The translations under genes were made by a program, and so were the position numbers. Positions 1-64,000 of a stretch of 64,000 nt of DNA are shown in pieces (position 1 is the stretch's first letter; each line of letters opens with the position of its first letter). Source of the stretch: Halanaerobium saccharolyticum subsp. saccharolyticum DSM 6643 (GTDB lineage: Bacteria; Bacillota; Halanaerobiia; Halanaerobiales; Halanaerobiaceae); assembly GCF_000350165.1 (NCBI RefSeq), contig NZ_CAUI01000005.1:1-64000 (forward strand), read 5' to 3'. The notes under the pieces are model-generated. The model did no database searches. It had not been told where the DNA came from and worked only from the letters and a program-made list of their open reading frames with translations.

Positions 1-424
1 AGTAGTAACAGGAGTAGAAATGTTCCGTAAGATGTTAGACGAAGCAGTAGCAGGAGATAACATTGGAGCATTATTAAGAGGTGTAAAAAGAGAAGACATC
101 GAAAGAGGTCAGGTACTGGCAAAGCCAGGAAGTATTACACCACATACAAAGTTTTATGCAGAGGTATATGTATTAAGTAAAGATGAGGGTGGAAGACACA
201 CACCATTCTTTGATGGATACAGACCACAGTTCTACTTCCGTACAACAGATGTAACAGGAAACATTCAGTTACCAGAAGGAGTAGACATGGTAATGCCTGG
301 AGATAACATTGAGATGACAGGAGAACTAATCACTCCAATAGCAATGGAAGAAGGACTACGTTTTGCAATCCGTGAAGGTGGTCACACAGTAGGAGCTGGA
401 GTTGTAACTGAAATTATTGAGTAA
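1..424 (+). CDS. tuf: Elongation factor Tu, C-terminal part (5' end outside window)
   Basis: EF-Tu carries aminoacyl-tRNA to the ribosomal A site as a GTP complex. Only about the last 140 residues are present; the frame is open from base 2 and begins [10 protein letters not shown], followed by the domain II/III signatures [19 protein letters not shown] and GGRHTPFF. The GTPase domain lies upstream of the window. The gene ends just before a terminator and precedes the S10 operon, the usual Firmicutes position. Codons are strongly biased to A-ending GTA, ACA, GCA, GGA and CCA, more so than in the ribosomal genes that follow. Confidence 0.98.
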
Positions 425-430
425 TTATAA

Positions 431-462
431 AAAAGCAGAGGAGGTCGTCTCCTCGCTTTTTC
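431..462 (+). terminator. Rho-independent terminator after tuf
   Basis: Arms AAAAGC-A-GAGGAG and CTCCTC-GCTTTT pair around the loop GTCGT and run into a short T tract. It separates tuf from rpsJ. No convincing promoter is visible between it and rpsJ, so partial readthrough probably feeds the ribosomal operon (inference). Confidence 0.8.
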
Positions 463-509
463 TATGCTCCTAACTGAGCTTAAATCGTAAAGATTAAGGA
501 GGTAAGCAA

Positions 510-821
510 ATGGCAAAACATGAAAAAATTAGGATTCGCCTTAAAGCTTTTGAACATGAGCTCCTAGATCAATCAGCAGAAAAGATTGTTGCTACTGCTG
601 AGAGAACTGGTGCAGATGTATCTGGTCCAGTACCTCTACCAACAGAGAAAGAGGTATTTACCGTACTTCGCTCACCTCATGTTCATAAAGATTCAAGAGA
701 ACAATTTGAAATGAGAACACATAAAAGGTTGATCGACATTCTCGATCCTACATCAAAAACTGTAGACTCACTGATGAGGCTAGATTTGCCCGCAGGAGTA
801 AATATAGAAATTAAACTTTAA
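510..821 (+). CDS. rpsJ: 30S ribosomal protein S10
   Basis: S10 belongs to the 30S head and also acts as NusE in antitermination. The 103 residues are full length for the family, with the core [13 protein letters not shown] at the start and [19 protein letters not shown] in the middle. The ATG at 510 follows AAGGAGG at the standard distance. It is the first gene of the long ribosomal operon; the gap back to the tuf terminator is about 50 bases and holds no recognisable leader element. Confidence 0.98.
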
Positions 822-842
822 TGTCAGGAGGTGTATTAGGCC

Positions 843-1463
843 ATGGCGAAAGCTATATTAGGAAAAAAACTGGGTATGACTCAGTATTTTAAAGATAATG
901 GAGAGCTGGTACCTGTAACTGTAGTTGAGGCCGGTCCCTGTGTTGTAACACAGATTAAGACTACAGAAAAAGATGGATATAATTCAGTCCAACTTGGATT
1001 TGGAGAAGTTAAAAAGCACAGACTTAACAAACCTGAACTTGGACAATTTGAAAGCCGTGATATAGAACCTAAGAAACATTTAAGAGAGTTCAAAGGTTTA
1101 GATATGGAACTAAGTGAAGGTAGTGAAATTAAAGCTGATCTTTTCGAAGTAGGAGAAAAAGTTAATGTTAGTGGTATCTCCAAAGGTAAAGGATTTGCTG
1201 GTAATATTAAAAGATGGAATCATCATAGCGGACCAATGACACACGGTTCTCACTTCCATCGTGCACCAGGTTCTATTGGTGCTGTTGATGCAAGAAGAGT
1301 ATATAAAGGCTTTAAAATGCCAGGAAGAATGGGGCATGATAGAGTAACTGAAAGAAACTTAGAAATAGTGAAAGTTGATTTAGAGCGTAATGTTTTATTA
1401 ATTGCTGGTCCAGTACCAGGAGCTAAAAAAGCAGTGCTTGAAATCAAATCTGTTAACAATTAA
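843..1463 (+). CDS. rplC: 50S ribosomal protein L3
   Basis: L3 is an early assembly protein near the peptidyl-transferase centre. It starts MAKAILGKKLGMTQ, the usual N-terminus, at an ATG after AGGAGG. The signature SHFHRAPGSIGA lies near residues 136-147, within the loop that reaches the catalytic centre. The 206 residues are normal length. It lies 21 bases after rpsJ and 25 before rplD. Confidence 0.98.
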   Translation: MAKAILGKKLGMTQYFKDNGELVPVTVVEAGPCVVTQIKTTEKDGYNSVQLGFGEVKKHRLNKPELGQFESRDIEPKKHLREFKGLDMELSEGSEIKADLFEVGEKVNVSGISKGKGFAGNIKRWNHHSGPMTHGSHFHRAPGSIGAVDARRVYKGFKMPGRMGHDRVTERNLEIVKVDLERNVLLIAGPVPGAKKAVLEIKSVNN

Positions 1464-1488
1464 ATAAGTTTAGAAAGGAGGATTTTTG

Positions 1489-2118
1489 ATGCCGCAGGTA
1501 ACAAAATTCAATCAGAGTGGAAAAGAACTCGAAAAAGTAGAATTAAACGATTCTGTTTTTAATGATAAAATCAATAAACATGTTGTACATCAGGTAGTTA
1601 ATGCACAATTAGCTGCTAGAAGAGGCGGAAATGCTTCTACAAAAACAAGAGGTAAAGTTCGCGGTGGTGGCCGCAAACCCTGGAGACAGAAAGGTACTGG
1701 ACGTGCTCGTCACGGAAGTATTAGATCTCCTTTATGGGTAGGTGGAGGAATCACTTTTGGACCTTCTCCTCGCAGTTATGATAAAAAACTAACTAAAAAA
1801 ATGAGAAGATTAGCCTTAAGATCTGTTTTAACTGACAAAGTTGACAGAGATGAGTTAATCTTAGTTGATAAGATTGATCTTGATCAACCAAAAACAAAAG
1901 CAGTGGTTAATATTTTAGCTGATTTAAATTTAGAGGATAAAAAAGTTGTTTTAGTAATGCCTGAAAAGGATAAAAACTTATATCTTTCAGCTAGAAATAT
2001 TCCTAATGTAAAAACTCTGCTGGCCGGTTCAATAAATGCATATGATCTTTTAGATAATGAAATGGTTATCTTCATCGAAGAAGCGGTTAAAATGGTTGAG
2101 GAGGTGCTGGGCGAATGA
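1489..2118 (+). CDS. rplD: 50S ribosomal protein L4
   Basis: L4 binds 23S rRNA and lines the exit tunnel. The basic loop with RGGGRKPWRQKGTGRARHGS is intact near residues 60-80. A TTG lies directly in front of the ATG at 1489; the ATG is chosen because AAGGAGG then sits about eight bases upstream. In several bacteria L4 represses the S10 operon, but no matching leader structure is seen here. It overlaps rplW by four bases (ATGA), which suggests coupled translation. Confidence 0.97.
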   Translation: MPQVTKFNQSGKELEKVELNDSVFNDKINKHVVHQVVNAQLAARRGGNASTKTRGKVRGGGRKPWRQKGTGRARHGSIRSPLWVGGGITFGPSPRSYDKKLTKKMRRLALRSVLTDKVDRDELILVDKIDLDQPKTKAVVNILADLNLEDKKVVLVMPEKDKNLYLSARNIPNVKTLLAGSINAYDLLDNEMVIFIEEAVKMVEEVLGE

Positions 2119-2405
2119 AAGATGCAAGAGATATTATCATAGCACCTATTATTTCTGAAAATACTATGGACCAAATGCAGGAGGCTAATACTTATACATT
2201 TAAGGTAGCCAAAAATGCAAATAAAGTTGAAATTAGAAATGCAGTAGAAGAAATTTTCTCTGTAAAGGTAGTAAATGTTAATACAATGAATGTTAGAGGT
2301 AAAAAAAGAAGACTCGGCTTCCATGTTGGTAAAAAACCAGACTGGAAAAAAGCTTTAGTTAAGCTGGCTGAGGACGATGAAATAGAAATTTATGAAGGCC
2401 TCTAA
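2115..2405 (+). CDS. rplW: 50S ribosomal protein L23
   Basis: L23 sits at the tunnel exit and is the docking site for trigger factor and SRP. The 96-residue protein has the family start DIIIAPIISE and the later KKRRLGFHVGKKPDWKKA loop. Its ATG overlaps the rplD stop, and a GAGGAGGTG inside the end of rplD serves as ribosome binding site. Confidence 0.97.
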   Translation: MKDARDIIIAPIISENTMDQMQEANTYTFKVAKNANKVEIRNAVEEIFSVKVVNVNTMNVRGKKRRLGFHVGKKPDWKKALVKLAEDDEIEIYEGL

Positions 2406-2433
2406 AAAATAATTAATAAAGGAGGGAAAAAAG

Positions 2434-3270
2434 ATGGCGATTAAAAGTTTTAAACCGACCACACCTTCAAGGCGTTATATGACTGTTGCTAGTTTTGATG
2501 AAATTACTACAGATACGCCTGAAAAAAGCCTTTTGGCTCCAATTAAAAGAAAGGGTGGCCGTAACGCAAATGGTAGAATTACCAGCCGTCATCAGGGTGG
2601 TGGACATAAGCGCCGCTATCGTATAATAGATTTTAAGCGGGATAAAGATGGAATTCCTGCTAAAGTAAAGACTATAGAATATGATCCGAATCGTTCTGCA
2701 AGAATCGCTCTGCTGCAGTATGCAGATGGAGAAAAAAGATATATTCTTGCACCGAATAAAGTAGAAGTTGGTGACACTTTAGATACTGGTTTAGAGGCGG
2801 ATATTACTGCCGGTAATGCACTTCGGTTAAAAGATATTCCTGTTGGTACAATTGTACACAATGTAGAAATGCAGGCAGGTAAAGGTGGACAAATTGCAAG
2901 ATCTGCTGGAACAATGGCACAAATTCTTGCTAAAGAAGGTAAATTTGTACATTTAAAAATGCCTTCTGGTGAAGTTAGATTAATTCACAATGTATGTAAA
3001 GCTACTGTTGGACAGGTTGGTAATATTGATCACGAAAATATTACTGTTGGTAAAGCTGGACGCAGTCGTTGGAAAGGTAAAAGACCTCATGTACGTGGTG
3101 TAGTTATGAATCCTCATGACCACCCACACGGTGGTGGAGAAGGTAAATCACCTGCTGGTAGACATCCTGTAACTCCGTGGGGTAAACCTACTATGGGTAA
3201 AAAGACACGCAAACCAAAGCGCTCAGATAAGTATATTATCCGTTCACGTCACGATAAGAAGCGCAAATAG
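2434..3270 (+). CDS. rplB: 50S ribosomal protein L2
   Basis: L2 is essential for subunit association and peptidyl transfer. The 278-residue protein carries [16 protein letters not shown] in the N-terminal part and the conserved C-terminal [19 protein letters not shown], which includes the histidine associated with peptidyl-transferase activity. Length is standard. The start follows GGAGGG, 28 bases after rplW. Confidence 0.98.
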
Positions 3271-3288
3271 TAGAAAGGAGGATTATTG

Positions 3289-3573
3289 ATGGCTAGATCT
3301 ATAAAAAAGGGACCTTTCGTCTCAAAGAAACTAATTGCCAAAATCAGAGAAATGAATGAGAGTGGAAAAAAACAGGTTATTAAAACCTGGTCAAGAAGCT
3401 CAACCATTTTCCCTGAAATGGTTGGACATACAATTGCTGTTCATGATGGTCGTAAGCATGTACCAGTATATATATCTGAAGAAATGGTAGGGCATAAACT
3501 TGGAGAATTTGCTCCAACCAGAATCTTTAGAGGTCACAGCCGCCATACAGAACGTTCAACAGCACTTAAATAA
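3289..3573 (+). CDS. rpsS: 30S ribosomal protein S19
   Basis: S19 forms a complex with S13 in the 30S head. The protein begins [12 protein letters not shown] and ends with [10 protein letters not shown], both typical, in 94 residues. TTG directly precedes the ATG; the ATG at 3289 is preferred from the family N-terminus and its distance from AAAGGAGG. Confidence 0.97.
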
Positions 3574-3604
3574 GAAATTTTTTAGATAGTAAGGGGGTTT
3601 TAAA

Positions 3605-3946
3605 ATGGAAGCAAAAGCAGTTGCAAAGCACCTGCGTATTACTGCCCGCAAAGCACGTCTAGTAACAGATTTAATTAAGGGTAAGGACGTTGATACCGCA
3701 GTTGCAATATTAAAAAGCACACCGAAAAAAGCTGCTAAGATGGTAGAAAAAGTATTAAATTCAGCTGCAGCTAATGCTGAAAATAATCATGATATGTTTG
3801 TAGATGACCTTTATGTAAAAAAAGCTTTTGTTGATGAGGGTCCTACTATGAAAAGATGGAAAGCACGTGCACAGGGATCGGCTAGCCCTATTAATAAAAG
3901 AACAAGTCATATTACAGTCGTTGTAAGCGACACAAAGGAGGGATAA
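3605..3946 (+). CDS. rplV: 50S ribosomal protein L22
   Basis: L22 lines the exit tunnel with an extended beta hairpin. The 113 residues include [19 protein letters not shown] at the start and the hairpin [18 protein letters not shown] (about residues 80-97), the region where macrolide-resistance changes occur in other species. Nothing unusual is seen there. It ends three bases before the rpsC start. Confidence 0.97.
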
Positions 3947-3949
3947 AAT

Positions 3950-4594
3950 TTGGGTAATAAAATAAATCCACATGGTCTCCGAGTTGGAGTTATAAAAGAT
4001 TGGGATGCAAAATGGTATGCGGATAAAAAAGATTATTCCAAGCTTTTAAATGAAGATCGTGAGATCAGAAGTCATGTTAAGGAGAAAATGTTTGAAGCTG
4101 GAATTTCTAAAGTTGTAATCGAAAGAGCTGCTAATAGATTGAAATTAGATGTACACACTGCCAGACCAGGAATGGTTATTGGACGTGGTGGATCTGAAGT
4201 TGAAGCTTTGAGAAATGAAGTTGAAGCTTTAACTGGTAAAACTGTACAGATTAATGTTGTAGAAGTAAAAGATCCAGAAATGAATGCTCAATTAGTTGCT
4301 GAAAATATTGCTTCTCAGCTGGTTAGAAGAATTTCTTTCCGTAGAGCAATGAAACAGGCGATGAATCGTGCAATGCGTATGGGAGCTGAAGGTTTTAAAG
4401 TTCAAAGTAGTGGACGTCTTGGTGGAGCAGAAATGGCAAGACGTGAAGGCTACAGTGAAGGCAGTGTTCCAATGCATACATTAAGAGCTGATATTGATTA
4501 CGGATTTGCAGAAGCTGACACAACATACGGAACAATTGGAGTTAAAGTTTGGATTAATAAGGGAGAAATACTTCCAGAATTGGATGATGAATAG
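3950..4594 (+). CDS. rpsC: 30S ribosomal protein S3
   Basis: S3 guards the mRNA entry tunnel. It has a KH RNA-binding domain with [15 protein letters not shown] near residues 70-85 and the C-terminal domain with [13 protein letters not shown]. The start is TTG (family N-terminus [13 protein letters not shown]) behind GGAGGG located in the end of rplV. The length of 214 is normal. Confidence 0.97.
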
Positions 4595-4623
4595 ATAGAT
4601 TATGCAGGAAAGGAGGCTCTTTG

Positions 4624-5058
4624 ATGTTAGTACCTAAAAGAGTAAAACATCGTAAGCAAATGAGAGGAAGAATGAAAGGTAAAGCCCATCGGGGAAATAA
4701 AATCACTTTTGGTGAATATGGCCTACAGGCCTTAGAACCGGTTTGGATTACCAATAGACAGATAGAGGCTGCTCGTGTTGCCCTTACTAGAAGCATTAAA
4801 CGTGGAGGGAAAGTTTGGATCAAGATTTTTCCAGATAAGCCTGTAACCGCAAAACCTGCTGAGACACGTATGGGTAGTGGTAAAGGAGCACCTGAGAAAT
4901 GGGTAGCTGTTGTAAAACCAGGTAGAATTATGTTTGAGTTGGCTGGTGTACCGGAAGAGGTTGCCAGAGAAGCGATGCGCCTTGCATCTCACAAACTGCC
5001 TATTAAAACTAAATTTGTAGCAAGAGAGGGAATGGATGGTGAGGCCGATGAGAGCTGA
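4624..5058 (+). CDS. rplP: 50S ribosomal protein L16
   Basis: L16 helps position the A-site tRNA. It begins [15 protein letters not shown], so the ATG at 4624 is used rather than the TTG just before it; GGAGG lies upstream. The core [16 protein letters not shown] is present near residues 82-97. The 144 residues are standard. Its last codons overlap the start of rpmC. Confidence 0.97.
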
Positions 5059-5251
5059 TGAATTAAGAAATTTAACAGAAGCAGAGTTAGAACAAAAAGC
5101 CCGCGAATTTAAAGAAGAGTTATTTAACCTACGCTTTCAACATGCAACAGCGCAGTTGGATAATCCTATGAGGATTAAAGAGGTTAAAAGAATTATTGCC
5201 CGAATTAAAACAGTTTTGCGGGAAAGAGAACTAAATATAGAAAGGGCTTAA
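5048..5251 (+). CDS. rpmC: 50S ribosomal protein L29
   Basis: L29 is a small two-helix protein beside L23 at the tunnel exit. From the ATG at 5048 it reads [17 protein letters not shown], matching the family; an in-frame ATG at 5036 would add four residues and is less likely because GGTGAGG sits correctly only for 5048. It overlaps rplP by 11 bases in another frame. It is 67 residues long. Confidence 0.95.
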
Positions 5252-5275
5252 TTCTTTTTTGAAAGGAGGTTTCTC

Positions 5276-5530
5276 ATGGATAGAAATAATCGTAAAGAAA
5301 GAAAAGGTGTTGTAGTTAGTGACAAGATGGATAAAACTATTACAGTCGCTGTAGAACGTAGAACACAGCATCCTAAATATAAAAGAGTTGTAAAGAAAAC
5401 AAAAAAGTATACAGCTCATGACGAAGATAATGTTTGTAATGAAGGTGACATTGTAAGAATTATGGAAACACGCCCATTAAGCAAGACTAAAAGATGGCGT
5501 CTAATCGAAATTATTGAAAAAGCAAAATAA
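5276..5530 (+). CDS. rpsQ: 30S ribosomal protein S17
   Basis: S17 is an OB-fold primary 16S rRNA binder. The 84 residues contain [15 protein letters not shown] and [13 protein letters not shown], the two hallmark segments. The ATG follows AAAGGAGG. Confidence 0.97.
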
Positions 5531-5559
5531 GTCCTGGTAGTAGAAAGGAGGGCCTGAAA

Positions 5560-5928
5560 ATGATACAATCTGAAAGCCGTTTAAAGGTAGCGGATAATTC
5601 AGGTGCCCGCGAACTTTTATGTATTAAGGTACTTGGAGGCTCCAAAAAGAAATATGCAAAAGTTGGAGACACTATAGTAGTCAGCGTCAAAGAGGCTATT
5701 CCAAACGGAATGGTTAAAAAAGGTGAGGTTGCTAAAGCAGTAGTTGTTAGAACCAAGAAATCCTTAAAGCGCAAAGACGGCACCTATATTAGATTTGATG
5801 AAAATGCAGCAGTAATAATAGATGACAATAATAATCCTAAGGGTACACGTATTTTTGGTCCTGTGACCCGTGAATTAAGGGAAAAGAATTATATGAAGAT
5901 TATCTCCCTTGCACCGGAGGTATTATAG
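5560..5928 (+). CDS. rplN: 50S ribosomal protein L14
   Basis: L14 contacts 16S rRNA at an intersubunit bridge. The 122-residue protein begins [19 protein letters not shown] and carries [13 protein letters not shown] near the C-terminus in slightly divergent form ([13 protein letters not shown]). Start and spacing are standard. Confidence 0.98.
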
Positions 5929-5943
5929 AAGGAGGGGATTGGA

Positions 5944-6258
5944 TTGAGAATTAAAAAAGGTGACACTGTGGAAGTTATTTCTGGAAAAGATAAAGGTAAA
6001 CGCGGTGAGATTTTAAAAGTTATTCCTAAAAAAGATCGCGTAATCGTGGAAGGTGTAAATATTGTAAACCGTCACGTAAGTCCTACTCAGGATATGCCAC
6101 AGGGTGGAATTATAGAAAACGAAGCAGCAATTCATGCTTCAAATGTTCAACTCGTCTGCCCCCGTTGTGATGAAAAGACAAGGGTTGGCGCAGAACGTTT
6201 AGATGATGGAACTAAAGTAAGAAAATGCAAAAAATGTGATGAAGTAGTTGATAAATAA
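5944..6258 (+). CDS. rplX: 50S ribosomal protein L24 (zinc-ribbon, C+ form)
   Basis: L24 is a KOW-domain assembly initiator for 23S rRNA. The TTG start reads MRIKKGDTVEVISGKDKGKRGEI. Near the C-terminus there are two CxxC pairs (CPRCDEK and CKKC) that would bind zinc, the C+ type. Length is 104 residues. AAGGAGGGG precedes the start, 15 bases after rplN. Confidence 0.97.
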   Translation: MRIKKGDTVEVISGKDKGKRGEILKVIPKKDRVIVEGVNIVNRHVSPTQDMPQGGIIENEAAIHASNVQLVCPRCDEKTRVGAERLDDGTKVRKCKKCDEVVDK

Positions 6259-6280
6259 ATAAGCGGAAGGAGGTCCAGAA

Positions 6281-6820
6281 ATGTCAGTATTAGCTAATGA
6301 ATATAAAGAAGAAATTCTACCTCAACTGATGGAGAAATTTAATTACAATAATGTAATGGAAGCTCCAAAATTAGAAAAAATAGTTGTTAATGTTGGGTTA
6401 GGAGATGCTAAAGAAGATACTAAACTTCTGGATACTGTTGTTGATGAGATCGCAAGAATAACTGGACAAAGTCCTACTGTAACTCGGGCAAAAAAATCTA
6501 TCGCTAATTTTAAAATTAGAGAAGGTATGCCAGTTGGAGTAAAAGTTACTCTTCGCGGTGAGCAGATGTTTGAGTTTTTATATAAATTGATTAATGTTAC
6601 AATGCCACGTATCCGAGATTTTAGAGGTGTATCTCCTAAATCATTTGATGGTCGCGGTAATTACAGTTTAGGAATAAGCGAACACACTGTTTTCCCTGAA
6701 ATAAATATTGATGATGTTGATGATGTTCACGGTATGGAGATTACTATTGTAACTTCTGCTGAAACAGATGAAGAAGCATTTGAATTATTATCATTAATGG
6801 GAATGCCTTATAAGAAGTAA
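6281..6820 (+). CDS. rplE: 50S ribosomal protein L5
   Basis: L5 binds 5S rRNA and contacts P-site tRNA. The 179 residues contain [20 protein letters not shown]-like [13 protein letters not shown] and the C-terminal [18 protein letters not shown]. The ATG follows GGAGG. Confidence 0.98.
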
Positions 6821-6847
6821 AGACCTATAAATTAAGGGGGGTTTAGT

Positions 6848-7033
6848 TTGGCACGTAAAGCTCTAATCGAAAAGGCTAATAAAGAGCCTAAATATGAGAC
6901 ACGTAAAGTGAATCGATGCAGTAGATGTGGACGTTCACGTGGATATATGAGAAAATTTGATTTATGCAGAATTTGTTTCCGAGAATTAGCCCATAAAGGC
7001 GAAATTCCTGGAGTTAAAAAAGCAAGCTGGTAA
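6848..7033 (+). CDS. rpsN: 30S ribosomal protein S14, type Z (zinc-binding)
   Basis: This is the short 61-residue S14 with four zinc cysteines, [20 protein letters not shown] (about residues 24-43), as expected in Gram-positive and thermophilic lineages. It starts with TTG ([16 protein letters not shown]) after GGGGGG. A zinc-free paralogue, common in other genomes, is not in this window. Confidence 0.97.
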
Positions 7034-7053
7034 AACTGGAAGGAGGTTTGTAA

Positions 7054-7452
7054 ATGAATTTAACAGATCCAATAGCAGATATGCTTACCCGGATTCGCAA
7101 TGCTAATAGTGTTGGGAAAGATAGAGTTGATATTCCCGCTTCTAAGGTTAAAACCAGCATTGGTGAACTTTTAAAAGACGAAGGTTTCATTAATGATGTA
7201 AAATTAGTTGAAAGAAAACCTCAGAACATGATTCGGGTATATTTAAAATACGGAGATAATGACGAAAAAGTTATAAGTGGAATCAAGAGAATAAGTAAGC
7301 CTGGTTTAAGAGTATATGTGGGCAAAGATGAAGTTCCTAAGGTTCTAGGTGGTTTAGGAATCGCAGTGGTTTCTACTTCCCAGGGTGTTATGAGCGATAA
7401 AGAAGCAAGAGAAAAAGGAATTGGTGGAGAAGTTCTCTGTTATGTTTGGTAA
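7054..7452 (+). CDS. rpsH: 30S ribosomal protein S8
   Basis: S8 is a 16S central-domain binder and in enterobacteria represses the spc operon. The 132 residues start [17 protein letters not shown] and end with the classical [20 protein letters not shown] and CYVW. The start follows GGAGG. Confidence 0.98.
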
Positions 7453-7493
7453 TTAGAGAGCTTCTTTAGATAAAATCTACGGAGGTGAAATTT

Positions 7494-8027
7494 ATGTCAC
7501 GTATTGGTGATCTACCTATTGAAATACCAGAAAAAGTAGAAGTAGCTGTTAATGATCAAACTATAAAAATTACAGGTCCATTAGGAGAATTAGAAAGAAC
7601 TTTTAAAGCTGGTATTGATATCAAAGTTGACGATAATGAAATTGTTGTTGAACGCAATGGCGATGATATCGAATCACGCTCCATGCACGGTTTAGTTAGA
7701 AGCTTAATTGAAGGTATGGTTGAGGGTGTTAGCAAAGGCTTTGAAAAGAAATTAGAAATGGTAGGTGTAGGATATAACGCTCAGGTACAGGGAGATAAAC
7801 TTAAACTTGAAGTTGGATATTCTCACCCGGTAATTATTGAAGCTGAAGGTGATATTTCTTTTGAAGTTGAAAAAAACACAAATATCACAGTTAAAGGTAT
7901 AGATAAACAGCGTGTTGGTGATACAGCAGCTAAGATTCGTGAAGTAAGAAAACCAGAACCTTACAAAGGTAAAGGAATTAAATATGTTGGAGAACATATT
8001 AGACGTAAGGTCGGTAAAACTGGTTAA
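7494..8027 (+). CDS. rplF: 50S ribosomal protein L6
   Basis: L6 lies near the factor-binding site. It begins MSRIGDLPIEIPEKV at the ATG 7494, with GGAGGTG upstream; a GTG inside that SD is not the start. The C-terminal KPEPYKGKGIKYVGEHIRRKVGK signature is complete. It has 177 residues and two repeated L6 folds. Confidence 0.97.
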   Translation: MSRIGDLPIEIPEKVEVAVNDQTIKITGPLGELERTFKAGIDIKVDDNEIVVERNGDDIESRSMHGLVRSLIEGMVEGVSKGFEKKLEMVGVGYNAQVQGDKLKLEVGYSHPVIIEAEGDISFEVEKNTNITVKGIDKQRVGDTAAKIREVRKPEPYKGKGIKYVGEHIRRKVGKTG

Positions 8028-8045
8028 TAGAAAGGAGTGAATGTG

Positions 8046-8402
8046 ATGGGAAAAAGAGAAGCAAGACAAAAACGCCATCAGAGAATTAGAAATAAAGTTG
8101 TGGGAACACCTTCTCGTCCGAGAATGAATGTAACCCGCAGTTTAAAGCATATTTATGTGCAAATTATAGATGATTTATCTGGAGAAACTATTGCTTCTGC
8201 ATCTACTTTAGATCCAGCTCTTCGCGATTCAATTGAAGTGGCAAGTAATGAAGAGGCTGCTAAAAAAGTAGGAGAGTTGGCTGCAAGTAGAGCACTGGAA
8301 AAAGGTGTGGATACAGTAGTATTTGATAGAAGTGGATATAAATATCATGGCCGAGTAAAAGCTCTGGCTGATGCTGCCCGCGAGGAAGGGCTAAAGTTTT
8401 AA
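8046..8402 (+). CDS. rplR: 50S ribosomal protein L18
   Basis: L18 delivers 5S rRNA with L5. From the ATG 8046 it is 118 residues, with [17 protein letters not shown] and the C-terminal [23 protein letters not shown] codons at 8037 and 8043 precede the ATG in frame; 8046 is chosen from AAAGGAG spacing, though GTG 8043 cannot be excluded. Confidence 0.95.
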
Positions 8403-8418
8403 ATAAGGAGGTAAATTA

Positions 8419-8919
8419 ATGAGTAAAATTAATGCTGATAAACTCGACCTTGACGAGCGCGTTGTTAATATTAACCGTGTTGCTAAGGTTGTAAAAGGTG
8501 GCCGTAGATTTAGCTTCAGTGCCCTTGTAGTTGTAGGGGATGGAGAAGGCCATGTTGGTGCAGGTATTGGTAAAGCAAATGAAGTACCTGAAGCCATCAG
8601 AAAAGGTATTGATGCAGCTAAAAAAGAATTAATCAAAGTTCCAATTGTAGAAACTACAATTCCCCATGAGAAAACTGGAGTTTTTGGTGCTGGAAGAGTA
8701 TTACTTAAGCCAGCTGCTCCTGGTACTGGTGTTATTGCTGGTGGACCTGTTCGTGCGGTAATTGAGCTTGCAGGTATTAGTGATATTTTAACTAAGTCTC
8801 TGGGAACATCAAATCCAATTAATATGATCAATGCTACAATTACAGGTCTAAGTGAACTTAAGAGTGCAGAAGAAGTTGCCAAATTAAGAGGTAAATCTGT
8901 AGAAGAATTAATTGGATAA
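8419..8919 (+). CDS. rpsE: 30S ribosomal protein S5
   Basis: S5 influences decoding accuracy. The N-terminal double-stranded-RNA-binding part has [16 protein letters not shown] and [19 protein letters not shown]; the C-terminal part has [19 protein letters not shown]. The length of 166 is normal. The next gene is directly rplO rather than rpmD. Confidence 0.98.
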
Positions 8920-8938
8920 TTATTAAGGAGGTGTAAGG

Positions 8939-9382
8939 ATGAAATTAAATAATCTTAAGCCTGCTGCTGGATATAAGAAAAATCGCAAAAGAGTTGGTCG
9001 TGGTACTGGCTCTGGTCGCGGATATACTTCCGGTAGAGGTGCAAATGGACAGAACTCTCGTGCAGGAGGAGAAGTACGCCCAACATTTGAAGGTGGACAA
9101 ACTCCACTGTTCAGACGTCTTCCAAAACGAGGATTTAATAATAAATTTAAAAAAGAATTTAATGAAGTTAATGTATACCAATTAAATAGATTTTCTGATG
9201 ATGATACTGTAACACCTGAAATATTATTAGAACAGGGAATTATTGATGGTATTGCTAAAAATGGTGTTAAAATTTTGGGCAAAGGTGAAGTTAATATTGC
9301 CCTTGATGTAAAAGCACATGCATTTACTGCTTCTGCCAGAAAGAAAATAGAAGCTGCTGGCGGAAAGTCAGAGGTGATTTAA
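8939..9382 (+). CDS. rplO: 50S ribosomal protein L15
   Basis: L15 is a late assembly protein with a glycine-rich N-terminal tail: [17 protein letters not shown] and [15 protein letters not shown] are visible. The 147 residues are full length. It follows rpsE by 19 bases, leaving no room for the usual rpmD, and lies one base before secY. Confidence 0.97.
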
Positions 9383-9383
9383 G

Positions 9384-10652
9384 TTGATTAAGGCTCTCGG
9401 TAATGTTTTTAAAGTAAAAGAACTTAGAAATAAAGTTTTATTCATGCTTGCTATGATGGCAGTTTACCGCCTGGGAGCACATATACCTGTTCCTGGAGTA
9501 GATGTGGCATTGCTTCAGGAAAGACTTTTTGGTGGAAACTTTGGCGGAGCACTTGACTTTTTAGACTTATTTGCAGGTGGTGCGTTAAGTAACTTTACAA
9601 TTTTTGCGATGAGCATTACTCCCTACATTACTGCTTCGATTATTTTACAGTTATTAACTGTTGTTATACCTAAATTAGAAGAACTTTCTAAACAGGGTAA
9701 TGAGGGCCGTAAAAAAATTGCTCAATATACTAGATATGGTACAATTGTACTTGCTGTAATTCAGGCGATTGGTATCACACTATATATTCAGCGTTTTGGA
9801 GCAGTACCTAATGCAACTGCATTTGATATTGCTTTGATAATTGTGAGTTTAACTGCAGGAACAGCCTTTTTGATGTGGTTAGGTGAGCAAATTACGGATA
9901 AAGGGATTGGAAATGGTATTTCAATTATCATTTTCACATCTATAATTTCTCGTTTTCCATCAGACATGTATAACACATATGAATTATTACAGGCAGGAAC
10001 AATTTCAGTTTTAAACATCCTTATTTTTATTGTTTTAGCAATAATTATTGTTGCTGGTATTATCTTTGTGCAGCAGGGTGAAAGAAGAATTCCGGTTCAA
10101 TATTCAAAAAGAATTGTGGGCCGTAGAGTTTATGGTGGTAGAAGCACTCATATTCCAATGAAGATCAATCAGGCTGGAGTAATTCCTGTAATTTTTGCTT
10201 CATCTGTGCTTTTGTTTCCAGGGATTATAGCTCAGGTATTACCTTATGATTGGGCAGCTGGTTTAGCAAGTGCAATTAGCCCTGGTTCAACACTTTATAT
10301 GGTATTATATGGTCTGATGATTTTATTCTTTACCTATTTCTATACTGCTATTACATTTAATCCTGAAGAAGTAGCAGATAATATGAAAAAATATGGTGGT
10401 TTTATTCCTGGTATTAGACCTGGAAGACCAACTATCAATTATTTAGATAGAGTATTAATGAGAGTTACACTTGCAGGAGCTATTTTCTTAACAATAGTTG
10501 CATTACTTCCTTTTGCTATGCAGCCATTGACCGGTGTAACAATTAGTTTCGGAGGTACATCTCTAATTATTATGGTAGGTGTAGCTTTAAAAACTATGGA
10601 ACAGATCGAATCCCATCTCCTGATGAGACATTATGAAGGTTTCATGAAGTAA
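9384..10652 (+). CDS. secY: Protein translocase subunit SecY
   Basis: SecY forms the protein-conducting channel of the plasma membrane with SecE and SecG. The 422 residues contain about ten hydrophobic membrane segments. Typical motifs are YRLGAHIPVPGV near the start, SITPYITASIILQLL, and RIVGRRVYGGRSTHIP in the cytosolic loop before TM7. It starts with TTG, directly after the rplO stop, with AGAGGTG inside rplO as binding site. Confidence 0.98.
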   Translation: MIKALGNVFKVKELRNKVLFMLAMMAVYRLGAHIPVPGVDVALLQERLFGGNFGGALDFLDLFAGGALSNFTIFAMSITPYITASIILQLLTVVIPKLEELSKQGNEGRKKIAQYTRYGTIVLAVIQAIGITLYIQRFGAVPNATAFDIALIIVSLTAGTAFLMWLGEQITDKGIGNGISIIIFTSIISRFPSDMYNTYELLQAGTISVLNILIFIVLAIIIVAGIIFVQQGERRIPVQYSKRIVGRRVYGGRSTHIPMKINQAGVIPVIFASSVLLFPGIIAQVLPYDWAAGLASAISPGSTLYMVLYGLMILFFTYFYTAITFNPEEVADNMKKYGGFIPGIRPGRPTINYLDRVLMRVTLAGAIFLTIVALLPFAMQPLTGVTISFGGTSLIIMVGVALKTMEQIESHLLMRHYEGFMK

Positions 10653-10668
10653 ATAAGGAGGAAATAAA

Positions 10669-11319
10669 ATGGATATGATATTACTGGGTTTACCGGGTGT
10701 TGGTAAGGGAACTCAGGCAAAGAAATTAGAAGATAAGCTTGAAATTCCACACATTGCTACAGGTGATATTTTTAGAAAAGCAATTAAAAATAAAACTCCT
10801 TTGGGAAAAAAAGCTAAGTCATTTATTGATGCTGGTGAATTAGTACCAGATGAAGTTACAATCGGCATTGTTGAAGAGAGATTAAAAGAATCTGATTGTA
10901 AAGATGGATTTATCTTAGATGGTTTTCCACGCACAATTGCACAGGCTGAAGCTCTGGATGAAATTTTATCCGAGCAGAATAGAGAGCTTGATTTAGCTAT
11001 TTATCTGCAGGCTGAGATTGATATTTTAGTTGAAAGGTTAGCTGGACGTAGAGTTTGTGTTGATTGTGGAGCTACTTATCATGTAAAAAATGATCCACCT
11101 GAAGTTGAAGGTGTATGTGATAAGTGTGGAGGAGAACTAATTCAGCGTAGTGATGATCAGGAAAAAACTGTAAAGAAAAGAATTGAAGTTAATAAAGAGA
11201 AAACTGCTAAACTTGCAGATTATTATCAAAATAAAGGAATACTGCATGAAGTTGAAAGTACTGGTGGAATTGATAAAGTACAGGCAAGACTTATGAAATT
11301 AATTGAGGCGAACAAATAA
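10669..11319 (+). CDS. adk: Adenylate kinase
   Basis: Adenylate kinase interconverts ATP+AMP and two ADP. The P-loop [10 protein letters not shown] lies at residues 7-16 and DGFPRT near residue 85. The LID domain holds two Cys pairs (CVDCGATYH and CDKCGGE, about residues 127-155) that bind structural zinc, as in other Gram-positive enzymes. The 216 residues are normal. It sits in the secY-adk-map order and overlaps map by one base. Confidence 0.97.
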
Positions 11320-12068
11320 TGATTATCTTGAAATCGAGTCGAGAAATTGATATAATGCGGGAAGCAAATCAGATAGTTGCTCAAACACATGCATATCTAT
11401 CTGAAAAGATCAAACCTGGTATTTCAACAGCAGAGTTGGATAGACTTGCTGATGAATTTATTCGTAGTAAAGGGGCAGTGCCCTCTTTTAAAGGTTATCA
11501 GGGTTTTCCAGCTTCAGTTTGTATTTCAATTAATGAAGAAGTTGTACACGGTATTCCTGCAGAACATCGCTATTTAGAAGACGGTGATATAGTTAGTATT
11601 GACATTGGAACTTTTTACGAAGGATTTAATGGTGATGCTGCCAGAACACATGCGGTTGGATCAATTTCTGAAAATGCCAGTAAGTTATTAGAAATAACAG
11701 AAGGATCTCTTCTTAAAGGATTAGAAAAAGCAGTTATCGGCAACAGATTATTTGATATTTCTCATGCTGTACAAGAATATGTTGAAAAAAATGGGTTTTC
11801 TGTGGTTCGTGATTACGTAGGTCATGGCATAGGACGTGATATGCATGAAGATCCACAGATACCTAATTTTGGACCAGCAGGAAAGGGTCCAAAACTTAAA
11901 AAAGGTATGACCCTTGCTATAGAGCCAATGGTTAATATTGGTAGTTACGAAGTCGAAACATTAGAAGATGATTGGACAGTAGTAACAAAAGATAGAAGTT
12001 TATCTGCTCACTTTGAGCATACTATTGCAATAACTAAAAATGGAGTTGAAATATTAAGTAAACTTTAA
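11319..12068 (+). CDS. map: Methionine aminopeptidase, type I
   Basis: It removes the initiator methionine from nascent proteins. Metal ligands of the type I fold are present: Asp residues in [16 protein letters not shown], the His in [12 protein letters not shown], Glu in EPMV and Glu in HFEHTIAIT. The substrate-site His is in VVHGIP. The 249 residues match the family, and no N-terminal SH3 or zinc extension is present. TAATG couples it to adk. Confidence 0.97.
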
Positions 12069-12074
12069 CTTTTA

Positions 12075-12104
12075 TTGCAGAGCTCATCTTATCTATGGTA
12101 TAAT
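12075..12104 (+). promoter_or_regulatory. Candidate internal promoter ahead of the KOW gene and infA
   Basis: TATAAT at 12099-12104 is preceded by TGG, an extended -10. A weak -35, TTGCAG, lies at 12075-12080 with an 18-base spacer. The predicted start near 12110 leaves a short leader before the TTG at 12149. It would give the infA-rpmJ-alpha part of the operon a second promoter. Confidence 0.55.
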
Positions 12105-12148
12105 GAACAGTGCGTGTAAAAAGATGCACAGAGAAAAGAGTGATATTT

Positions 12149-12433
12149 TTGGATACTGCTTTTAAAGTTGGCGAAATTGTTAGGTCAACTGCCGGCAGAG
12201 ATAAAGGAAGTTATTATTTAGTAATAGATAATAATTCTAAAAATAAATTAAAAGTTGTTGATGGTGTGAAGAGGAAATTTAATAATCCAAAATATAAAAA
12301 CAGCAAACATATAGAAAGCACTGGAGAGATTTCAGAACAATTTTTGAGCTGGTTAAACAGTAAAAAAAGGGTGCGTAGTGAAGATGTTCGCTTAGTTTTA
12401 AAGGATTATCTCAGCAAAGAGGAGGTAAAATAA
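12149..12433 (+). CDS. KOW-domain RNA-binding protein (L14e/L27e-like)
   Basis: The 94-residue protein starts FKVGEIVRSTAGRDKGSYYLV-like (quoted in part), a KOW/SH3-like RNA-binding fold resembling eukaryotic L14e/L6e, and has a basic middle and a charged C-terminus. Homologues often sit between map and infA in clostridial ribosomal operons; their exact role is not established. TTG 12149 is selected because the predicted transcription start is near 12110 and AAGAG lies upstream; an in-frame GTG at 12110 would lie at the transcript end. Three bases separate it from infA. Confidence 0.75.
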   Translation: MDTAFKVGEIVRSTAGRDKGSYYLVIDNNSKNKLKVVDGVKRKFNNPKYKNSKHIESTGEISEQFLSWLNSKKRVRSEDVRLVLKDYLSKEEVK

Positions 12434-12436
12434 TTT

Positions 12437-12661
12437 ATGGCAAAAGAAGATCCTATTGAAGTCCAGGGTACAGTAGTTGAACCCCTGCCAAATGCAATGT
12501 TTAGAGTAGAATTGGAAAACGGACACAAAGTTCTGGCACATGTTTCAGGAAAAATGAGGATGAATTTTATACGAATCTTACCTGGTGACAAGGTAACAGT
12601 AGAACTTTCTCCCTATGACTTGAGTCGTGGCCGGATAACTTATCGACATAAAGCGAAATAA
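12437..12661 (+). CDS. infA: Translation initiation factor IF-1
   Basis: IF-1 occupies the 30S A site during initiation. The 74-residue OB-fold protein has [20 protein letters not shown] and [15 protein letters not shown], the family ends. GAGGTAAA, which overlaps the end of the KOW gene, serves as SD. Confidence 0.98.
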
Positions 12662-12678
12662 ATTACCACAAGGGGTGA

Positions 12679-12798
<120 letters not shown>

Positions 12799-12818
12799 AA
12801 AATACTGGAGGTGAAATC

Positions 12819-13202
12819 ATGGCTAGAATTGAAGGTGTTGATCTTCCTAGAAATAAAAGGGTAGAAATTGGATTGACATATATTTATGGTATTGGTAAAA
12901 CTACTTCTCAAAAAATTATTGAAAGTACAGGTATTGATCCTGATACAAGAATTAAAGATTTAACTGAAGCTGAAATTTCAGATTTAAGAAGTGAAATTGA
13001 TAATAATTATATGGTTGAAGGTGAATTACGAAGAGAAAAAAGAGCTGATATTAAAAGATTAAAGGATATTGGTTGTTACCGTGGTCTCCGTCATCGTAGA
13101 GGTTTACCTGTGCGCGGTCAGAGAACTAAAACAAATGCTCGTACACGAAAGGGACCTAAAAAGACTGTTGGTATCAAGTCCCGTTCAGTGACTCCAAAAT
13201 AG
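12819..13202 (+). CDS. rpsM: 30S ribosomal protein S13
   Basis: S13 contacts the P-site tRNA and the 50S subunit. The 127-residue protein begins [21 protein letters not shown] (family start) and includes [20 protein letters not shown]. The basic C-terminal tail is intact. Confidence 0.98.
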
Positions 13203-13221
13203 TAAGGAGGGAATTTAATTA

Positions 13222-13623
13222 ATGGCTAAATCTAAGAATAAGAAAAAAACTCGCAGAAGAAAAAAAGTAAAACGTAATATAGAAAAAGGTCAGGCGCATA
13301 TTAAATCTACATTTAATAATACAATTATTTCAATTACTGATGAAGAAGGTAAAGTAGTTGCCTGGTCAAGTGCTGGAAAAGTTGGTTATAAAGGTTCAAG
13401 AAAAAGTACTCCTTTTGCTGCTCAGTTAGCTGCAGAAAATGCTGCTGAAGAAGCAAAAGATATGGGAATGAAGGATATTGAGATCTTTGTTAAAGGACCT
13501 GGTTCTGGTAGAGAATCAGCTATTAGAACTCTGCAGTCAGCAGGTTTAAATATTACTTTAATTAAAGATATTACTCCTATCCCACATAATGGATGTAGAC
13601 CCCCAAAAAGAAGACGTATATAA
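13222..13623 (+). CDS. rpsK: 30S ribosomal protein S11
   Basis: S11 forms part of the mRNA exit platform. The lysine-rich N-terminus is followed by [18 protein letters not shown] and the C-terminal [18 protein letters not shown]. The 133 residues are standard. Confidence 0.98.
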
Positions 13624-13651
13624 TTATATAATAGAAAGTTGAGGTGTAAAA

Positions 13652-14278
13652 ATGGCAAGATATACAGGTTCAGTTTGTAAATTATGCAGGCGCGAAGGTG
13701 AAAAATTATATTTAAAAGGCGCTCGTTGTTATAGTGATAAATGTTCTTTTGATCGTAGACCTTATGTTCCTGGTGAACATGGTCAAGGTCGTCACAAAGT
13801 ATCTGAATATGGTTCACAGTTAAGAGAAAAGCAGAAAGTTAGAAGAATTTATGGAATTATGGAAAAACAGTTCCGTAATTATTTCGAAAAAGCCGAAAAC
13901 ATTAATGGTGTTACAGGTGAGAACTTCCTTCAATTATTGGAAAGAAGATTAGATAATATTGTTTACAGAATGGGTTTTGCAAGTTCACGTAATGAAGCAA
14001 GACAGTTTGTATTACACGGACATATTAAAGTAAATGGCCGTAAAGTAGACATTCCTTCATATCAAGTTGATGTAGATGATGTTATCAGTGTTAAAGATTC
14101 AAGCCGCAAGTCTAAGCGCTTTAAAGAAGTCTTTGAATACAATGCAGATTTTGCAACACAAGAATGGGTTAATTCTGATCTTGAAAAAGCTGAAGGTACA
14201 GTTGTTGGATTACCAGAGAGGGAAGATATCGATTATCCGGTAGAAGAGCACCTGATTGTCGAGTATTATTCACGGTAA
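13652..14278 (+). CDS. rpsD: 30S ribosomal protein S4 (zinc-binding form)
   Basis: S4 initiates 30S assembly. The N-terminal CKLCRREG and CYSDKC (about residues 9-31) supply four zinc ligands. The S4 RNA-binding domain is near residues 98-160 ([20 protein letters not shown]). The length of 208 is normal. In contrast to Bacillus subtilis, where rpsD is separate and autoregulated, it lies here within the alpha operon. A hairpin follows it (see 14284-14320). Confidence 0.97.
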
Positions 14279-14283
14279 ATGAA

Positions 14284-14320
14284 TACCCTCAGTCATGAAT
14301 TTATTATTATAAGGAGGGTA
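14284..14320 (+). promoter_or_regulatory. Inverted repeat covering the rpoA ribosome binding site
   Basis: TACCCTC at 14284-14290 is a perfect complement of GAGGGTA at 14314-14320, and the second arm contains the rpoA Shine-Dalgarno GGAGGG. Pairing would hide the binding site. The 23-base AT-rich loop makes this a weak, possibly protein-stabilised switch. Confidence 0.45.
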
Positions 14321-14330
14321 AGCTGATAAT

Positions 14331-15281
14331 ATGATAGAAATAGAAAAACCACGTGTGGAAAGACTTGGAGGCAATGAAAACAACTATGGTCGTTATGAAA
14401 TTTCTCCTTTAGAAAGAGGTTATGGTACTACTCTTGGTAATTCTTTGCGTCGTATTTTACTTTCTTCTTTACCTGGAGCTGCACTTACTTCAGTTAAAGT
14501 AGAGGGAGTTAAACATGAGTTTTCAGCTATTCCAGGAGTAGTTGAAGATATGACCGATCTTATTTTGAATCTAAAAGAGGTAGTTGTTAAATATTCTGGT
14601 GAAGAAGAAACAACTATTAGATTAGAGGCAGAAGGAGAAGGAGAGGTAACAGCTGGTGACTTTGTTTCTTCAGGTGATGTTCAGGTAGTTAATAAAGATC
14701 ATCATATAGCAACACTTGCTGAAGATGGCAGATTAGTTTTAGAAGCAACTGTTCATAAAGGTAGAGGTTATCATACCGCTGAAGAAAACAAAGATTTATT
14801 TGATGATAATGTTATTGGTTTAATTCCAATAGATGCTTCTTATAGCCCTATTGAAAGAGCTAATTTTAACATTGAAAACACCAGAGTTGGTCAGGTAACT
14901 GACTTTGACCGTTTAGTTTTAGAAGTTAATACTAATGGTAGTATTCATCCTGATGATGCTATCAGTCTTGCTGCTAAAATTATGGTTGAGCATCTTGAAT
15001 TGTTTATCAATTTAACTGATGAAATAGAAGATGTAGAAATCATGGTTGAAGTAGAAGAAGAAGAAAAGGATAAAATTCTGGATACTACAATTGAAGAATT
15101 GGAACTATCAGTACGTTCTTCTAATTGTCTAAAACGAGCAGGTATCAATACTGTTGAAGAATTAGTTGACAAAACTGAAGATGATCTGATGAAAGTCCGT
15201 AATCTAGGAAAAAAATCCTTAAAAGAAATTAAAGATAAATTAGATGAACTTGAACTAGATTTAAAAGAGAATGAAATTTAA
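14331..15281 (+). CDS. rpoA: DNA-directed RNA polymerase subunit alpha
   Basis: The N-terminal domain (about 1-230) dimerises and binds beta subunits, with [23 protein letters not shown]; the C-terminal domain (about 245-310) has [19 protein letters not shown] and [13 protein letters not shown], which contact UP elements and activators. Length is 316. The ATG lies about 12 bases after GGAGGG, slightly far; the SD is within the hairpin noted just upstream. Confidence 0.98.
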
Positions 15282-15294
15282 GGAGGGATTTTAG

Positions 15295-15636
15295 GTGGCT
15301 AAGCGTAAATTACAGAAAAGATCTTCTCACCGTCAAGCTATGTTTAGAAATATGGCAACATCATTATTTCGCGAGGGAAGAATCGAAACTACACTACCTA
15401 AGGCTAAGGAATTAAGATCTTATGCTGAGAAACTTATTACTACTGCGAAGACTAATGATTTAGCTTCAAGACGTAAAGTAATGAGCAAAATCAAAGATAA
15501 AGAAGTAGTTACTAAGTTATTTGATGAAATTGCACCTCAGTATTCAGAAAGACCTGGTGGTTATACAAGAATTTTGAAAATGTATCCCCGTAGAGGAGAT
15601 GCAGCAAAGCAAGCGATTATTGAACTAGTAGAATAA
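15295..15636 (+). CDS. rplQ: 50S ribosomal protein L17
   Basis: L17 lies at the tunnel exit region. From a GTG start (GGAGGG upstream) the 113 residues read [20 protein letters not shown], with [20 protein letters not shown] near the end, both close to the family pattern. It closes the ribosomal gene run. Confidence 0.97.
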
Positions 15637-15656
15637 TACTGAATGTAGGTGTTAAT

Positions 15657-16478
15657 ATGAGCCTGATAGAAATTAATGGGGTAGATTTTCTTTATAAAAA
15701 TGACAACAGTGCTAGACCGGCTCTGCAAAATATTGATCTGCAGATAGAAGCCGGTGATTTTGCTGTTATAATTGGTTCAAATGGTTCAGGTAAATCTACC
15801 CTGGCAAAATTATTAAATGTACTCTTAACTCCTTCCACAGGAGAAATCTTTGTGGATGGTTTAAATACTAATAATCCTGATAACACTTGGAAGATTAGAC
15901 AGAAGGTTGGTATGGTTTTTCAAAATCCAGACAATCAACTAGTTGCTTCTATGGTAGAGGATGATGTAGCATTTGGACCAGAAAATCTTGGCATTCCCAG
16001 TCCGGAAATTCGTAAAAGAGTTGATCGGTCATTAGAAATGGTTGGAATGTCTGGTTTTCAAAAGTTTGCACCACATAAACTATCTGGTGGTCAAAAACAG
16101 AGAGTTGCTATTGCCGGGGTTATTGCCATGGAGCCAGACTGCATAGTTTTAGATGAGCCAACTGCAATGCTTGATCCACAAGGAAGAAAAGAGGTTATGG
16201 AAACAGTACAGTACTTAAATAAAGAAAAGGGAATTACTATTGTCCATATAACTCATTTCATGGAAGAAGCTGTAGATGCAGATAAAGTTATTGTTATGAA
16301 CCAAGGTGAAATCATTCATAAAGGGAGTCCCAAAACCATTTTTAGATTAGTTGATCAGTTAAAGGATATAAACTTAGATATACCTGTTGCAGTTGAAGTT
16401 GCTGAATATCTGCGTCAGGAAAAGATTAATATTCCTGATATTTTGAGCATAGATGAGTTGGTGGAAGCGTTATGTTAA
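15657..16478 (+). CDS. ecfA1: Energy-coupling factor transporter ATP-binding protein EcfA1
   Basis: One of two ATPases that power the shared ECF vitamin and metal importers. Walker A GSNGSGKST is near residues 38-46, Q-loop FQNPDNQ, signature LSGGQKQR and Walker B CIVLDEPTAMLDP follow, then the H-loop. The 273 residues match the group. The gene overlaps ecfA2 by seven bases. Its position after rplQ is conserved in Firmicutes, where the module serves many unlinked S components. Confidence 0.95.
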   Translation: MSLIEINGVDFLYKNDNSARPALQNIDLQIEAGDFAVIIGSNGSGKSTLAKLLNVLLTPSTGEIFVDGLNTNNPDNTWKIRQKVGMVFQNPDNQLVASMVEDDVAFGPENLGIPSPEIRKRVDRSLEMVGMSGFQKFAPHKLSGGQKQRVAIAGVIAMEPDCIVLDEPTAMLDPQGRKEVMETVQYLNKEKGITIVHITHFMEEAVDADKVIVMNQGEIIHKGSPKTIFRLVDQLKDINLDIPVAVEVAEYLRQEKINIPDILSIDELVEALC

Positions 16479-17320
16479 TTGAATTAGAAAATGTAAGCCA
16501 TATCTATCAGGATGAAAATAATGTTAAAGCATTAAAAAATATTAATTTAGAGATTAGCAAAGGCGAATTTATTGGAATTGTAGGACATACCGGTTCTGGA
16601 AAATCTACTTTGGTTCAGCTTTTCAATGGTTTAATTATTCCCAGTTCAGGGACTGTAAAGGTCAATGGGAAAAATATTACTAATCAAAAAAGTAACTTAA
16701 AAGAAACCAGACGCCATGTTGGTTTAGTCTTTCAATATCCGGAACATCAATTATTTGAAGAAAGTGTTTATCAGGATATTGCCTTTGGTCCAAAAAATAT
16801 TGGTCTAAAAAAAGATGAGATTGAAGATAGAGTAAAAGAGGTTATGGGATTAGTTGGACTTGATTATAATCAATTTAAAGATCGTTCGCCCTTTAATTTA
16901 AGTGGAGGTCAACAGAGAAAAGTTGCTATTGCGGGAGTTTTAGCTTTAAAACCCGATGTTTTAGTACTTGATGAACCAAGTGCTGGGCTTGACCCACAGG
17001 GAAGAAAGCAGCTGGCAGAACTTTTGCAATATCTTTATCAAGAATTGAATATGACAATTATTTTAATCTCACACCGCATGGAAGAGATTGCTGAATTATC
17101 AAGTAGAGTTATTGTGATGCATCAGGGAGAAATTGTAATTGATGATAATCCTATAGAAGTTTTTTCAAAGGAGCAGAAGTTGCATAAACTATCATTGGAT
17201 TTACCTCAAATCACTGAAATTTTACATCGACTAGATGAAAAAGGTTTGAAAGTAAATAAAAATTTATTTTCCATATCTGAAGCATCAACAGAAATTATCA
17301 AAGCATTGAGGAGCAATTAA
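16472..17320 (+). CDS. ecfA2: Energy-coupling factor transporter ATP-binding protein EcfA2
   Basis: The second ECF ATPase, which pairs with EcfA1 as a heterodimer. It has GHTGSGKST (Walker A), FQYPEHQLFE (the Q-helix region typical of ECF ATPases), LSGGQQRK and VLVLDEPSAGLDP. Length is 282. It is separated by one base from ecfT. Confidence 0.95.
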   Translation: MLIELENVSHIYQDENNVKALKNINLEISKGEFIGIVGHTGSGKSTLVQLFNGLIIPSSGTVKVNGKNITNQKSNLKETRRHVGLVFQYPEHQLFEESVYQDIAFGPKNIGLKKDEIEDRVKEVMGLVGLDYNQFKDRSPFNLSGGQQRKVAIAGVLALKPDVLVLDEPSAGLDPQGRKQLAELLQYLYQELNMTIILISHRMEEIAELSSRVIVMHQGEIVIDDNPIEVFSKEQKLHKLSLDLPQITEILHRLDEKGLKVNKNLFSISEASTEIIKALRSN

Positions 17321-17321
17321 T

Positions 17322-18113
17322 ATGCTAAAAGATATAACAATTGGTCAATATATAGCTCGCGATTCTATTATTCATGCTCTAGATGCTAGGATTAAAATTA
17401 TAATAACTACACTTTTAATAATTGCTTTATTTACTATTGATACTTTTATGGGATTTGGATTTTTTGCTGCATTTGTTTTAATAGTTGTATTATTATCCAA
17501 AATCTCAGTTAAAAAAGTTTTAAGAGGTTTAAAACCAATACTAATTTTAGTTTTGTTTACTTTGTTTATTCATATATTTTTAACTAATGGTGGCCGTGTA
17601 TTATGGTCCTGGAAGTTTATTTCTATAGAATCTGAAGGAGTATATACCGGTTTTTTTATGGTGAGTAGAATTTTTATTTTAATTTTATTTACTTCTCTTT
17701 TAACTTTAACTACTTCTCCGCTGCAGTTAACAGATGGTATCGAATATATTTTATCACCTTTGAAAAAGTTTGGTGTACCAGCAAGTGAGTTATCGATGAT
17801 GATGACAATCGCCTTGCGTTTTATACCTACTTTATTAGAAGAAGCTGATAAAATTATGAAAGCTCAACAAGCTAGAGGTGCTGATTTTGAATCCGGTAAT
17901 TTAATTCAGAGAGCTAAAAGTCTAATTCCTTTACTGGTTCCTCTGTTTATAAGTGCTTTTAGAAGAGCAGATGACCTTGCTTTAGCTATGGAATCTAGAT
18001 GTTATCGAGGTGGAGAGGATCGAACAAGGCTTCATGAGCTAGAATTTAAATATTATGACTTTGTTGCTTTAGTATTGATAGTTATACTTGCAGTTGCTGT
18101 GTCATTTTACTAG
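17322..18113 (+). CDS. ecfT: Energy-coupling factor transporter transmembrane protein EcfT
   Basis: EcfT is the membrane scaffold joining the ATPases to substrate-binding S subunits. Hydrophobic segments cluster in residues 30-140 and at the C-terminus. The two coupling motifs are visible as QQARGADF (about residue 187) and ESRCYRGG (about residue 226), a slightly divergent second A-R-G type motif. Length is 263. No S component gene lies nearby, so the substrate cannot be inferred. Confidence 0.93.
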   Translation: MLKDITIGQYIARDSIIHALDARIKIIITTLLIIALFTIDTFMGFGFFAAFVLIVVLLSKISVKKVLRGLKPILILVLFTLFIHIFLTNGGRVLWSWKFISIESEGVYTGFFMVSRIFILILFTSLLTLTTSPLQLTDGIEYILSPLKKFGVPASELSMMMTIALRFIPTLLEEADKIMKAQQARGADFESGNLIQRAKSLIPLLVPLFISAFRRADDLALAMESRCYRGGEDRTRLHELEFKYYDFVALVLIVILAVAVSFY

Positions 18114-18125
18114 GTGATATTTAAG

Positions 18126-18872
18126 ATGAGACAAAATTACAAAATTATAGTTGAATATGATGGTAGTAATTATAGCGGCTGGCAGATCCAAAAAAATACT
18201 AGCGAGACAATACAGCAAAAACTTGAAAAAGCTTTAGAAGTCATAAATAAAGACAAAGTAATGGTTACAGGTGCAGGAAGAACAGATGCTGGGGTTCATG
18301 CGGCTGGTCAGACAGCAAATTTCTTTTTAGATGTTGATATACCTGCAAACAAAGTCCCACTTGCTTTAAATAGTGAGCTACCTGATGATATTATTTGTAA
18401 AAAAGCTGAAAAAGTGAATGCTGATTTTCATTCTCGTTACAATGCACGGGGCAAAAAATATAGATATAGAATTTTGAACAGTAATTTTAATTCAGTTTTT
18501 GTCCGCAATTTTGTATATAATGTTCATAAAAAACTTGATTTAAAGCTAATGCAGAGAGCTGCCAAGATTTTTGAAGGTTCTCATGATTTTGCTGCACTAT
18601 GTGCTGCTGGTTCTTCTGTTGAATCGACTGTAAGAAATATTTATTCTTTAGAACTTTATGCAGTAGATAATGGTGAGATTTGGATCGATGTTATTGGAAA
18701 TGGTTTTTTATATAATATGATAAGAATTTTAGCCGGTACACTAATTGAAACCGGTCTTAAAAAGAGAGCTCTGCCTGAATTAAAAAATATTTTGCAGAGT
18801 TGTGATCGAAACAATGCTGGTTTTACTGCTCCGGCTCAGGGTTTAACTTTAATGGAAGTATTTTATGATTAA
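18126..18872 (+). CDS. truA: tRNA pseudouridine(38-40) synthase
   Basis: TruA isomerises uridines 38-40 in the tRNA anticodon arm. The catalytic Asp lies in GAGRTDAGVHA (about residues 54-64), with YDGSNYSGWQIQ at the start and GNGFLYNMIRILAGTL later. ATG 18126 is chosen since AGGTGAT lies about seven bases upstream; the GTG at 18114 is inside that SD. It completes the conserved ecf-truA-rplM-rpsI order. Confidence 0.96.
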   Translation: MRQNYKIIVEYDGSNYSGWQIQKNTSETIQQKLEKALEVINKDKVMVTGAGRTDAGVHAAGQTANFFLDVDIPANKVPLALNSELPDDIICKKAEKVNADFHSRYNARGKKYRYRILNSNFNSVFVRNFVYNVHKKLDLKLMQRAAKIFEGSHDFAALCAAGSSVESTVRNIYSLELYAVDNGEIWIDVIGNGFLYNMIRILAGTLIETGLKKRALPELKNILQSCDRNNAGFTAPAQGLTLMEVFYD

Positions 18873-18888
18873 TTTATTTTCGTTTAAC

Positions 18889-18917
18889 TTGACAAAAGCA
18901 GAAGATTGTATTAAAAT
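18889..18917 (+). promoter_or_regulatory. Promoter of rplM-rpsI
   Basis: TTGACA at 18889-18894 and TAAAAT at 18912-18917 with a 17-base spacer. It separates rplM-rpsI transcription from the upstream operon; predicted start near 18924. Confidence 0.85.
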
Positions 18918-18923
18918 TACTAT

Positions 18924-18965
18924 GAATTATTCTGTTCAACAACAAGCCCCGTTGAGAATTAATTC
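18924..18965 (+). promoter_or_regulatory. Structured leader of rplM (candidate L13 autoregulatory leader)
   Basis: From the predicted transcription start, GAATTA (18924-18929) pairs with TAATTC (18960-18965) and TTCAAC (18935-18940) with GTTGAG (18951-18956), leaving the loop AACAAGCCCC. A Firmicutes L13 leader family with feedback control is known. I see a two-tier hairpin in the right place, but the match to that family is unverified. Confidence 0.55.
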
Positions 18966-19004
18966 ATGTAATTATAGAGAGTATTTAACTAAGGAGGTAT
19001 AGTT

Positions 19005-19433
19005 ATGTCAACATATATGGCCAAAAATGAAAATGTAGAATGCAACTGGTATGTAGTTGATGCTGCAGATAAAACTTTAGGAAGACTTGCATCTGAAATT
19101 GCTCAGTATATTAGAGGAAAGCATAAGCCTACTTTTACTCCTCATGTAGATATGGGAGATTATGTAGTAGTAGTAAATGCTGAAAAAGTAAAATTAACAG
19201 GTAAAAAGTGGGATGACAAGAAACACTACAGTCATACCAATTATCCAGGTGGAATTAACGAAATCACTTATAAGGAACTACGTGATAAAAACCCTGAATT
19301 TATTATTGAAAAAGCTGTTAAGGGTATGTTACCACATAATAAATTAGGTAGAAAAATGTTTAAAAAATTAAAAGTATATAGTGGACCTAATCATCCACAT
19401 CAGGCTCAACAACCAGAAAAATTAGAACTTTAA
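19005..19433 (+). CDS. rplM: 50S ribosomal protein L13
   Basis: L13 is an early 50S assembly protein. The start [20 protein letters not shown] and the motif [21 protein letters not shown] are typical. The 142 residues are standard. It has its own promoter and leader and is followed closely by rpsI. Confidence 0.98.
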
Positions 19434-19456
19434 TTTTGAGAGGAGGAATTTAATAG

Positions 19457-19852
19457 ATGGCTTCTGAAGTACAATATAGAGGTACAGGTCGTAGAAAAAC
19501 TTCTACAGCTCGTGTTCGCCTGCTGCCTGGAGATGGAAAATTTTTAGTAAATGATGTTGAAATCGATAATTATTTTAATAGAAAATCTTTAATTAAAGAT
19601 ATTATGTCACCTTTAGAATTAACTAATACTGATGGAACTTTTGATGTACTGGTAAATGTTAATGGTGGTGGACTTTCAGGTCAAGCTGGAGCAGTTCGTC
19701 ATGGAATTGCTAGAGCATTACTTGAAGTTGACAAAGATTACCGTGGACCACTTAAGAAAGCTGGTTACTTAACCAGAGACTCCCGTATGGTTGAAAGAAA
19801 AAAATACGGCCGCAAAAAAGCGAGAAAAAGTCCACAGTTCTCAAAAAGATAA
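19457..19852 (+). CDS. rpsI: 30S ribosomal protein S9
   Basis: S9 reaches the P-site tRNA with its C-terminal tail. Seen are [35 protein letters not shown] and the conserved end [13 protein letters not shown]. Length is 131. AGGAGG precedes the ATG. Confidence 0.98.
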
Positions 19853-19875
19853 TATTATTTTTGAAATTATTACAG

Positions 19876-19908
19876 GCAGAGCTCAGGCTCTGCTTTTTTC
19901 TTTTTTTA
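19876..19908 (+). terminator. Rho-independent terminator after rpsI
   Basis: GCAGAGC (19876-19882) and GCTCTGC (19887-19893) enclose TCAG and are followed by a long T-rich tail. It ends the rplM-rpsI transcript. Confidence 0.92.
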
Positions 19909-20177
19909 TAATCTTAGTATTAGTTAATTATTTTAAAGATAACACTAAAATATCTATCCAGAAAAAATTATTACAATAACTAAGTTCTTTTATTCACCAA
20001 GCTATAATTAATAAAATGTATCAGCAAAAAGTAGGTTTAGAGGTGTTTTTTTATCAGTTAATTTGTTGTATAATATAAATGACAGAGGATTTAGTTTAGA
20101 ATTATTTATTTTATAAACTGAATTATTTAAGCGATTTATATTGATTTTGTTTTTAACTTAAGCTGGAGGTGAAATTT
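19909..20177. other. AT-rich intergenic region before the LigB-like gene
   Basis: No gene is apparent. A TATAAT at 20069-20074 could be the -10 element for the AmmeMemoRadiSam genes, but only a T-run stands at -35, so the promoter call is weak. I see no riboswitch-like structure or repeat. Confidence 0.4.
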
Positions 20178-21005
20178 ATGGGAGTTAAATGTGCTGCTTT
20201 ACTGCCTCATCCACCAATTGTTATTGAAGAGATTGGTGGCCCAAAATTAAAGAAGGCAGAAAAAACTGTTCAGGGATTTAAAAAGACTGCTGAAGAAATT
20301 GCTGAATTTAAAGATGAAATTGATTTAATTGTTATTATAACACCACACGGACCAGTTTTTCGTTCTACGGCTTCTGTAATTATCAAAGAAGAACTCAAAG
20401 GAAATTTTAGTGATTTTGGTTATCCAAAACTTAAATTTAGTGAAAAATCTGACATTGATTTTGCTGAAAAATTAGTCTCAAAAACTAAAGATAAAAAATT
20501 ATCTTTACAGCCATTAAGGGATAATGATTTGAATAACTATGGTATTGAGCAAGAACTTGATCATGGAATTATGGTTCCACTACATTATTTACAAAAAGCT
20601 AATGTTAAATTACCAATTTTACCGATTTCTATAGGTTTTATAGATTATCAAGAGCTATATAAAATTGGTCAAGAAATTGTAAGAACAGCAAAAGAACTTA
20701 ATTATAAGATTGCTGTTATTGCAAGTGGTGATTTATCACATCGCTTAAAAAAAGGAGCACCTGCAGGTTTCAATCCTGATGCGCATCTTTTTGATGAAAA
20801 GTTAATTCAGTATTTTCGAGATAATGATTTTCAATCTATCCTTAACTTTGATCCTGATTTGGTTGAAAAAGCTGGAGAATGCGGTTTAAGGCCAATTGTA
20901 ACTATGCTGGGGACTATTGCGGAGTTAGATGTGGAAACTAAAGTTAATTCGTATGAGGGGCCTTTTGGAGTCGGCTATGGTACTATTTTTATTAGCAGAA
21001 AATAA
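20178..21005 (+). CDS. LigB-type extradiol-dioxygenase-like protein, AmmeMemoRadiSam system
   Basis: The 275-residue protein resembles class III extradiol dioxygenases (LigB fold), as found with AMMECR1 and a radical SAM enzyme in AmmeMemoRadiSam loci. Candidate metal or catalytic residues are His11 in LLPHPPI, His57 in TPHGPVF, the His in LDHGIMVP and ASGDLSHR. The system's reaction is not established. In many relatives the LigB-like part is fused to the AMMECR1 domain; here the next gene holds AMMECR1 separately. ATG 20178 is used because the upstream GTG is inside GGAGGTG. Confidence 0.82.
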   Translation: MGVKCAALLPHPPIVIEEIGGPKLKKAEKTVQGFKKTAEEIAEFKDEIDLIVIITPHGPVFRSTASVIIKEELKGNFSDFGYPKLKFSEKSDIDFAEKLVSKTKDKKLSLQPLRDNDLNNYGIEQELDHGIMVPLHYLQKANVKLPILPISIGFIDYQELYKIGQEIVRTAKELNYKIAVIASGDLSHRLKKGAPAGFNPDAHLFDEKLIQYFRDNDFQSILNFDPDLVEKAGECGLRPIVTMLGTIAELDVETKVNSYEGPFGVGYGTIFISRK

Positions 21006-21089
21006 ATTTTATAAAAAACAAAGTGGATTACAAATAATTTGAATTTATTAGTTTCTAAATTTTAGAATAACACAAATGGAGTGATCACA

Positions 21090-21617
21090 ATGAAAGAAGA
21101 AAAATTTATTACTGATTTGGCAAGAAAAGCAGTTACAGAATATATTATTAGCGGTAAAGAAGCAGAAATTAATGAAGAGGAACTCCCGGAAATACTAAAG
21201 GAAAAAGCTGGTGTATTTGTAACCTTGAAAAAAAATAATAAATTAAGGGGCTGTATGGGAACTTTTAGGCCTGTACAGAAAAATGCTGCTTATGAAATAG
21301 TAAATAATGCAATGACTGCTGCTGAAAATGATCCCAGATTTCCAGAAGTAAACAAAGAGGAAATTAATGATATTAAAATTTCAGTTGACATATTATCTGA
21401 GCCAGAACAAGTAAGGAATAAAACAGAACTTAATCCTGAAAAATATGGTATTCTAGTGAAAGGCGGACATCAAACTGGATTATTACTCCCAGATTTAGAA
21501 GGTATTGAAACAGCTGAAAAGCAGCTGAACATTGCCAAAAGGAAGGCTGGGTTAAAAGAAGATGCTGAGGTAGAAATTTATCGCTTTACAGTAAGTAGGT
21601 TTAATGAAAATGACTGA
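21090..21617 (+). CDS. AMMECR1-domain protein, AmmeMemoRadiSam system
   Basis: A 175-residue protein made of a single AMMECR1 domain; the invariant core KLRGCMGTF is near residues 51-59, and AENDPRFPEV follows. The biochemical function of the domain is unknown. The start ATG 21090 has TGGAG upstream. The gene overlaps the radical SAM gene, which supports a shared transcript; 84 AT-rich bases separate it from the LigB-like gene. Confidence 0.9.
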   Translation: MKEEKFITDLARKAVTEYIISGKEAEINEEELPEILKEKAGVFVTLKKNNKLRGCMGTFRPVQKNAAYEIVNNAMTAAENDPRFPEVNKEEINDIKISVDILSEPEQVRNKTELNPEKYGILVKGGHQTGLLLPDLEGIETAEKQLNIAKRKAGLKEDAEVEIYRFTVSRFNEND

Positions 21618-22602
21618 TCAACATCTAGCCAAATTTTATCATTTAGCAGAAAATGAGTTAATAGAATGTGATTTATGTCCTCATAATTGTAAAATTTATA
21701 ATAATAAAACAGGAATCTGTAAAGTTAGAAAAAATATTGATGGTAAATTATATACTTTAAATTATGGTAAAGTGTCTTCTTTAGGGGTTGATCCGATTGA
21801 AAAAAAACCCCTTTATCATTTTTATCCTCAGGCAAAGGTGCTTTCTCTTGGTAGTTGGGGTTGTAATATGAGTTGTAATTTTTGTCAAAACTGGCAGATT
21901 AGTCAGCAAAAACCTCAATTGAGAGAATTTAATCCAGCAGAGATTGTACAGACCGCTTTAAATAAGAATATTAATTTAATTGCTTACACTTATTCTGAGC
22001 CAACAGTATTTTATGAGTATATGCTTGAAATAGCAAAGGCTGCAGCTCAAAAAGATTTAAAGAATATTATGGTTAGTAATGGTTTTATTAATGAAAAACC
22101 TTTAAAAAAGCTGATTCCGTTTTTAGATGCAGCTAATATTGATTTAAAAGCATTTAACAATGATTTTTATAATAATTATTGTAATGGAGGTCTAGAAAAT
22201 GTAAAAAAAACCATAAAAATTCTGGCTAAAGAAATACATCTGGAAGTTACAACTCTAATTGTGACTGATTTAAATGATGACTTATCTGAGCTAAAGGATC
22301 TATTTAAATGGCTTGCTAGTGTTAGTAGTGAAATCCCACTTCATTTAAGCAGATATCAACCAGCTTATAAACTCGATAATCAAGCAACAGATTTAGAATT
22401 TATGAAAAAAGCTTATCATGAAGCAGAAAAATATTTAAATAATGTTTATTTAGGAAATGCAATAATTGAAAATACAGCAGATACTTTTTGCAGTAATTGC
22501 GGAGAAAAATTAATTATGAGAAAAAGTTATAATGTTAAGAATAAACTGGATGGTAATAGATGTCCTAACTGCGGAGAAAAAATTTATGGAGAATTTTTTT
22601 AA
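21604..22602 (+). CDS. Radical SAM enzyme, AmmeMemoRadiSam system
   Basis: A cytosolic 332-residue radical SAM protein. The SAM-cluster motif is CNMSCNFC near residues 92-99. An N-terminal cysteine set, CDLCPHNC and GICKVR, matches PflA-related enzymes of this family. The C-terminus carries an apparent zinc ribbon, CSNCGEK and CPNCGEK (about residues 297-326). The substrate is unknown. Starts at 21604 and 21610 are both possible; TAGG spacing slightly favours 21610. It overlaps the AMMECR1 gene. Confidence 0.88.
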   Translation: MKMTDQHLAKFYHLAENELIECDLCPHNCKIYNNKTGICKVRKNIDGKLYTLNYGKVSSLGVDPIEKKPLYHFYPQAKVLSLGSWGCNMSCNFCQNWQISQQKPQLREFNPAEIVQTALNKNINLIAYTYSEPTVFYEYMLEIAKAAAQKDLKNIMVSNGFINEKPLKKLIPFLDAANIDLKAFNNDFYNNYCNGGLENVKKTIKILAKEIHLEVTTLIVTDLNDDLSELKDLFKWLASVSSEIPLHLSRYQPAYKLDNQATDLEFMKKAYHEAEKYLNNVYLGNAIIENTADTFCSNCGEKLIMRKSYNVKNKLDGNRCPNCGEKIYGEFF

Positions 22603-22689
22603 AAATACAAAAGCAAAAAATCATTATTTGTTTTTTAACAACACAAAATTTATCAAATAATTTTAAATTTTATTATTTTAAAGTGCAGC

Positions 22690-22718
22690 TTGACAGTTAA
22701 TATTAGTACTGCTATACT
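22690..22718 (+). promoter_or_regulatory. Promoter of the small zinc-ribbon gene
   Basis: TTGACA at 22690-22695 and TATACT at 22713-22718, spacer 17 bases. Predicted start near 22725, giving a leader of about 43 bases. Confidence 0.85.
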
Positions 22719-22767
22719 CTATTTAAGCTCGTATAATAATTATAAGACTAATAAGGAGGGCTTAATA

Positions 22768-22929
22768 ATGAGAAACAAAAATGTAAAATGTAATGCTTGT
22801 GGAAGTCAGAATTGGTCTGGTGCGCTCTATTGTGAGAAGTGTAGTGGAGATTTATATCATAATCATAATGATGAAAAAATTGCAGCAAAGCTAGAGCAGA
22901 CAAATAAAATTTTCAAATTGTGGGAATAA
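22768..22929 (+). CDS. Small zinc-ribbon protein of unknown function
   Basis: A 53-residue protein with the pairs CNACGSQNW and CEKC (Cys7, Cys10, Cys21, Cys24), a rubredoxin-like zinc ribbon, then a short His/Asn stretch and a helical tail. It begins at ATG 22768 after AAGGAGGG; earlier in-frame codons fall inside the promoter. It has its own consensus promoter and a strong terminator, so it is expressed as a monocistronic unit. I do not recognise a function. Confidence 0.75.
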   Translation: MRNKNVKCNACGSQNWSGALYCEKCSGDLYHNHNDEKIAAKLEQTNKIFKLWE

Positions 22930-22944
22930 TTAAATAATAAATAA

Positions 22945-22970
22945 AAGGTCGGCCTGAGGCCGGCCTTTTT
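22945..22970. terminator. Terminator between convergent genes
   Basis: AAGGTCGGCC and GGCCGGCCTT form a ten-pair stem with one G-U pair around TGA, followed by T residues. The opposite strand also ends in several T residues, so it may serve both the zinc-ribbon gene and the minus-strand gene. Confidence 0.88.
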
Positions 22971-23045
22971 ATTTAGGGTGAACCTCTCCACCTAAAATAT
23001 TTAATTGGAGTTTTATTTTGCAGATTTTTGATAAATAAAGGTAAT

Positions 23046-23771
23046 TTAAATATAGATATATTTGAAACCATAAATAAAAGCTATGTATAAAGTAAGAAAA
23101 TAACTATAAAAAATTATTGGAGTAAACAAATTATGATCACTAATTATATAAAGATAGTTACTGATAATTACAGATATAAAGATAATTAAAATAAAGGCTG
23201 GATTGAATTCTAAAAACAAAAGAGAAGCAAATAAAGCACTAAAAATTACAGCTAAAAAAGAAGGTAAATATAGATCAAATAGTGAAAAAATAACTTTATT
23301 GAATAAAAATTGTTCAACACCTGCTGTAAAAAGTAGCACGATAAAAGTAATTACAAGCAGTGGTAGATCACTATAAATTACCTGGAAAAAATTCTCCCCT
23401 AATTTAATGGGAAAAAAACTACTGTTAAAACCTAAGTTTAAATTGAGATTAATTAAGAGAACCCCAGCAGTTAAAATAGTAGATATTGTTAATAAAGCTT
23501 TAAAATTTATCTTCTCAAATTGAAATTTAAAACCTAAATCTGAAAAGCTAAAATCATAAAGTAGATTAAAATAAATATAGATAATAATTAAAAAAACAAA
23601 ATGTGAAAGCACATTAATTGCGAAACTTAAAATTTCATTTATATATAATAATGAAGCAAAATCTTTTTCACTAATATAATAACTACTTAAAGTTATAAAG
23701 TACCAGCTTACAATAATTATTAAAAAATCTTTATAATTTAGACGTTGGTCAGAGAAAATATTGTTTTTCAA
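23046..23771 (-). CDS. CPBP-family-like membrane protein with degenerate active site
   Basis: The only minus-strand gene in the window: 241 very hydrophobic residues with about seven or eight membrane segments. The organisation and the segment GVEQFLFNKVIF resemble the EExxxR motif of CPBP (Abi/Rce1-type) intramembrane proteases, but the second Glu is Gln and Arg is not in place, and the later conserved His motifs are not visible. Proteolytic activity is therefore doubtful. It starts with TTG behind GAGGAGGTG. Divergent from cdaA. Confidence 0.55.
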   Translation of the reverse strand: MKNNIFSDQRLNYKDFLIIIVSWYFITLSSYYISEKDFASLLYINEILSFAINVLSHFVFLIIIYIYFNLLYDFSFSDLGFKFQFEKINFKALLTISTILTAGVLLINLNLNLGFNSSFFPIKLGENFFQVIYSDLPLLVITFIVLLFTAGVEQFLFNKVIFSLFDLYLPSFLAVIFSALFASLLFLEFNPAFILIIFISVIISNYLYIISDHNLFTPIIFYSYFLTLYIAFIYGFKYIYI

Positions 23772-23905
23772 ATTATCACCTCCTCTCTAATATTTCTATT
23801 AAAAATGGAGGAATCCTTTAAAATTTAATTTTTTTGAATAGATTAATAAAAATAAGCAGGTTTTGGCTAGTCTTTTGCCGAATATTTAAATAAGAGGTGA
23901 TAAAA

Positions 23906-24682
23906 TTGTCTTGGAAGCTTTTAACAAGTTTATTAGATATATTTATAATTGCATTTATTATTTATTATTTATTGAATATTATTTCAGGAACTAGGGCAGT
24001 TCAATTAATTAAAGGTTTGGGCTTAATCTTTGTAGTTGGATTATTTGCTCAACTTTTAGAATTAAATACTGTTAACTGGTTTTTAGATAGTTTTTTAACT
24101 ATCATTATGGTTGCTTTACCAATTGTTTTTCAACCAGAATTAAGAAGAGCTTTAGAACAAATTGGTAGAGGTGGTTTTCTTAAAGACCAATTCTGGCAGA
24201 ATTGGGGACCAAAAGAAATTAACGAGATTGTACTTTCTATGTCAGAAATGTCTGAGCAGCAGATAGGTGCTCTAATTGTTATTTCAAGAAAAGTTGGCTT
24301 AAAAAATTATATAGAGACAGGTATAGAACTTAATGCAGAAATCAGTAAACAATTATTATATAGTATTTTTCAGCATGAATCACCGCTGCATGATGGAGCC
24401 TTAATTATTGAAAATGGCAAAATTAAAGCGGCCAGCTGTTTTTTAAATCTTTCAACTCGTTCTGATATAAATCCTCGTCTAGGAACAAGACATAGAGCAG
24501 CAATTGGAATCACTGAAGAATCTGACGCACTTGCTTTGGTTGTATCTGAAGAAACAGGAGTTATTTCTGTTGCTGAGGATGGTCAATTGAGTCGTCATCT
24601 TGATAAAGCTGAGCTGCGAGAAAAACTGTCTCATAGTTTTGAAAAATCAAAAGAAAAATCTTTTATGAGGAGGCATCTGTAA
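23906..24682 (+). CDS. cdaA: Diadenylate cyclase CdaA
   Basis: CdaA makes cyclic di-AMP from two ATP and is membrane bound. Three hydrophobic N-terminal segments (to about residue 80) precede the DAC domain, with the catalytic HDGALII (Asp-Gly-Ala) and GTRHRAAIGITEESDAL signatures. From TTG 23906, six bases after AGAGGTG, it has 258 residues. It is directly followed by the ybbR gene and glmM, the conserved cdaA-cdaR-glmM order; GlmM inhibits CdaA in other Firmicutes. Confidence 0.95.
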   Translation: MSWKLLTSLLDIFIIAFIIYYLLNIISGTRAVQLIKGLGLIFVVGLFAQLLELNTVNWFLDSFLTIIMVALPIVFQPELRRALEQIGRGGFLKDQFWQNWGPKEINEIVLSMSEMSEQQIGALIVISRKVGLKNYIETGIELNAEISKQLLYSIFQHESPLHDGALIIENGKIKAASCFLNLSTRSDINPRLGTRHRAAIGITEESDALALVVSEETGVISVAEDGQLSRHLDKAELREKLSHSFEKSKEKSFMRRHL

Positions 24683-25072
24683 ATGTTTTCTCTAAGTGAA
24701 AATCAAAAAAAATTGCTTTTAGCTTTTTTCATTGCTGTGTTGCTCTGGGGTTATGCAAGTAATCAAACTGCAAATGTATTAAATTATGGTGAAGATCAAG
24801 CAGCTACATTTTTGATGGATATAGAAGCGAGAAATTTACCAGACAATTATCAGTTGGAATCAATGTCTGTGGATCGAGCAGTAGTAAGAATTGATTATGT
24901 ATCTTATTTTTCTCGAGTCGACAGAGAAGAAATTAAAGCTTATGTTGATTTGCGTAATGTTGATCCAGGTGATAATATGAAAATAATTGAGGTTGAACTT
25001 CCAAGTTCTGCTAGATTGATGGGAGTTGACCCAGGTTATTTATTAGTAAATGTAACTAAGAAAGAAAATTAA
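24683..25072 (+). CDS. cdaR: YbbR-domain protein (short CdaR)
   Basis: CdaR modulates CdaA from outside the membrane. The protein has one N-terminal membrane anchor (LLLAFFIAVLLWGYAS, about residues 11-26) and a single YbbR-type beta domain. Typical CdaR proteins have three or four such domains in 300-480 residues; this one has 129. No disrupted continuation is seen before glmM, so it appears naturally short. It starts on the base after the cdaA stop. Confidence 0.85.
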   Translation: MFSLSENQKKLLLAFFIAVLLWGYASNQTANVLNYGEDQAATFLMDIEARNLPDNYQLESMSVDRAVVRIDYVSYFSRVDREEIKAYVDLRNVDPGDNMKIIEVELPSSARLMGVDPGYLLVNVTKKEN

Positions 25073-25102
25073 GTTAAGTATAAATAAACCGAGGTGGATA
25101 AT

Positions 25103-26455
25103 TTGAAAAAGAAGTTATTTGGAACTGATGGAGTAAGAGGTGTAGCTAACCATGAATTAAAAGGTGAGTTAGCTTTTAAATTAGGAAGAATTGGAGGTTA
25201 TTTTTTAAGTAGAAATTCTGGACAGCAAAGACCAATTGTAATAATTGGTAAAGACACCAGGCTCTCTGGAGATATGCTTGAGGCTGCTTTAATGGCTGGA
25301 TTGACCTCAGTCGGGATAGATGTTTATAGATTGGGAATTATTCCAACCCCAGGTGTATGTTATTTAAGTAGAACAAAAAATGTAGTGGGAGGAATTATGA
25401 TTTCTGCATCCCATAATCCAACTGCTGATAATGGAATTAAATTTTTTGATCAAAATGGTATTAAGTTAAGTGATCAAGATGAATTAGAAATAGAGGATTT
25501 AATTTTTAATAACCATTCTGAAGAACTGCCTTATCCGATTGATAATGAAATTGGATTAGTAGATGAAAAATATGACTGGATAGATGAGTACATTAATTTT
25601 ATTATAGATAGTTTTGAACAAAATTTAAAAGGTTTGAAAGTAGTTATTGATTGTGCAAATGGAGCTGCCTATCAGGCTTCACCTTATGTATTTGAAGCTT
25701 TAGGGGCTGAAATTATTGTGATTAATGATCATCCTAATGGTGAAGAAATAAATGTTAATTGTGGTTCAACAGCGCCAGAGTTGGCTGCAGAAAAAGTTAT
25801 TGAAGTTGGAGCAGATTTAGGCATTGCTCATGATGGAGATGCTGATAGAGTCATTTTAATTGATGAAAAAGGTGAAATCGTCGAGGGTGACAACATAATG
25901 GCTGTTGCTGCTAGAGCTATGATTAAAGAAAATAACTTAAAAAATAAAACAGTTGTGACTACAAAATACAGTAATCTTGGTTTAAAAGAAAGTTTAGCAG
26001 AAGTTGGTGCCGAATTAGTTATCACCAAAAATGGGGATCGCTATGTTTTAGCAGAAATGCTTAAAAATGATTATAAATTAGGTGGTGAAAAATCAGGACA
26101 TATTATTTTTAGTGAATATAATACAACAGGTGATGGTATTTTAACTGCAGCTAAAATTGCATCTATAATTAAAAAAGATAACGAACCACTGTCGGAATTA
26201 AAAAAAGTTATGAGTTACTGGCCCCAAATCCTTGCTAATGTAGAGGTCACTCAAAAAGATGGCTGGGAAAAAAATAATAAAGTTTCAACTGAAATTAAAG
26301 CAGCAAAGTCTGAAATAGATGGAGATGGGAGAGTTTTTGTACGAGCTTCAGGGACAGAGCCATTAATTAGAGTAATGTTAGAAGGAAAGGATAAAAAACT
26401 TCTACAGAAATGGGAAGAAAAGTTAACTAAAGTAATTAAAACTGAGCTAAACTAG
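25103..26455 (+). CDS. glmM: Phosphoglucosamine mutase
   Basis: GlmM converts glucosamine-6-phosphate to glucosamine-1-phosphate for peptidoglycan precursors. The phosphorylated serine is Ser103 in ISASHNP; the metal loop is DGDADR near residue 240 and the phosphate-binding RASGTEPLIRVMLE is near the C-terminus. TTG 25103 gives the family start MKKKLFGTDGVRG; the GTG at 25094 lies in the SD. Length is 450. Confidence 0.97.
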   Translation: MKKKLFGTDGVRGVANHELKGELAFKLGRIGGYFLSRNSGQQRPIVIIGKDTRLSGDMLEAALMAGLTSVGIDVYRLGIIPTPGVCYLSRTKNVVGGIMISASHNPTADNGIKFFDQNGIKLSDQDELEIEDLIFNNHSEELPYPIDNEIGLVDEKYDWIDEYINFIIDSFEQNLKGLKVVIDCANGAAYQASPYVFEALGAEIIVINDHPNGEEINVNCGSTAPELAAEKVIEVGADLGIAHDGDADRVILIDEKGEIVEGDNIMAVAARAMIKENNLKNKTVVTTKYSNLGLKESLAEVGAELVITKNGDRYVLAEMLKNDYKLGGEKSGHIIFSEYNTTGDGILTAAKIASIIKKDNEPLSELKKVMSYWPQILANVEVTQKDGWEKNNKVSTEIKAAKSEIDGDGRVFVRASGTEPLIRVMLEGKDKKLLQKWEEKLTKVIKTELN

Positions 26456-26470
26456 TAGTCTAAATTCTTA

Positions 26471-26499
26471 ATGATTTGCTATTATTAGTAGTTTATAAT
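26471..26499 (+). promoter_or_regulatory. Weak candidate promoter for the glmS transcript
   Basis: TATAAT at 26494-26499 is good, but the -35 position (ATGATT at 26471-26476) is poor. No better promoter is visible in the 345 bases between glmM and glmS, so readthrough from glmM is also possible. Confidence 0.35.
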
Positions 26500-26592
26500 A
26501 AAATAAAAGTTGTGTTTGTTTAATTTTCATTATCAGACAAATTTAATATTTGACGTAACACCTAAAAATTAAGGAGGTGATTGTAAGATTAG

Positions 26593-26628
26593 ATGTTAAA
26601 AGCGCCAGAACCTGATTGCAGCGGGTAA
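26593..26628 (+). other. Eleven-codon leader ORF overlapping the ribozyme 5' end
   Basis: AAGGAGGTGA at 26571-26580, an extended match to the anti-SD of 16S rRNA, stands 12 bases before an ATG that opens MLKAPEPDCSG and stop at 26626-26628. The ORF crosses the predicted ribozyme cleavage site between 26601 and 26602. CACCT at about 26560-26564 could pair with the AGGTG of the SD. Spacing is longer than ideal; translation is unproven. Confidence 0.35.
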
Positions 26629-26765
26629 TTTAATCAGGTGGACGAGGAAGAAGGTTATCGAATTTTCGGCGGATGCCTTCAGGCAGTAGCTGTTTTGCCT
26701 TAATTTTATTTCTCAAAATCAGTGGGTAATTGCTGAAACAAAGGGGATAAATTACAGCTGACAAT
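26601..26765 (+). ncRNA. glmS ribozyme/riboswitch
   Basis: Class landmarks occur in order: AGCGCCAGAACC at 26601, GACGAGG near 26641, GGTTATCG, TTTCGGCGGATGCC near 26665-26680, and downstream AAAGGGG-type core. Glucosamine-6-phosphate acts as cofactor for self-cleavage just before the G of GCGCC, and the cut mRNA is degraded, so enzyme output falls as product accumulates. It sits immediately upstream of glmS. The 3' boundary is approximate. Confidence 0.95.
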
Positions 26766-26800
26766 TGAATATAAAATAAAAATGGAGGTTAAGAAAATAT

Positions 26801-28630
26801 ATGTGCGGAATTGTTGGTTATATTGGAGAAAAAAAAGCAGCACCGATTCTTCTTTCTGGATTAAAAAAATTGGAATACAGAGGTTATGATTCAGCTGGTA
26901 TTGCAATTCAGGAAAAAGAAGCTGTTAAAATTATTAAAAAAGAAGGTAAATTAGATAAATTAAAGGCAAGTGCAGAATCAGAAGTTTTTTATGGTGGAAC
27001 TGGAATTGGACATACTCGGTGGGCGACTCACGGCAGACCATCTGATATTAATTCACATCCACATACTGATTCTTTTTCTGAAATTGTAATAGTGCATAAT
27101 GGTATTATTGAAAACTTTAGAGAATTAAAAGAGGAACTAATAGAACAGGGCCATCGATTTAAATCTGAAACTGATACTGAAGTTGTCGCTCATTTAATTT
27201 CAACGTATTATGATGATGATTTAAAAACTGCAGTTAGTAAAGCGGTAAAAAGCTTAGAAGGATCTTTTGCGTTAGCTGTTATGTCACATAATGAAAAAGA
27301 TAGAATTATTGCAGTTCGCAAAGATAGCCCTTTAATTATTGGACTTGGCGAAAACGAGAATTTTTTAGCTTCCGATATTCCGGCATATCTTGAGCATACA
27401 GATAATTTTTATATCTTGGAAGATGGAGAAATAGCTGATATTAGAAAAAATGAAGTTGATATCTATAAATTCAATGGTGATTTAATAGCTAATAAAACCA
27501 AGACAAAAATTAACTGGGATGCAGAGATGGCTGAAAAACAAGGCTATGATCACTTTATGTTAAAAGAAATTCATGAGCAGCCGGAGTCATTAAAAAGATT
27601 ATTGGAAGATAATTTAAAAGATGGGAAGATTGACTTAACTGCTAGTGGTCTGGCTGAAAATTGGTTGGATAATTACGATAAAATTCATATTGTTGCCTGT
27701 GGTACTGCTTATCATTCTGGAGCACTAGCTAAATATTTACTTGAAGATAAATTAAGAATTCCGGTCGAAGTGGAGGTTGCAAGTGAATATCGGTACCGTA
27801 ATCCAATTGTTAATGACAGGACTCTAATGATTGTTGTCAGTCAATCCGGAGAAACAGCAGATACACTTGCTGCCTTAAGGTTGGCTAGAAGCAAGGGAGC
27901 ATCAGTGCTCGCCCTAACTAATTCTAGGGATAGCAGTATAGCTAGGGAATCTGATATGCTAATTTATTTAAAAGCCGGTCCTGAAATTGCTGTTGCTTCA
28001 ACTAAAGCTTATACCAATATGGTAGCAGCTTTTTACATTTTATTGATTGATGGTATGAGACAGCGTGATGATATTAGTGAAGAGCTTGTTGTTAATTATA
28101 CTTCTGATTTAATTAAACTACCAGAGATGATTCGAAAGCTGAGTCAGCAGAGCAAAGAACAAATTGAAATTATTGCCAATAAGTATGCTCAAAAAGAAAA
28201 TATTTTCTTTATTGGTCGTAATACTGATTATACCTTAGCTTTAGAAGGCGCCTTAAAATTAAAAGAAATTTCATATATTCATGCGGAAGCTTATCCAGCA
28301 GGAGAATTAAAACACGGTACACTTGCTTTAGTTGAAGAAAATGTGCCAGTAGTTGCACTTGGAAGTAGAGCTGATATCTTTGCAAAACTGTTTAGTAATT
28401 TAAAAGAAGTTAAGGCTAGAGGTGCTGAGACTCTTTTAATTACTGAAGAAAATCAAAAATTTGAAGCTGATAGTGTAGATTATTTAATAGAACTACCAGT
28501 TTTAAATAAGGATTTTGCAGGTCTACTAGCAATTATTCCTTTACAACTTTTAGCATATTATACTGCTTTAAATTGTGGTGAAGATATTGATCAACCAAGA
28601 AATCTTGCTAAAAGTGTAACAGTAGAATAA
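26801..28630 (+). CDS. glmS: Glutamine-fructose-6-phosphate aminotransferase (isomerizing)
   Basis: GlmS makes glucosamine-6-phosphate from fructose-6-phosphate and glutamine. The N-terminal nucleophile is Cys2 of MCGIVGYIG, exposed after Met removal; GHTRWATHGRPS belongs to the glutaminase domain (about 1-230). Two SIS sugar-isomerase domains follow, with SQSGETADT near residue 348, and the C-terminus DQPRNLAKSVTVE is canonical. The 609 residues are full length. Expression is controlled by the ribozyme upstream. Confidence 0.98.
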   Translation: MCGIVGYIGEKKAAPILLSGLKKLEYRGYDSAGIAIQEKEAVKIIKKEGKLDKLKASAESEVFYGGTGIGHTRWATHGRPSDINSHPHTDSFSEIVIVHNGIIENFRELKEELIEQGHRFKSETDTEVVAHLISTYYDDDLKTAVSKAVKSLEGSFALAVMSHNEKDRIIAVRKDSPLIIGLGENENFLASDIPAYLEHTDNFYILEDGEIADIRKNEVDIYKFNGDLIANKTKTKINWDAEMAEKQGYDHFMLKEIHEQPESLKRLLEDNLKDGKIDLTASGLAENWLDNYDKIHIVACGTAYHSGALAKYLLEDKLRIPVEVEVASEYRYRNPIVNDRTLMIVVSQSGETADTLAALRLARSKGASVLALTNSRDSSIARESDMLIYLKAGPEIAVASTKAYTNMVAAFYILLIDGMRQRDDISEELVVNYTSDLIKLPEMIRKLSQQSKEQIEIIANKYAQKENIFFIGRNTDYTLALEGALKLKEISYIHAEAYPAGELKHGTLALVEENVPVVALGSRADIFAKLFSNLKEVKARGAETLLITEENQKFEADSVDYLIELPVLNKDFAGLLAIIPLQLLAYYTALNCGEDIDQPRNLAKSVTVE

Positions 28631-28659
28631 AGCTTAACAATTTGAAATATGAGAGTTAG

Positions 28660-28688
28660 CCGAGCCTTTTATTGGGCTCGGTTTTTTT
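28660..28688 (+). terminator. Rho-independent terminator after glmS
   Basis: CCGAGCC (28660-28666) and GGCTCGG (28675-28681) flank an eight-base loop and are followed by seven T residues. Confidence 0.93.
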
Positions 28689-28715
28689 GCATTTAAGTAA
28701 TAATTTTAATATAAT
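28687..28715 (+). promoter_or_regulatory. Promoter of acpS-nnr
   Basis: TTGCAT at 28687-28692 and TATAAT at 28710-28715, spacer 17 bases. The -35 begins in the T tract of the glmS terminator, so the two units abut tightly. Confidence 0.65.
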
Positions 28716-28766
28716 TATAAAGTAGAGTAAATTAAAGAGAATCAGGAAGTAGTAGAAAGGAAAATT

Positions 28767-29147
28767 ATGATTATTGGAACTGGAGTAGATATAGTTAAAA
28801 ATAAAAGAATTGAAAGATTAATTAATAAGTATGGAGAACATTTTTTAAAAAAGGTTTATACAGAAATAGAAATCGAATACTGTCAGGCAAAAAAGAAATC
28901 CATTTCATCTTTTGCTGCTCGCTTTGCAGCTAAAGAAGCGGTTTTAAAAGCTTTAGGAACAGGAATGAGAAATAATAATTGGCAGGAAATTGAAATTGCA
29001 AATAATGAGCTTGGCAAACCTGAAGTTTTATTGTTTAATAAAACGGCAAAAAAAGCTGAAGAACTTAAAGTGACTTCTATTTTTATTTCTATTTCTCATG
29101 AAAAAGAGTACAGTATTGCTCAGATCATTATGGAAGGAGAAAAATAA
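28767..29147 (+). CDS. acpS: Holo-[acyl-carrier-protein] synthase
   Basis: AcpS attaches 4'-phosphopantetheine to ACP. The motifs GTGVDIVKNKRI (Asp ligand) and FAARFAAKEAVLKALGTG (Glu ligand) are intact, followed by ISISHEKEY. The 126 residues are normal. The gene abuts nnr with no gap, the common acpS-nnr pairing. Confidence 0.96.
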   Translation: MIIGTGVDIVKNKRIERLINKYGEHFLKKVYTEIEIEYCQAKKKSISSFAARFAAKEAVLKALGTGMRNNNWQEIEIANNELGKPEVLLFNKTAKKAEELKVTSIFISISHEKEYSIAQIIMEGEK

Positions 29148-30710
29148 ATGGAAGTTTTAACTCCAGCAATGATGACAAAATGTGACCAAGAAACAATTGA
29201 ATCTGGTTATCCTGAAATATTATTAATGGAGGCTGCTGCTTCTGGGATAGCAAACTTAGCATTAGATATTATAGAAAAAGAAATATATTTTAAAGAAAAA
29301 AAAGATATTAAAATTAGTGTATTAGTAGGTAAAGGAAATAATGGTGGGGATGGATTAGCTGCTGCGCGTATTTTAAAAAATTTAGGATATCAACCTGAAA
29401 TAATATTGAGCTCAGATAAAAAGCTATTAAAAGGAGTTAATGCAAAGAACTTTGAACTTGCATCTTTTAATAAAGTTAAATATTATCAATTTGAAAATTT
29501 AAAAGAAACAGAATTTTTGAATATAATAAATAAGAGTGATTTAATTATAGAATCACTTTTAGGAACAGGAATTGCTGGTGAACTCAGAGGAAATATAAAA
29601 AAAATTATCAATTTAATTAATCAAAAATTAGATGATCAACCTTTAACCCTTGCTGTGGACATTCCTTCAGGAATTATAGGGAAGACTGGTAAGAAAGCAG
29701 GTAAAGCTTTAAAAGCTGATTACACCGGTACGATGGCGGCTTATAAAAGGGGCTTGCTTTTATATCCAGGCAGAGATTATGCTGGTGAAATTAGGATTAT
29801 AAATATTGGGATTCAGCAGGAGACAATTATAAAAAATGGTGATGGTTTAAAAATATTTAATAGTCAAGAAGCAAAAAAATTAATTCCAGCAAGAAAAAAT
29901 TATGGACATAAAGGTGATTTTGGTAAAATAGCTGTGTTAGCAGGGTCTAAGGGAATGACAGGTGCACCGCTTTTAACTACTAAAGCTGCTTTAAAAAGTG
30001 GTTCAGGACTAGTTTATTTATTAATTGCGGAAGAAATTGAAGCTCTTACTACAGTTCAATTAGATGAATTAGTAGGTATTTCTCTTCCTTCTAAAAATGG
30101 AACAATTGCTGAAAATTCGTTTGAAAAAATTATGCAGTTTTCCAAAAAAATTGATTTGTTGGCTGCTGGCCCTGGTTTAGGAACAACTTCGGCAGTACAG
30201 AACACTATTATGAGTATTTTAGAAAAACTTAATATTCCTTTAATTCTGGATGCAGATGCTATCAATTCAATTAATGACTTAGATCTTCTAAAAAATTATT
30301 CGGGTGAATTAATATTAACTCCCCATCCGGGAGAAATGTCTAGGTTAACAGGATTAACTATTAAAGAAATTAATAATAATCGGATAAAAATTGCGCGAGA
30401 TTTTGCTAAAGAAAACAAGCTCACTTTAATATTAAAGGGTGCTGCTACAATCACTGCCGCTTCAGATGGAAGAGCGTATATTAATGATAGTGGTTCAAAT
30501 GGAATGGCAACAGCGGGTAGTGGTGATGTACTAACAGGGATTGTGGCTGCTTTAAGAGCACAAAACATGAAAAGTTTTGAAGCTGCAGCTTTAGCAGTAT
30601 ATATTCATGGTAGAGCAGGAGAATATGCAGCAGAAGCAGAAAGTAATTTTTCTTTAATGGCAGGAGATATTATTAATAATCTAGCAAAGGTTTGGAAAGA
30701 ATTCAACTAA
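29148..30710 (+). CDS. nnr: Bifunctional NAD(P)H-hydrate epimerase / ADP-dependent dehydratase
   Basis: This enzyme repairs damaged NAD(P)HX. The N-terminal YjeF/NnrE half (about 1-220) has GKGNNGGDGLAAAR and DIPSGI. The C-terminal NnrD half (about 235-515) has GHKGDFGKIAVLAGSKGMTGA, LTPHPGEMSRL and the nucleotide-binding ATAGSGDVLTGI. The 520-residue fusion is normal for bacteria. Confidence 0.95.
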   Translation: MEVLTPAMMTKCDQETIESGYPEILLMEAAASGIANLALDIIEKEIYFKEKKDIKISVLVGKGNNGGDGLAAARILKNLGYQPEIILSSDKKLLKGVNAKNFELASFNKVKYYQFENLKETEFLNIINKSDLIIESLLGTGIAGELRGNIKKIINLINQKLDDQPLTLAVDIPSGIIGKTGKKAGKALKADYTGTMAAYKRGLLLYPGRDYAGEIRIINIGIQQETIIKNGDGLKIFNSQEAKKLIPARKNYGHKGDFGKIAVLAGSKGMTGAPLLTTKAALKSGSGLVYLLIAEEIEALTTVQLDELVGISLPSKNGTIAENSFEKIMQFSKKIDLLAAGPGLGTTSAVQNTIMSILEKLNIPLILDADAINSINDLDLLKNYSGELILTPHPGEMSRLTGLTIKEINNNRIKIARDFAKENKLTLILKGAATITAASDGRAYINDSGSNGMATAGSGDVLTGIVAALRAQNMKSFEAAALAVYIHGRAGEYAAEAESNFSLMAGDIINNLAKVWKEFN

Positions 30711-30784
30711 ATTTATTGCTTAAATTGCAATTTTTAATTTATTTAAATATTTAAATACAATAAAATAATTTAAAGGAGCACACA

Positions 30785-31327
30785 ATGATATTATCAGATA
30801 AAACTATTAAAAAAATGTTAGCAAATAAAGAACTTATTATAGATCCTATAGATGATGTACAAATTCAACCTGCTTCAGTTGATATGAGACTTGGTGATGA
30901 TTTTTTGAAGGTAGATGAGAATTCTCTACCTGTGATGACTTTAAATGATCAGGTTAATTATGAAGAGGTAAGGGGATCTGAAATCATTATTCCGCCCCAT
31001 TCATTTTTGTTGGCGACTACAAAAGAATATATAAAGCTGCCAGATAATTTAACTGCTTTTGTTGAGGGAAGAAGTTCCATTGGTAGAATGGGACTTTTTA
31101 TACAGAATGCTGGCTGGGTTGATCCTGGCTTTGAAGGACAAATAACATTAGAGTTATATAATGCAAATCGATTACCAATTAAATTAGAAGCAGATCGCAG
31201 AATTTGTCAGCTTGTATTTGCTTCTATGGATAATAAAGCAGATAACCCTTATTGTGGAAAATATCAAGGACAAAAAAATACAGTAGGTACCAGAGTATTC
31301 AAAGATCCAGAAAATAAAAAAAGGTAG
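30785..31327 (+). CDS. dcd: dCTP deaminase
   Basis: It deaminates dCTP to dUTP on the path to dTMP. The nucleotide and catalytic motifs EGRSSIGRMGLF and GWVDPGFEGQITLE are visible, in the dUTPase-like trimer fold; the C-terminal tail QKNTVGTRVF is present. The 180 residues fit. Whether it also hydrolyses dUTP, as some archaeal-type bifunctional enzymes do, cannot be told here. Confidence 0.92.
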   Translation: MILSDKTIKKMLANKELIIDPIDDVQIQPASVDMRLGDDFLKVDENSLPVMTLNDQVNYEEVRGSEIIIPPHSFLLATTKEYIKLPDNLTAFVEGRSSIGRMGLFIQNAGWVDPGFEGQITLELYNANRLPIKLEADRRICQLVFASMDNKADNPYCGKYQGQKNTVGTRVFKDPENKKR

Positions 31328-31343
31328 ACCTGGAGGTGTCATT

Positions 31344-33593
31344 ATGGTTACTTTAGTTATTACAGAAATAGATAAAAGTATTGGCCCAGGTGATATAGTA
31401 GGTGCTTTTATAAATGAAGCTGGGACAGGAAGCGACGATATTGGTAAAATTAATATAGATAAAAAAAGAAAGAAAGCGGAAGTAGAAGTTGATTGGGAAT
31501 CTGCTGCTAAGATTATAGAAGTAATGGATAACAATCAGATTGGCGGAGTACAAGTTCATGTAGAAGCCAAAAACCCAGATGATTTAATTGATAAGGATAT
31601 TATTAATTATTATAATAAATTTAAGGGGCTTGTTGAATTAGAAAGAAAGGAAGAAATTGACAGGCATAAATTAGAAATTAAATATTTATCACCAAGAGAA
31701 AGACAGGCTAAAGGGAGAAGCTTATTGAATTTACATGGTAAAGATAATGGTAATACATTTGGCCATCGACCTTTAGTTAAATTTACTTCAAAATATAAAG
31801 GGGAAAAATTAGCCGAAACTCAGATTACTCCTGGGGATTTAGTTATGATCAGTTTAAACAAACCTTTACATCCTGATAATCCTACGGGCACAGTAATAGA
31901 AAAAACTTCTTATTCAATTACAGTTGCATTTGAAAGTTATCCACCTGAATTTATATATAATAAGGGTGTCAGACTTGATTTATTTGTTAATGACACTAGT
32001 TTTCAGAGGATGTTTTCTGCTTTAGAAAAAATTAAGCACCCTGAAAATGAAATGCAGAAAAGAAAAAGAGATATTTTACTTGGTAGAAAAAAGGCTGAAA
32101 TCAAAGATAGTTTAGATTTAGAACTAGAATATTTAAATGAATCTCAAATTAAAGCAGTAGAAAATGCATTAGCTGCTGAGGATATTTATTTAATTCAAGG
32201 CCCGCCGGGAACTGGCAAAACAGTAACAGCAGTAGAATTAATCAGTAAGGCTGTAGAACGTGGGGATAAGGTACTGGCAGCAGCAGATTCGAATACGGCA
32301 GTTGATAATCTATTAGAACTGCTGGCTGAAAAAGGTCTTAATGTAATTAGAATTGGTCATCCAATAAGAGTTAATAAAAAATTACGTGAGCATACTTTAG
32401 ATGAAATTGTATTAGAACATCAGGATTATCTTGAAGCAGAGAAATTAAGAGATGAAGTTTCAGATTTAATTAATAAACAAGAATCATATATTTATCCTGG
32501 GGGTAAATACAGGAGAGGTCTTTCAGATCAAGAAATAAAAAATTATGCAGAAAAAGATTTGGAACATCATGTTAGAGGGATTAGCCCCGAAGTTATCGAA
32601 GAAATGGCAGAGTGGCTGGAACTTCAAGAAAAAATAGATAAATATTTTAAAGAAATTGAGAGGCTGGAGAATAAAGCAGTAAGAGAATTGCTGGATGAAG
32701 CTGATATTATTTGTACAACTAATATTACAGCAGGATCTGAACTTTTGGAAAATATAAAATTTGATTTAAGTGTAATTGATGAAGCTACTCAGGCAACTCA
32801 ACCTGCAGCTTTAATTCCCTATTTAAAAGCTAATAAAACTATATTAATTGGTGATCACAAACAGCTACCTCCAACAGTAGTTAATCAAGAGGCAGCTAAA
32901 AATGGATTGAGTATTTCATTATTTGAAAAATTAATTGAAATTTATCCGGGAGAAATGAGTTCTTTGCTTGAAATTCAATATAGAATGAACCGGGAAATTA
33001 TGGGCTTTTCTAGTATATATTTTTATAATAATAGTTTAAAGGCAGCTGAATCTGCAGCTGAGCAGAAGTTAAGCGATCTTGGTCTTAAAATAGATGAAGA
33101 AGATTGTTTTACAGCAAAGTCTTTGAAGTCAGAATATCCACTTGTTTTTTTAGATACTAAAGAAATGAGAGCTAATGAAAGATCTTTTGAAGGCTCTAAT
33201 TCTTATGATAATCCAGTAGAATCAGAAATTGTCCTGGATATACTTGATCGAGCAATAAAATCGTCATTAAATGAAGATGACATTGCTGTAATTGCTGCTT
33301 ATAAAGATCAAGTAGATTTAATTAATCAGCATAATAAATTTAAAGATGTTGAAATAGATACTGTTGATGCTTTTCAAGGAAGAGAAAAAGAGATGATTAT
33401 TTTTTCTGCTGTCAGAAGCAATGATGAATGTAATATAGGATTTTTAAGAGATCTTCGCCGTTTGAATGTGGCTTTGAGTAGAGCCAAAAGAAAGATGATT
33501 TTTATTGGTGATAGCAGTACAATTTCCAAAAATGATGCTTATGATAAACTTTTAAAATATATTAAAAAAAGCGGTCTTTACTATAGTCTTTAG
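31344..33593 (+). CDS. Superfamily 1 (UPF1/IGHMBP2-like) helicase with N-terminal DbpA-like RNA-binding domain
   Basis: The 749-residue protein has the Walker A GPPGTGKT near residue 285, motif II DEAT near residue 478 and the C-terminal DAFQGREK and RLNVALSRAKR, hallmarks of the UPF1/IGHMBP2 subgroup. Before them (about 140-230) lies an OB-like region. The first 75 residues contain GPGDIVGAFINEAG and DIGKINI, resembling the RNA-binding domain of DbpA/CsdA DEAD-box helicases. A role in RNA or DNA-RNA remodelling is inferred. I cannot give a gene name. Confidence 0.8.
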   Translation: MVTLVITEIDKSIGPGDIVGAFINEAGTGSDDIGKINIDKKRKKAEVEVDWESAAKIIEVMDNNQIGGVQVHVEAKNPDDLIDKDIINYYNKFKGLVELERKEEIDRHKLEIKYLSPRERQAKGRSLLNLHGKDNGNTFGHRPLVKFTSKYKGEKLAETQITPGDLVMISLNKPLHPDNPTGTVIEKTSYSITVAFESYPPEFIYNKGVRLDLFVNDTSFQRMFSALEKIKHPENEMQKRKRDILLGRKKAEIKDSLDLELEYLNESQIKAVENALAAEDIYLIQGPPGTGKTVTAVELISKAVERGDKVLAAADSNTAVDNLLELLAEKGLNVIRIGHPIRVNKKLREHTLDEIVLEHQDYLEAEKLRDEVSDLINKQESYIYPGGKYRRGLSDQEIKNYAEKDLEHHVRGISPEVIEEMAEWLELQEKIDKYFKEIERLENKAVRELLDEADIICTTNITAGSELLENIKFDLSVIDEATQATQPAALIPYLKANKTILIGDHKQLPPTVVNQEAAKNGLSISLFEKLIEIYPGEMSSLLEIQYRMNREIMGFSSIYFYNNSLKAAESAAEQKLSDLGLKIDEEDCFTAKSLKSEYPLVFLDTKEMRANERSFEGSNSYDNPVESEIVLDILDRAIKSSLNEDDIAVIAAYKDQVDLINQHNKFKDVEIDTVDAFQGREKEMIIFSAVRSNDECNIGFLRDLRRLNVALSRAKRKMIFIGDSSTISKNDAYDKLLKYIKKSGLYYSL

Positions 33594-33708
33594 TTTTTAT
33601 TTAATAAAATTAAAAAAATCCAAATATTATAATTAATTAAAGAGTTTTACAAAGCTATAAAAATTAAACTAAATCCTGTAATATCAGCAATCTAGAGTAA
33701 TATTTAAA

Positions 33709-33737
33709 TTGACACTTCATTGTATTTGAGATATAAT
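33709..33737 (+). promoter_or_regulatory. Consensus promoter of the 48-residue ORF
   Basis: TTGACA at 33709-33714 and TATAAT at 33732-33737, spacer 17: both hexamers match the consensus fully. Predicted start near 33744. Upstream, 33594-33708 is AT-rich and shows no other element. Confidence 0.88.
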
Positions 33738-33788
33738 TAGATTGTCTGAAATTGTTTCAAAATCATTTTAGAATGAGGTGTTCATAAA

Positions 33789-33935
33789 GTGGAGAGACTG
33801 CGCCGAAAGAAAACTTTTAGTAAAACTGAAAAAGAAGAAATTGCCAGAAGAATGGTCAGAGGCTATGAAAAAATGTCTGCAATAAATGATGATCTTATTC
33901 AAAATCTTTCTCTACTTAAGGATGGGGCTAATTAG
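33789..33935 (+). CDS. Small protein resembling the toxin-binding tail of a MazE-type antitoxin
   Basis: A GTG start eight bases after GAGGTG opens 48 residues. A basic start (MERLRRKKTFSK) is followed by EEIARRMVRGYEKMSAIND. The pattern GYxKMxxxNxxL matches the C-terminal segment of the RHH antitoxin encoded directly downstream ([13 protein letters not shown]) and of Bacillus EndoAI (GYMEMAKIN), the part that wraps around MazF. No DNA-binding ribbon-helix-helix domain is present. It could be a stand-alone MazF-binding peptide, a regulator or a gene remnant; the consensus promoter, good SD and dedicated terminator argue against a remnant. Confidence 0.6.
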   Translation: MERLRRKKTFSKTEKEEIARRMVRGYEKMSAINDDLIQNLSLLKDGAN

Positions 33936-33950
33936 TCTCATCTTTTTTCT
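33921..33950 (+). terminator. Terminator overlapping the stop codon of the 48-residue ORF
   Basis: GATGGGGCT (33921-33929) and AGTCTCATC (33934-33942) pair with two G-U pairs around AATT and are followed by six T residues. The stop codon lies in the loop and 3' arm. Confidence 0.8.
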
Positions 33951-33978
33951 TCTTTTTAAAGAATAACAATAATTACAA

Positions 33979-34006
33979 TTGAATATTTTAAAGTAAATGG
34001 TATAAT
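33979..34006 (+). promoter_or_regulatory. Promoter of the mazE-mazF operon
   Basis: TATAAT at 34001-34006 has an extended TGG; TTGAAT at 33979-33984 is a fair -35 with a 16-base spacer. It lies after the terminator of the upstream small ORF, so the two are separate units. Confidence 0.7.
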
Positions 34007-34039
34007 AAAGACAGTCTACAAACAGTGGAGGTGGGTCTG

Positions 34040-34336
34040 TTGACAGAAAAAAAGAAAGTAAGCATTGAAATTTCAGAATGTTTATTGGAAGAAATGGAGC
34101 GATATTGTAAAAATAATAATCAAAAGCAAAATGATTTTTTGAATCAGGCAATAAAATTTTATTTAAAAGAAATGAAAAAAGAAGAAGTTCGTAATCATCT
34201 ACGTGATGGATATAAAAAAATGGCCGGTCTTAATCAGCAGTTAGCTGATGAAGGATTATCAAGTGAATGTTATTCTTATTTATGTTATGAGCAAAGACTG
34301 GTGGAGTGTGAAAAAATTGAAAGTAAAAAGGGGTGA
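34040..34336 (+). CDS. mazE: Ribbon-helix-helix antitoxin (MazE/EndoAI type)
   Basis: The 98-residue protein has an N-terminal RHH DNA-binding domain ([18 protein letters not shown] and the helix [13 protein letters not shown], to about residue 48) and a C-terminal toxin-binding stretch with [16 protein letters not shown] 34040 follows GGAGGTGG. The C-terminal 20 residues (after SSE) are longer than in EndoAI and Cys-rich. It likely represses its own operon and neutralises MazF. It overlaps mazF by 20 bases. Confidence 0.85.
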
Positions 34337-34667
34337 TGTTTTTTACGCAAATTTAAACCCAGTCGTAGGTTCTGAACAGGGTGGGGTTAGACCAGTACTT
34401 GTTATTCAAAACGATATTGGTAATAAATACAGTCCTACCGTTATTGTTGCAGCGATTACTTCTAGAATTAACAAAGCTAAGTTGCCCACTCATGTTGAAA
34501 TACCTGCTGGTTATACTAATTTAGATAAAGATTCAGTTGTTCTATTAGAACAAATTAGAACACTTGATAAAAAAAGATTGCAGCGTCATATAGCACATTT
34601 GGGTGAAGATGTAATAGAAGATGTTAATCAGTCAATAGAAATCAGTTTAGGTTTAATAGATTTATAG
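34317..34667 (+). CDS. mazF: MazF/EndoA-type mRNA interferase toxin
   Basis: MazF cleaves single-stranded mRNA at short sites. [26 protein letters not shown]-type start (quoted in pieces: [24 protein letters not shown]) and VIVAAITSR with [10 protein letters not shown] show the active-site Arg and Thr. TTG 34317 gives 116 residues, exactly the EndoA length, with GTGGAG ten bases upstream. The GTG at 34308 is too close to that SD. It overlaps mazE by 20 bases, ensuring coupled synthesis. Confidence 0.95.
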
Positions 34668-34703
34668 TAATTATTATAAAATGAGAATTAGATATTTCTT
34701 TTC

Positions 34704-34732
34704 TTGACAGTGTGAAAATAATATCATATACT
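34704..34732 (+). promoter_or_regulatory. Promoter of the hydrogenase cluster
   Basis: TTGACA at 34704-34709 and TATACT at 34727-34732 with a 17-base spacer; predicted start near 34739, with a leader of about 113 bases before the first gene. Confidence 0.85.
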
Positions 34733-34759
34733 TTTAATATGTAATTTTTTATGAACTAA

Positions 34760-34775
34760 AGTGAATTTTATCACT
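34760..34775. promoter_or_regulatory. Inverted repeat AGTGA-N6-TCACT downstream of the hyd promoter
   Basis: AGTGA (34760-34764) and TCACT (34771-34775) flank six bases, a geometry like CRP/FNR-family sites (TGTGA-N6-TCACA). It lies about 20 bases after the predicted start, where a bound protein would block elongation or initiation. No regulator gene of that family is nearby. Confidence 0.4.
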
Positions 34776-34851
34776 ATATTCTATTTGTGGGAATATTTAA
34801 CAGATTGCAAAAATAGAAAGAATAAGTTATTATTAAGTATGGAGGTTAAAA

Positions 34852-35259
34852 ATGAAACTTAAAACTGTGAAAACTCTTCTAAAAACAGAAACTATTTTTG
34901 AAGACTGTGGAATAATGGATGATCATGAGATTAAAAATGCCTGTGGAGAAGATCTTGAGATTAAAAATGCTTGTGGCGCAGATTTAATGAGTGATGTATT
35001 AGCATTTTCAAATCAAAAAACACTACTTCTTACTGGTTTAACAAACCCCCAAGTTGTTCGCACAGCTGAGATGGTTGAAATTAAAGTGATTGTATTTGTT
35101 AGAGGGAAAAAGCCTCAAGTTGAGACAATATCTTTAGCAAATCAATTAAATATTTGTCTTTATTCTACAGAAAAATCTTTATTTGAATCGTGTGGTCTTT
35201 TATATCAAAATGGAATTGGACCAGAAGCGATGAATTATATAGAAGAAACCTCCAAATAA
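34852..35259 (+). CDS. DRTGG-domain protein, first gene of the hydrogenase cluster
   Basis: A 135-residue protein resembling the DRTGG domain found in HPr-kinase-related and CBS-domain proteins; the segment CGADLMSDVLAFS and GLTNPQVVRTAE are typical of homologues that accompany [FeFe] hydrogenases. Biochemical function is unknown; a ligand-binding regulatory role is inferred from context. A ten-residue in-frame tandem duplication, EIKNACGEDL/EIKNACGADL, lies at residues 26-45. The ATG follows GGAGG. Confidence 0.75.
   Translation: MKLKTVKTLLKTETIFEDCGIMDDHEIKNACGEDLEIKNACGADLMSDVLAFSNQKTLLLTGLTNPQVVRTAEMVEIKVIVFVRGKKPQVETISLANQLNICLYSTEKSLFESCGLLYQNGIGPEAMNYIEETSK
34927..34986 (+). repeat. 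In-frame 30-bp tandem duplication inside the DRTGG gene
   Basis: Two adjacent 30-base units (34927-34956 and 34957-34986) begin GAGATTAAAAATGC and differ at about five positions. They encode EIKNACGEDL and EIKNACGADL. The second copy joins the conserved LMSDVLAF segment, so the first is probably the extra one. Confidence 0.9.
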
Positions 35260-35276
35260 TTTTTCAGGAGTTGATT

Positions 35277-35711
35277 TTGCCTTTGCAAAAACAGCAAATA
35301 TTAAATAAAGGAATTGAGAGTTTTGATTTTCAAAGTGGGGGAGAGGCCTCCAGCAATTTAAAAAATGTTTTACGCAAATTAGGAGTTTCAGCAAAGATTG
35401 TTCGTAAAACAGCAATTATTACCTATGAATTAGAAATGAATGTTGTAATTCACTCTCTTGGAGGGGAAATCACGGCTTTTATTTCTGAAGATGAACTTGA
35501 AATAAGAGTTGATGATGAAGGACCTGGTATAGAAGACCTTGATAAAGCTTTTACAGCAGGATTTTCTACTGCTAGTGATGAAATTCGAGAAATGGGATTT
35601 GGAGCTGGAATGGGTTTAGTCAATGTTAAAAGATATGCAGACCAGATTGATGTAAAATCTTCTTCAGAAAATGGAACACATGTTAAAGTAATTATAAAAT
35701 TAGCAAGTTAA
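35277..35711 (+). CDS. GHKL ATPase of the anti-sigma factor (RsbW/SpoIIAB) type
   Basis: The 144 residues form a single HATPase domain: N-box YELEMNVVIHS, G1 DDEGPGI and G2 GFGAGMGL. Such proteins are serine kinases or nucleotide sensors; there is no phosphoacceptor His or receiver domain. TTG 35277 is six bases after AGGAG and avoids an upstream extension that overlaps the previous gene in another frame. Members of this family accompany sensory hydrogenases in clostridia. No sigma factor or STAS antagonist gene lies beside it. Confidence 0.78.
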   Translation: MPLQKQQILNKGIESFDFQSGGEASSNLKNVLRKLGVSAKIVRKTAIITYELEMNVVIHSLGGEITAFISEDELEIRVDDEGPGIEDLDKAFTAGFSTASDEIREMGFGAGMGLVNVKRYADQIDVKSSSENGTHVKVIIKLAS

Positions 35712-35739
35712 TACTGATAAATTTTGTAGGAGGTTAATA

Positions 35740-37074
35740 ATGACCAAAAAGCATTCTGTGCTGTTAAAAGAAGAAAAGTGTGAAGGATGTACAAATTGTG
35801 TTAAAGGTTGTCCTACAAAAGCAATAAGAGTACATCAGGGAAAAGCCTGGATTAAAGAAGATTTATGCATAGATTGTGCAGAATGTATAAGGGCTTGTGA
35901 GTATCATGCTAAGTATACTAAAACAGATGAACTGAAGGAAATTGTCAAATCTAACTATCCTATTTTATTAATACCTCCAAGTTTCTACAGCCAATTTAAT
36001 GAAAATATATCTGCACAAAAAATTAAAAAGGCGATTTTAAACTTGGGTTTTGAAGCTGTATTTGATGTAGCAGATGCAGCAGCTGCTTTATCACGTAAAA
36101 CACTTGATTTTTTAAATGAAAATTCTGGTAGTTATATCTCTACTTCCTGTCCAGTAATTGTAAGGTTAATTAAACTGCAATTCCCCGATTTAATTGAAAT
36201 GTTAATACCACTAAAATCTCCAGTAGAATTAATAGCTGAAAGACTTGAAAGAAAATTTAAAGAAGAAAAAGATATAGAAGCTGACATCTTCTTTTTAACT
36301 CCATGTCCAGCTAAATTAACCACCGTAGAAAGAGCTATCGGTCAGGAAAAAAGTTTTTTAACTGGAGCAATCGGGGTTGAAAATATATACAAAAAAATTT
36401 ATAATTCGCTATCCGATATTGAAATTGATGAAGACGAAAATGAATTAATAACATTAGCTACAGTTTGGGGAAGTGAAGGTGGAGAACAAAACATTTTAAA
36501 ATCCTGGCAAGATATAAACACTTTAAGTGTTTCAGGGATTAGAGAAGTTAAAAAATTATTAAATGAAATTGAAAGAAATAATATTGCAGAATCAGTTAAA
36601 TATTTTGAACTCACTTCTTGTGTTGAAGGCTGTATTGGTGGAGTATTAAATGTGATTAATCCTTTTCAGGCAAGATTTAATTTAGAACAGCGTCTAAAAA
36701 AGATTAAAGAAGTTTCTCAAAGTGAAAAATTAGATATAAATAAAACTGATGATGATTTTTATAATTTCGCTCTCCCAGATGAAATTATTGCTGATAATCT
36801 TTCCAAACTTGATGATGATTTCAAAAAAGCAATGGAAAAATTAGAACAGCTGCAGAAAGAAATTGGAATTTTACCTGGTTTGGATTGTGCAGCTTGTGGG
36901 GCGCCGGACTGTAAAACATTTGCAGAAGATATAGTTAATGGACGTGCCAATAGATCTGATTGTATTTTTATGTTAAGGCAGCAGTTAGGTAAAATGGCAG
37001 ATGATCTTTCAAACTTGGCAAATGAACTTCCGCCTGTAATGGGATCTAAAAAGGAGGAATCAGATGACAGTTAA
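35740..37074 (+). CDS. hydS: HydS-like [FeFe]-hydrogenase-domain iron-sulfur protein (putative sensory)
   Basis: The 444 residues carry two N-terminal [4Fe-4S] motifs (CEGCTNCVKGC and CIDCAECIRAC), a hydrogenase large-subunit C-terminal region, and a final four-Cys Fe-S domain (CAACGAPDC...C, about residue 383). The H-cluster loops are STSCPV near residue 136, TPCPAK near 187 and SCVEGCIGG near 292. All four cluster-binding Cys are kept, but the Cys that relays protons in catalytic enzymes (TSCCP) is Ser. This matches sensory group proteins, so a H2- or redox-sensing role is inferred. The small-subunit-like SSU domain is absent. Confidence 0.75.
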   Translation: MTKKHSVLLKEEKCEGCTNCVKGCPTKAIRVHQGKAWIKEDLCIDCAECIRACEYHAKYTKTDELKEIVKSNYPILLIPPSFYSQFNENISAQKIKKAILNLGFEAVFDVADAAAALSRKTLDFLNENSGSYISTSCPVIVRLIKLQFPDLIEMLIPLKSPVELIAERLERKFKEEKDIEADIFFLTPCPAKLTTVERAIGQEKSFLTGAIGVENIYKKIYNSLSDIEIDEDENELITLATVWGSEGGEQNILKSWQDINTLSVSGIREVKKLLNEIERNNIAESVKYFELTSCVEGCIGGVLNVINPFQARFNLEQRLKKIKEVSQSEKLDINKTDDDFYNFALPDEIIADNLSKLDDDFKKAMEKLEQLQKEIGILPGLDCAACGAPDCKTFAEDIVNGRANRSDCIFMLRQQLGKMADDLSNLANELPPVMGSKKEESDDS

Positions 37075-37393
37075 GGAATTAGTTGATTTATTTGATTTAG
37101 AAATAGTTGCTGGACCTAGTTTAGAGAAAGAAATTGATGGTGTTTATATTGGAGATTTATTAAGTAATGTGATGGCAAGAGCAGAAAAAGATAATCTTTG
37201 GTTAACAGTACAAGGGCATCAAAATGTTGTTGCAGTAGCTTTATTAGTAGAACTTTCAGCTGTTATATTAGTTGAGGATTTTGAATATGAAAAAAATGCT
37301 GTTCAGCGGGCCTGTCAAAAAGGAGTTAATCTTTTGAAAGCAAAAAAGAAAAGCTATGCTCTGGCCTGTAAATTTTGTGAAAGCAAAATATAA
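37064..37393 (+). CDS. DRTGG-domain protein, second copy
   Basis: A 109-residue protein with GVYIGDLLSNVMARA and LTVQGHQNVVAVALL, the form of DRTGG-like domain commonly found between sensory hydrogenase and PHP genes. It is a different subtype from the one at 34852. The start overlaps hydS by 11 bases, with AAGGAGG in the hydS tail. Function is unknown; a nucleotide or phosphate-sensing domain is only a guess. Confidence 0.72.
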   Translation: MTVKELVDLFDLEIVAGPSLEKEIDGVYIGDLLSNVMARAEKDNLWLTVQGHQNVVAVALLVELSAVILVEDFEYEKNAVQRACQKGVNLLKAKKKSYALACKFCESKI

Positions 37394-38134
37394 ATGATTA
37401 AATTAAAAGCTGATCTTCATCTTCATTCTGTTTTATCTCCCTGTGGTGATTTGGTAATGACCCCGGCTGAGATAATAAAAAAAGCTAAAAAAGAAGGGAT
37501 AGATGTATTAGCTCTGACAGATCATAATAGTGCTGAAAATGTAGAAGTTTTTAAGTATTTTGCTAAAAAAAATAATTTGGAGATTATTCCTGCTATGGAG
37601 GCTGAAACAAAAGAAGAAATTCATATTTTATGTTATTTTCCTGACATAAAAAGCCTTTTAAATTGGCAGGAAATTATATATAATAATCTTTCTGATCAAG
37701 AAAATGATGAAGATTTTTTTGGACCTCAAATCAAATGTGATTATAATGATGATTATCAATCTAAAATAAATACTCTGCTTGCAGCTTCTGTGGATTTAAG
37801 CTTAGAAAAATGTGTGGAGAAGGTTAAAAAATTGGGTGGTTTAGTTGTACCTTCTCATTTGGATAGAAAACATAGTATTATTTCTCAACTAGGATTTATA
37901 CCACCTGAATTAGATTTTATTACAGTTGAGATATCCAAAAATACCAATCCAAAAGCTATTTTAAAAAAATTTCCTCAGTTTAAAGAATTCCAGTTTATGC
38001 AGAACTCGGATAGTCATTATCTTAAAGAGATTAAAGCATATCAAAATCTCATAGTTAAAAATTTTTCTTTTTCAGAATTCAAAAAAGCTGTAGAGAAAAA
38101 AGAAGGTAGAAAAATTGAACTTATTAAAACTTAA
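37394..38134 (+). CDS. PHP-domain metal-dependent hydrolase-like protein
   Basis: The 246 residues have the PHP motifs DLHLHS (residues 6-11), DHN (near 53), a mid-protein VVPSHLDRK and late NSDSH, supplying the usual three-metal ligands. PHP proteins hydrolyse phosphoesters, e.g. nucleotides or histidinol phosphate; the substrate is unknown here. Directly abutting the DRTGG gene, it belongs to the hydrogenase-linked set. Confidence 0.82.
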   Translation: MIKLKADLHLHSVLSPCGDLVMTPAEIIKKAKKEGIDVLALTDHNSAENVEVFKYFAKKNNLEIIPAMEAETKEEIHILCYFPDIKSLLNWQEIIYNNLSDQENDEDFFGPQIKCDYNDDYQSKINTLLAASVDLSLEKCVEKVKKLGGLVVPSHLDRKHSIISQLGFIPPELDFITVEISKNTNPKAILKKFPQFKEFQFMQNSDSHYLKEIKAYQNLIVKNFSFSEFKKAVEKKEGRKIELIKT

Positions 38135-38155
38135 TTTTCAAGGAGGTAATTATTG

Positions 38156-38638
38156 ATGGCAGAAATGACAAAGGAAAAATTAGATGAATATTTAGAACCA
38201 TTAAATGAAATTTTATCAAGGTATGAAAAAAAAGAAAGATATTTAATTCCTGTTTTACAGGAAGCTCAGGAAGAGTATGGTTATTTACCAGAAGAAGTAA
38301 TGAAAGAAATAGCACTGGGCTTAAATCTATCGCTAAGTCAGGTTTATGGAGTTGTAACATTTTACAGCCAGTTCCATCAGGAACCAAGAGGTAATAATAT
38401 AATTAGAGTTTGTATGGGAACCGCCTGTCATGTTCGTGGTGGAGGCGCAATCTTAGACGCAATTAAAGATGAATTAGGAATTGAAGCTGGCGAAACAACT
38501 GATGATTTAGAATTTACACTTGAATCGGTGGCTTGTATTGGAGCTTGTGGTTTGGCACCAGTTATTATGATTAATGATGATACTCATGGTCGATTGACTC
38601 CTGAAAAAATTCCAGAAATAATGGCAAAGTATCAGTAA
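38156..38638 (+). CDS. hydC: NuoE-like subunit of the [FeFe] hydrogenase (HydC)
   Basis: HydC carries a thioredoxin-like [2Fe-2S] cluster with the four Cys in CMGTACHV and CIGACG (about residues 84-130), plus an N-terminal helical domain with YGYLPEEV. It is 160 residues from ATG 38156 (TTG 38153 directly before is in frame but AGGAGG spacing favours the ATG). It would complex with HydB and HydA, the electron-bifurcating NADH/ferredoxin type. It lies next to a GHKL ATPase gene. Confidence 0.92.
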   Translation: MAEMTKEKLDEYLEPLNEILSRYEKKERYLIPVLQEAQEEYGYLPEEVMKEIALGLNLSLSQVYGVVTFYSQFHQEPRGNNIIRVCMGTACHVRGGGAILDAIKDELGIEAGETTDDLEFTLESVACIGACGLAPVIMINDDTHGRLTPEKIPEIMAKYQ

Positions 38639-38639
38639 A

Positions 38640-39197
38640 ATGAGAGAACTATCTCTTCATATTTTAGATATTATTGAAAATTCTCGTCGAGCAAATTCCG
38701 ATCTGATTAAAATAGAGATTTTGGAAAAGCCTGATTCTAATCTACTTAAAATTATTATTGAAGATAATGGTAGTGGAATAAGTAGAGAGAAATTAGAGAA
38801 AATCGATGATCCTTTTATAACTTCAAGAACAACTAGGGATGTAGGGCTTGGTATTTCTTTATTTAAATCAGCTGCTGAAAGTTGTGGTGGAGGTTTAGAA
38901 ATAAAGTCCCAAATTGGAGAAGGAACAGAGGTTGAAGTAGATTTTGAATATAATCATATTGATCGAGCCCCATTAGGTGATATTACAACTACTTTAAGTA
39001 ATTTTATAGCTGCAAATGGAGAAGAAGTAGATATTGTTTATCAACATCAATATAAAGATAATAGTTTTAATTTTGATAGCAGAGAAATTAAATCTGAATT
39101 AGATGATGTATCTATTCAGTCTAGACAGGTTACTGCCTGGATTAGGGAATATATTGGAGAAAATTTAGAAGAAATCCGTGGAGGTGAAGCTTTTTAA
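38640..39197 (+). CDS. GHKL-ATPase-domain protein
   Basis: A 185-residue single HATPase-type protein: N-box DIIENSRRAN, G1 EDNGSGIS, and VGLGISLF as lid motif. It lacks a dimerisation/His domain, so it is not a full histidine kinase. It starts two bases after hydC and overlaps the next ATG (TAATG). Homologues usually sit between hydC and hydB in clostridial clusters; function there is not known. A role in signalling or enzyme assembly is inferred. Confidence 0.75.
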   Translation: MRELSLHILDIIENSRRANSDLIKIEILEKPDSNLLKIIIEDNGSGISREKLEKIDDPFITSRTTRDVGLGISLFKSAAESCGGGLEIKSQIGEGTEVEVDFEYNHIDRAPLGDITTTLSNFIAANGEEVDIVYQHQYKDNSFNFDSREIKSELDDVSIQSRQVTAWIREYIGENLEEIRGGEAF

Positions 39198-39556
39198 TGA
39201 AATCTTTAAGCGAATTAAAAGAACTGAGAAATAAAGTTCAAAAGGAAATGAAAAAGCGTGATCAGGGAACAAGAGCTGAAATAATTGTAGGTATGGGAAC
39301 CTGTGGTATTGCAGCGGGTGCTAGAGATATTTTGAAAGCAGTATTAGCAGAAGTTGAAAAACGTGATCTGGATGTTAGAGTTACTCAAACAGGATGTATT
39401 GGCATGTGTGAAAAAGAACCTTTAATTGATGTTAAACTTCCTGGTAAAGAGAAAATTACTTATGGAAACTTAAGTAAAGCTGACGTACAAAAAATAATTT
39501 CAGAACATGTAGTTAATGGTAATGTAGTTACAGATTTAGTAATAGCCAGACATTAA
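39197..39556 (+). CDS. Thioredoxin-like ferredoxin-domain protein, three Cys
   Basis: The 119 residues resemble the [2Fe-2S] thioredoxin-like fold with GMGTCGIAAGA and TQTGCIGMCEKEP. Only three of the four usual Cys are present; the first (CxGTGC in HydB) is Gly. Homologues associated with hydrogenases share this pattern as I remember it, so it may bind a cluster differently or not at all. It may be an accessory of HydB. Confidence 0.78.
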   Translation: MKSLSELKELRNKVQKEMKKRDQGTRAEIIVGMGTCGIAAGARDILKAVLAEVEKRDLDVRVTQTGCIGMCEKEPLIDVKLPGKEKITYGNLSKADVQKIISEHVVNGNVVTDLVIARH

Positions 39557-39583
39557 TAACAATAATAAAGGAGGCACTTGTAA

Positions 39584-41386
39584 ATGAAGGATACTATTTA
39601 TCGTTCCCATGTCTTAATATGTACAGGAACAGGATGTGTATCATCTGGAGCTAAGACTATAAAAGAGTCTTTAGAAGAGGAATTAGCTGCAAATGATTTA
39701 AGTAATGAAATAAAAATTGTAGAAACTGGATGTCATGGATTTTGTGAAAAAGGTCCAATAATGATAGTATATCCAGAAGGTGTATTTTACTGTGAGTTAG
39801 AATCAGATGATGTTGCAGAGATAGTGGAAGAACACCTACTAAAAGGTAGAACTGTAGAAAGATTACTTTTTAAAGAGCCAATGACTGAAAAAAATATTCC
39901 ATCTTATCAGGATATTGATTTTTACAAAAAACAGCAGCGGATTGCTTTAGCCAATTGTGGTCAAATTGATCCAGAAGATATTAACGAATATATTGCTCTT
40001 GGAGGATATGAAGCTGCAGGTAAAGCCCTAAGTGAAATGGAACCTCAAGAAGTAGTAGATACTGTAAAAGATTCTGGACTTCGCGGCCGCGGTGGTGGAG
40101 GTTTTCCAACTGGATTAAAATGGCAGTTTGCTAAAAACTCCGAAAGTGATAAAAAATATTTAATTTGTAATGCTGATGAGGGTGATCCGGGTGCTTTTAT
40201 GGACCGTAGTATTTTAGAAGGAGATCCACATAGAATAATAGAAGGTATGCTGGTTGGAGCCTATGCTATTGGAGCAGATGAGGGATATGTATATGTACGA
40301 GCAGAATATCCACTTGCGATTAAACGTCTGCAAAAAGCAATAGAAGATGCTGAAGAATATGGTTTATTAGGTGAAGATATTTTCAGCAGCGGTTTTAATT
40401 TCAAACTACATATCAAAAAAGGAGCTGGAGCCTTTGTATGTGGTGAGGAAACTGCTTTAATGAACTCTATTGAAGGTAAAAGAGGTATGCCTACACCAAG
40501 ACCTCCTTATCCAGCAGTAAGAGGTTTATGGGGTAAGCCAACCAATATTAATAATGTAGAGACATATGCCAACATACCATATATTATAACTGAGGGTGCA
40601 GAAAACTTTTCAGCTATTGGTACAGAAGGAAGTTCAGGTACAAAAGTTTTTGCTTTAACTGGAAAAATCAATAATACTGGTTTAGTTGAAGTACCTATGG
40701 GTACAACTCTAAATGAAGTTATTTTCGAAATTGGTGGTGGCTTAGGAGAAGGCAAAAAGTTTAAAGCTGTTCAAACTGGAGGCCCTTCAGGTGGCTGTCT
40801 ACCAGAAGATTATTTAGATCTTCCAATTGATTATGATTCACTACTTGATGCTGGAACTATGATGGGTTCCGGTGGTATGGTTGTTATGGATGAGGATTCA
40901 TGTATGGTAGATGTAGCTAAATTCTTCTTGAATTTTACCCAGAGTGAATCTTGTGGTAAATGTACACCCTGCCGTGAAGGTACAAAAAGAATGTTAGAAA
41001 TATTAACAAGAATTACCGAAGGTGAAGGTAAAGACGGTGATATTGAATTATTATTAGAATTAGGAGAACACATAAAAAGTACTTCTCTTTGTGGTCTGGG
41101 TCAGTCAGCGCCTAATCCTGTAATAAGTACAATCAGATATTTCCGTGATGAATATGAAGCACATATCCATGATCATAACTGTCCCGCTGGTGCTTGTACT
41201 GATTTAGCCAGTGCTTATGTAATTGATGAAGAAGCCTGTATTGGTTGTAGTAAATGTGCTAAAGTGTGTCCTGTAGATGCAATTAGTGGAGAAATTAAGA
41301 ATCCATTTACAATAGATCCTGATGTTTGTATTGCCTGTGGAGCTTGTGAACCAGAATGTCCTGTAGATGCAATTTCACAGGGATAA
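39584..41386 (+). CDS. hydB: NuoF-like NADH- and flavin-binding hydrogenase subunit (HydB)
   Basis: HydB has an N-terminal thioredoxin-like [2Fe-2S] domain (CTGTGC, GCHGFC, to about residue 95), the NADH/FMN domain with GLRGRGGGGFPTGLKW and CNADEGDPGAFMDR, the [4Fe-4S] motif SCGKCTPCREG, and C-terminal CIGCSKCAKVCP and CIACGACEPECP. The 600 residues are full length. It is proposed to bifurcate electrons between NADH and ferredoxin. Confidence 0.95.
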   Translation: MKDTIYRSHVLICTGTGCVSSGAKTIKESLEEELAANDLSNEIKIVETGCHGFCEKGPIMIVYPEGVFYCELESDDVAEIVEEHLLKGRTVERLLFKEPMTEKNIPSYQDIDFYKKQQRIALANCGQIDPEDINEYIALGGYEAAGKALSEMEPQEVVDTVKDSGLRGRGGGGFPTGLKWQFAKNSESDKKYLICNADEGDPGAFMDRSILEGDPHRIIEGMLVGAYAIGADEGYVYVRAEYPLAIKRLQKAIEDAEEYGLLGEDIFSSGFNFKLHIKKGAGAFVCGEETALMNSIEGKRGMPTPRPPYPAVRGLWGKPTNINNVETYANIPYIITEGAENFSAIGTEGSSGTKVFALTGKINNTGLVEVPMGTTLNEVIFEIGGGLGEGKKFKAVQTGGPSGGCLPEDYLDLPIDYDSLLDAGTMMGSGGMVVMDEDSCMVDVAKFFLNFTQSESCGKCTPCREGTKRMLEILTRITEGEGKDGDIELLLELGEHIKSTSLCGLGQSAPNPVISTIRYFRDEYEAHIHDHNCPAGACTDLASAYVIDEEACIGCSKCAKVCPVDAISGEIKNPFTIDPDVCIACGACEPECPVDAISQG

Positions 41387-41410
41387 ACTCTTATAATAGG
41401 AGGGAAATTA

Positions 41411-43132
41411 ATGAGCAAAGTTAAATTAACAATAGATGAACAGACTGTAGAAGTTGAAGAAGATAGTACTTTATTAGAAGCAGCAAAAAAGATTGGTATA
41501 AACATTCCTATTTTATGTTATCATCCTGATTTAAGTCTGCATGGAGCCTGTAGGGTTTGTGTGGTTGAAGATGAAGAAAGTGGGAATTTATTGGCTTCCT
41601 GTGCTACACCTGTTAGGGATGGAATGTCAATTAATACCAGAAGTATGAAAGCCAGAAAGGCCAGAAGAAGAAATGTAGAATTACTGCTTGCAAATCACCC
41701 TAATGACTGTCTTGGTTGTGACCGTAATGGCCACTGTGAATTGCAGGATTTGACTTATGAACTGGGTATTAAATCTGAAGATGTGGCAAAATTTGCTGGA
41801 GAGCAAAGTGAATATGAATTAGATACAGTAGGCCCAGCTTTAAAGAGAGACCCAAATAAATGTATTCTTTGCGGCCGCTGTGTACGTATTTGTGAAGAAG
41901 TTCAGGGAGTTTCTGCTCTGCAGTTTACTGATCGAGGTTTTAATTCAATAGTAACTACTGCTTTTGATTTACCACAGGCAGAAATTAACTGTGTTAATTG
42001 TGGGCAGTGTGCAACAGTTTGTCCGGTTGGAGCAATTACTGAATTTAGTGAAATAGATAAAGTTTGGGCTGCTCTTGAAGATGATGATAAACATGTTTTA
42101 GTCCAGACCGCGCCTTCCATCCAGGCAACTTTAGGTGAAGAATTTGGTATGGAAACAGGAACAATTGTTACTGGTAAAATGGTTGCAGCATTAAGAAGAT
42201 TTGGTTTTGATCAGGTATTTTCAACTGATTTTGCAGCCGATCTGACTATCTTAGAAGAAGGTAGTGAATTCTTAAAGAAATTGAATGGAGAAGGAGAATT
42301 ACCGCATATTACTTCCTGCTGTCCAGGTTGGGTAAAAGGTGCTGAACATAATTTTCCTGATCTGCTTAAACATTTATCATCCGCGAAATCACCAATGCAG
42401 ATGTTTTCTGCTTTAAGTAAAACTTATTATCCAGAACAGACTGGTGTTGACCCAGAAAAAATATATACAGTAGCGATAATGCCCTGTACAGCTAAAAAAT
42501 TCGAAAAAGATAGGGAAGAAATTAATGGGTCTGATTTTAAAGATACAGATGCTGTTTTAACTACCAGAGAATTTGCTCGGATGATCAAAGAAATGGGTAT
42601 AGACTTTACTTCGCTTCCAGATGAAGATTTTGATGAATTAATGGGGGTTTCAACTGGTGCAGGTTCTATTTTCGGTACTACTGGTGGAGTCGCAGAAGCT
42701 GCTGTTAGATCGGTAAAAGAAAAACTTACTGGTGAACCGTTAGAGAGACTTAATTTAGGCTTTAGAGGTATTAATCAGGCCGAGGTAAGAATTGGAGATA
42801 GAGTTGTCAAGGTTGGTATTGCTAATGGTTTTGCTAATGCACAAAAACTTTTAGAAAAAGTTAGAGCAGGTGAATCTGATTTAGATTTTATTGAAATCAT
42901 GGCCTGTCCTCATGGTTGTGTTGGTGGTGGTGGTCAGCCCCGTCCAGCTACAGATGAAAAGAAGGATAAACGAGGCCAAGCATTAGCAAATATTGATAAT
43001 GCAAGTAAGATTAGAAAATCACATGAAAATCCTCAAATCCTCAAATTATATGAGGAATTCTTAGGTGAACCTTTAGGTGGAGAATCACATCACCTTCTAC
43101 ACACAAAATATAAAGCAAGACCTAAAAATTAA
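41411..43132 (+). CDS. hydA: [FeFe] hydrogenase catalytic subunit HydA
   Basis: HydA evolves H2. From the N-terminus: plant-type [2Fe-2S] (CYHPDLSLHGACRVC), His-Cys3 [4Fe-4S] (HPNDCLGCDRNGHC), two [4Fe-4S] motifs (CILCGRCVRIC, CVNCGQCATVC), then the H-cluster loops TSCCPGW near residue 300, MPCTAKKFE near 356 and MACPHGCVGGGGQP near 496. A small-subunit-like C-terminal stretch follows. It has 573 residues and no extra C-terminal [2Fe-2S] domain. The H-cluster maturases (hydE, hydF, hydG) are not in the window. Confidence 0.96.
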   Translation: MSKVKLTIDEQTVEVEEDSTLLEAAKKIGINIPILCYHPDLSLHGACRVCVVEDEESGNLLASCATPVRDGMSINTRSMKARKARRRNVELLLANHPNDCLGCDRNGHCELQDLTYELGIKSEDVAKFAGEQSEYELDTVGPALKRDPNKCILCGRCVRICEEVQGVSALQFTDRGFNSIVTTAFDLPQAEINCVNCGQCATVCPVGAITEFSEIDKVWAALEDDDKHVLVQTAPSIQATLGEEFGMETGTIVTGKMVAALRRFGFDQVFSTDFAADLTILEEGSEFLKKLNGEGELPHITSCCPGWVKGAEHNFPDLLKHLSSAKSPMQMFSALSKTYYPEQTGVDPEKIYTVAIMPCTAKKFEKDREEINGSDFKDTDAVLTTREFARMIKEMGIDFTSLPDEDFDELMGVSTGAGSIFGTTGGVAEAAVRSVKEKLTGEPLERLNLGFRGINQAEVRIGDRVVKVGIANGFANAQKLLEKVRAGESDLDFIEIMACPHGCVGGGGQPRPATDEKKDKRGQALANIDNASKIRKSHENPQILKLYEEFLGEPLGGESHHLLHTKYKARPKN

Positions 43133-43176
43133 GAAATAGATATAGTATAATAGCTTAAAATTAAATAATATTAGCT

Positions 43177-43210
43177 AAAGCCGTCCTGTTGCAATAGGAC
43201 GGCTTTTCTT
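43177..43210 (+). terminator. Terminator of the hydrogenase cluster
   Basis: AAAGCCGTCCT and AGGACGGCTTT form a perfect 11-pair stem around an eight-base loop, with T residues after it. Confidence 0.93.
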
Positions 43211-43246
43211 GATTTTGATAGAAATGACTGGATATTGTAGCTTATC

Positions 43247-43275
43247 TTGACAAAAAAACCTTAACTAAGTATAAT
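43247..43275 (+). promoter_or_regulatory. Promoter of the NagE-like PTS gene
   Basis: TTGACA at 43247-43252 and TATAAT at 43270-43275 with a 17-base spacer, a full consensus. The leader from about 43282 to 43385 holds AAGGAGGG and a short overlapping ORF but no RAT sequence. Confidence 0.88.
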
Positions 43276-43339
43276 TAAAGATAGACTAAATATTCAAAAA
43301 ATTAAACAAGGAGGGATAAGTCGAAGATTGGAAGAGGCC

Positions 43340-43423
43340 ATGAGAATATTTAAACTCAATTTTAAAAACAGGGAAGGTGATTTAATTGAAGAAAGTGTTT
43401 TCTCAATTACAGCGTATAGGTAA
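43340..43423 (+). other. Short leader ORF overlapping the nagE start
   Basis: An ATG at 43340 opens 27 codons (MRIFKLNFKNREGDL...) and ends within nagE in another frame. A TTG at 43328 in the same frame follows AAGGAGGG. Translation would cover the nagE start, so it could influence it; it may also be chance. Confidence 0.3.
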
Positions 43424-44825
43424 ATCTTTGATGCTTCCAATAGCCGTTTTACCTGCGGCTGCCTTGTTACTTAGACTTGGTGCTGGTGATGTTTTTGATA
43501 TTCCATTTGTAATGGCTGCTGGTTCTGCAATCTTTGATAATCTGGCTTTATTATTTGGTATTGGGGTTGCAGTTGGAATAGCTCATGATAGCTCAGGATC
43601 TGCTGGCTTAGCGGGTGCAGTAGGTTATCTTGTAATAACAAATGGAACTCAAGCAATTAATTCGGATATTAATATGGGAGTATTGGCTGGAATTATCGGT
43701 GGTTTAACAGCTGGTGCACTTTATAATCGATATCATGATATTCAATTACCAGATTTTTTAGGGTTTTTTGGTGGTCGCCGCTTTGTACCTATTGTTACTG
43801 GAGCAGCAGCAGTAGTTTTAGCCGGTATTTTTGGTTTTATTTGGCCTCCAATTCAAGATGCAATTCAGCTTGCAGGTCAGTGGATTATTGATGCCGGTGC
43901 TGTAGGAGTATTTGTATATGGAGTTTTAAACCGTCTATTAATTCCACTTGGACTTCATCATGTTATAAATAGTTTTATCTGGTTTGTATTTGGGGAGTTT
44001 ACAACTGCGGCTGGAGAAGTTGTAACTGGTGATCTTTCCCGTTTCTTTGCCGGTGATCCATCTGCAGGATTTTTCATGTCAGGATTTTTCCCAATGATGA
44101 TGTTTGGTTTACCAGCAGCAGCACTAGCAATGTATCATGCTGCAAAACCTGAAAATAAAGCATCAGTTTCTGGTATCTTTTTAAGTGTTGGACTAACTTC
44201 ATTCTTAACTGGAATAACAGAGCCAATTGAATTTTCATTTATGTTTTTGGCCCCAGTATTATATGTAATTCATGCAATTTTAACTGGTTTATCATTGGTA
44301 GCAACTTATATTCTTGGGATTCAACATGGTTTTGGATTTTCAGCGGGGGCGATTGATTATTTCCTAAATTATGGACTTGCCACCCGGCCAATAATGATTA
44401 TTCCGCTGGGAATTGCATTTTTTGCAGTTTATTATTTCTTATTCCGTTTTGCAATTGAGAAATTTGACATCCCAACTCCTGGTCGTTTAGAAGAAGAAGC
44501 GGCTGGCTCTGATCATAGTGTAATGCCTGATTCACAGCAAAAAAAGCAGAGTTCATCAAAAAGCAAAAGTTCTGGCAAAAATAAACCCAGAGCTTATATC
44601 GAGGCACTTGGTGGTAAAGATAATATTAAAAGTATAGAGTCCTGTATCACTAGATTAAGGCTTGAACTAGTAGATACAGCTGAAATTGATGAAAAGGCTC
44701 TTAAAGATCTTGGAGCTACTGGAGTTTTAACGGCAAATGAAAATAATGCTCAAGTTGTAGTTGGAACTAAAGCTGAAATGATTGCTGATGATATTAAGCA
44801 GGAATTAGAAGTGATGGAAGAATAG
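43386..44825 (+). CDS. nagE: PTS transporter IICB, N-acetylglucosamine/glucose type
   Basis: A 479-residue permease (IIC, about 1-370) with LGLHHVINSF and TGITEPIEFSFMFLAP, the sugar-site motif, then a linker of Ser/Lys/Gln and a IIB domain with phosphorylated Cys in ESCITRLRLE (about 420). It imports and phosphorylates a sugar; GlcNAc is the likely substrate by similarity, but glucose or glucosamine are possible. No IIA domain is fused; the IIA protein at 48622 could serve it. TTG start after AAGGTGA. Confidence 0.8.
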   Translation: MKKVFSQLQRIGKSLMLPIAVLPAAALLLRLGAGDVFDIPFVMAAGSAIFDNLALLFGIGVAVGIAHDSSGSAGLAGAVGYLVITNGTQAINSDINMGVLAGIIGGLTAGALYNRYHDIQLPDFLGFFGGRRFVPIVTGAAAVVLAGIFGFIWPPIQDAIQLAGQWIIDAGAVGVFVYGVLNRLLIPLGLHHVINSFIWFVFGEFTTAAGEVVTGDLSRFFAGDPSAGFFMSGFFPMMMFGLPAAALAMYHAAKPENKASVSGIFLSVGLTSFLTGITEPIEFSFMFLAPVLYVIHAILTGLSLVATYILGIQHGFGFSAGAIDYFLNYGLATRPIMIIPLGIAFFAVYYFLFRFAIEKFDIPTPGRLEEEAAGSDHSVMPDSQQKKQSSSKSKSSGKNKPRAYIEALGGKDNIKSIESCITRLRLELVDTAEIDEKALKDLGATGVLTANENNAQVVVGTKAEMIADDIKQELEVMEE

Positions 44826-44857
44826 ATAAAATTGGTGTTTTTATGAGTTAAATAAGC

Positions 44858-44885
44858 AGCCGGAGTTAAAACTCCGGCTTTTTTT
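44858..44885 (+). terminator. Terminator after the NagE-like gene
   Basis: GCCGGAGTT and AACTCCGGC pair across a two-to-three base loop and run into seven T residues. The next gene starts 38 bases on, so some readthrough is likely unless an unseen promoter exists. Confidence 0.92.
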
Positions 44886-44922
44886 GAATAAACTTTTTTA
44901 AAATAGAAAGTAGGGATAAATC

Positions 44923-45828
44923 ATGGTCAAAAGGCTTTTAAGTTCTACTTCATCTGAACTTTTAAATTATGATAAGTCAGAATTACTGCAGTCAATAAAA
45001 TTATCAGAAGGAAGAACTATTATTTCAGAAGTAATAGGAAAAGAATCGTTATTCAAAGATTTAAGTAATGCAGAAGTAGCAGCAGCTTTTGGAGCAGATA
45101 TTCTACTATTAAACCTATTTGATCTTAAACAGCCTCAATTTAAAAATATAGAAAAGAAAAGTGCTGTTGAGATAGTAAAAGAGTTAAAAAGATTATGCGG
45201 CAGGCCATTAGGAATTAATTTAGAGCCAGTGACTAAAAATAATGATTTAGAAAAAGACTTTATAAAGTTAAGTTCTGGCCGCAAAGCAACTTTAGAAAAC
45301 ATTGAAAGAGCTGTTGGAGCAGGATTTAATATGATTAATTTTACTGGTAATCCTTCTGTTGGGGTTAGTAATCAGGCAATAATAGAGTCGGTTAAACTTG
45401 CAGATCAAAATTTTGGTGATCAAATCATTATAACTGCTGGTAAAATGCATATGGCAGGTATAGATGAAGATTATTTAGCGGCTAAATACATCGATTCTTT
45501 AATTACAGCTGGTACTGATATTATACTTTTGCCTGCACCGGGGACAGTACCTGGAATTGATTTAAATTCACTCAAAGAAATAATCAAGTTGATTCATAAC
45601 CGGGGAAAATTAGCTTTAACTGCAATTGGAACATCACAGGAAAGCTCTGATTCGGAGACAATTAGAGAAATTGCTATGATGAGTAAAATGGCTGGAGCAG
45701 ATATCCAACATATTGGAGATGCAGGTTATGGGGGGATAGCGTTGCCTGAAAACATTCTAAGCTTATCTAAAACAATTAGAGGCAGAAGACATAGCTATCG
45801 CCGAATGGCTCTTTCAATTAATAGGTAA
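44923..45828 (+). CDS. TIM-barrel-like protein of unknown function between PTS genes
   Basis: A 301-residue cytosolic protein with repeated segments of beta-alpha type: AAFGADILLLNLF, GVGAGFN-like AVGAGFNMINFTGNP, ITAGKMHMAGI, TDIILLPAPGTVPGID and GADIQHIGDAGYGG. The pattern resembles phosphoenolpyruvate-mutase-like or aldolase-like barrels; I recall homologues listed only as a domain of unknown function next to sugar PTS genes. A link to amino-sugar breakdown is inferred from context only. Confidence 0.6.
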   Translation: MVKRLLSSTSSELLNYDKSELLQSIKLSEGRTIISEVIGKESLFKDLSNAEVAAAFGADILLLNLFDLKQPQFKNIEKKSAVEIVKELKRLCGRPLGINLEPVTKNNDLEKDFIKLSSGRKATLENIERAVGAGFNMINFTGNPSVGVSNQAIIESVKLADQNFGDQIIITAGKMHMAGIDEDYLAAKYIDSLITAGTDIILLPAPGTVPGIDLNSLKEIIKLIHNRGKLALTAIGTSQESSDSETIREIAMMSKMAGADIQHIGDAGYGGIALPENILSLSKTIRGRRHSYRRMALSINR

Positions 45829-45832
45829 AGTA

Positions 45833-45900
45833 AACTAGTTAGTAGATTTAATTAAACTTGATTTCTGAAAATTAATATTTTGAGTTTAAATCACCTAGTT
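45833..45900 (+). other. Long imperfect hairpin after the barrel gene
   Basis: AACTAG (45833-45838) and CTAGTT (45895-45900) pair, and GATTTA (45845-45850) with TAAATC (45887-45892), with AAACT/AGTTT inside. The T tract follows after a few bases (GGAATTTTTA). It may be a weak terminator of the upstream gene. Confidence 0.4.
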
Positions 45901-45921
45901 GGAATTTTTATTTAAAAATAC

Positions 45922-45950
45922 TTGAAATAGTTGATAAATACTGTTATTAT
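45922..45950 (+). promoter_or_regulatory. Promoter of glcT
   Basis: TTGAAA at 45922-45927 and TATTAT at 45945-45950 with a 17-base spacer and TGT just before the -10 (extended). The predicted start near 45957 lies about 15 bases before a RAT-like sequence. Confidence 0.7.
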
Positions 45951-45972
45951 AAAAGAAATGAATAATTTTTAG

Positions 45973-45999
45973 AGTGTAACTGTTAAATCAGGCATAATC
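45973..45999 (+). promoter_or_regulatory. RAT-like antiterminator sequence in the glcT leader
   Basis: GTGTAACTGTTAAATCAGGC at 45974-45993 matches the ptsG RAT downstream (GTGTTACTGTTAGATCAGGC) in nearly all positions. Unlike the ptsG copy, no strong terminator hairpin overlaps it; only a weak AATC/GATATT pairing before T residues is visible. Confidence 0.6.
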
Positions 46000-46107
46000 T
46001 AGAGGGGGATATTTTTAATTAATTTATATATCTTTTTCTGGATTTTATTATTTTAAATTAATTTTGCCAGTAATATGTATCTCTTTTTTTCTTTGGAGGA
46101 GGCTTAT

Positions 46108-46965
46108 ATGGCTGAAGCTGAAAAATATGTTATAAAAAAAATATTTAATAATAATGTTATTCTGGCTGAAAAAAATTCTGCTGCCGGTGAATTAATCTTT
46201 GTTGGTAAAGGTATTGGTTTTTCTCGTAAAGCAGGAGATAAGGTTCTTAGAACTGAACTTAAAATAGATAAGGAGTTTTCTCCTATTAAAGGAGAAAAAA
46301 GAGAAAATTATATTCAACTATTAGAAGAGGTTGACAGTAAAGTAATTGGAGTAACTGAAGAAATAATAGCAATGGTTAGTTCAGAATTAGGAGAAGAATT
46401 GAATCAGCATATTCGAATTGGTCTTACCGATCATATTGCTTTTTCTTTAAAAAGGATTCAAGATGGTATAGAAGTAGCAAATCCTTTTCTGGCAGAAACA
46501 AGAACTCTTTATAATGAAGAATATAGATTGGCAGAAAAAGCTGTGCAAATGCTATCTGAACGATTTGAACTGGAAATTCCAGAAAGTGAAATAGGATTTA
46601 TAACATTTCATATTCATGGAGCCAGAAATGAAAAAGGTATTTCAAAAACTTTAAAAAACACCACAGTAATTAAAGAATTGGTAACAGAGGTTGAAAATGA
46701 GTTAGGGCGGCAATTAAGTTATGAAAGCTTAAACTACGCACGTTTAGTCAATCATTTGCGTTTTGCTCTTGAAAGAATTGAAACAAATTCTTCAAATCCT
46801 AACCCGCTTTTAGAAAATATAAAAGAAAATTTTAGCTTTTCTTTTGAAATAGCAAAAAAACTTGCGAAAATAATTGAAGAGAAATTTGATTCTAAGGTTC
46901 CTGAAGCTGAAAAAGGATATTTAGCTTTACATCTTCAGCGGTTAAAAAGAGATTTAGAATTATAA
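46108..46965 (+). CDS. glcT: Transcription antiterminator of the BglG/GlcT family
   Basis: GlcT binds RAT RNA and prevents termination when sugar PTS flux is available. The N-terminal CAT RNA-binding domain (about 1-60: VIKKIFNNNVILAE, GKGIGFSRKAGD) is followed by two PRD domains with the His sites in LTDHIAFSLKR and FHIHGARNEK, and in RLVNHLRFALER and YLALHLQRLKR. The 285 residues fit. ATG 46108 follows GGAGGAGG. It is 30 bases upstream of a RAT before the PtsG gene. Confidence 0.92.
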   Translation: MAEAEKYVIKKIFNNNVILAEKNSAAGELIFVGKGIGFSRKAGDKVLRTELKIDKEFSPIKGEKRENYIQLLEEVDSKVIGVTEEIIAMVSSELGEELNQHIRIGLTDHIAFSLKRIQDGIEVANPFLAETRTLYNEEYRLAEKAVQMLSERFELEIPESEIGFITFHIHGARNEKGISKTLKNTTVIKELVTEVENELGRQLSYESLNYARLVNHLRFALERIETNSSNPNPLLENIKENFSFSFEIAKKLAKIIEEKFDSKVPEAEKGYLALHLQRLKRDLEL

Positions 46966-46993
46966 AATTAAATACAAATAAATAGTTTAATTT

Positions 46994-47023
46994 GGCGTGT
47001 TACTGTTAGATCAGGCAAAAGCC
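46994..47023 (+). promoter_or_regulatory. RAT (ribonucleic antiterminator) of ptsG
   Basis: GGCGTGTTACTGTTAGATCAGGCAAAAGCC-type sequence: the GTGTTACTG...ATCAGGCA core resembles the B. subtilis ptsG RAT. Its 3' end (AAAAGCC) is the beginning of the terminator stem at 47017-47069, so RAT folding and terminator folding are mutually exclusive. Confidence 0.9.
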
Positions 47024-47073
47024 GATTAGATAGAATGAGTAAAAATACATTTCTATCTAATCGGCTTTTTCTA
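47017..47073 (+). terminator. Conditional terminator controlled by GlcT
   Basis: A perfect 19-pair stem (47017-47035 with 47051-47069) around a 15-base loop, followed by TTTTTC. It overlaps the RAT and precedes ptsG by about 50 bases. Confidence 0.93.
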
Positions 47074-47124
47074 TTATATATATCTTTTATAATATCATTA
47101 TAATAAACAAGGAGGAATTTTAAA

Positions 47125-48546
47125 ATGAAAGGTTTTAAGAAATTACAAAAGGTTGGTAAGGCTTTAATGACACCAGTTTCAGTATTGCCTGCTGCTGGTA
47201 TTTTAGTGGCAGTCGGAAGATTGCTGCAGGAACAAAGTGGTTTAATTTATGATGTCGGTGATGTAATGTTTAATAGTGGGATTGCAATTTTTGAGCAATT
47301 ACCGCTTATTTTTGCCCTAGGTGTAGCAATTGGTTTTGCTGGAGATGCAGTTGCTGCTTTAGCTGCTGGAGTTGGTTTCACAGTATATGCAAAAGTACTT
47401 GATGTTATGGCAGGCATCATAAATATCTCTGAAAAGACCGGAGGTAGTGTTGAAGCAATTAACACAGGGGTTTTTGGAGGTATTATTGTCGGAATAATTG
47501 CTTCACAGATGTATAAGAAGTTTCATAGTACTGAACTTCCCCCATATTTAGGATTTTTTGCAGGAAAAAGATTAGTTCCTATAGTTACAGCTGCTAGTTC
47601 TGTTTTAGCAGGAGTTCTTTTATCTTTTATCTGGCCTCCAATTCAGATTCAAATTAATGAATTTGCTCGCTTTGCAATGAATTCATCTATTGGGCCAGCT
47701 TTATATGCTGCCGGAAAGAGAGCTTTAATACCTGTTGGTTTGCATCATGTTTACTATCCACCATTTTTATATGAATTCGGTCGTTTTACTACAGAAGCAG
47801 GTCAGGTTCTGAGAGGTGAAACTGCTAGATTTTTTGCTGGAGATCCAACTGCAGGACGTTTTATGGCAGCTGAATTTCCGCTAATGTTATTTGCGCTTCC
47901 ATCTGCTTGTCTTGCAATGTATTTAAGAGCTAAAAACAAGGTTAAAGTTGCTGGTATGCTAACAACAGCTGCAATCACTTCATTTTTAACAGGAATCACT
48001 GAACCAATTGAATTTTTATTCATTTTTGTAGCGCCACCACTATATTTATTTCATGTGGTAGGTGGATTTATTTCCGGACTTTTAACAAATTACTTTAATA
48101 TTAGAATTGGCTATACTTTTTCAGCTAGTGCTATTGATTATGTATTAAGTTTATCAAATTTAGGTAATCCAATGATGTTCTGGTTAGTTGTTGGTCCTAT
48201 AATGGCAGTTTTATATTTTACAGTTTTCTATTTTACCATTCCACTTTTCAACTTTGAAACTCCTGGAAGAGGTAGTGATGCTCAAGAATCAGAGGCAGAA
48301 ACACCTGTTAGTAAAGATCAGAGAGCAGCAAATGTTTTAGCTGCTTTAGGTGGTGCTGAAAACTTAGAAAGTGTAGATGCCTGTATAACAAGATTAAGAT
48401 TAGAAGTTGTAGATAATACAGTTGTGGACGAAAAAGAGTTGAAAAAATTAGGGGCATCTGGAGTAATGAAATCTGGTAGTAGTGTACAGGTGGTTTTTGG
48501 CCCAGAATCTGATGCTCTCAAAGATAAAATCAAAAGTATAATGTAA
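47125..48546 (+). CDS. ptsG: PTS glucose-type transporter IICB
   Basis: A 473-residue IICB: the IIC part (about 1-375) has GLHHVYYPPFLYEFGRF and TGITEPIEFLFIF; the IIB part has the phosphorylated Cys in VDACITRLRLE (about 418). It differs from NagE-like neighbour in these motifs but shares the fold. The GlcT/RAT control argues for glucose as substrate. No IIA domain is fused; crr is the next gene. Confidence 0.88.
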   Translation: MKGFKKLQKVGKALMTPVSVLPAAGILVAVGRLLQEQSGLIYDVGDVMFNSGIAIFEQLPLIFALGVAIGFAGDAVAALAAGVGFTVYAKVLDVMAGIINISEKTGGSVEAINTGVFGGIIVGIIASQMYKKFHSTELPPYLGFFAGKRLVPIVTAASSVLAGVLLSFIWPPIQIQINEFARFAMNSSIGPALYAAGKRALIPVGLHHVYYPPFLYEFGRFTTEAGQVLRGETARFFAGDPTAGRFMAAEFPLMLFALPSACLAMYLRAKNKVKVAGMLTTAAITSFLTGITEPIEFLFIFVAPPLYLFHVVGGFISGLLTNYFNIRIGYTFSASAIDYVLSLSNLGNPMMFWLVVGPIMAVLYFTVFYFTIPLFNFETPGRGSDAQESEAETPVSKDQRAANVLAALGGAENLESVDACITRLRLEVVDNTVVDEKELKKLGASGVMKSGSSVQVVFGPESDALKDKIKSIM

Positions 48547-48571
48547 ATAAAGCACTCTTTATTTAATTAGG

Positions 48572-48601
48572 TTGTCAAAACTAAAGTAAATGTATTATAA
48601 T
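48572..48601 (+). promoter_or_regulatory. Candidate promoter of the IIA gene
   Basis: TTGTCA at 48572-48577 and TATAAT at 48596-48601 with an 18-base spacer. It would let the IIA protein be made independently of GlcT control, as needed to serve several PTS permeases. Confidence 0.65.
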
Positions 48602-48621
48602 AAATTAGAGGAGGAGATTTA

Positions 48622-49101
48622 ATGTTTAATATTTTCAATAAAAAAGAAGAATATCTAGCAGCACCATTTGCTGGAGAAGTTACAGAGCTGAAGCAGGTGC
48701 CAGATGATGCTTTTGCTCAAAAAATGCTTGGAGATGGTTTTGCTATTACTCCAGAAGAAAATGTGGTTAAGTCACCATGTGCCGGAGAAATTGTACAGAT
48801 TTTTTCTACAGGTCACGCAGTTGGTATCCAAACCAAAAAAGGGCTAGAAATTTTAGTTCATATTGGTATAGATACTGTGAAATTGGATGGAGAAGGATTT
48901 GAAAAATTAGTTAAAAATGGAGATAAAGTTGAGGTAGGTACTCCTCTTGTTGAAGTAGACTTAGATTTTATTAAGGAGAATTCACCATCTATTGCTACTC
49001 CAGTTATTATAACTAATATGGAGAAAGTTAAAAATTTAGAGCTTGTAAAAAAAGGTAAAGTAACAGCTGGAACTAAAGTACTTAAAGTAGAATTAGCATA
49101 A
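48622..49101 (+). CDS. crr: PTS IIA-glucose-type protein
   Basis: The 159-residue cytosolic protein receives phosphate from HPr on His79 in ILVHIGIDT and passes it to IIB. The other active-site His lies in STGHAVGIQ. Length and motifs match IIA-Glc. As a free-standing IIA it could serve both the ptsG and nagE products, neither of which has its own IIA. Confidence 0.94.
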   Translation: MFNIFNKKEEYLAAPFAGEVTELKQVPDDAFAQKMLGDGFAITPEENVVKSPCAGEIVQIFSTGHAVGIQTKKGLEILVHIGIDTVKLDGEGFEKLVKNGDKVEVGTPLVEVDLDFIKENSPSIATPVIITNMEKVKNLELVKKGKVTAGTKVLKVELA

Positions 49102-49126
49102 ATTAATTAAATATATCATTAGGTAG

Positions 49127-49160
49127 GGGAAATAACTCATCGGTTATTTCCCTTTTTATA
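49127..49160 (+). terminator. Terminator after crr
   Basis: GGGAAATAAC and GTTATTTCCC pair around a six-base loop, followed by five T residues. Confidence 0.92.
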
Positions 49161-49172
49161 TTTAACTAAATT

Positions 49173-49181
49173 TGATATAAT
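49173..49181 (+). promoter_or_regulatory. Extended -10 before proB
   Basis: TGATATAAT at 49173-49181 is an extended -10 (TGn plus TATAAT); the -35 position is only a T-rich segment in the terminator tail. Confidence 0.5.
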
Positions 49182-49227
49182 GAATAAAAAGCTTTTTATT
49201 TTACTATTAAAGGCAGGATGATTAAAA

Positions 49228-50364
49228 ATGAATTTTAAAAGAATTGTAGTTAAAGTCGGCAGCAGTACATTAAGCAATCAAAATGGGAAACTTAATTTTA
49301 GCCAAATCGATGCTTTGAGCAGACAGCTGGTTGATTTAAAAAATCAAGGTAGAGAGATAATATTAGTTAGTTCTGGAGCTATAGCAGCTGGCATGGGAGA
49401 GCTCGGTTATGCTAATAAACCTGCATCTATCCCTGAACAGCAAGCTTGTGCAGCTGTTGGCCAGGGGCTTTTAGTTGGTATTTATAACAAATTTTTCAGA
49501 GAATATGGAGCTAAAAGTGCACAAATTTTAATAACTTCAAGCGATTTAGAAAATAGAAACCGTTATTTAAATGCTTTTAATACATTAAAGACTCTAATTG
49601 ATCATGGTGTTATTCCGGTAATTAACGAAAATGACACAGTAGTTACTAATGAGATTAAAGTTGGAGATAATGATACTCTAGCAGCTAGAGTGTCTGGTTT
49701 GGTAGAAGCTGATTTATTGGTAAATCTTTCGGATGTTTCTGGTCTTTATAATGGAAATCCAAATGCTGAAAACAAAAATTTAAAATTGATTTCAAAAGTT
49801 GAAAATATAACAGAAGAAATTGAGAAGATGGCTGGTGGCAGAGGGAGTAAAGTTGGTACAGGTGGTATGGAAACAAAAATAGAAGCTGCTAAAATTGCTG
49901 TGAATTCTGGAGTTGTAATGATAATTGGTCCTGGGAAAGAAAAAAATTCATTATTGAAAATAGTCGAAATGGCTGAAAATGAAAAATTTGATTTGGGAAC
50001 AACTTTTCTAACGGCAAAAGAAAGACTTTCTAAAAGAAAACAGTGGCTAAATTTCAATTTACCACCCCTTGGGAAAATAATAGTAGATCAGGGAGCAGCC
50101 GATGCTTTGCTTAAAAGAGGTAAGAGTTTACTGCCGGGTGGAATTGTTGAGGTTGAAGGAGAATTTAATAGTGGAGACCCGGTAACTATTAGTGATGGAA
50201 CTTTGGAAATTGGAAAAGGAATTGTTAATTATAGTTCTGATGAGATAGAAAAGATTAAAGGTGCTCATTCAAATGAGATTAAAAAAATTCTTGGATATTT
50301 TAATAAGACTGAGGTTATTCACAGAGATAATATGGTTATAGGAGGAGATAAAGATGAGTATTAG
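49228..50364 (+). CDS. proB: Glutamate 5-kinase with PUA domain
   Basis: First step of proline synthesis: ATP-dependent phosphorylation of glutamate. The amino-acid-kinase domain (about 1-260) has KVGSSTL, SSGAIAAGMGELG and ENDTVVTNEIKVGDNDTL; a C-terminal PUA domain (about 280-375) follows. No T-box or other leader was seen in the 46-base leader. Overlaps proA by 11 bases. Confidence 0.96.
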   Translation: MNFKRIVVKVGSSTLSNQNGKLNFSQIDALSRQLVDLKNQGREIILVSSGAIAAGMGELGYANKPASIPEQQACAAVGQGLLVGIYNKFFREYGAKSAQILITSSDLENRNRYLNAFNTLKTLIDHGVIPVINENDTVVTNEIKVGDNDTLAARVSGLVEADLLVNLSDVSGLYNGNPNAENKNLKLISKVENITEEIEKMAGGRGSKVGTGGMETKIEAAKIAVNSGVVMIIGPGKEKNSLLKIVEMAENEKFDLGTTFLTAKERLSKRKQWLNFNLPPLGKIIVDQGAADALLKRGKSLLPGGIVEVEGEFNSGDPVTISDGTLEIGKGIVNYSSDEIEKIKGAHSNEIKKILGYFNKTEVIHRDNMVIGGDKDEY

Positions 50365-51610
50365 AGAAGAACTGATTTCACAGGCGGATGCAGCTAAAAA
50401 AGCAGCCCGAAAATTAGCAAAGGCTGGTACAAATGAAAAAAATAAAGCCTTAAATTTGATTGCTGACAAACTGCTTGAAAGAAAGGACGAAATATTAAAA
50501 AGCAATGAAAAGGATATGCATCAGGGTAGAGAAAATGATTTGAGTCGCGCTTTATTAGATAGGCTTCAACTAACGGAAGCAAGGATTAAAGGGATGGCCC
50601 AGGGACTAAGAGAAGTTGCCTCTCAAGATGATCCAATTGGTGAAGTACCTGAGATGTGGAAGAGACCTAATGGTTTACAGATAGGCAAAATTAGAGTTCC
50701 GCTTGGGGTTATTGGGATTATTTATGAAGCTAGACCAAATGTTACAGTTGATGTTGCTGGTTTATGCTTAAAGTCTGGAAATACTGTTATTTTACGTGGT
50801 GGCTCAAATGCTTTCAATTCAAATCAAATTTTAACTAACATTATTCAAGATGGCCTTCGAGAATCTGGACTCCCCATAGAATGTGTGCAGTTGATCTCTA
50901 CAACTGATCGTAAAGCTGTAGACATCTTGTTTACTCTAAATGATTATCTAGATGTTTTAATTCCTCGAGGTGGAGCAGGATTGATTCAAAAAGTGGTTAA
51001 CGAATCTAAAGTGCCTGTAATCGAAACAGGTGTTGGCAATTGTCATGTTTATGTAAACAAAGATGCAGATTTAACTAAAGCTAAAAAAATAACTTTTAAC
51101 GCAAAATATTCTAGACCTGCAGTCTGTAATTCAGCTGAAAGTCTTTTAGTTGATCAAGAAATTGCAGAAGAATTCTTACCTGAAATGGCTCGAATCTTTG
51201 CTGAAAGCAATGTAGAGTTAAGAGGCTGTGAACGGACGAGAAAAATTGTGCCTAAGATTAAAGAAGCTGTAGAGGAAGATTATTCAGCGGAGTATTTAGA
51301 TTATATTATGTCAGTCAAAATTGTGGAAGATTATCAAGAAGCGGTAGAGCATATCTATAAATATGGAACAAAACATTCGGAAGCAATAGTTACTGAAAAT
51401 TACACAACTGCTAGATCATTTTTGGATGATATTGATGCAGCTGCAGTTTATGTTAATGCCTCAACTCGTTTTACTGATGGTGGAGAGTTTGGCTTAGGAG
51501 CAGAAACTGGAATCAGTACTCAGAAACTGCATGCTCGAGGACCAATGGGGCTTAAAGAGTTAACTACTACTAAATATATTATAATGGGTGATGGACAGAT
51601 TAGAGAATAA
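50354..51610 (+). CDS. proA: Glutamate-5-semialdehyde dehydrogenase (gamma-glutamyl phosphate reductase)
   Basis: Second step: NADPH-dependent reduction. The 418 residues have IGIIYEARPNVTVD, LRGGSNAFNSN and VNKDADLTKAKKI, and the catalytic Cys in SRPAVCNSAE near residue 257. The ATG overlaps the proB stop; GGAGGAG lies in the proB end. Confidence 0.96.
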   Translation: MSIREELISQADAAKKAARKLAKAGTNEKNKALNLIADKLLERKDEILKSNEKDMHQGRENDLSRALLDRLQLTEARIKGMAQGLREVASQDDPIGEVPEMWKRPNGLQIGKIRVPLGVIGIIYEARPNVTVDVAGLCLKSGNTVILRGGSNAFNSNQILTNIIQDGLRESGLPIECVQLISTTDRKAVDILFTLNDYLDVLIPRGGAGLIQKVVNESKVPVIETGVGNCHVYVNKDADLTKAKKITFNAKYSRPAVCNSAESLLVDQEIAEEFLPEMARIFAESNVELRGCERTRKIVPKIKEAVEEDYSAEYLDYIMSVKIVEDYQEAVEHIYKYGTKHSEAIVTENYTTARSFLDDIDAAAVYVNASTRFTDGGEFGLGAETGISTQKLHARGPMGLKELTTTKYIIMGDGQIRE

Positions 51611-51628
51611 GTTGAGGAGGCACTATAA

Positions 51629-52432
51629 ATGAAATTAGCAATTATAGGTCTGGGTAACATGGGCCAAGCTATTTTAAGTGGTATATTAAAGAATAATATT
51701 CTTGAAGCTGAGCAGATTATAGCTGCAGATAAAAAATTTGCAAATGCTGACTTTGAAATAGAAGAAAAATTTAAAGAAATAAATATTACTGATGATAACA
51801 AAGAAGCTGTACAAAAAGCAGATTATATTATTCTGGCAGTTAAACCACAAATAATAGAGCTTGTTTTAGAAGATATTCAAAATTCTGCTGCTTCTAAAGT
51901 AATAATTTCAATTGCAGCTGGTGTAAATACTAGAACTTTATCGCAATATTTTACTGCTAATACAAAAATTATTAGAGTTATGCCTAATACCCCAGCTTTA
52001 GTTGCTGAAGGGATGAGTGCTCTTTATTATTCAAATTTGGTTGAAGCGGATGAAAGGGCATTTGTAGAGAAAATATTTAATTCTTTAGGTGAAACCGCAG
52101 AGGTTAAAGAAAGTGATATGGATGCAGTAACTGGACTCAGCGGTAGTGGGCCAGCTTTTGTATATATTTTTATAGAAGCGCTGGCTGATGCTGGTGTTTT
52201 AAAAGGTCTTGCTCGAGATACTGCTTTAAAACTGGCAGCTCAAACCGTAAAAGGTGGAGCAGAGATGGTTTTAAGTTCTGACATTCATCCTGCAGCATTA
52301 AAGGATATGGTTTGTTCACCTGCTGGAACTACTATTGCTGGTGTTGCAGAACTTGAAAATAAAGCTTTTAGATCTGCTGTAATTAATGCTGTTCAAAAAG
52401 CAGCTGAGCGTTCTGAGGAGCTGGGGCGATAG
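51629..52432 (+). CDS. proC: Pyrroline-5-carboxylate reductase
   Basis: Last step to proline. The N-terminal Rossmann motif GLGNMGQAIL, LAVKPQ, RVMPNTPALV and the dimer domain with TGLSGSGPAFVYIFIEAL and SPAGTTIAGV are all intact in 267 residues. The three pro genes lie in order, consistent with proline made from glutamate, possibly for osmoprotection in a halophile (inference). Confidence 0.96.
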   Translation: MKLAIIGLGNMGQAILSGILKNNILEAEQIIAADKKFANADFEIEEKFKEINITDDNKEAVQKADYIILAVKPQIIELVLEDIQNSAASKVIISIAAGVNTRTLSQYFTANTKIIRVMPNTPALVAEGMSALYYSNLVEADERAFVEKIFNSLGETAEVKESDMDAVTGLSGSGPAFVYIFIEALADAGVLKGLARDTALKLAAQTVKGGAEMVLSSDIHPAALKDMVCSPAGTTIAGVAELENKAFRSAVINAVQKAAERSEELGR

Positions 52433-52903
52433 ATGGATAAAAAATATTCGATTATTTCAAACTCACCAGCTGAGACTATTGCTTTTGGCAAGAAATTAGC
52501 AGAGCTTATCAATGTTCCTGCTTTAATATTATTAAATGGTGATCTCGGTACGGGTAAAACATTAATTACCAAAGCAGCAGTTTCTGCTTTAGGTTATCAA
52601 GGGGACGTAACAAGTCCTACTTTTAATCTAGTTCAGGAATATCAGGCTCAAGTAGAAATTATCCATATGGATCTTTATCGTTTGGATCGAAGTGAAGAAC
52701 TATTAGAAATAGGTTTTGAAGATTATTTAAATAGAGAAGCAGTTATCTTTATAGAATGGCCGGAACTGGCTTTATCTTTAATTCCGGCTGATTTTATTTT
52801 TATAAATATAGAAAAACTATCAGATAATCAAAGGGAAATAACTGTTCGCGGTGAAGGAAAGATGAGCAGCTTATTGATAGAAAGGTTGAATCAAGAATGT
52901 TAA
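52433..52903 (+). CDS. tsaE: tRNA threonylcarbamoyladenosine biosynthesis ATPase TsaE
   Basis: TsaE energises the TsaBD complex that makes t6A37 in tRNA. The P-loop GDLGTGKT is near residues 38-45; SPTFNLVQEY and HMDLYRL follow, with EWPE near residue 105. The 156 residues are normal. It begins right after the proC stop and overlaps tsaB by seven bases. Confidence 0.95.
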   Translation: MDKKYSIISNSPAETIAFGKKLAELINVPALILLNGDLGTGKTLITKAAVSALGYQGDVTSPTFNLVQEYQAQVEIIHMDLYRLDRSEELLEIGFEDYLNREAVIFIEWPELALSLIPADFIFINIEKLSDNQREITVRGEGKMSSLLIERLNQEC

Positions 52904-53610
52904 TTTTAGGGATTGATACTTCTACCGATAATTTAGGACTGGCATTAATGGAAGATGATCAACTTAAAGGTGAATATAATTTAAGTCTAAAAAGAAAGCA
53001 CAGTGAAAAATTACTACCCTTGATAGAACAAATATTTTCTCTGTTAGAAATTAAGCCAACAGACTTAGAAGCTGCTGCAGTTTCAATTGGACCGGGGTCT
53101 TTTACTGGCTTAAGAATCGGAATCACTACAGCAAAAATATTGGGTAGAATTTTTCAGATACCTGTTAAAGGAATATCTACTTTAGAAATAATGGCAGCCG
53201 GAGTTGAATCAAACTATATACTCTCGATGTTGGATGCCAGACGTCAAAGAATATATTATTCTTTTTATAAATCTAACTTTGAAAATAATAATTATTTACC
53301 AGAAAAGATATTAGGGGCAGCCAGTGCCCAAATTTCTGAAATGCCAGATTTATTAAATAATTTTAAGAAAGAAGAAATTACTGTTATCGGTGAAAAAACA
53401 ACAGAGGTTAGTGAAGTTTTAAAAGAAAATAAATTCATTATAAATAAATGTGCGTCGGAAAAAAATATACCAAGAGCAGCTGTTTTAGCTCGTCTTGGCA
53501 GAGATTATATAAGTTTAGGTCAGGAAGATAATATTTATGAGTTAAAACCAGCTTATCTAAAAAAGCCACAGGCAGAAATAGATTGGCAGCAAAAATATAG
53601 CAATAATTGA
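52897..53610 (+). CDS. tsaB: tRNA threonylcarbamoyladenosine biosynthesis protein TsaB
   Basis: TsaB is the non-catalytic ASKHA partner of TsaD. GIDTSTDNLGLAL and SIGPGSFTGLRIGITTAK are the signature segments; 237 residues is standard. The rimI acetyltransferase gene that often follows tsaB is absent here: tsaD comes next. Confidence 0.95.
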   Translation: MLILGIDTSTDNLGLALMEDDQLKGEYNLSLKRKHSEKLLPLIEQIFSLLEIKPTDLEAAAVSIGPGSFTGLRIGITTAKILGRIFQIPVKGISTLEIMAAGVESNYILSMLDARRQRIYYSFYKSNFENNNYLPEKILGAASAQISEMPDLLNNFKKEEITVIGEKTTEVSEVLKENKFIINKCASEKNIPRAAVLARLGRDYISLGQEDNIYELKPAYLKKPQAEIDWQQKYSNN

Positions 53611-53626
53611 TATGGGAGTGGAAAAA

Positions 53627-54664
53627 GTGGAGTTTGAAGATAGAATTAAAGATGAAAAAGAAGATATTTATATATTGGCACTTGAAAGTTCCTGTGATGA
53701 GACAGCTGCTTCAATTAATAAAAATGGACTAGAGGTATTGTCAAATGTTGTGTCTTCACAGGTAGATCTTCATAAAAAATTTGGTGGGGTAGTACCAGAA
53801 ATAGCTTCTCGAAAGCATCTGGAATTATTATTGCCGGTAATTGATCAGGCTTTAGAGGAAGCAGGAATTGGCTTTGAAGACTTAGATGCTGTAGCGTCTA
53901 CTTATGGCCCAGGACTAGTTGGAGGGCTTTTAGTTACTTTAACCGCTGCTAAGACTATTTCTTTATCATTAAACATTCCTCTAATTGGTGTTAATCATAT
54001 TGCTGGTCATATTTATGCAAACTTTATTGAAAATCCCGATATTAAAAAACCTCTGCTTTGTTTAACAATTTCAGGTGGACATACAGATTTATTATATTTT
54101 GAAAATCTAAGAGGTTATAAAATTTTAGGGAGAACAATCGATGATGCTGCAGGTGAGGCTTTTGATAAAATATCTAGATTTATGGGGCTTGGTTATCCAG
54201 GTGGACCTGCTATAGAAAAAGCAGCTCTTGCTGGTAATAAAGAGGCAATAGATTTTCCCCGAGCTGATTTAGGAGATAGTTATAATTTTAGTTTCAGTGG
54301 CCTAAAAACTGCCGTTATGAATCATGTAAATAATGAAGAACAGCGTGGAAATGAAATTGACAAAAATGACTTAGCTGCAAGTTTTCAAGAAGCAGTTGTT
54401 GATAGTCTAGCTTCTAATCTGATTAAAGCCGTAAAAGAATATCAAGTTCAGAGTGTTGTTCTTTCAGGTGGAGTAGCAGCTAATCAACGCCTTAGAGAGG
54501 TGATAGGCCAAAGACTTGCCAAACACAAGCTCAAATTATATTATCCTCCTCTGGAGTTATGTACTGATAATGCTGCAATGATTGGCGCAGTTGCCTATTA
54601 TCAATATCTTGATCGGGATTTTGCACCTTTAAGTATTAGTGCTGATCCGGCTTTAAAATTGTAG
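53627..54664 (+). CDS. tsaD: tRNA N6-threonylcarbamoyladenosine synthase TsaD
   Basis: TsaD transfers the threonylcarbamoyl group to A37. Metal-binding His residues lie in NHIAGHIYA; ESSCDETAAS, GPGLVGGLLV and LSGGVAANQRLR are the ASKHA signatures. GTG 53627 is chosen since GGGAG lies eight bases before; ATG 53612 has no SD. Length from GTG is 345. Followed by a radical SAM gene after 11 bases. Confidence 0.96.
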   Translation: MEFEDRIKDEKEDIYILALESSCDETAASINKNGLEVLSNVVSSQVDLHKKFGGVVPEIASRKHLELLLPVIDQALEEAGIGFEDLDAVASTYGPGLVGGLLVTLTAAKTISLSLNIPLIGVNHIAGHIYANFIENPDIKKPLLCLTISGGHTDLLYFENLRGYKILGRTIDDAAGEAFDKISRFMGLGYPGGPAIEKAALAGNKEAIDFPRADLGDSYNFSFSGLKTAVMNHVNNEEQRGNEIDKNDLAASFQEAVVDSLASNLIKAVKEYQVQSVVLSGGVAANQRLREVIGQRLAKHKLKLYYPPLELCTDNAAMIGAVAYYQYLDRDFAPLSISADPALKL

Positions 54665-54675
54665 GTGGTCTAATT

Positions 54676-56028
54676 ATGAAAAACAAAAGAACTAGAGAAG
54701 AAATAATTTTTAAAACAGTTAAAGAAGATAATATTTTACCAATAACTTCAATTTGTAAATTGAATTGTATTTTTTGTAGTCATAAAAATAACCCGCCAGA
54801 AGTTGAAACTTACAATTTTGGCCATTTAGAATTTGAACTTATTAAAAGAATGATTGAATTTTTAGATCCAGAGCAGCCTGTTTTTATCGGAGAATCTGCT
54901 AGTAAAATTATTGAAGGTGAGCCTTTTGTCCATCCAGATATTTATAAAATTTTGAAATATTTAAGGCAGCGCTGGCCAGAAATTGAAATTAAAATTACCA
55001 GTAGTGGATCATTTATAGAGCTGAAAAGGGTAGAATTTTTAAAAAAATTAAAGCCTCTTGAATTAAATATTTCTTTAAATGGCCCCGCTCCTGAGGAACG
55101 GGTTTTTTTAATGAATGATTCTCAACCAGATAATGTTTTTAAACTACTACCTAAATTAAAAAAGAATAAAATAAATTTTGAAGCAAGTATTGTATCAATG
55201 CATCATCTTAAAGGTTTTGAATATTTAAAAAGAAGTTTTGATTTTTTAGAAAAATATCCTCCCCAGAGTTTGAGAGTTTTTCTAGCAGGATTCAGTAATT
55301 ATGCAGATCAAGATTTAGCTGTTGATTCAAGTGAATATTATAGACTAAATAACTTTATTAATAAGCAGATAGCTAATTATTCATATCCAATTATTATCGA
55401 ACCACAGCTAATTTCATCATTAGCTGCAAATGTTAATGATATAATTGCTAATTCAGCTGCAGCTAAGGCTAATTTAAAAAGTGGTGATTTGATTTTAAAA
55501 GTAAATGGGAAAACCGTAAAAAGTAGAGTAGATGCTTTTTATAAAATTAAATCAGCTAAAAACCCTAAAATTGAATTGAAGCGGGAGGAGAAACAAATAA
55601 ATACTATTATTGAAAAAGAAGAAGGCATAAGTTCAGGTTTAATTATGTCCTATGATTTAAGTTTAAATCAAATAAACAAATTAAAAGCTTATGCAGAAGC
55701 TAGTAAAAAAGATAAGAAAAATAAAAAAACATTAATCATCTCATCTCAATTTGCCTATTCTTTTTTTAAAAAAATGTTGGCTCCTTATTTAAATTCTAAT
55801 TATAATTTAAATTTGCTTAAGGCAAAAAATTATTTTTTTGGGGGCTCAATAGCTGCTGCTGGTTTACTTTGTAATCAAGATTTAATTAAATTAATTAAAA
55901 AAGCAGACTTAGAAGCCGATAGAATAATTTTACCAGAAATAATTTATGATTATTATGGTAATGATTTGTTGGGGAAGCATTATAGTGAACTTGAAGATAA
56001 TTTTAAAGCAGAAGTCATATTAATCTGA
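54676..56028 (+). CDS. Radical SAM protein with internal PDZ-like and C-terminal DUF512-like parts
   Basis: The 450 residues begin with a radical SAM domain: CKLNCIFC at residues 27-34. About residues 247-330 look like a PDZ domain (AAKANLKSGDLILKVNGKTV). The C-terminus has NYFFGGSIAAAGLL and DRIILPEIIYDY, matching the end of DUF512 proteins. Known DUF512 proteins, as I recall, run PDZ, radical SAM, DUF512; here the order is different. Function unknown. It probably shares the tsa transcript. Confidence 0.65.
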   Translation: MKNKRTREEIIFKTVKEDNILPITSICKLNCIFCSHKNNPPEVETYNFGHLEFELIKRMIEFLDPEQPVFIGESASKIIEGEPFVHPDIYKILKYLRQRWPEIEIKITSSGSFIELKRVEFLKKLKPLELNISLNGPAPEERVFLMNDSQPDNVFKLLPKLKKNKINFEASIVSMHHLKGFEYLKRSFDFLEKYPPQSLRVFLAGFSNYADQDLAVDSSEYYRLNNFINKQIANYSYPIIIEPQLISSLAANVNDIIANSAAAKANLKSGDLILKVNGKTVKSRVDAFYKIKSAKNPKIELKREEKQINTIIEKEEGISSGLIMSYDLSLNQINKLKAYAEASKKDKKNKKTLIISSQFAYSFFKKMLAPYLNSNYNLNLLKAKNYFFGGSIAAAGLLCNQDLIKLIKKADLEADRIILPEIIYDYYGNDLLGKHYSELEDNFKAEVILI

Positions 56029-56145
56029 CTTTTTACTTTTTAGACTTTGGAAGAATTATTTAATGTTAATTAGAGAATGAATGACTTAATTGCTTCTAAT
56101 AATAAATAATAAACAATAATAGACTTTAAAGCGTATATTGAGGAT

Positions 56146-56174
56146 TTGATTTTCCTTTCTGACTTAGATATTAT
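56146..56174 (+). promoter_or_regulatory. Promoter of groES-groEL
   Basis: TTGATT at 56146-56151 and TATTAT at 56169-56174 with a 17-base spacer. The predicted start near 56181 is just upstream of the CIRCE operator, so HrcA binding would block it. Confidence 0.7.
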
Positions 56175-56188
56175 ATTTACAGTGCTTG

Positions 56189-56215
56189 TTAGCACTCACT
56201 TCGATTGAGTGCTAA
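56189..56215. promoter_or_regulatory. CIRCE operator (HrcA site)
   Basis: TTAGCACTC, nine bases, then GAGTGCTAA: perfect CIRCE. HrcA represses class I heat-shock genes here. The hrcA gene itself is not in the window. Confidence 0.98.
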
Positions 56216-56259
56216 TCACAATAAAAAGAATATAATATTTAGAAGGGGGTTATTTTTAA

Positions 56260-56553
56260 ATGAGTATTAAACCATTAGATGACAGAGTTGTAGTAAAATA
56301 TGTAGAAAAAGATGACGGTGAAGAAAAAACCAAGGGAGGAATTGTTCTTCCTGACACAGCAAAAAAAGATGAAAAACCGCAGCAGGCAGAAATTGTTGCT
56401 GTAGGTAGAAATATTGCTCCAGAAGGTGAAGAAGCAGAAGTAGCTGTAGGGGATACAGTAGTCTTTGATAAATATGCTGGAACAAAAGTCGAAATTGATT
56501 CTGAAGAATATATAATCTTATCAATGGATGATGTTTTAGCAGTAATTGATTAG
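56260..56553 (+). CDS. groES: Co-chaperonin GroES
   Basis: GroES caps GroEL. The 97 residues begin MSIKPLDDRVVVKY and include the mobile-loop KTKGGIVLPDTAKKD; the roof loop and C-terminal DDVLAVID are typical. The ATG follows GAAGGGGG. The gap to groEL is 115 bases, longer than common. Confidence 0.98.
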   Translation: MSIKPLDDRVVVKYVEKDDGEEKTKGGIVLPDTAKKDEKPQQAEIVAVGRNIAPEGEEAEVAVGDTVVFDKYAGTKVEIDSEEYIILSMDDVLAVID

Positions 56554-56668
56554 TTTATTATAGATTAGTAATACTAATTTATTTTACTGTTAAATAGATT
56601 TGATTTTTAAATTTAGATTTTTACTTAATAAAAAAATAACTCAGTTTAACTATACAGGAGGGTTTTAA

Positions 56669-58336
<1,668 letters not shown>

Positions 58337-58369
58337 GTCCTCAACATCCATTAATTAAATGAAACTATT

Positions 58370-58409
58370 AAGGTGTATAACTCTATCAATGAGTTATACA
58401 CCTTTTTTA
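58370..58409 (+). terminator. Terminator after groEL
   Basis: A perfect 14-pair stem, AAGGTGTATAACTC with GAGTTATACACCTT, around a seven-base loop and followed by T residues. Confidence 0.95.
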
Positions 58410-58574
58410 TTGCTTAATTTCATTAAACTGTTAAATAAGATTTTATTATTTTAAAAAAGGATTTTTTTAACGAATAGAGAATATATTATAATAAGAGAAA
58501 ATAGAAATATAATACAAGTGGGGGGAGATAAATATACTTGTAAGAATAAAAAAGTATGTAGGGCAGGTGATTTT

Positions 58575-59384
58575 GTGAAAAATAATTTTATAGTATATGT
58601 TTTATCAGATTCAGTTGGAGATACTGCTGAACAAGTTGCTCGGGCTGCAGCAGAACAATATGAAAATACCGATTATGAAATAAAAAAATTTCCATATGTA
58701 GAGAGTCTAAAGAAAATAGATAAAATTATGGAAAATTTAAATCCTGCAAATTCAATTTTTGTTTATACTATGGTTAATAAAGAAATTTCAGAATATCTTC
58801 AAAGAGCCTGTAAAGAAAAAGGTATACCTTATATTGATATTATGGCTCCCAGTTTAGATAAATTCACTGGTTTTTTAAATCAAGAACCAATAAGAGAATC
58901 TGGAGTTATTCGTAAACTTGATGAAGATTATTTTAAAAGAGTAGAAGCGGTGGAATTTGCAGTTAAATATGATGATGGAAAAGATCCAAGAGGGATTTTA
59001 AAAGCGGATATAGTTTTAATAGGAGTTTCTCGCTCATCTAAAACTCCCTTAAGTATGTATTTAGCCCATAAAAATTATAAAGTGGTAAATATTCCACTTG
59101 TTACTGGTTCTAAAGTTCCTGACCAATTATTTGAAGTTCCTCGAAGAAAAATTATTGGTTTAATGATTGATCCTTCTGACCTTATCGAAATTCGGCGTGA
59201 AAGAATTAAAGTTTTAGGTCTTGATAATAGTGTAGATTATGTGTCAATCGAAAAGATTTATGAAGAACTGGAATATGCTCAAAAAATAATGAAAAAGCTT
59301 GGCTGTCCAGTAATTGATATGACAAAAAAAGCTGTTGAAGAAGCAGCAAATTTGGTCATTGATATCATAGATGATCTTAACTAA
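58575..59384 (+). CDS. ppsR: PPDK regulatory protein (bifunctional kinase/pyrophosphorylase)
   Basis: It inactivates pyruvate phosphate dikinase by ADP-dependent phosphorylation of the threonine next to the catalytic His and reactivates it by phosphorolysis. The family core VLSDSVGDTAEQVARAA at the start and the P-loop-like GVSRSSKTPLSMYLA (about residues 152-166) are present. GTG 58575 gives 269 residues; GTG 58518 upstream would add 19 with no good SD of its own. Directly followed by ppdK. Confidence 0.93.
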   Translation: MKNNFIVYVLSDSVGDTAEQVARAAAEQYENTDYEIKKFPYVESLKKIDKIMENLNPANSIFVYTMVNKEISEYLQRACKEKGIPYIDIMAPSLDKFTGFLNQEPIRESGVIRKLDEDYFKRVEAVEFAVKYDDGKDPRGILKADIVLIGVSRSSKTPLSMYLAHKNYKVVNIPLVTGSKVPDQLFEVPRRKIIGLMIDPSDLIEIRRERIKVLGLDNSVDYVSIEKIYEELEYAQKIMKKLGCPVIDMTKKAVEEAANLVIDIIDDLN

Positions 59385-59401
59385 CAAAAGGAGGGGTTTT
59401 G

Positions 59402-62023
59402 TTGAAGAAATATGTTTATGCCTTTGAAGACGGTAAAAAAGAAATGAAGTCACTGTTGGGTGGTAAAGGTGCCAATCTTGCTGAGATGAGTAAAATAGGA
59501 TTACCGGTACCTCCAGGGTTTACAATCACTACAGAAGCCTGTATTCACTATATTGAAATTGGTGAAAAGTTAGAAGATAGTTTAAAAGAAAGTATTTTTA
59601 AACATTTAGAAGACTTAGAAGATGAAATCGGGAAAGATTTTGGTGATGTAAATGATCCTCTTTTAGTATCTGTTAGATCTGGTGCAGTGATTTCTATGCC
59701 GGGAATGATGGATACAATTTTAAACCTAGGTTTAAATGATAAGAGTGTTGAGGGCTTAGCTAAAAAGACTTCAAATCCTCGTTTTGCTTATGATAGTTAT
59801 CGCCGTTTGATTCAAATGTTCGGTAATGTTGTACTGGGAATACCTGGGTATGAGTTTGATAATTATTTAGAAAGAAAAAAAGAGAAAAAAGATTACGACA
59901 ATGATACTGATCTAACTGTTGATGATCTTAAAGATATTATCCAAGACTTTAAAGCTTTAATTAAAAATAGAAAAGACATAGAATTTCCACAAAAACCAGA
60001 AGAACAATTAATAATGGCTGTAAAAGCCGTATTCAGTTCCTGGAATAATGCAAGAGCGATTTCTTATAGAAATCACAATGATATTCCACATGATTTAGGT
60101 ACTGCAGTAAATGTTCAAACTATGGTTTTTGGTAACATAGGTGATAATTCTGGTACAGGTGTTGCCTTTACTCGTAACCCTGCTACTGGCGAAAATAAAG
60201 TTTTTGGAGAATTCCTGTTAAACGCACAGGGAGAAGATGTTGTGGCAGGTATTAGAACTCCTAAAGATATTAGCGAACTAAATAATTTAATGCCTGAAGT
60301 TTATGAGGAATTTATGGAAGTAACTGAAACTTTAGAACAGCATTATAAAGATATGCAGGATATTGAATTTACTATTCAAGAAGGAGATCTTTACTTACTC
60401 CAGACTAGAACTGGTAAAAGAACCGCTGATGCAGCAGTTAATATTGCAGTTGATATGGAAGAAGAAGGATTAATTGATAAAGAGACTGCAGTTATGAGAA
60501 TAGATCCAGAAGATATTAGTCAGCTATTACATCCAAACTTTAAAGAAGATGAGTTAGAAAAAGCAGATTTACTAGCTACTGGACTTGCAGCATCTCCTGG
60601 TGCAGCTACCGGTAAAATCTATTTTAATTCAGAAGATGCAGCTGAAGCGGCTGCTGATGGCGAGGATGTAATTCTTGTTCGTAAAGAAACATCACCTGAA
60701 GACATTGAAGGTATGGTTAAGTCCAATGGTATTTTAACTTCTCGTGGTGGAATGACCTCACACGCTGCAGTTGTAGCTCGTGGTATGGGTAAGTGCTGTG
60801 TAGCAGGTGCTGGAGATATTCAGGTTGATGAAAGCACAAGACAGTTCTTTGTAGATGATCGGGTATTTAATGAAGGAGATTATATTTCTCTTAATGGTAG
60901 TACAGGTGAAGTATATGCTGGAGTTGTAGAAACAACTGAAGCTCATTTAACAGATAATTTCAAAAAATTAATGATTTGGTCAGATGAATATCGTGATATG
61001 GGGGTCTATACTAATGCTGATACACCAAAAGATGCTCAAGTAGCAATTGATTTTGGGGCAGAAGGTATTGGACTCTGTCGTACAGAGCACATGTTCTTTG
61101 ATAGTGAAAGAATCATGTCAGTTCGTGAAATGATTGTTGCTGATAGTAAAAAGAAGCGTAAAAAGGCACTGGAAAAATTATTCCCTTATCAAAAAGAGGA
61201 TTTTAAAGGCATCTTTAAAGTTATGCAGGATAAGAATGTAACTGTAAGATTACTTGACCCACCATTACATGAGTTCTTACCTCAAAATGAAAGAGATATT
61301 AAAAATTTAGCTGAAGAATTAACTATATCTGTAGAAGAATTAAGACGGATTATTAGTGATTTAGAGGAAATGAACCCAATGTTAGGTCATCGCGGATGTC
61401 GTCTTGGTATTAGTTATCCTGAGATTTATAAAATGCAGGTAAGAGCTATAATTTCTGCAGCTATTGAAGTAAAAGAAGAGGAAGGTTATGAAGTGAAAGC
61501 GGATATTATGATTCCTCTTGTTGGTACTGACAGAGAGCTAGAAATTATAAGAGAGAAAGCAGAAGAAGTTGCTGAAGGATTATTAGAAGATACCGATACA
61601 GATATATATTATACTATTGGTACAATGATTGAGATTCCAAGAGCTGCACTTTTAGCTGATAGAATTGCTAAATATGCTGATTTCTTCTCCTTTGGTACTA
61701 ATGATTTAACTCAGATGACATATGGATTTTCACGTGATGATGCTGGTAAGTTCATTGGCCAGTATTTAGAACAAGAAATATTTGCTAAAGATCCTTTCCA
61801 GGTACTGGATCAAGATGGTGTAGGTAAATTAATTGAAAACACAGTTAAATTGGGACGAGAAGAAAAGCCTGAACTTAAAATAGGAATTTGTGGAGAACAT
61901 GGTGGAGAACCATCTTCTATCGAGTTTTGCCATAAAAATAATTTAAATTATGTTTCCTGTTCACCCTATAGAGTTCCAATCGCTCGTCTAGCAGCAGCGC
62001 AATCTGCAATTAAAAATAATTAA
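59402..62023 (+). CDS. ppdK: Pyruvate, phosphate dikinase
   Basis: PPDK interconverts PEP, AMP and PPi with pyruvate, ATP and Pi; in anaerobes it can act glycolytically. The N-terminal nucleotide domain begins AFEDGKKEMKSLLGGKGANLAEM; the central phospho-His lies in GGMTSHAAVVARGMG (His about 453), with the regulated Thr just before. The C-terminal PEP domain has the catalytic Cys in GICGEHGGEPSS (about 829). TTG 59402 is seven bases from GGAGG. Length is 873. Confidence 0.97.
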   Translation: MKKYVYAFEDGKKEMKSLLGGKGANLAEMSKIGLPVPPGFTITTEACIHYIEIGEKLEDSLKESIFKHLEDLEDEIGKDFGDVNDPLLVSVRSGAVISMPGMMDTILNLGLNDKSVEGLAKKTSNPRFAYDSYRRLIQMFGNVVLGIPGYEFDNYLERKKEKKDYDNDTDLTVDDLKDIIQDFKALIKNRKDIEFPQKPEEQLIMAVKAVFSSWNNARAISYRNHNDIPHDLGTAVNVQTMVFGNIGDNSGTGVAFTRNPATGENKVFGEFLLNAQGEDVVAGIRTPKDISELNNLMPEVYEEFMEVTETLEQHYKDMQDIEFTIQEGDLYLLQTRTGKRTADAAVNIAVDMEEEGLIDKETAVMRIDPEDISQLLHPNFKEDELEKADLLATGLAASPGAATGKIYFNSEDAAEAAADGEDVILVRKETSPEDIEGMVKSNGILTSRGGMTSHAAVVARGMGKCCVAGAGDIQVDESTRQFFVDDRVFNEGDYISLNGSTGEVYAGVVETTEAHLTDNFKKLMIWSDEYRDMGVYTNADTPKDAQVAIDFGAEGIGLCRTEHMFFDSERIMSVREMIVADSKKKRKKALEKLFPYQKEDFKGIFKVMQDKNVTVRLLDPPLHEFLPQNERDIKNLAEELTISVEELRRIISDLEEMNPMLGHRGCRLGISYPEIYKMQVRAIISAAIEVKEEEGYEVKADIMIPLVGTDRELEIIREKAEEVAEGLLEDTDTDIYYTIGTMIEIPRAALLADRIAKYADFFSFGTNDLTQMTYGFSRDDAGKFIGQYLEQEIFAKDPFQVLDQDGVGKLIENTVKLGREEKPELKIGICGEHGGEPSSIEFCHKNNLNYVSCSPYRVPIARLAAAQSAIKNN

Positions 62024-62064
62024 GAAAGAAACTGAATTTTTATTCAGATAGCTAATCAAAAGTT

Positions 62065-62103
62065 AACTCCCTTCTATTATTTTAAGCAATAGGAGGGAGT
62101 TTT
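62065..62103 (+). terminator. Terminator-like hairpin after ppdK
   Basis: AACTCCCTTCTATT and AATAGGAGGGAGTT pair over 14 positions with one G-U pair; only a short T tract follows. Confidence 0.75.
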
Positions 62104-62144
62104 AATATTAGATTAAATTTATAATTTTATTAATTGTATAAACC

Positions 62145-62174
62145 TTGACAACTACAGTATTTACACTGTATACT
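62145..62174 (+). promoter_or_regulatory. Promoter of guaA
   Basis: TTGACA at 62145-62150 and TATACT at 62169-62174 with an 18-base spacer. The leader is only about 22 bases, so no purine riboswitch fits between it and guaA. Confidence 0.75.
62153..62170. promoter_or_regulatory. Inverted repeat within the guaA promoter
   Basis: TACAGT and ACTGTA separated by six bases (62153-62170), perfectly complementary, lie between the -35 and -10 elements. A repressor bound there would exclude RNA polymerase. Its regulator is unknown; the arms resemble TACA/TGTA operators of BlaI/CopY-like proteins. Confidence 0.45.
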
Positions 62175-62203
62175 TTAGTAAATAAAAGCGGAAGGGGAAT
62201 TAG

Positions 62204-63742
62204 ATGGATTACGATAAGATACTTATTCTTGATTTTGGAGGTCAGTATAGTCAACTGATTGCCAGAAGAGTGAGAGAATTTAATGTTTATTCTATAATTA
62301 GAGGGCACGACATTGAACTAGAAGAAATCAAAAAAATTGATCCAGCAGCTATAATTTTTTCAGGAGGTCCAGACAGTGTAACTGGTCCGGGGGCCCCAGG
62401 TGTTGATCAGGGAGTTTTTGAATTAGGAATTCCTATTTTAGGTATTTGCTATGGAATGCAGTTAATGGCTCAGTTACTTGAAGCTGGTCATGTAGAAAAG
62501 GCAGAGCATGGTGAGTATGGGAAAGCAAATTTAGAATTATTTACCCAAAAGAAATTATTTAAAGAAATAGATAATCATTCACAAGTTTGGATGAGTCATG
62601 GTGATCATGTTAAAAAAGTTCCAGCAGGATTTGAAGTGATTGCCAGAACTGAATTAACTGCAGCAGCAGCAATGGCTGATTTTGAAAGAGATTTTTATGG
62701 AGTTCAGTTTCATCCAGAGGTAAACCATACTATTCAAGGAAAAACAATTCTACATAACTTTTTGTTTAGAATTGTAAATGTTAAGGCTAATTGGAATATG
62801 GCAGATTATATCAATGAAGAAGTTGAAAGGATTAGAAAACAGGTAGGTAAAGGTAAAGTTATCTGTGGACTTTCTGGAGGAGTTGATTCTGCTGTTGCTT
62901 CAGCTATTGTTCATAAGGCAATAGGAGACCAATTAACCTGTATTTTTGTTGATCATGGTCTTTTGCGAAAGGGAGAGGCTGAACAGGTTAAAAGAACTTT
63001 TGGAGAAGAATTTAATATTCCGTTGATTTATGTTGATGCCAAAAAAAGATTTTTAGACAGATTAACTGGGATTACAGAACCTGAAGAGAAAAGAAAAATA
63101 ATCGGTGACGAATTTATTCAAGTTTTTGATGAAGAAGCGGAAAAATTGGAAGATGTTCGCTATTTAGTTCAGGGAACTATTTATTCTGATGTAATAGAAA
63201 GTGGTGGAACTGATAAAGCAGCAACAATCAAAAGTCACCATAATGTTGGAGGTCTGCCTGAAGAGATGAATTTAGAACTTGTAGAGCCACTGCATTTTTT
63301 ATTTAAAGATGAGGTTAGGAAAATTGGTGAAGTTCTAGGTTTACCTGAAGAAATTGTTTGGAGACAGCCTTTTCCCGGTCCAGGTCTAGCCATTCGAATT
63401 ATTGGCGATGTAGATTGGGATAAATTAGAAATCTTGCGAAATGCAGATGCAATTGTTCAAGAAGAAATAAAAGATGCTGGTCTTTATAGAGATATCTGGC
63501 AGTCTTTTGCAGTTTTACCTGACTTGCGAAGTGTAGGTGTTATGGGTGACGAAAGGACATATGGATATCCAATTATTTTGAGAGCAGTAAATAGTGATGA
63601 TGCAATGACTGCTGATTGGGCTCGTCTTCCATATGAAGTTATGCAGTCAATTTCTAATAGAATTGTTAATCAGGTTAAAGAAGTAAACAGAGTTGTCTAT
63701 GATATTACATCAAAACCTCCTGGAACAATAGAATGGGAGTAA
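62204..63742 (+). CDS. guaA: GMP synthase (glutamine-hydrolysing)
   Basis: GuaA aminates XMP to GMP. The N-terminal amidotransferase (about 1-190) has Cys in GICYGMQLM and His-Glu in VQFHPEV; the ATP-pyrophosphatase part has the PP-loop [10 protein letters not shown] near residue 223 and the C-terminal domain ends KPPGTIEWE. The 512 residues are standard. It carries its own promoter. Confidence 0.98.
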
Positions 63743-63765
63743 TTCTTAGAAAAGAGGTGTAAACT

Positions 63766-64000
63766 TTGTCCCGAAATATAAAAGATAAATTTACTGAGCA
63801 ATTATTTGAAGCTATTTTAATGCTTGAAGACAAAGAAGAATGTTATAACTTTTTTCAAGATATAGCTACTATAGGAGAAATTAAAGCTTTAGGGCAACGG
63901 CTTGAAGTAGCTAGAATGCTTAAAGAGGGTTATACATATGATCATATTGTAGATGAAACAGGAGTTAGCACTGCAACTATCAGTAGGGTTAAACGTTCAT
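63766..64000 (+). CDS. yerC: YerC/YecD-family TrpR-like protein, 5' part (runs off window)
   Basis: The first 78 residues of a TrpR-superfamily regulator: IKDKFTEQLFEAILML, TIGEIKALGQRLEVA and the helix-turn-helix TYDHIVDETGVSTATISRVKR. TTG 63766 follows GAGGTG. It lies 23 bases after guaA and may be co-transcribed. The target is not established. The C-terminal end lies outside the window. Confidence 0.88.
   Translation, partial: MSRNIKDKFTEQLFEAILMLEDKEECYNFFQDIATIGEIKALGQRLEVARMLKEGYTYDHIVDETGVSTATISRVKRS

What the first reader, a model, noticed from the sequence alone, without database searches (positions are those of the whole stretch)
33789..33935. Stand-alone antitoxin-tail protein next to mazEF
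The 48-residue ORF lacks a DNA-binding domain but repeats the MazF-binding segment pattern (GYxKMxxxNxxL) of the MazE encoded about 100 bases downstream. It has its own full-consensus promoter, SD and terminator. It could be an independent MazF-neutralising or modulating peptide, creating a three-component toxin system. A decayed antitoxin or a chance similarity is the alternative.
Basis: partly seen in the sequence, partly recalled or inferred. Interest (0 to 1): 0.7.

Follow-up and report, generated by a model that had tools for sequence, protein, structure and literature searches.

The report
Second, DNA-binding-free antitoxin beside mazEF
Across most of a class of mainly salt-loving anaerobic bacteria, a 50-residue protein that copies only the toxin-gripping tail of the antitoxin MazE is encoded just upstream of the mazEF toxin-antitoxin pair, usually from its own promoter, so these bacteria probably carry two different antitoxins for one toxin.

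Summary
The 48-aa ORF (33789-33935 +) has a 12/12 sigma-70 promoter, SD and terminator, and shares GYxKMxxxNxxL with the MazE encoded 104 bp downstream.

It is not chance or decay. A homologous ORF of about 50 codons was found in 45 of 59 genomes of the window's class, on the same strand upstream of mazEF. In the genus it is under purifying selection (dN/dS 0.23). A profile built only from the small proteins finds MazE tails in the same genomes (E down to 1e-13; hhalign 97.5%, E 6e-12).

Its best PDB match is phage phi3T AimX, a 51-aa MazE-tail mimic shown to bind MazF, displace MazE and block toxicity. One genome (G014) has an intact-looking MazF with the small gene directly upstream and no detectable ribbon-helix-helix MazE.

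Best explanation: a stand-alone, DNA-binding-free second antitoxin, usually transcribed apart from mazEF, so that MazF neutralisation is uncoupled from MazE repression. Binding was not shown: the structure model was uninformative and the tools cannot model complexes. No description of this three-gene arrangement turned up in the papers searched. It is a new variant of a known kind.

The parts
33709..33737 (+). sigma-70 promoter of the small gene: TTGACA (33709-33714), 17-bp spacer, TATAAT (33732-33737)
   Evidence: 12/12 consensus; TTGACA/TTGACT-17/18-TATAAT or TATACT (10-12 of 12) in 38 of 43 class loci tested; conserved in the genus alignment
33775..33780 (+). Shine-Dalgarno GAGGTG, 8 nt before the GTG start
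   Evidence: sequence; GAGGTG/GAGGTGA conserved upstream of most homologues
33789..33935 (+). small gene: 48-aa stand-alone MazE-tail-like (AimX-like) protein; core IARRMVRGYEKMSAIN
   Evidence: conserved in 45/59 class genomes, dN/dS 0.23, family profile matches MazE tails and AimX; two relatives match the NCBIfam Staphylococcus MazE model
33918..33955 (+). intrinsic terminator of the small gene; stem spans the stop codon (33933-33935), T-rich tail 33946-33955
   Evidence: same hairpin position in f1, f2, f5, f7 and genus g15; 99.3% of stem cells paired in 17 sequences
33979..34006 (+). separate mazEF promoter: TTGAAT-16-TATAAT, TG before the -10
   Evidence: 10/12; TTGACA-18-TATAAT in many loci of other families
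34040..34336 (+). mazE: ribbon-helix-helix antitoxin with C-terminal MazF-binding tail (ORF also open from GTG 34025)
   Evidence: phmmer to B. subtilis EndoAI (4me7_E), E 5.7e-7 over residues 10-89
34308..34667 (+). mazF: PemK/MazF endoribonuclease toxin (start inferred by homology)
   Evidence: PF02452 E 8.7e-38; B. subtilis EndoA (4me7_A) E 1.6e-45; the only MazF found in the genome

Best explanation
The small gene encodes a second antitoxin for MazF that consists only of the toxin-binding tail. Inferred mechanism: its helix IARRMVRGYEKM inserts into the groove of the MazF dimer that the MazE C-terminal helix uses, so it neutralises MazF and competes with MazE. It has no DNA-binding domain, and in most lineages it is made from its own strong promoter and terminator with no detectable operator shared with mazEF. 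It would therefore give a MazF-neutralising supply that does not depend on MazE autorepression and does not lead to DNA binding, uncoupling toxin neutralisation from mazEF transcription control. Shown here: conservation, homology to the MazE tail, synteny, separate transcription signals, and one genome that keeps MazF with only the small protein. Inferred: binding, neutralisation, competition with MazE and the regulatory role.
For: (1) Class-wide synteny: 45/59 genomes have the small ORF upstream of mazF, 44 of them with mazE in between, or with mazEF cut off by a contig end in one. (2) Homology to the MazE tail: the small-only profile hits MazE tails in the same genomes, E 1e-13 to 1e-7 in most of the order, and MazE-like tails in about 150 genomes across the phylum; hhalign 97.5%, E 5.6e-12. 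(3) Residues that AimX uses are present: AimX M14, Y18, M21 correspond to window M22, Y26, M29. AimX M14D loses MazF binding; [quoted passage not shown] AimX is the top PDB match, E 7e-4. (4) Natural test: G014 has one MazF and no RHH MazE detectable by two searches; the small gene is next upstream, 132 bp away. That MazF is in frame and keeps the conserved QGGVRP and AAITS segments. (5) Blind scan: the motif [ML][IVR][EK]GY[KR]KMA scanned over 84,980 species gave 10 confirmed loci: 7 Halanaerobiales small proteins and 3 archaeal MazE-like proteins with a different (AbrB-like) N-terminus, each archaeal one directly upstream of mazF. (6) Tail-only proteins are the lone apparent antitoxin next to mazF in two other lineages (f19, f34), and NCBIfam's 54-position Staphylococcus MazE model hits two small proteins at 2.6e-8 and 6.5e-6. 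(7) Purifying selection, dN/dS 0.23. (8) Own promoter and terminator, no shared operator detected.
Against: No binding or toxicity data; the AlphaFold read-through model failed (pLDDT 38). In the window's genus and in family f4 the second half of the motif (LELAEEG) has drifted, so binding may be weaker. The AimX acidic residue E20 is a lysine here (K28). dN/dS of the small gene is higher than that of the MazE tail (0.07) or MazF (0.03). Families f6, f10 and genus g10 lack it, so it is dispensable. Small-MazE covariation between families was not significant (485 of 5040 permutations as high). G014 is a single draft genome, 95% complete.
Confidence: 0.72

Rival explanations
1. The small protein binds MazF (or the MazE-MazF complex) but is mainly a modulator: it competes with MazE for the groove, changes the complex that represses mazEF, or even promotes MazF release, rather than acting as a protective antitoxin.
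For: The MazE-like half-motif in the window's genus is partial; MazE is still present in nearly all genomes with the small gene, so neutralisation alone would be redundant.
Against: G014 has MazF with the small protein only; AimX, the closest studied analogue, inhibits MazF outright (PMC10769878).
Confidence: 0.12
2. The ORF is a leader peptide: the ribosome at its stop codon, which lies inside the terminator, decides whether transcription reads through into mazEF (translation-coupled attenuation).
For: The terminator stem spans the stop codon in families f1, f2, f5, f7 and genus g15; in two genus members (L011, L012) no mazEF promoter was found and the T tract is interrupted.
Against: mazEF has its own consensus promoter in most loci of the order; in f8, f9 and f11 the hairpin lies after the stop; in most of f4 there is no terminator; the protein core is conserved and MazE-like, which attenuation does not require.
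Confidence: 0.1
3. The small protein is a decoy of the MazE tail for something other than MazF, for example a phage MazE-binding factor like phi3T_93 or a protease adaptor, and so protects MazE.
For: phi3T_93 binds both AimX and MazE through the same helix (PMC10769878).
Against: No phi3T_93-like partner was looked for or found; G014 has no MazE to protect.
Confidence: 0.04
4. Decayed antitoxin fragment or chance similarity.
For: Single-sequence similarity is weak (E 0.33 in one genome).
Against: Conserved in 45/59 class genomes with start, SD, promoter and stop kept, dN/dS 0.23, profile E 1.7e-9.
Confidence: 0.02

Closest known systems
AimX of Bacillus phage phi3T (PDB 8anv_C; PMC10769878)
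   Same: 51-aa stand-alone soluble protein carrying only the MazE-tail helix (EEMAKGYEEMAAIN); top PDB match of the family profile; M14, Y18, M21 conserved here
   Different: AimX is phage-encoded, part of the arbitrium operon and controlled by AimR antitermination; here the gene is chromosomal, fixed next to mazEF with its own promoter; AimX E20 is K here
Staphylococcus MazE (NCBIfam NF041459, 54 positions)
   Same: short tail-only MazE model; it hits two of three small proteins tested at 2.6e-8 and 6.5e-6
   Different: it is the only antitoxin of its operon; here the tail-only protein coexists with a full RHH MazE; scores are far below the model's cut-off of 108 bits, and the window's own protein gave no hit
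Bacillus subtilis MazE/EndoAI (4me7_E) with MazF/EndoA
   Same: same toxin family and same tail segment (MRRGYMEMAKIN); the downstream mazE and mazF of the window are relatives
   Different: EndoAI has the RHH domain; the small protein has none
SpoIISABC of Bacillus cereus (PMC4526809)
   Same: one toxin with two antitoxins; the second (SpoIISC) also binds and neutralises the toxin
   Different: unrelated membrane toxin and antitoxins
Three-component type II systems (omega-epsilon-zeta, PaaR-PaaA-ParE; PMC5086665)
   Same: a DNA-binding-free antitoxin plus a separate DNA-binding protein
   Different: there the third protein is described as a transcriptional repressor; here the DNA-binding protein is itself a full MazE antitoxin

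Membership tests
MazE (RHH-type, Bacillus EndoAI family) | N-terminal ribbon-helix-helix DNA-binding domain | tested here: not met
   48-54 aa proteins align only to MazE residues 47-82; no DNA-binding domain match reproducible across the family in Pfam
MazE (RHH-type, Bacillus EndoAI family) | C-terminal MazF-binding segment | tested here: met
   hhalign 97.5%, E 5.6e-12; profile hits to MazE tails
MazE (any type) | adjacent to and upstream of mazF | tested here: met
   class-wide synteny; directly upstream in G014
MazE (any type) | binds and neutralises MazF | not testable with these tools
   complex modelling not possible; read-through model uninformative
Staphylococcus-type tail-only MazE (NF041459) | score above the curated cut-off | tested here: not met
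   26 and 34 bits for two relatives against 108; the window's own protein: no hit
AimX (arbitrium) | MazE-tail helix with M14, Y18, M21 | tested here: met
   window M22, Y26, M29; profile hit 8anv_C E 7e-4; residue roles from PMC10769878
AimX (arbitrium) | acidic residue at AimX position 20 | tested here: not met
   K28 in the window; K in nearly all rows of the family alignment
AimX (arbitrium) | phage location with aimR-aimP | tested here: inconclusive
   a representative of the family has no tblastn match in 50,697 phage records and the synteny is chromosomal; aimR/aimP near the window were not specifically searched for
Three-component type II TA system | third gene conserved with the TA pair | tested here: met
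   45/59 class genomes carry the small gene; all but G014 and one contig-edge case are seen as triads with mazE and mazF
Three-component type II TA system | third gene product acts on the pair | not testable with these tools
   needs bench test

The most novel reading that the evidence does not exclude
An ancestral, class-wide two-antitoxin mazEF in which one antitoxin (MazE) neutralises and represses while a second, DNA-binding-free one (AimX-like) only neutralises and is regulated separately. In at least one lineage the second has replaced MazE altogether. It would be a bacterial counterpart, possibly a model for the origin, of the phage MazE mimics AimX and YosL.
Probability: 0.45. Interest if true: 0.75.

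Novelty: new variant of a known kind. Interest (0 to 1): 0.66.

Why it matters
Textbook type II systems link neutralisation and repression in one antitoxin. Here the two functions appear to be split between two proteins, usually in two transcription units, and kept that way across a class, which makes the role of antitoxin autoregulation testable in nature. It also provides a chromosomal analogue of the phage AimX/YosL MazE mimics, and shows how tail-only antitoxins (as in Staphylococcus) could arise by passing through a two-antitoxin stage: G014 looks like the end of that path. Such 50-aa genes are easily missed by annotation.

Tried and rejected
AlphaFold2 of a natural read-through small-linker-MazF polypeptide (the two genes happen to share a reading frame in the window): pLDDT 38, pTM 0.31, uninformative, probably because of the long random linker and only 14 alignment rows; the second job was not spent because the tool returns no interface data. 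Pfam on the small proteins: no consistent family. Family-by-family covariation of small tails with MazE tails: suggestive at positions +2, +5 and +9 from the GY glycine but not significant overall. Shared operator between the two promoters: none detected (own pairs 10.05 of 14 matches, shuffled 9.6). Twin arrangement outside the class: not found in the phylum sample. Phage homologues of a family representative: none. Rfam: one sub-threshold L20 leader match (E 0.07, 21.6 against 58.7 bits), taken as chance.

Full report
**What is there.** The ORF at 33789-33935 (+) encodes 48 residues, VERLRRKKTFSKTEKEEIARRMVRGYEKMSAINDDLIQNLSLLKDGAN. It lies between a SMUBP-2-like helicase gene (31344-33593) and mazE-mazF. 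Upstream are a perfect TTGACA-17-TATAAT (33709-33737) and GAGGTG 8 nt before the GTG. A hairpin at 33918-33945 followed by a T-rich tail contains the stop codon. mazE starts at about 34040, 104 bp after the stop, behind its own TTGAAT-16-TATAAT (33979-34006). mazF follows with an overlap. MazF matches PF02452 (E 8.7e-38) and B. subtilis EndoA; MazE matches EndoAI over its RHH domain and tail. It is the only MazF found in the genome.

**Is it a gene?** A homologue was found in every sampled member of the genus (12 genomes) and in most of the order. With the family profile, 58 of 59 genomes of the class give a match: to the small ORF, to the MazE tail, or to both. After reading the loci, the small ORF is present in 45 of 59. 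The tally: family f1 14 (12 of them the genus), f2 1, f4 6, f5 1, f7 8, f8 5, f9 2, f11 8. It is absent at the 11 mazEF loci inspected in f6, f10 and genus g10 of f4, and undetermined in f3 (contig edge); G026 and G027 gave no usable locus. Record titles of matching loci name Halanaerobiales, Halanaerobiaceae and Halothermothrix, so the window comes from that order. In 11 distinct genus members there is no indel or early stop within 48 codons, and dN/dS is 0.23 (range of 40 bootstraps 0.16-0.40), against 0.24 for the MazE RHH part, 0.07 for the MazE tail and 0.03 for MazF.

**Is the MazE resemblance real?** By single sequences it is marginal (E 0.33 in one genome; 9/22 identities). A profile made only of small proteins finds the MazE tail in the same genomes, in most of the order at 1e-13 to 1e-7, and MazE-like tails in about 150 genomes across the phylum. 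Profile-profile comparison gives 97.5%, E 5.6e-12, small columns 12-47 on MazE 47-82. A pattern taken from the small proteins, scanned over one genome for each of 84,980 species, returned 10 confirmed loci. Seven are Halanaerobiales small proteins. Three are archaeal proteins with an AbrB-like N-terminus (my reading of VGERGQITIPK) and this tail, each directly before mazF. The same tail thus appears behind an RHH domain, behind another DNA-binding domain, and alone, and the loci where it could be checked lie beside mazF.

**What does it do?** The best PDB match of the family is AimX of phage phi3T (8anv_C, E 7e-4). [quoted passage not shown] it displaces MazE from MazF and blocks MazF toxicity in vivo. 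The helix contacts are M14, Y18, E20 and M21, and M14D abolishes binding. The window protein has M22, Y26, K28, M29 at these places. G-Y is invariant in the aligned family, and the M29 position stays hydrophobic.

**A natural test.** G014 (family f2) has one MazF and no detectable RHH MazE anywhere. The small gene, with its own TTGACA-17-TATACT and SD, lies 132 bp upstream of mazF on the same contig. The MazF is in frame throughout and keeps the conserved QGGVRP and AAITS segments (their catalytic role is from general knowledge of MazF). If that toxin is active, the small protein is the obvious antitoxin. Independently, tail-only proteins are the lone apparent antitoxin beside mazF in two other lineages, f19 and f34. 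NCBIfam's 54-position Staphylococcus MazE model also hits two relatives of the window protein, and S. aureus mazEF is reported not to be autoregulated by MazE (PMC4885055).

**How is it wired?** A promoter of 10-12 consensus positions precedes the small gene in 38 of 43 loci. A terminator follows it in f1, f2, f5, f7 and genus g15 (stem across the stop codon) and in f8, f9 and f11 (stem after the stop). The stem is 99% paired in 17 sequences, with two both-side changes; covariation beyond shuffles is not significant (55 of 500 as high), since half the pairs never vary. The conserved C-terminal D-E-T residues are encoded by this stem, so their conservation may be for RNA rather than protein. 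mazEF has a separate promoter in most loci of the order, often TTGACA-18-TATAAT, and no operator shared with the small promoter was detected. In most of f4 and in two genus members the spacing collapses to 5-62 bp and no second promoter is seen, which suggests an operon. So the module is normally two transcription units, occasionally one.

**Mechanism proposed.** MazE neutralises MazF and, through its RHH domain, presumably represses mazEF (general knowledge of type II systems). The small protein would bind the same MazF groove but could not touch DNA. A separately supplied second antitoxin would buffer MazF when MazE is degraded or mazEF is repressed, and would compete with MazE, changing how much MazE-MazF is available for repression. 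Binding, neutralisation and competition are inferred.

**Limits.** No complex could be modelled; the read-through model was useless. In the window's genus and f4 the C-terminal half of the motif has drifted. MazE-small covariation across families was not significant. Searches of the held papers for two-antitoxin or tripartite mazEF showed no description of this arrangement in the titles and abstracts listed; most subscription journals and all bioRxiv preprints are not held.

Noticed in passing
L067:2-247, L068:4821-5132, L069:4860-5132: Diapherotrites and related archaea carry a MazE with an AbrB-like N-terminus and the same EGYKKMAK tail directly upstream of a MazF, i.e. the same toxin-binding tail on a different DNA-binding domain.
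   Followed up: partly
L108 (G014), small gene and mazF around 2780-3430 (- strand): One draft genome of the order has mazF preceded only by the tail-only small gene and no RHH MazE found anywhere in the assembly: a natural replacement.
   Followed up: yes
L103, L104 (f19), L105 (f34): Tail-only MazE-like ORFs of about 50-75 codons are the lone apparent antitoxin next to mazF in two lineages outside the class, suggesting repeated loss of the DNA-binding domain.
   Followed up: partly
33918-33945 and the same place in loci L002-L026: The terminator stem lies in the last codons of the small ORF and spans its stop codon; the C-terminal D-E-T / D-G-A residues are encoded by the stem, so RNA and protein constraints overlap.
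   Followed up: yes
L011, L012 (two genus members): The gap to mazE shrinks to 25-32 bp, no mazE promoter is found and the T tract of the terminator is interrupted, suggesting a switch from two transcription units to an operon.
   Followed up: partly
L064:5001-5975: Small gene, mazE and mazF all lie in one reading frame, separated only by stop codons; a stop read-through would give a single small-MazE-MazF polypeptide. Probably chance.
   Followed up: no
34852-37074: Downstream of mazEF lie an unnamed 135-aa protein, a HATPase_c protein and an Fe-hydrogenase-like/ferredoxin protein; a TTGACA-17-TATACT promoter-like site sits at 34704-34732.
   Followed up: no
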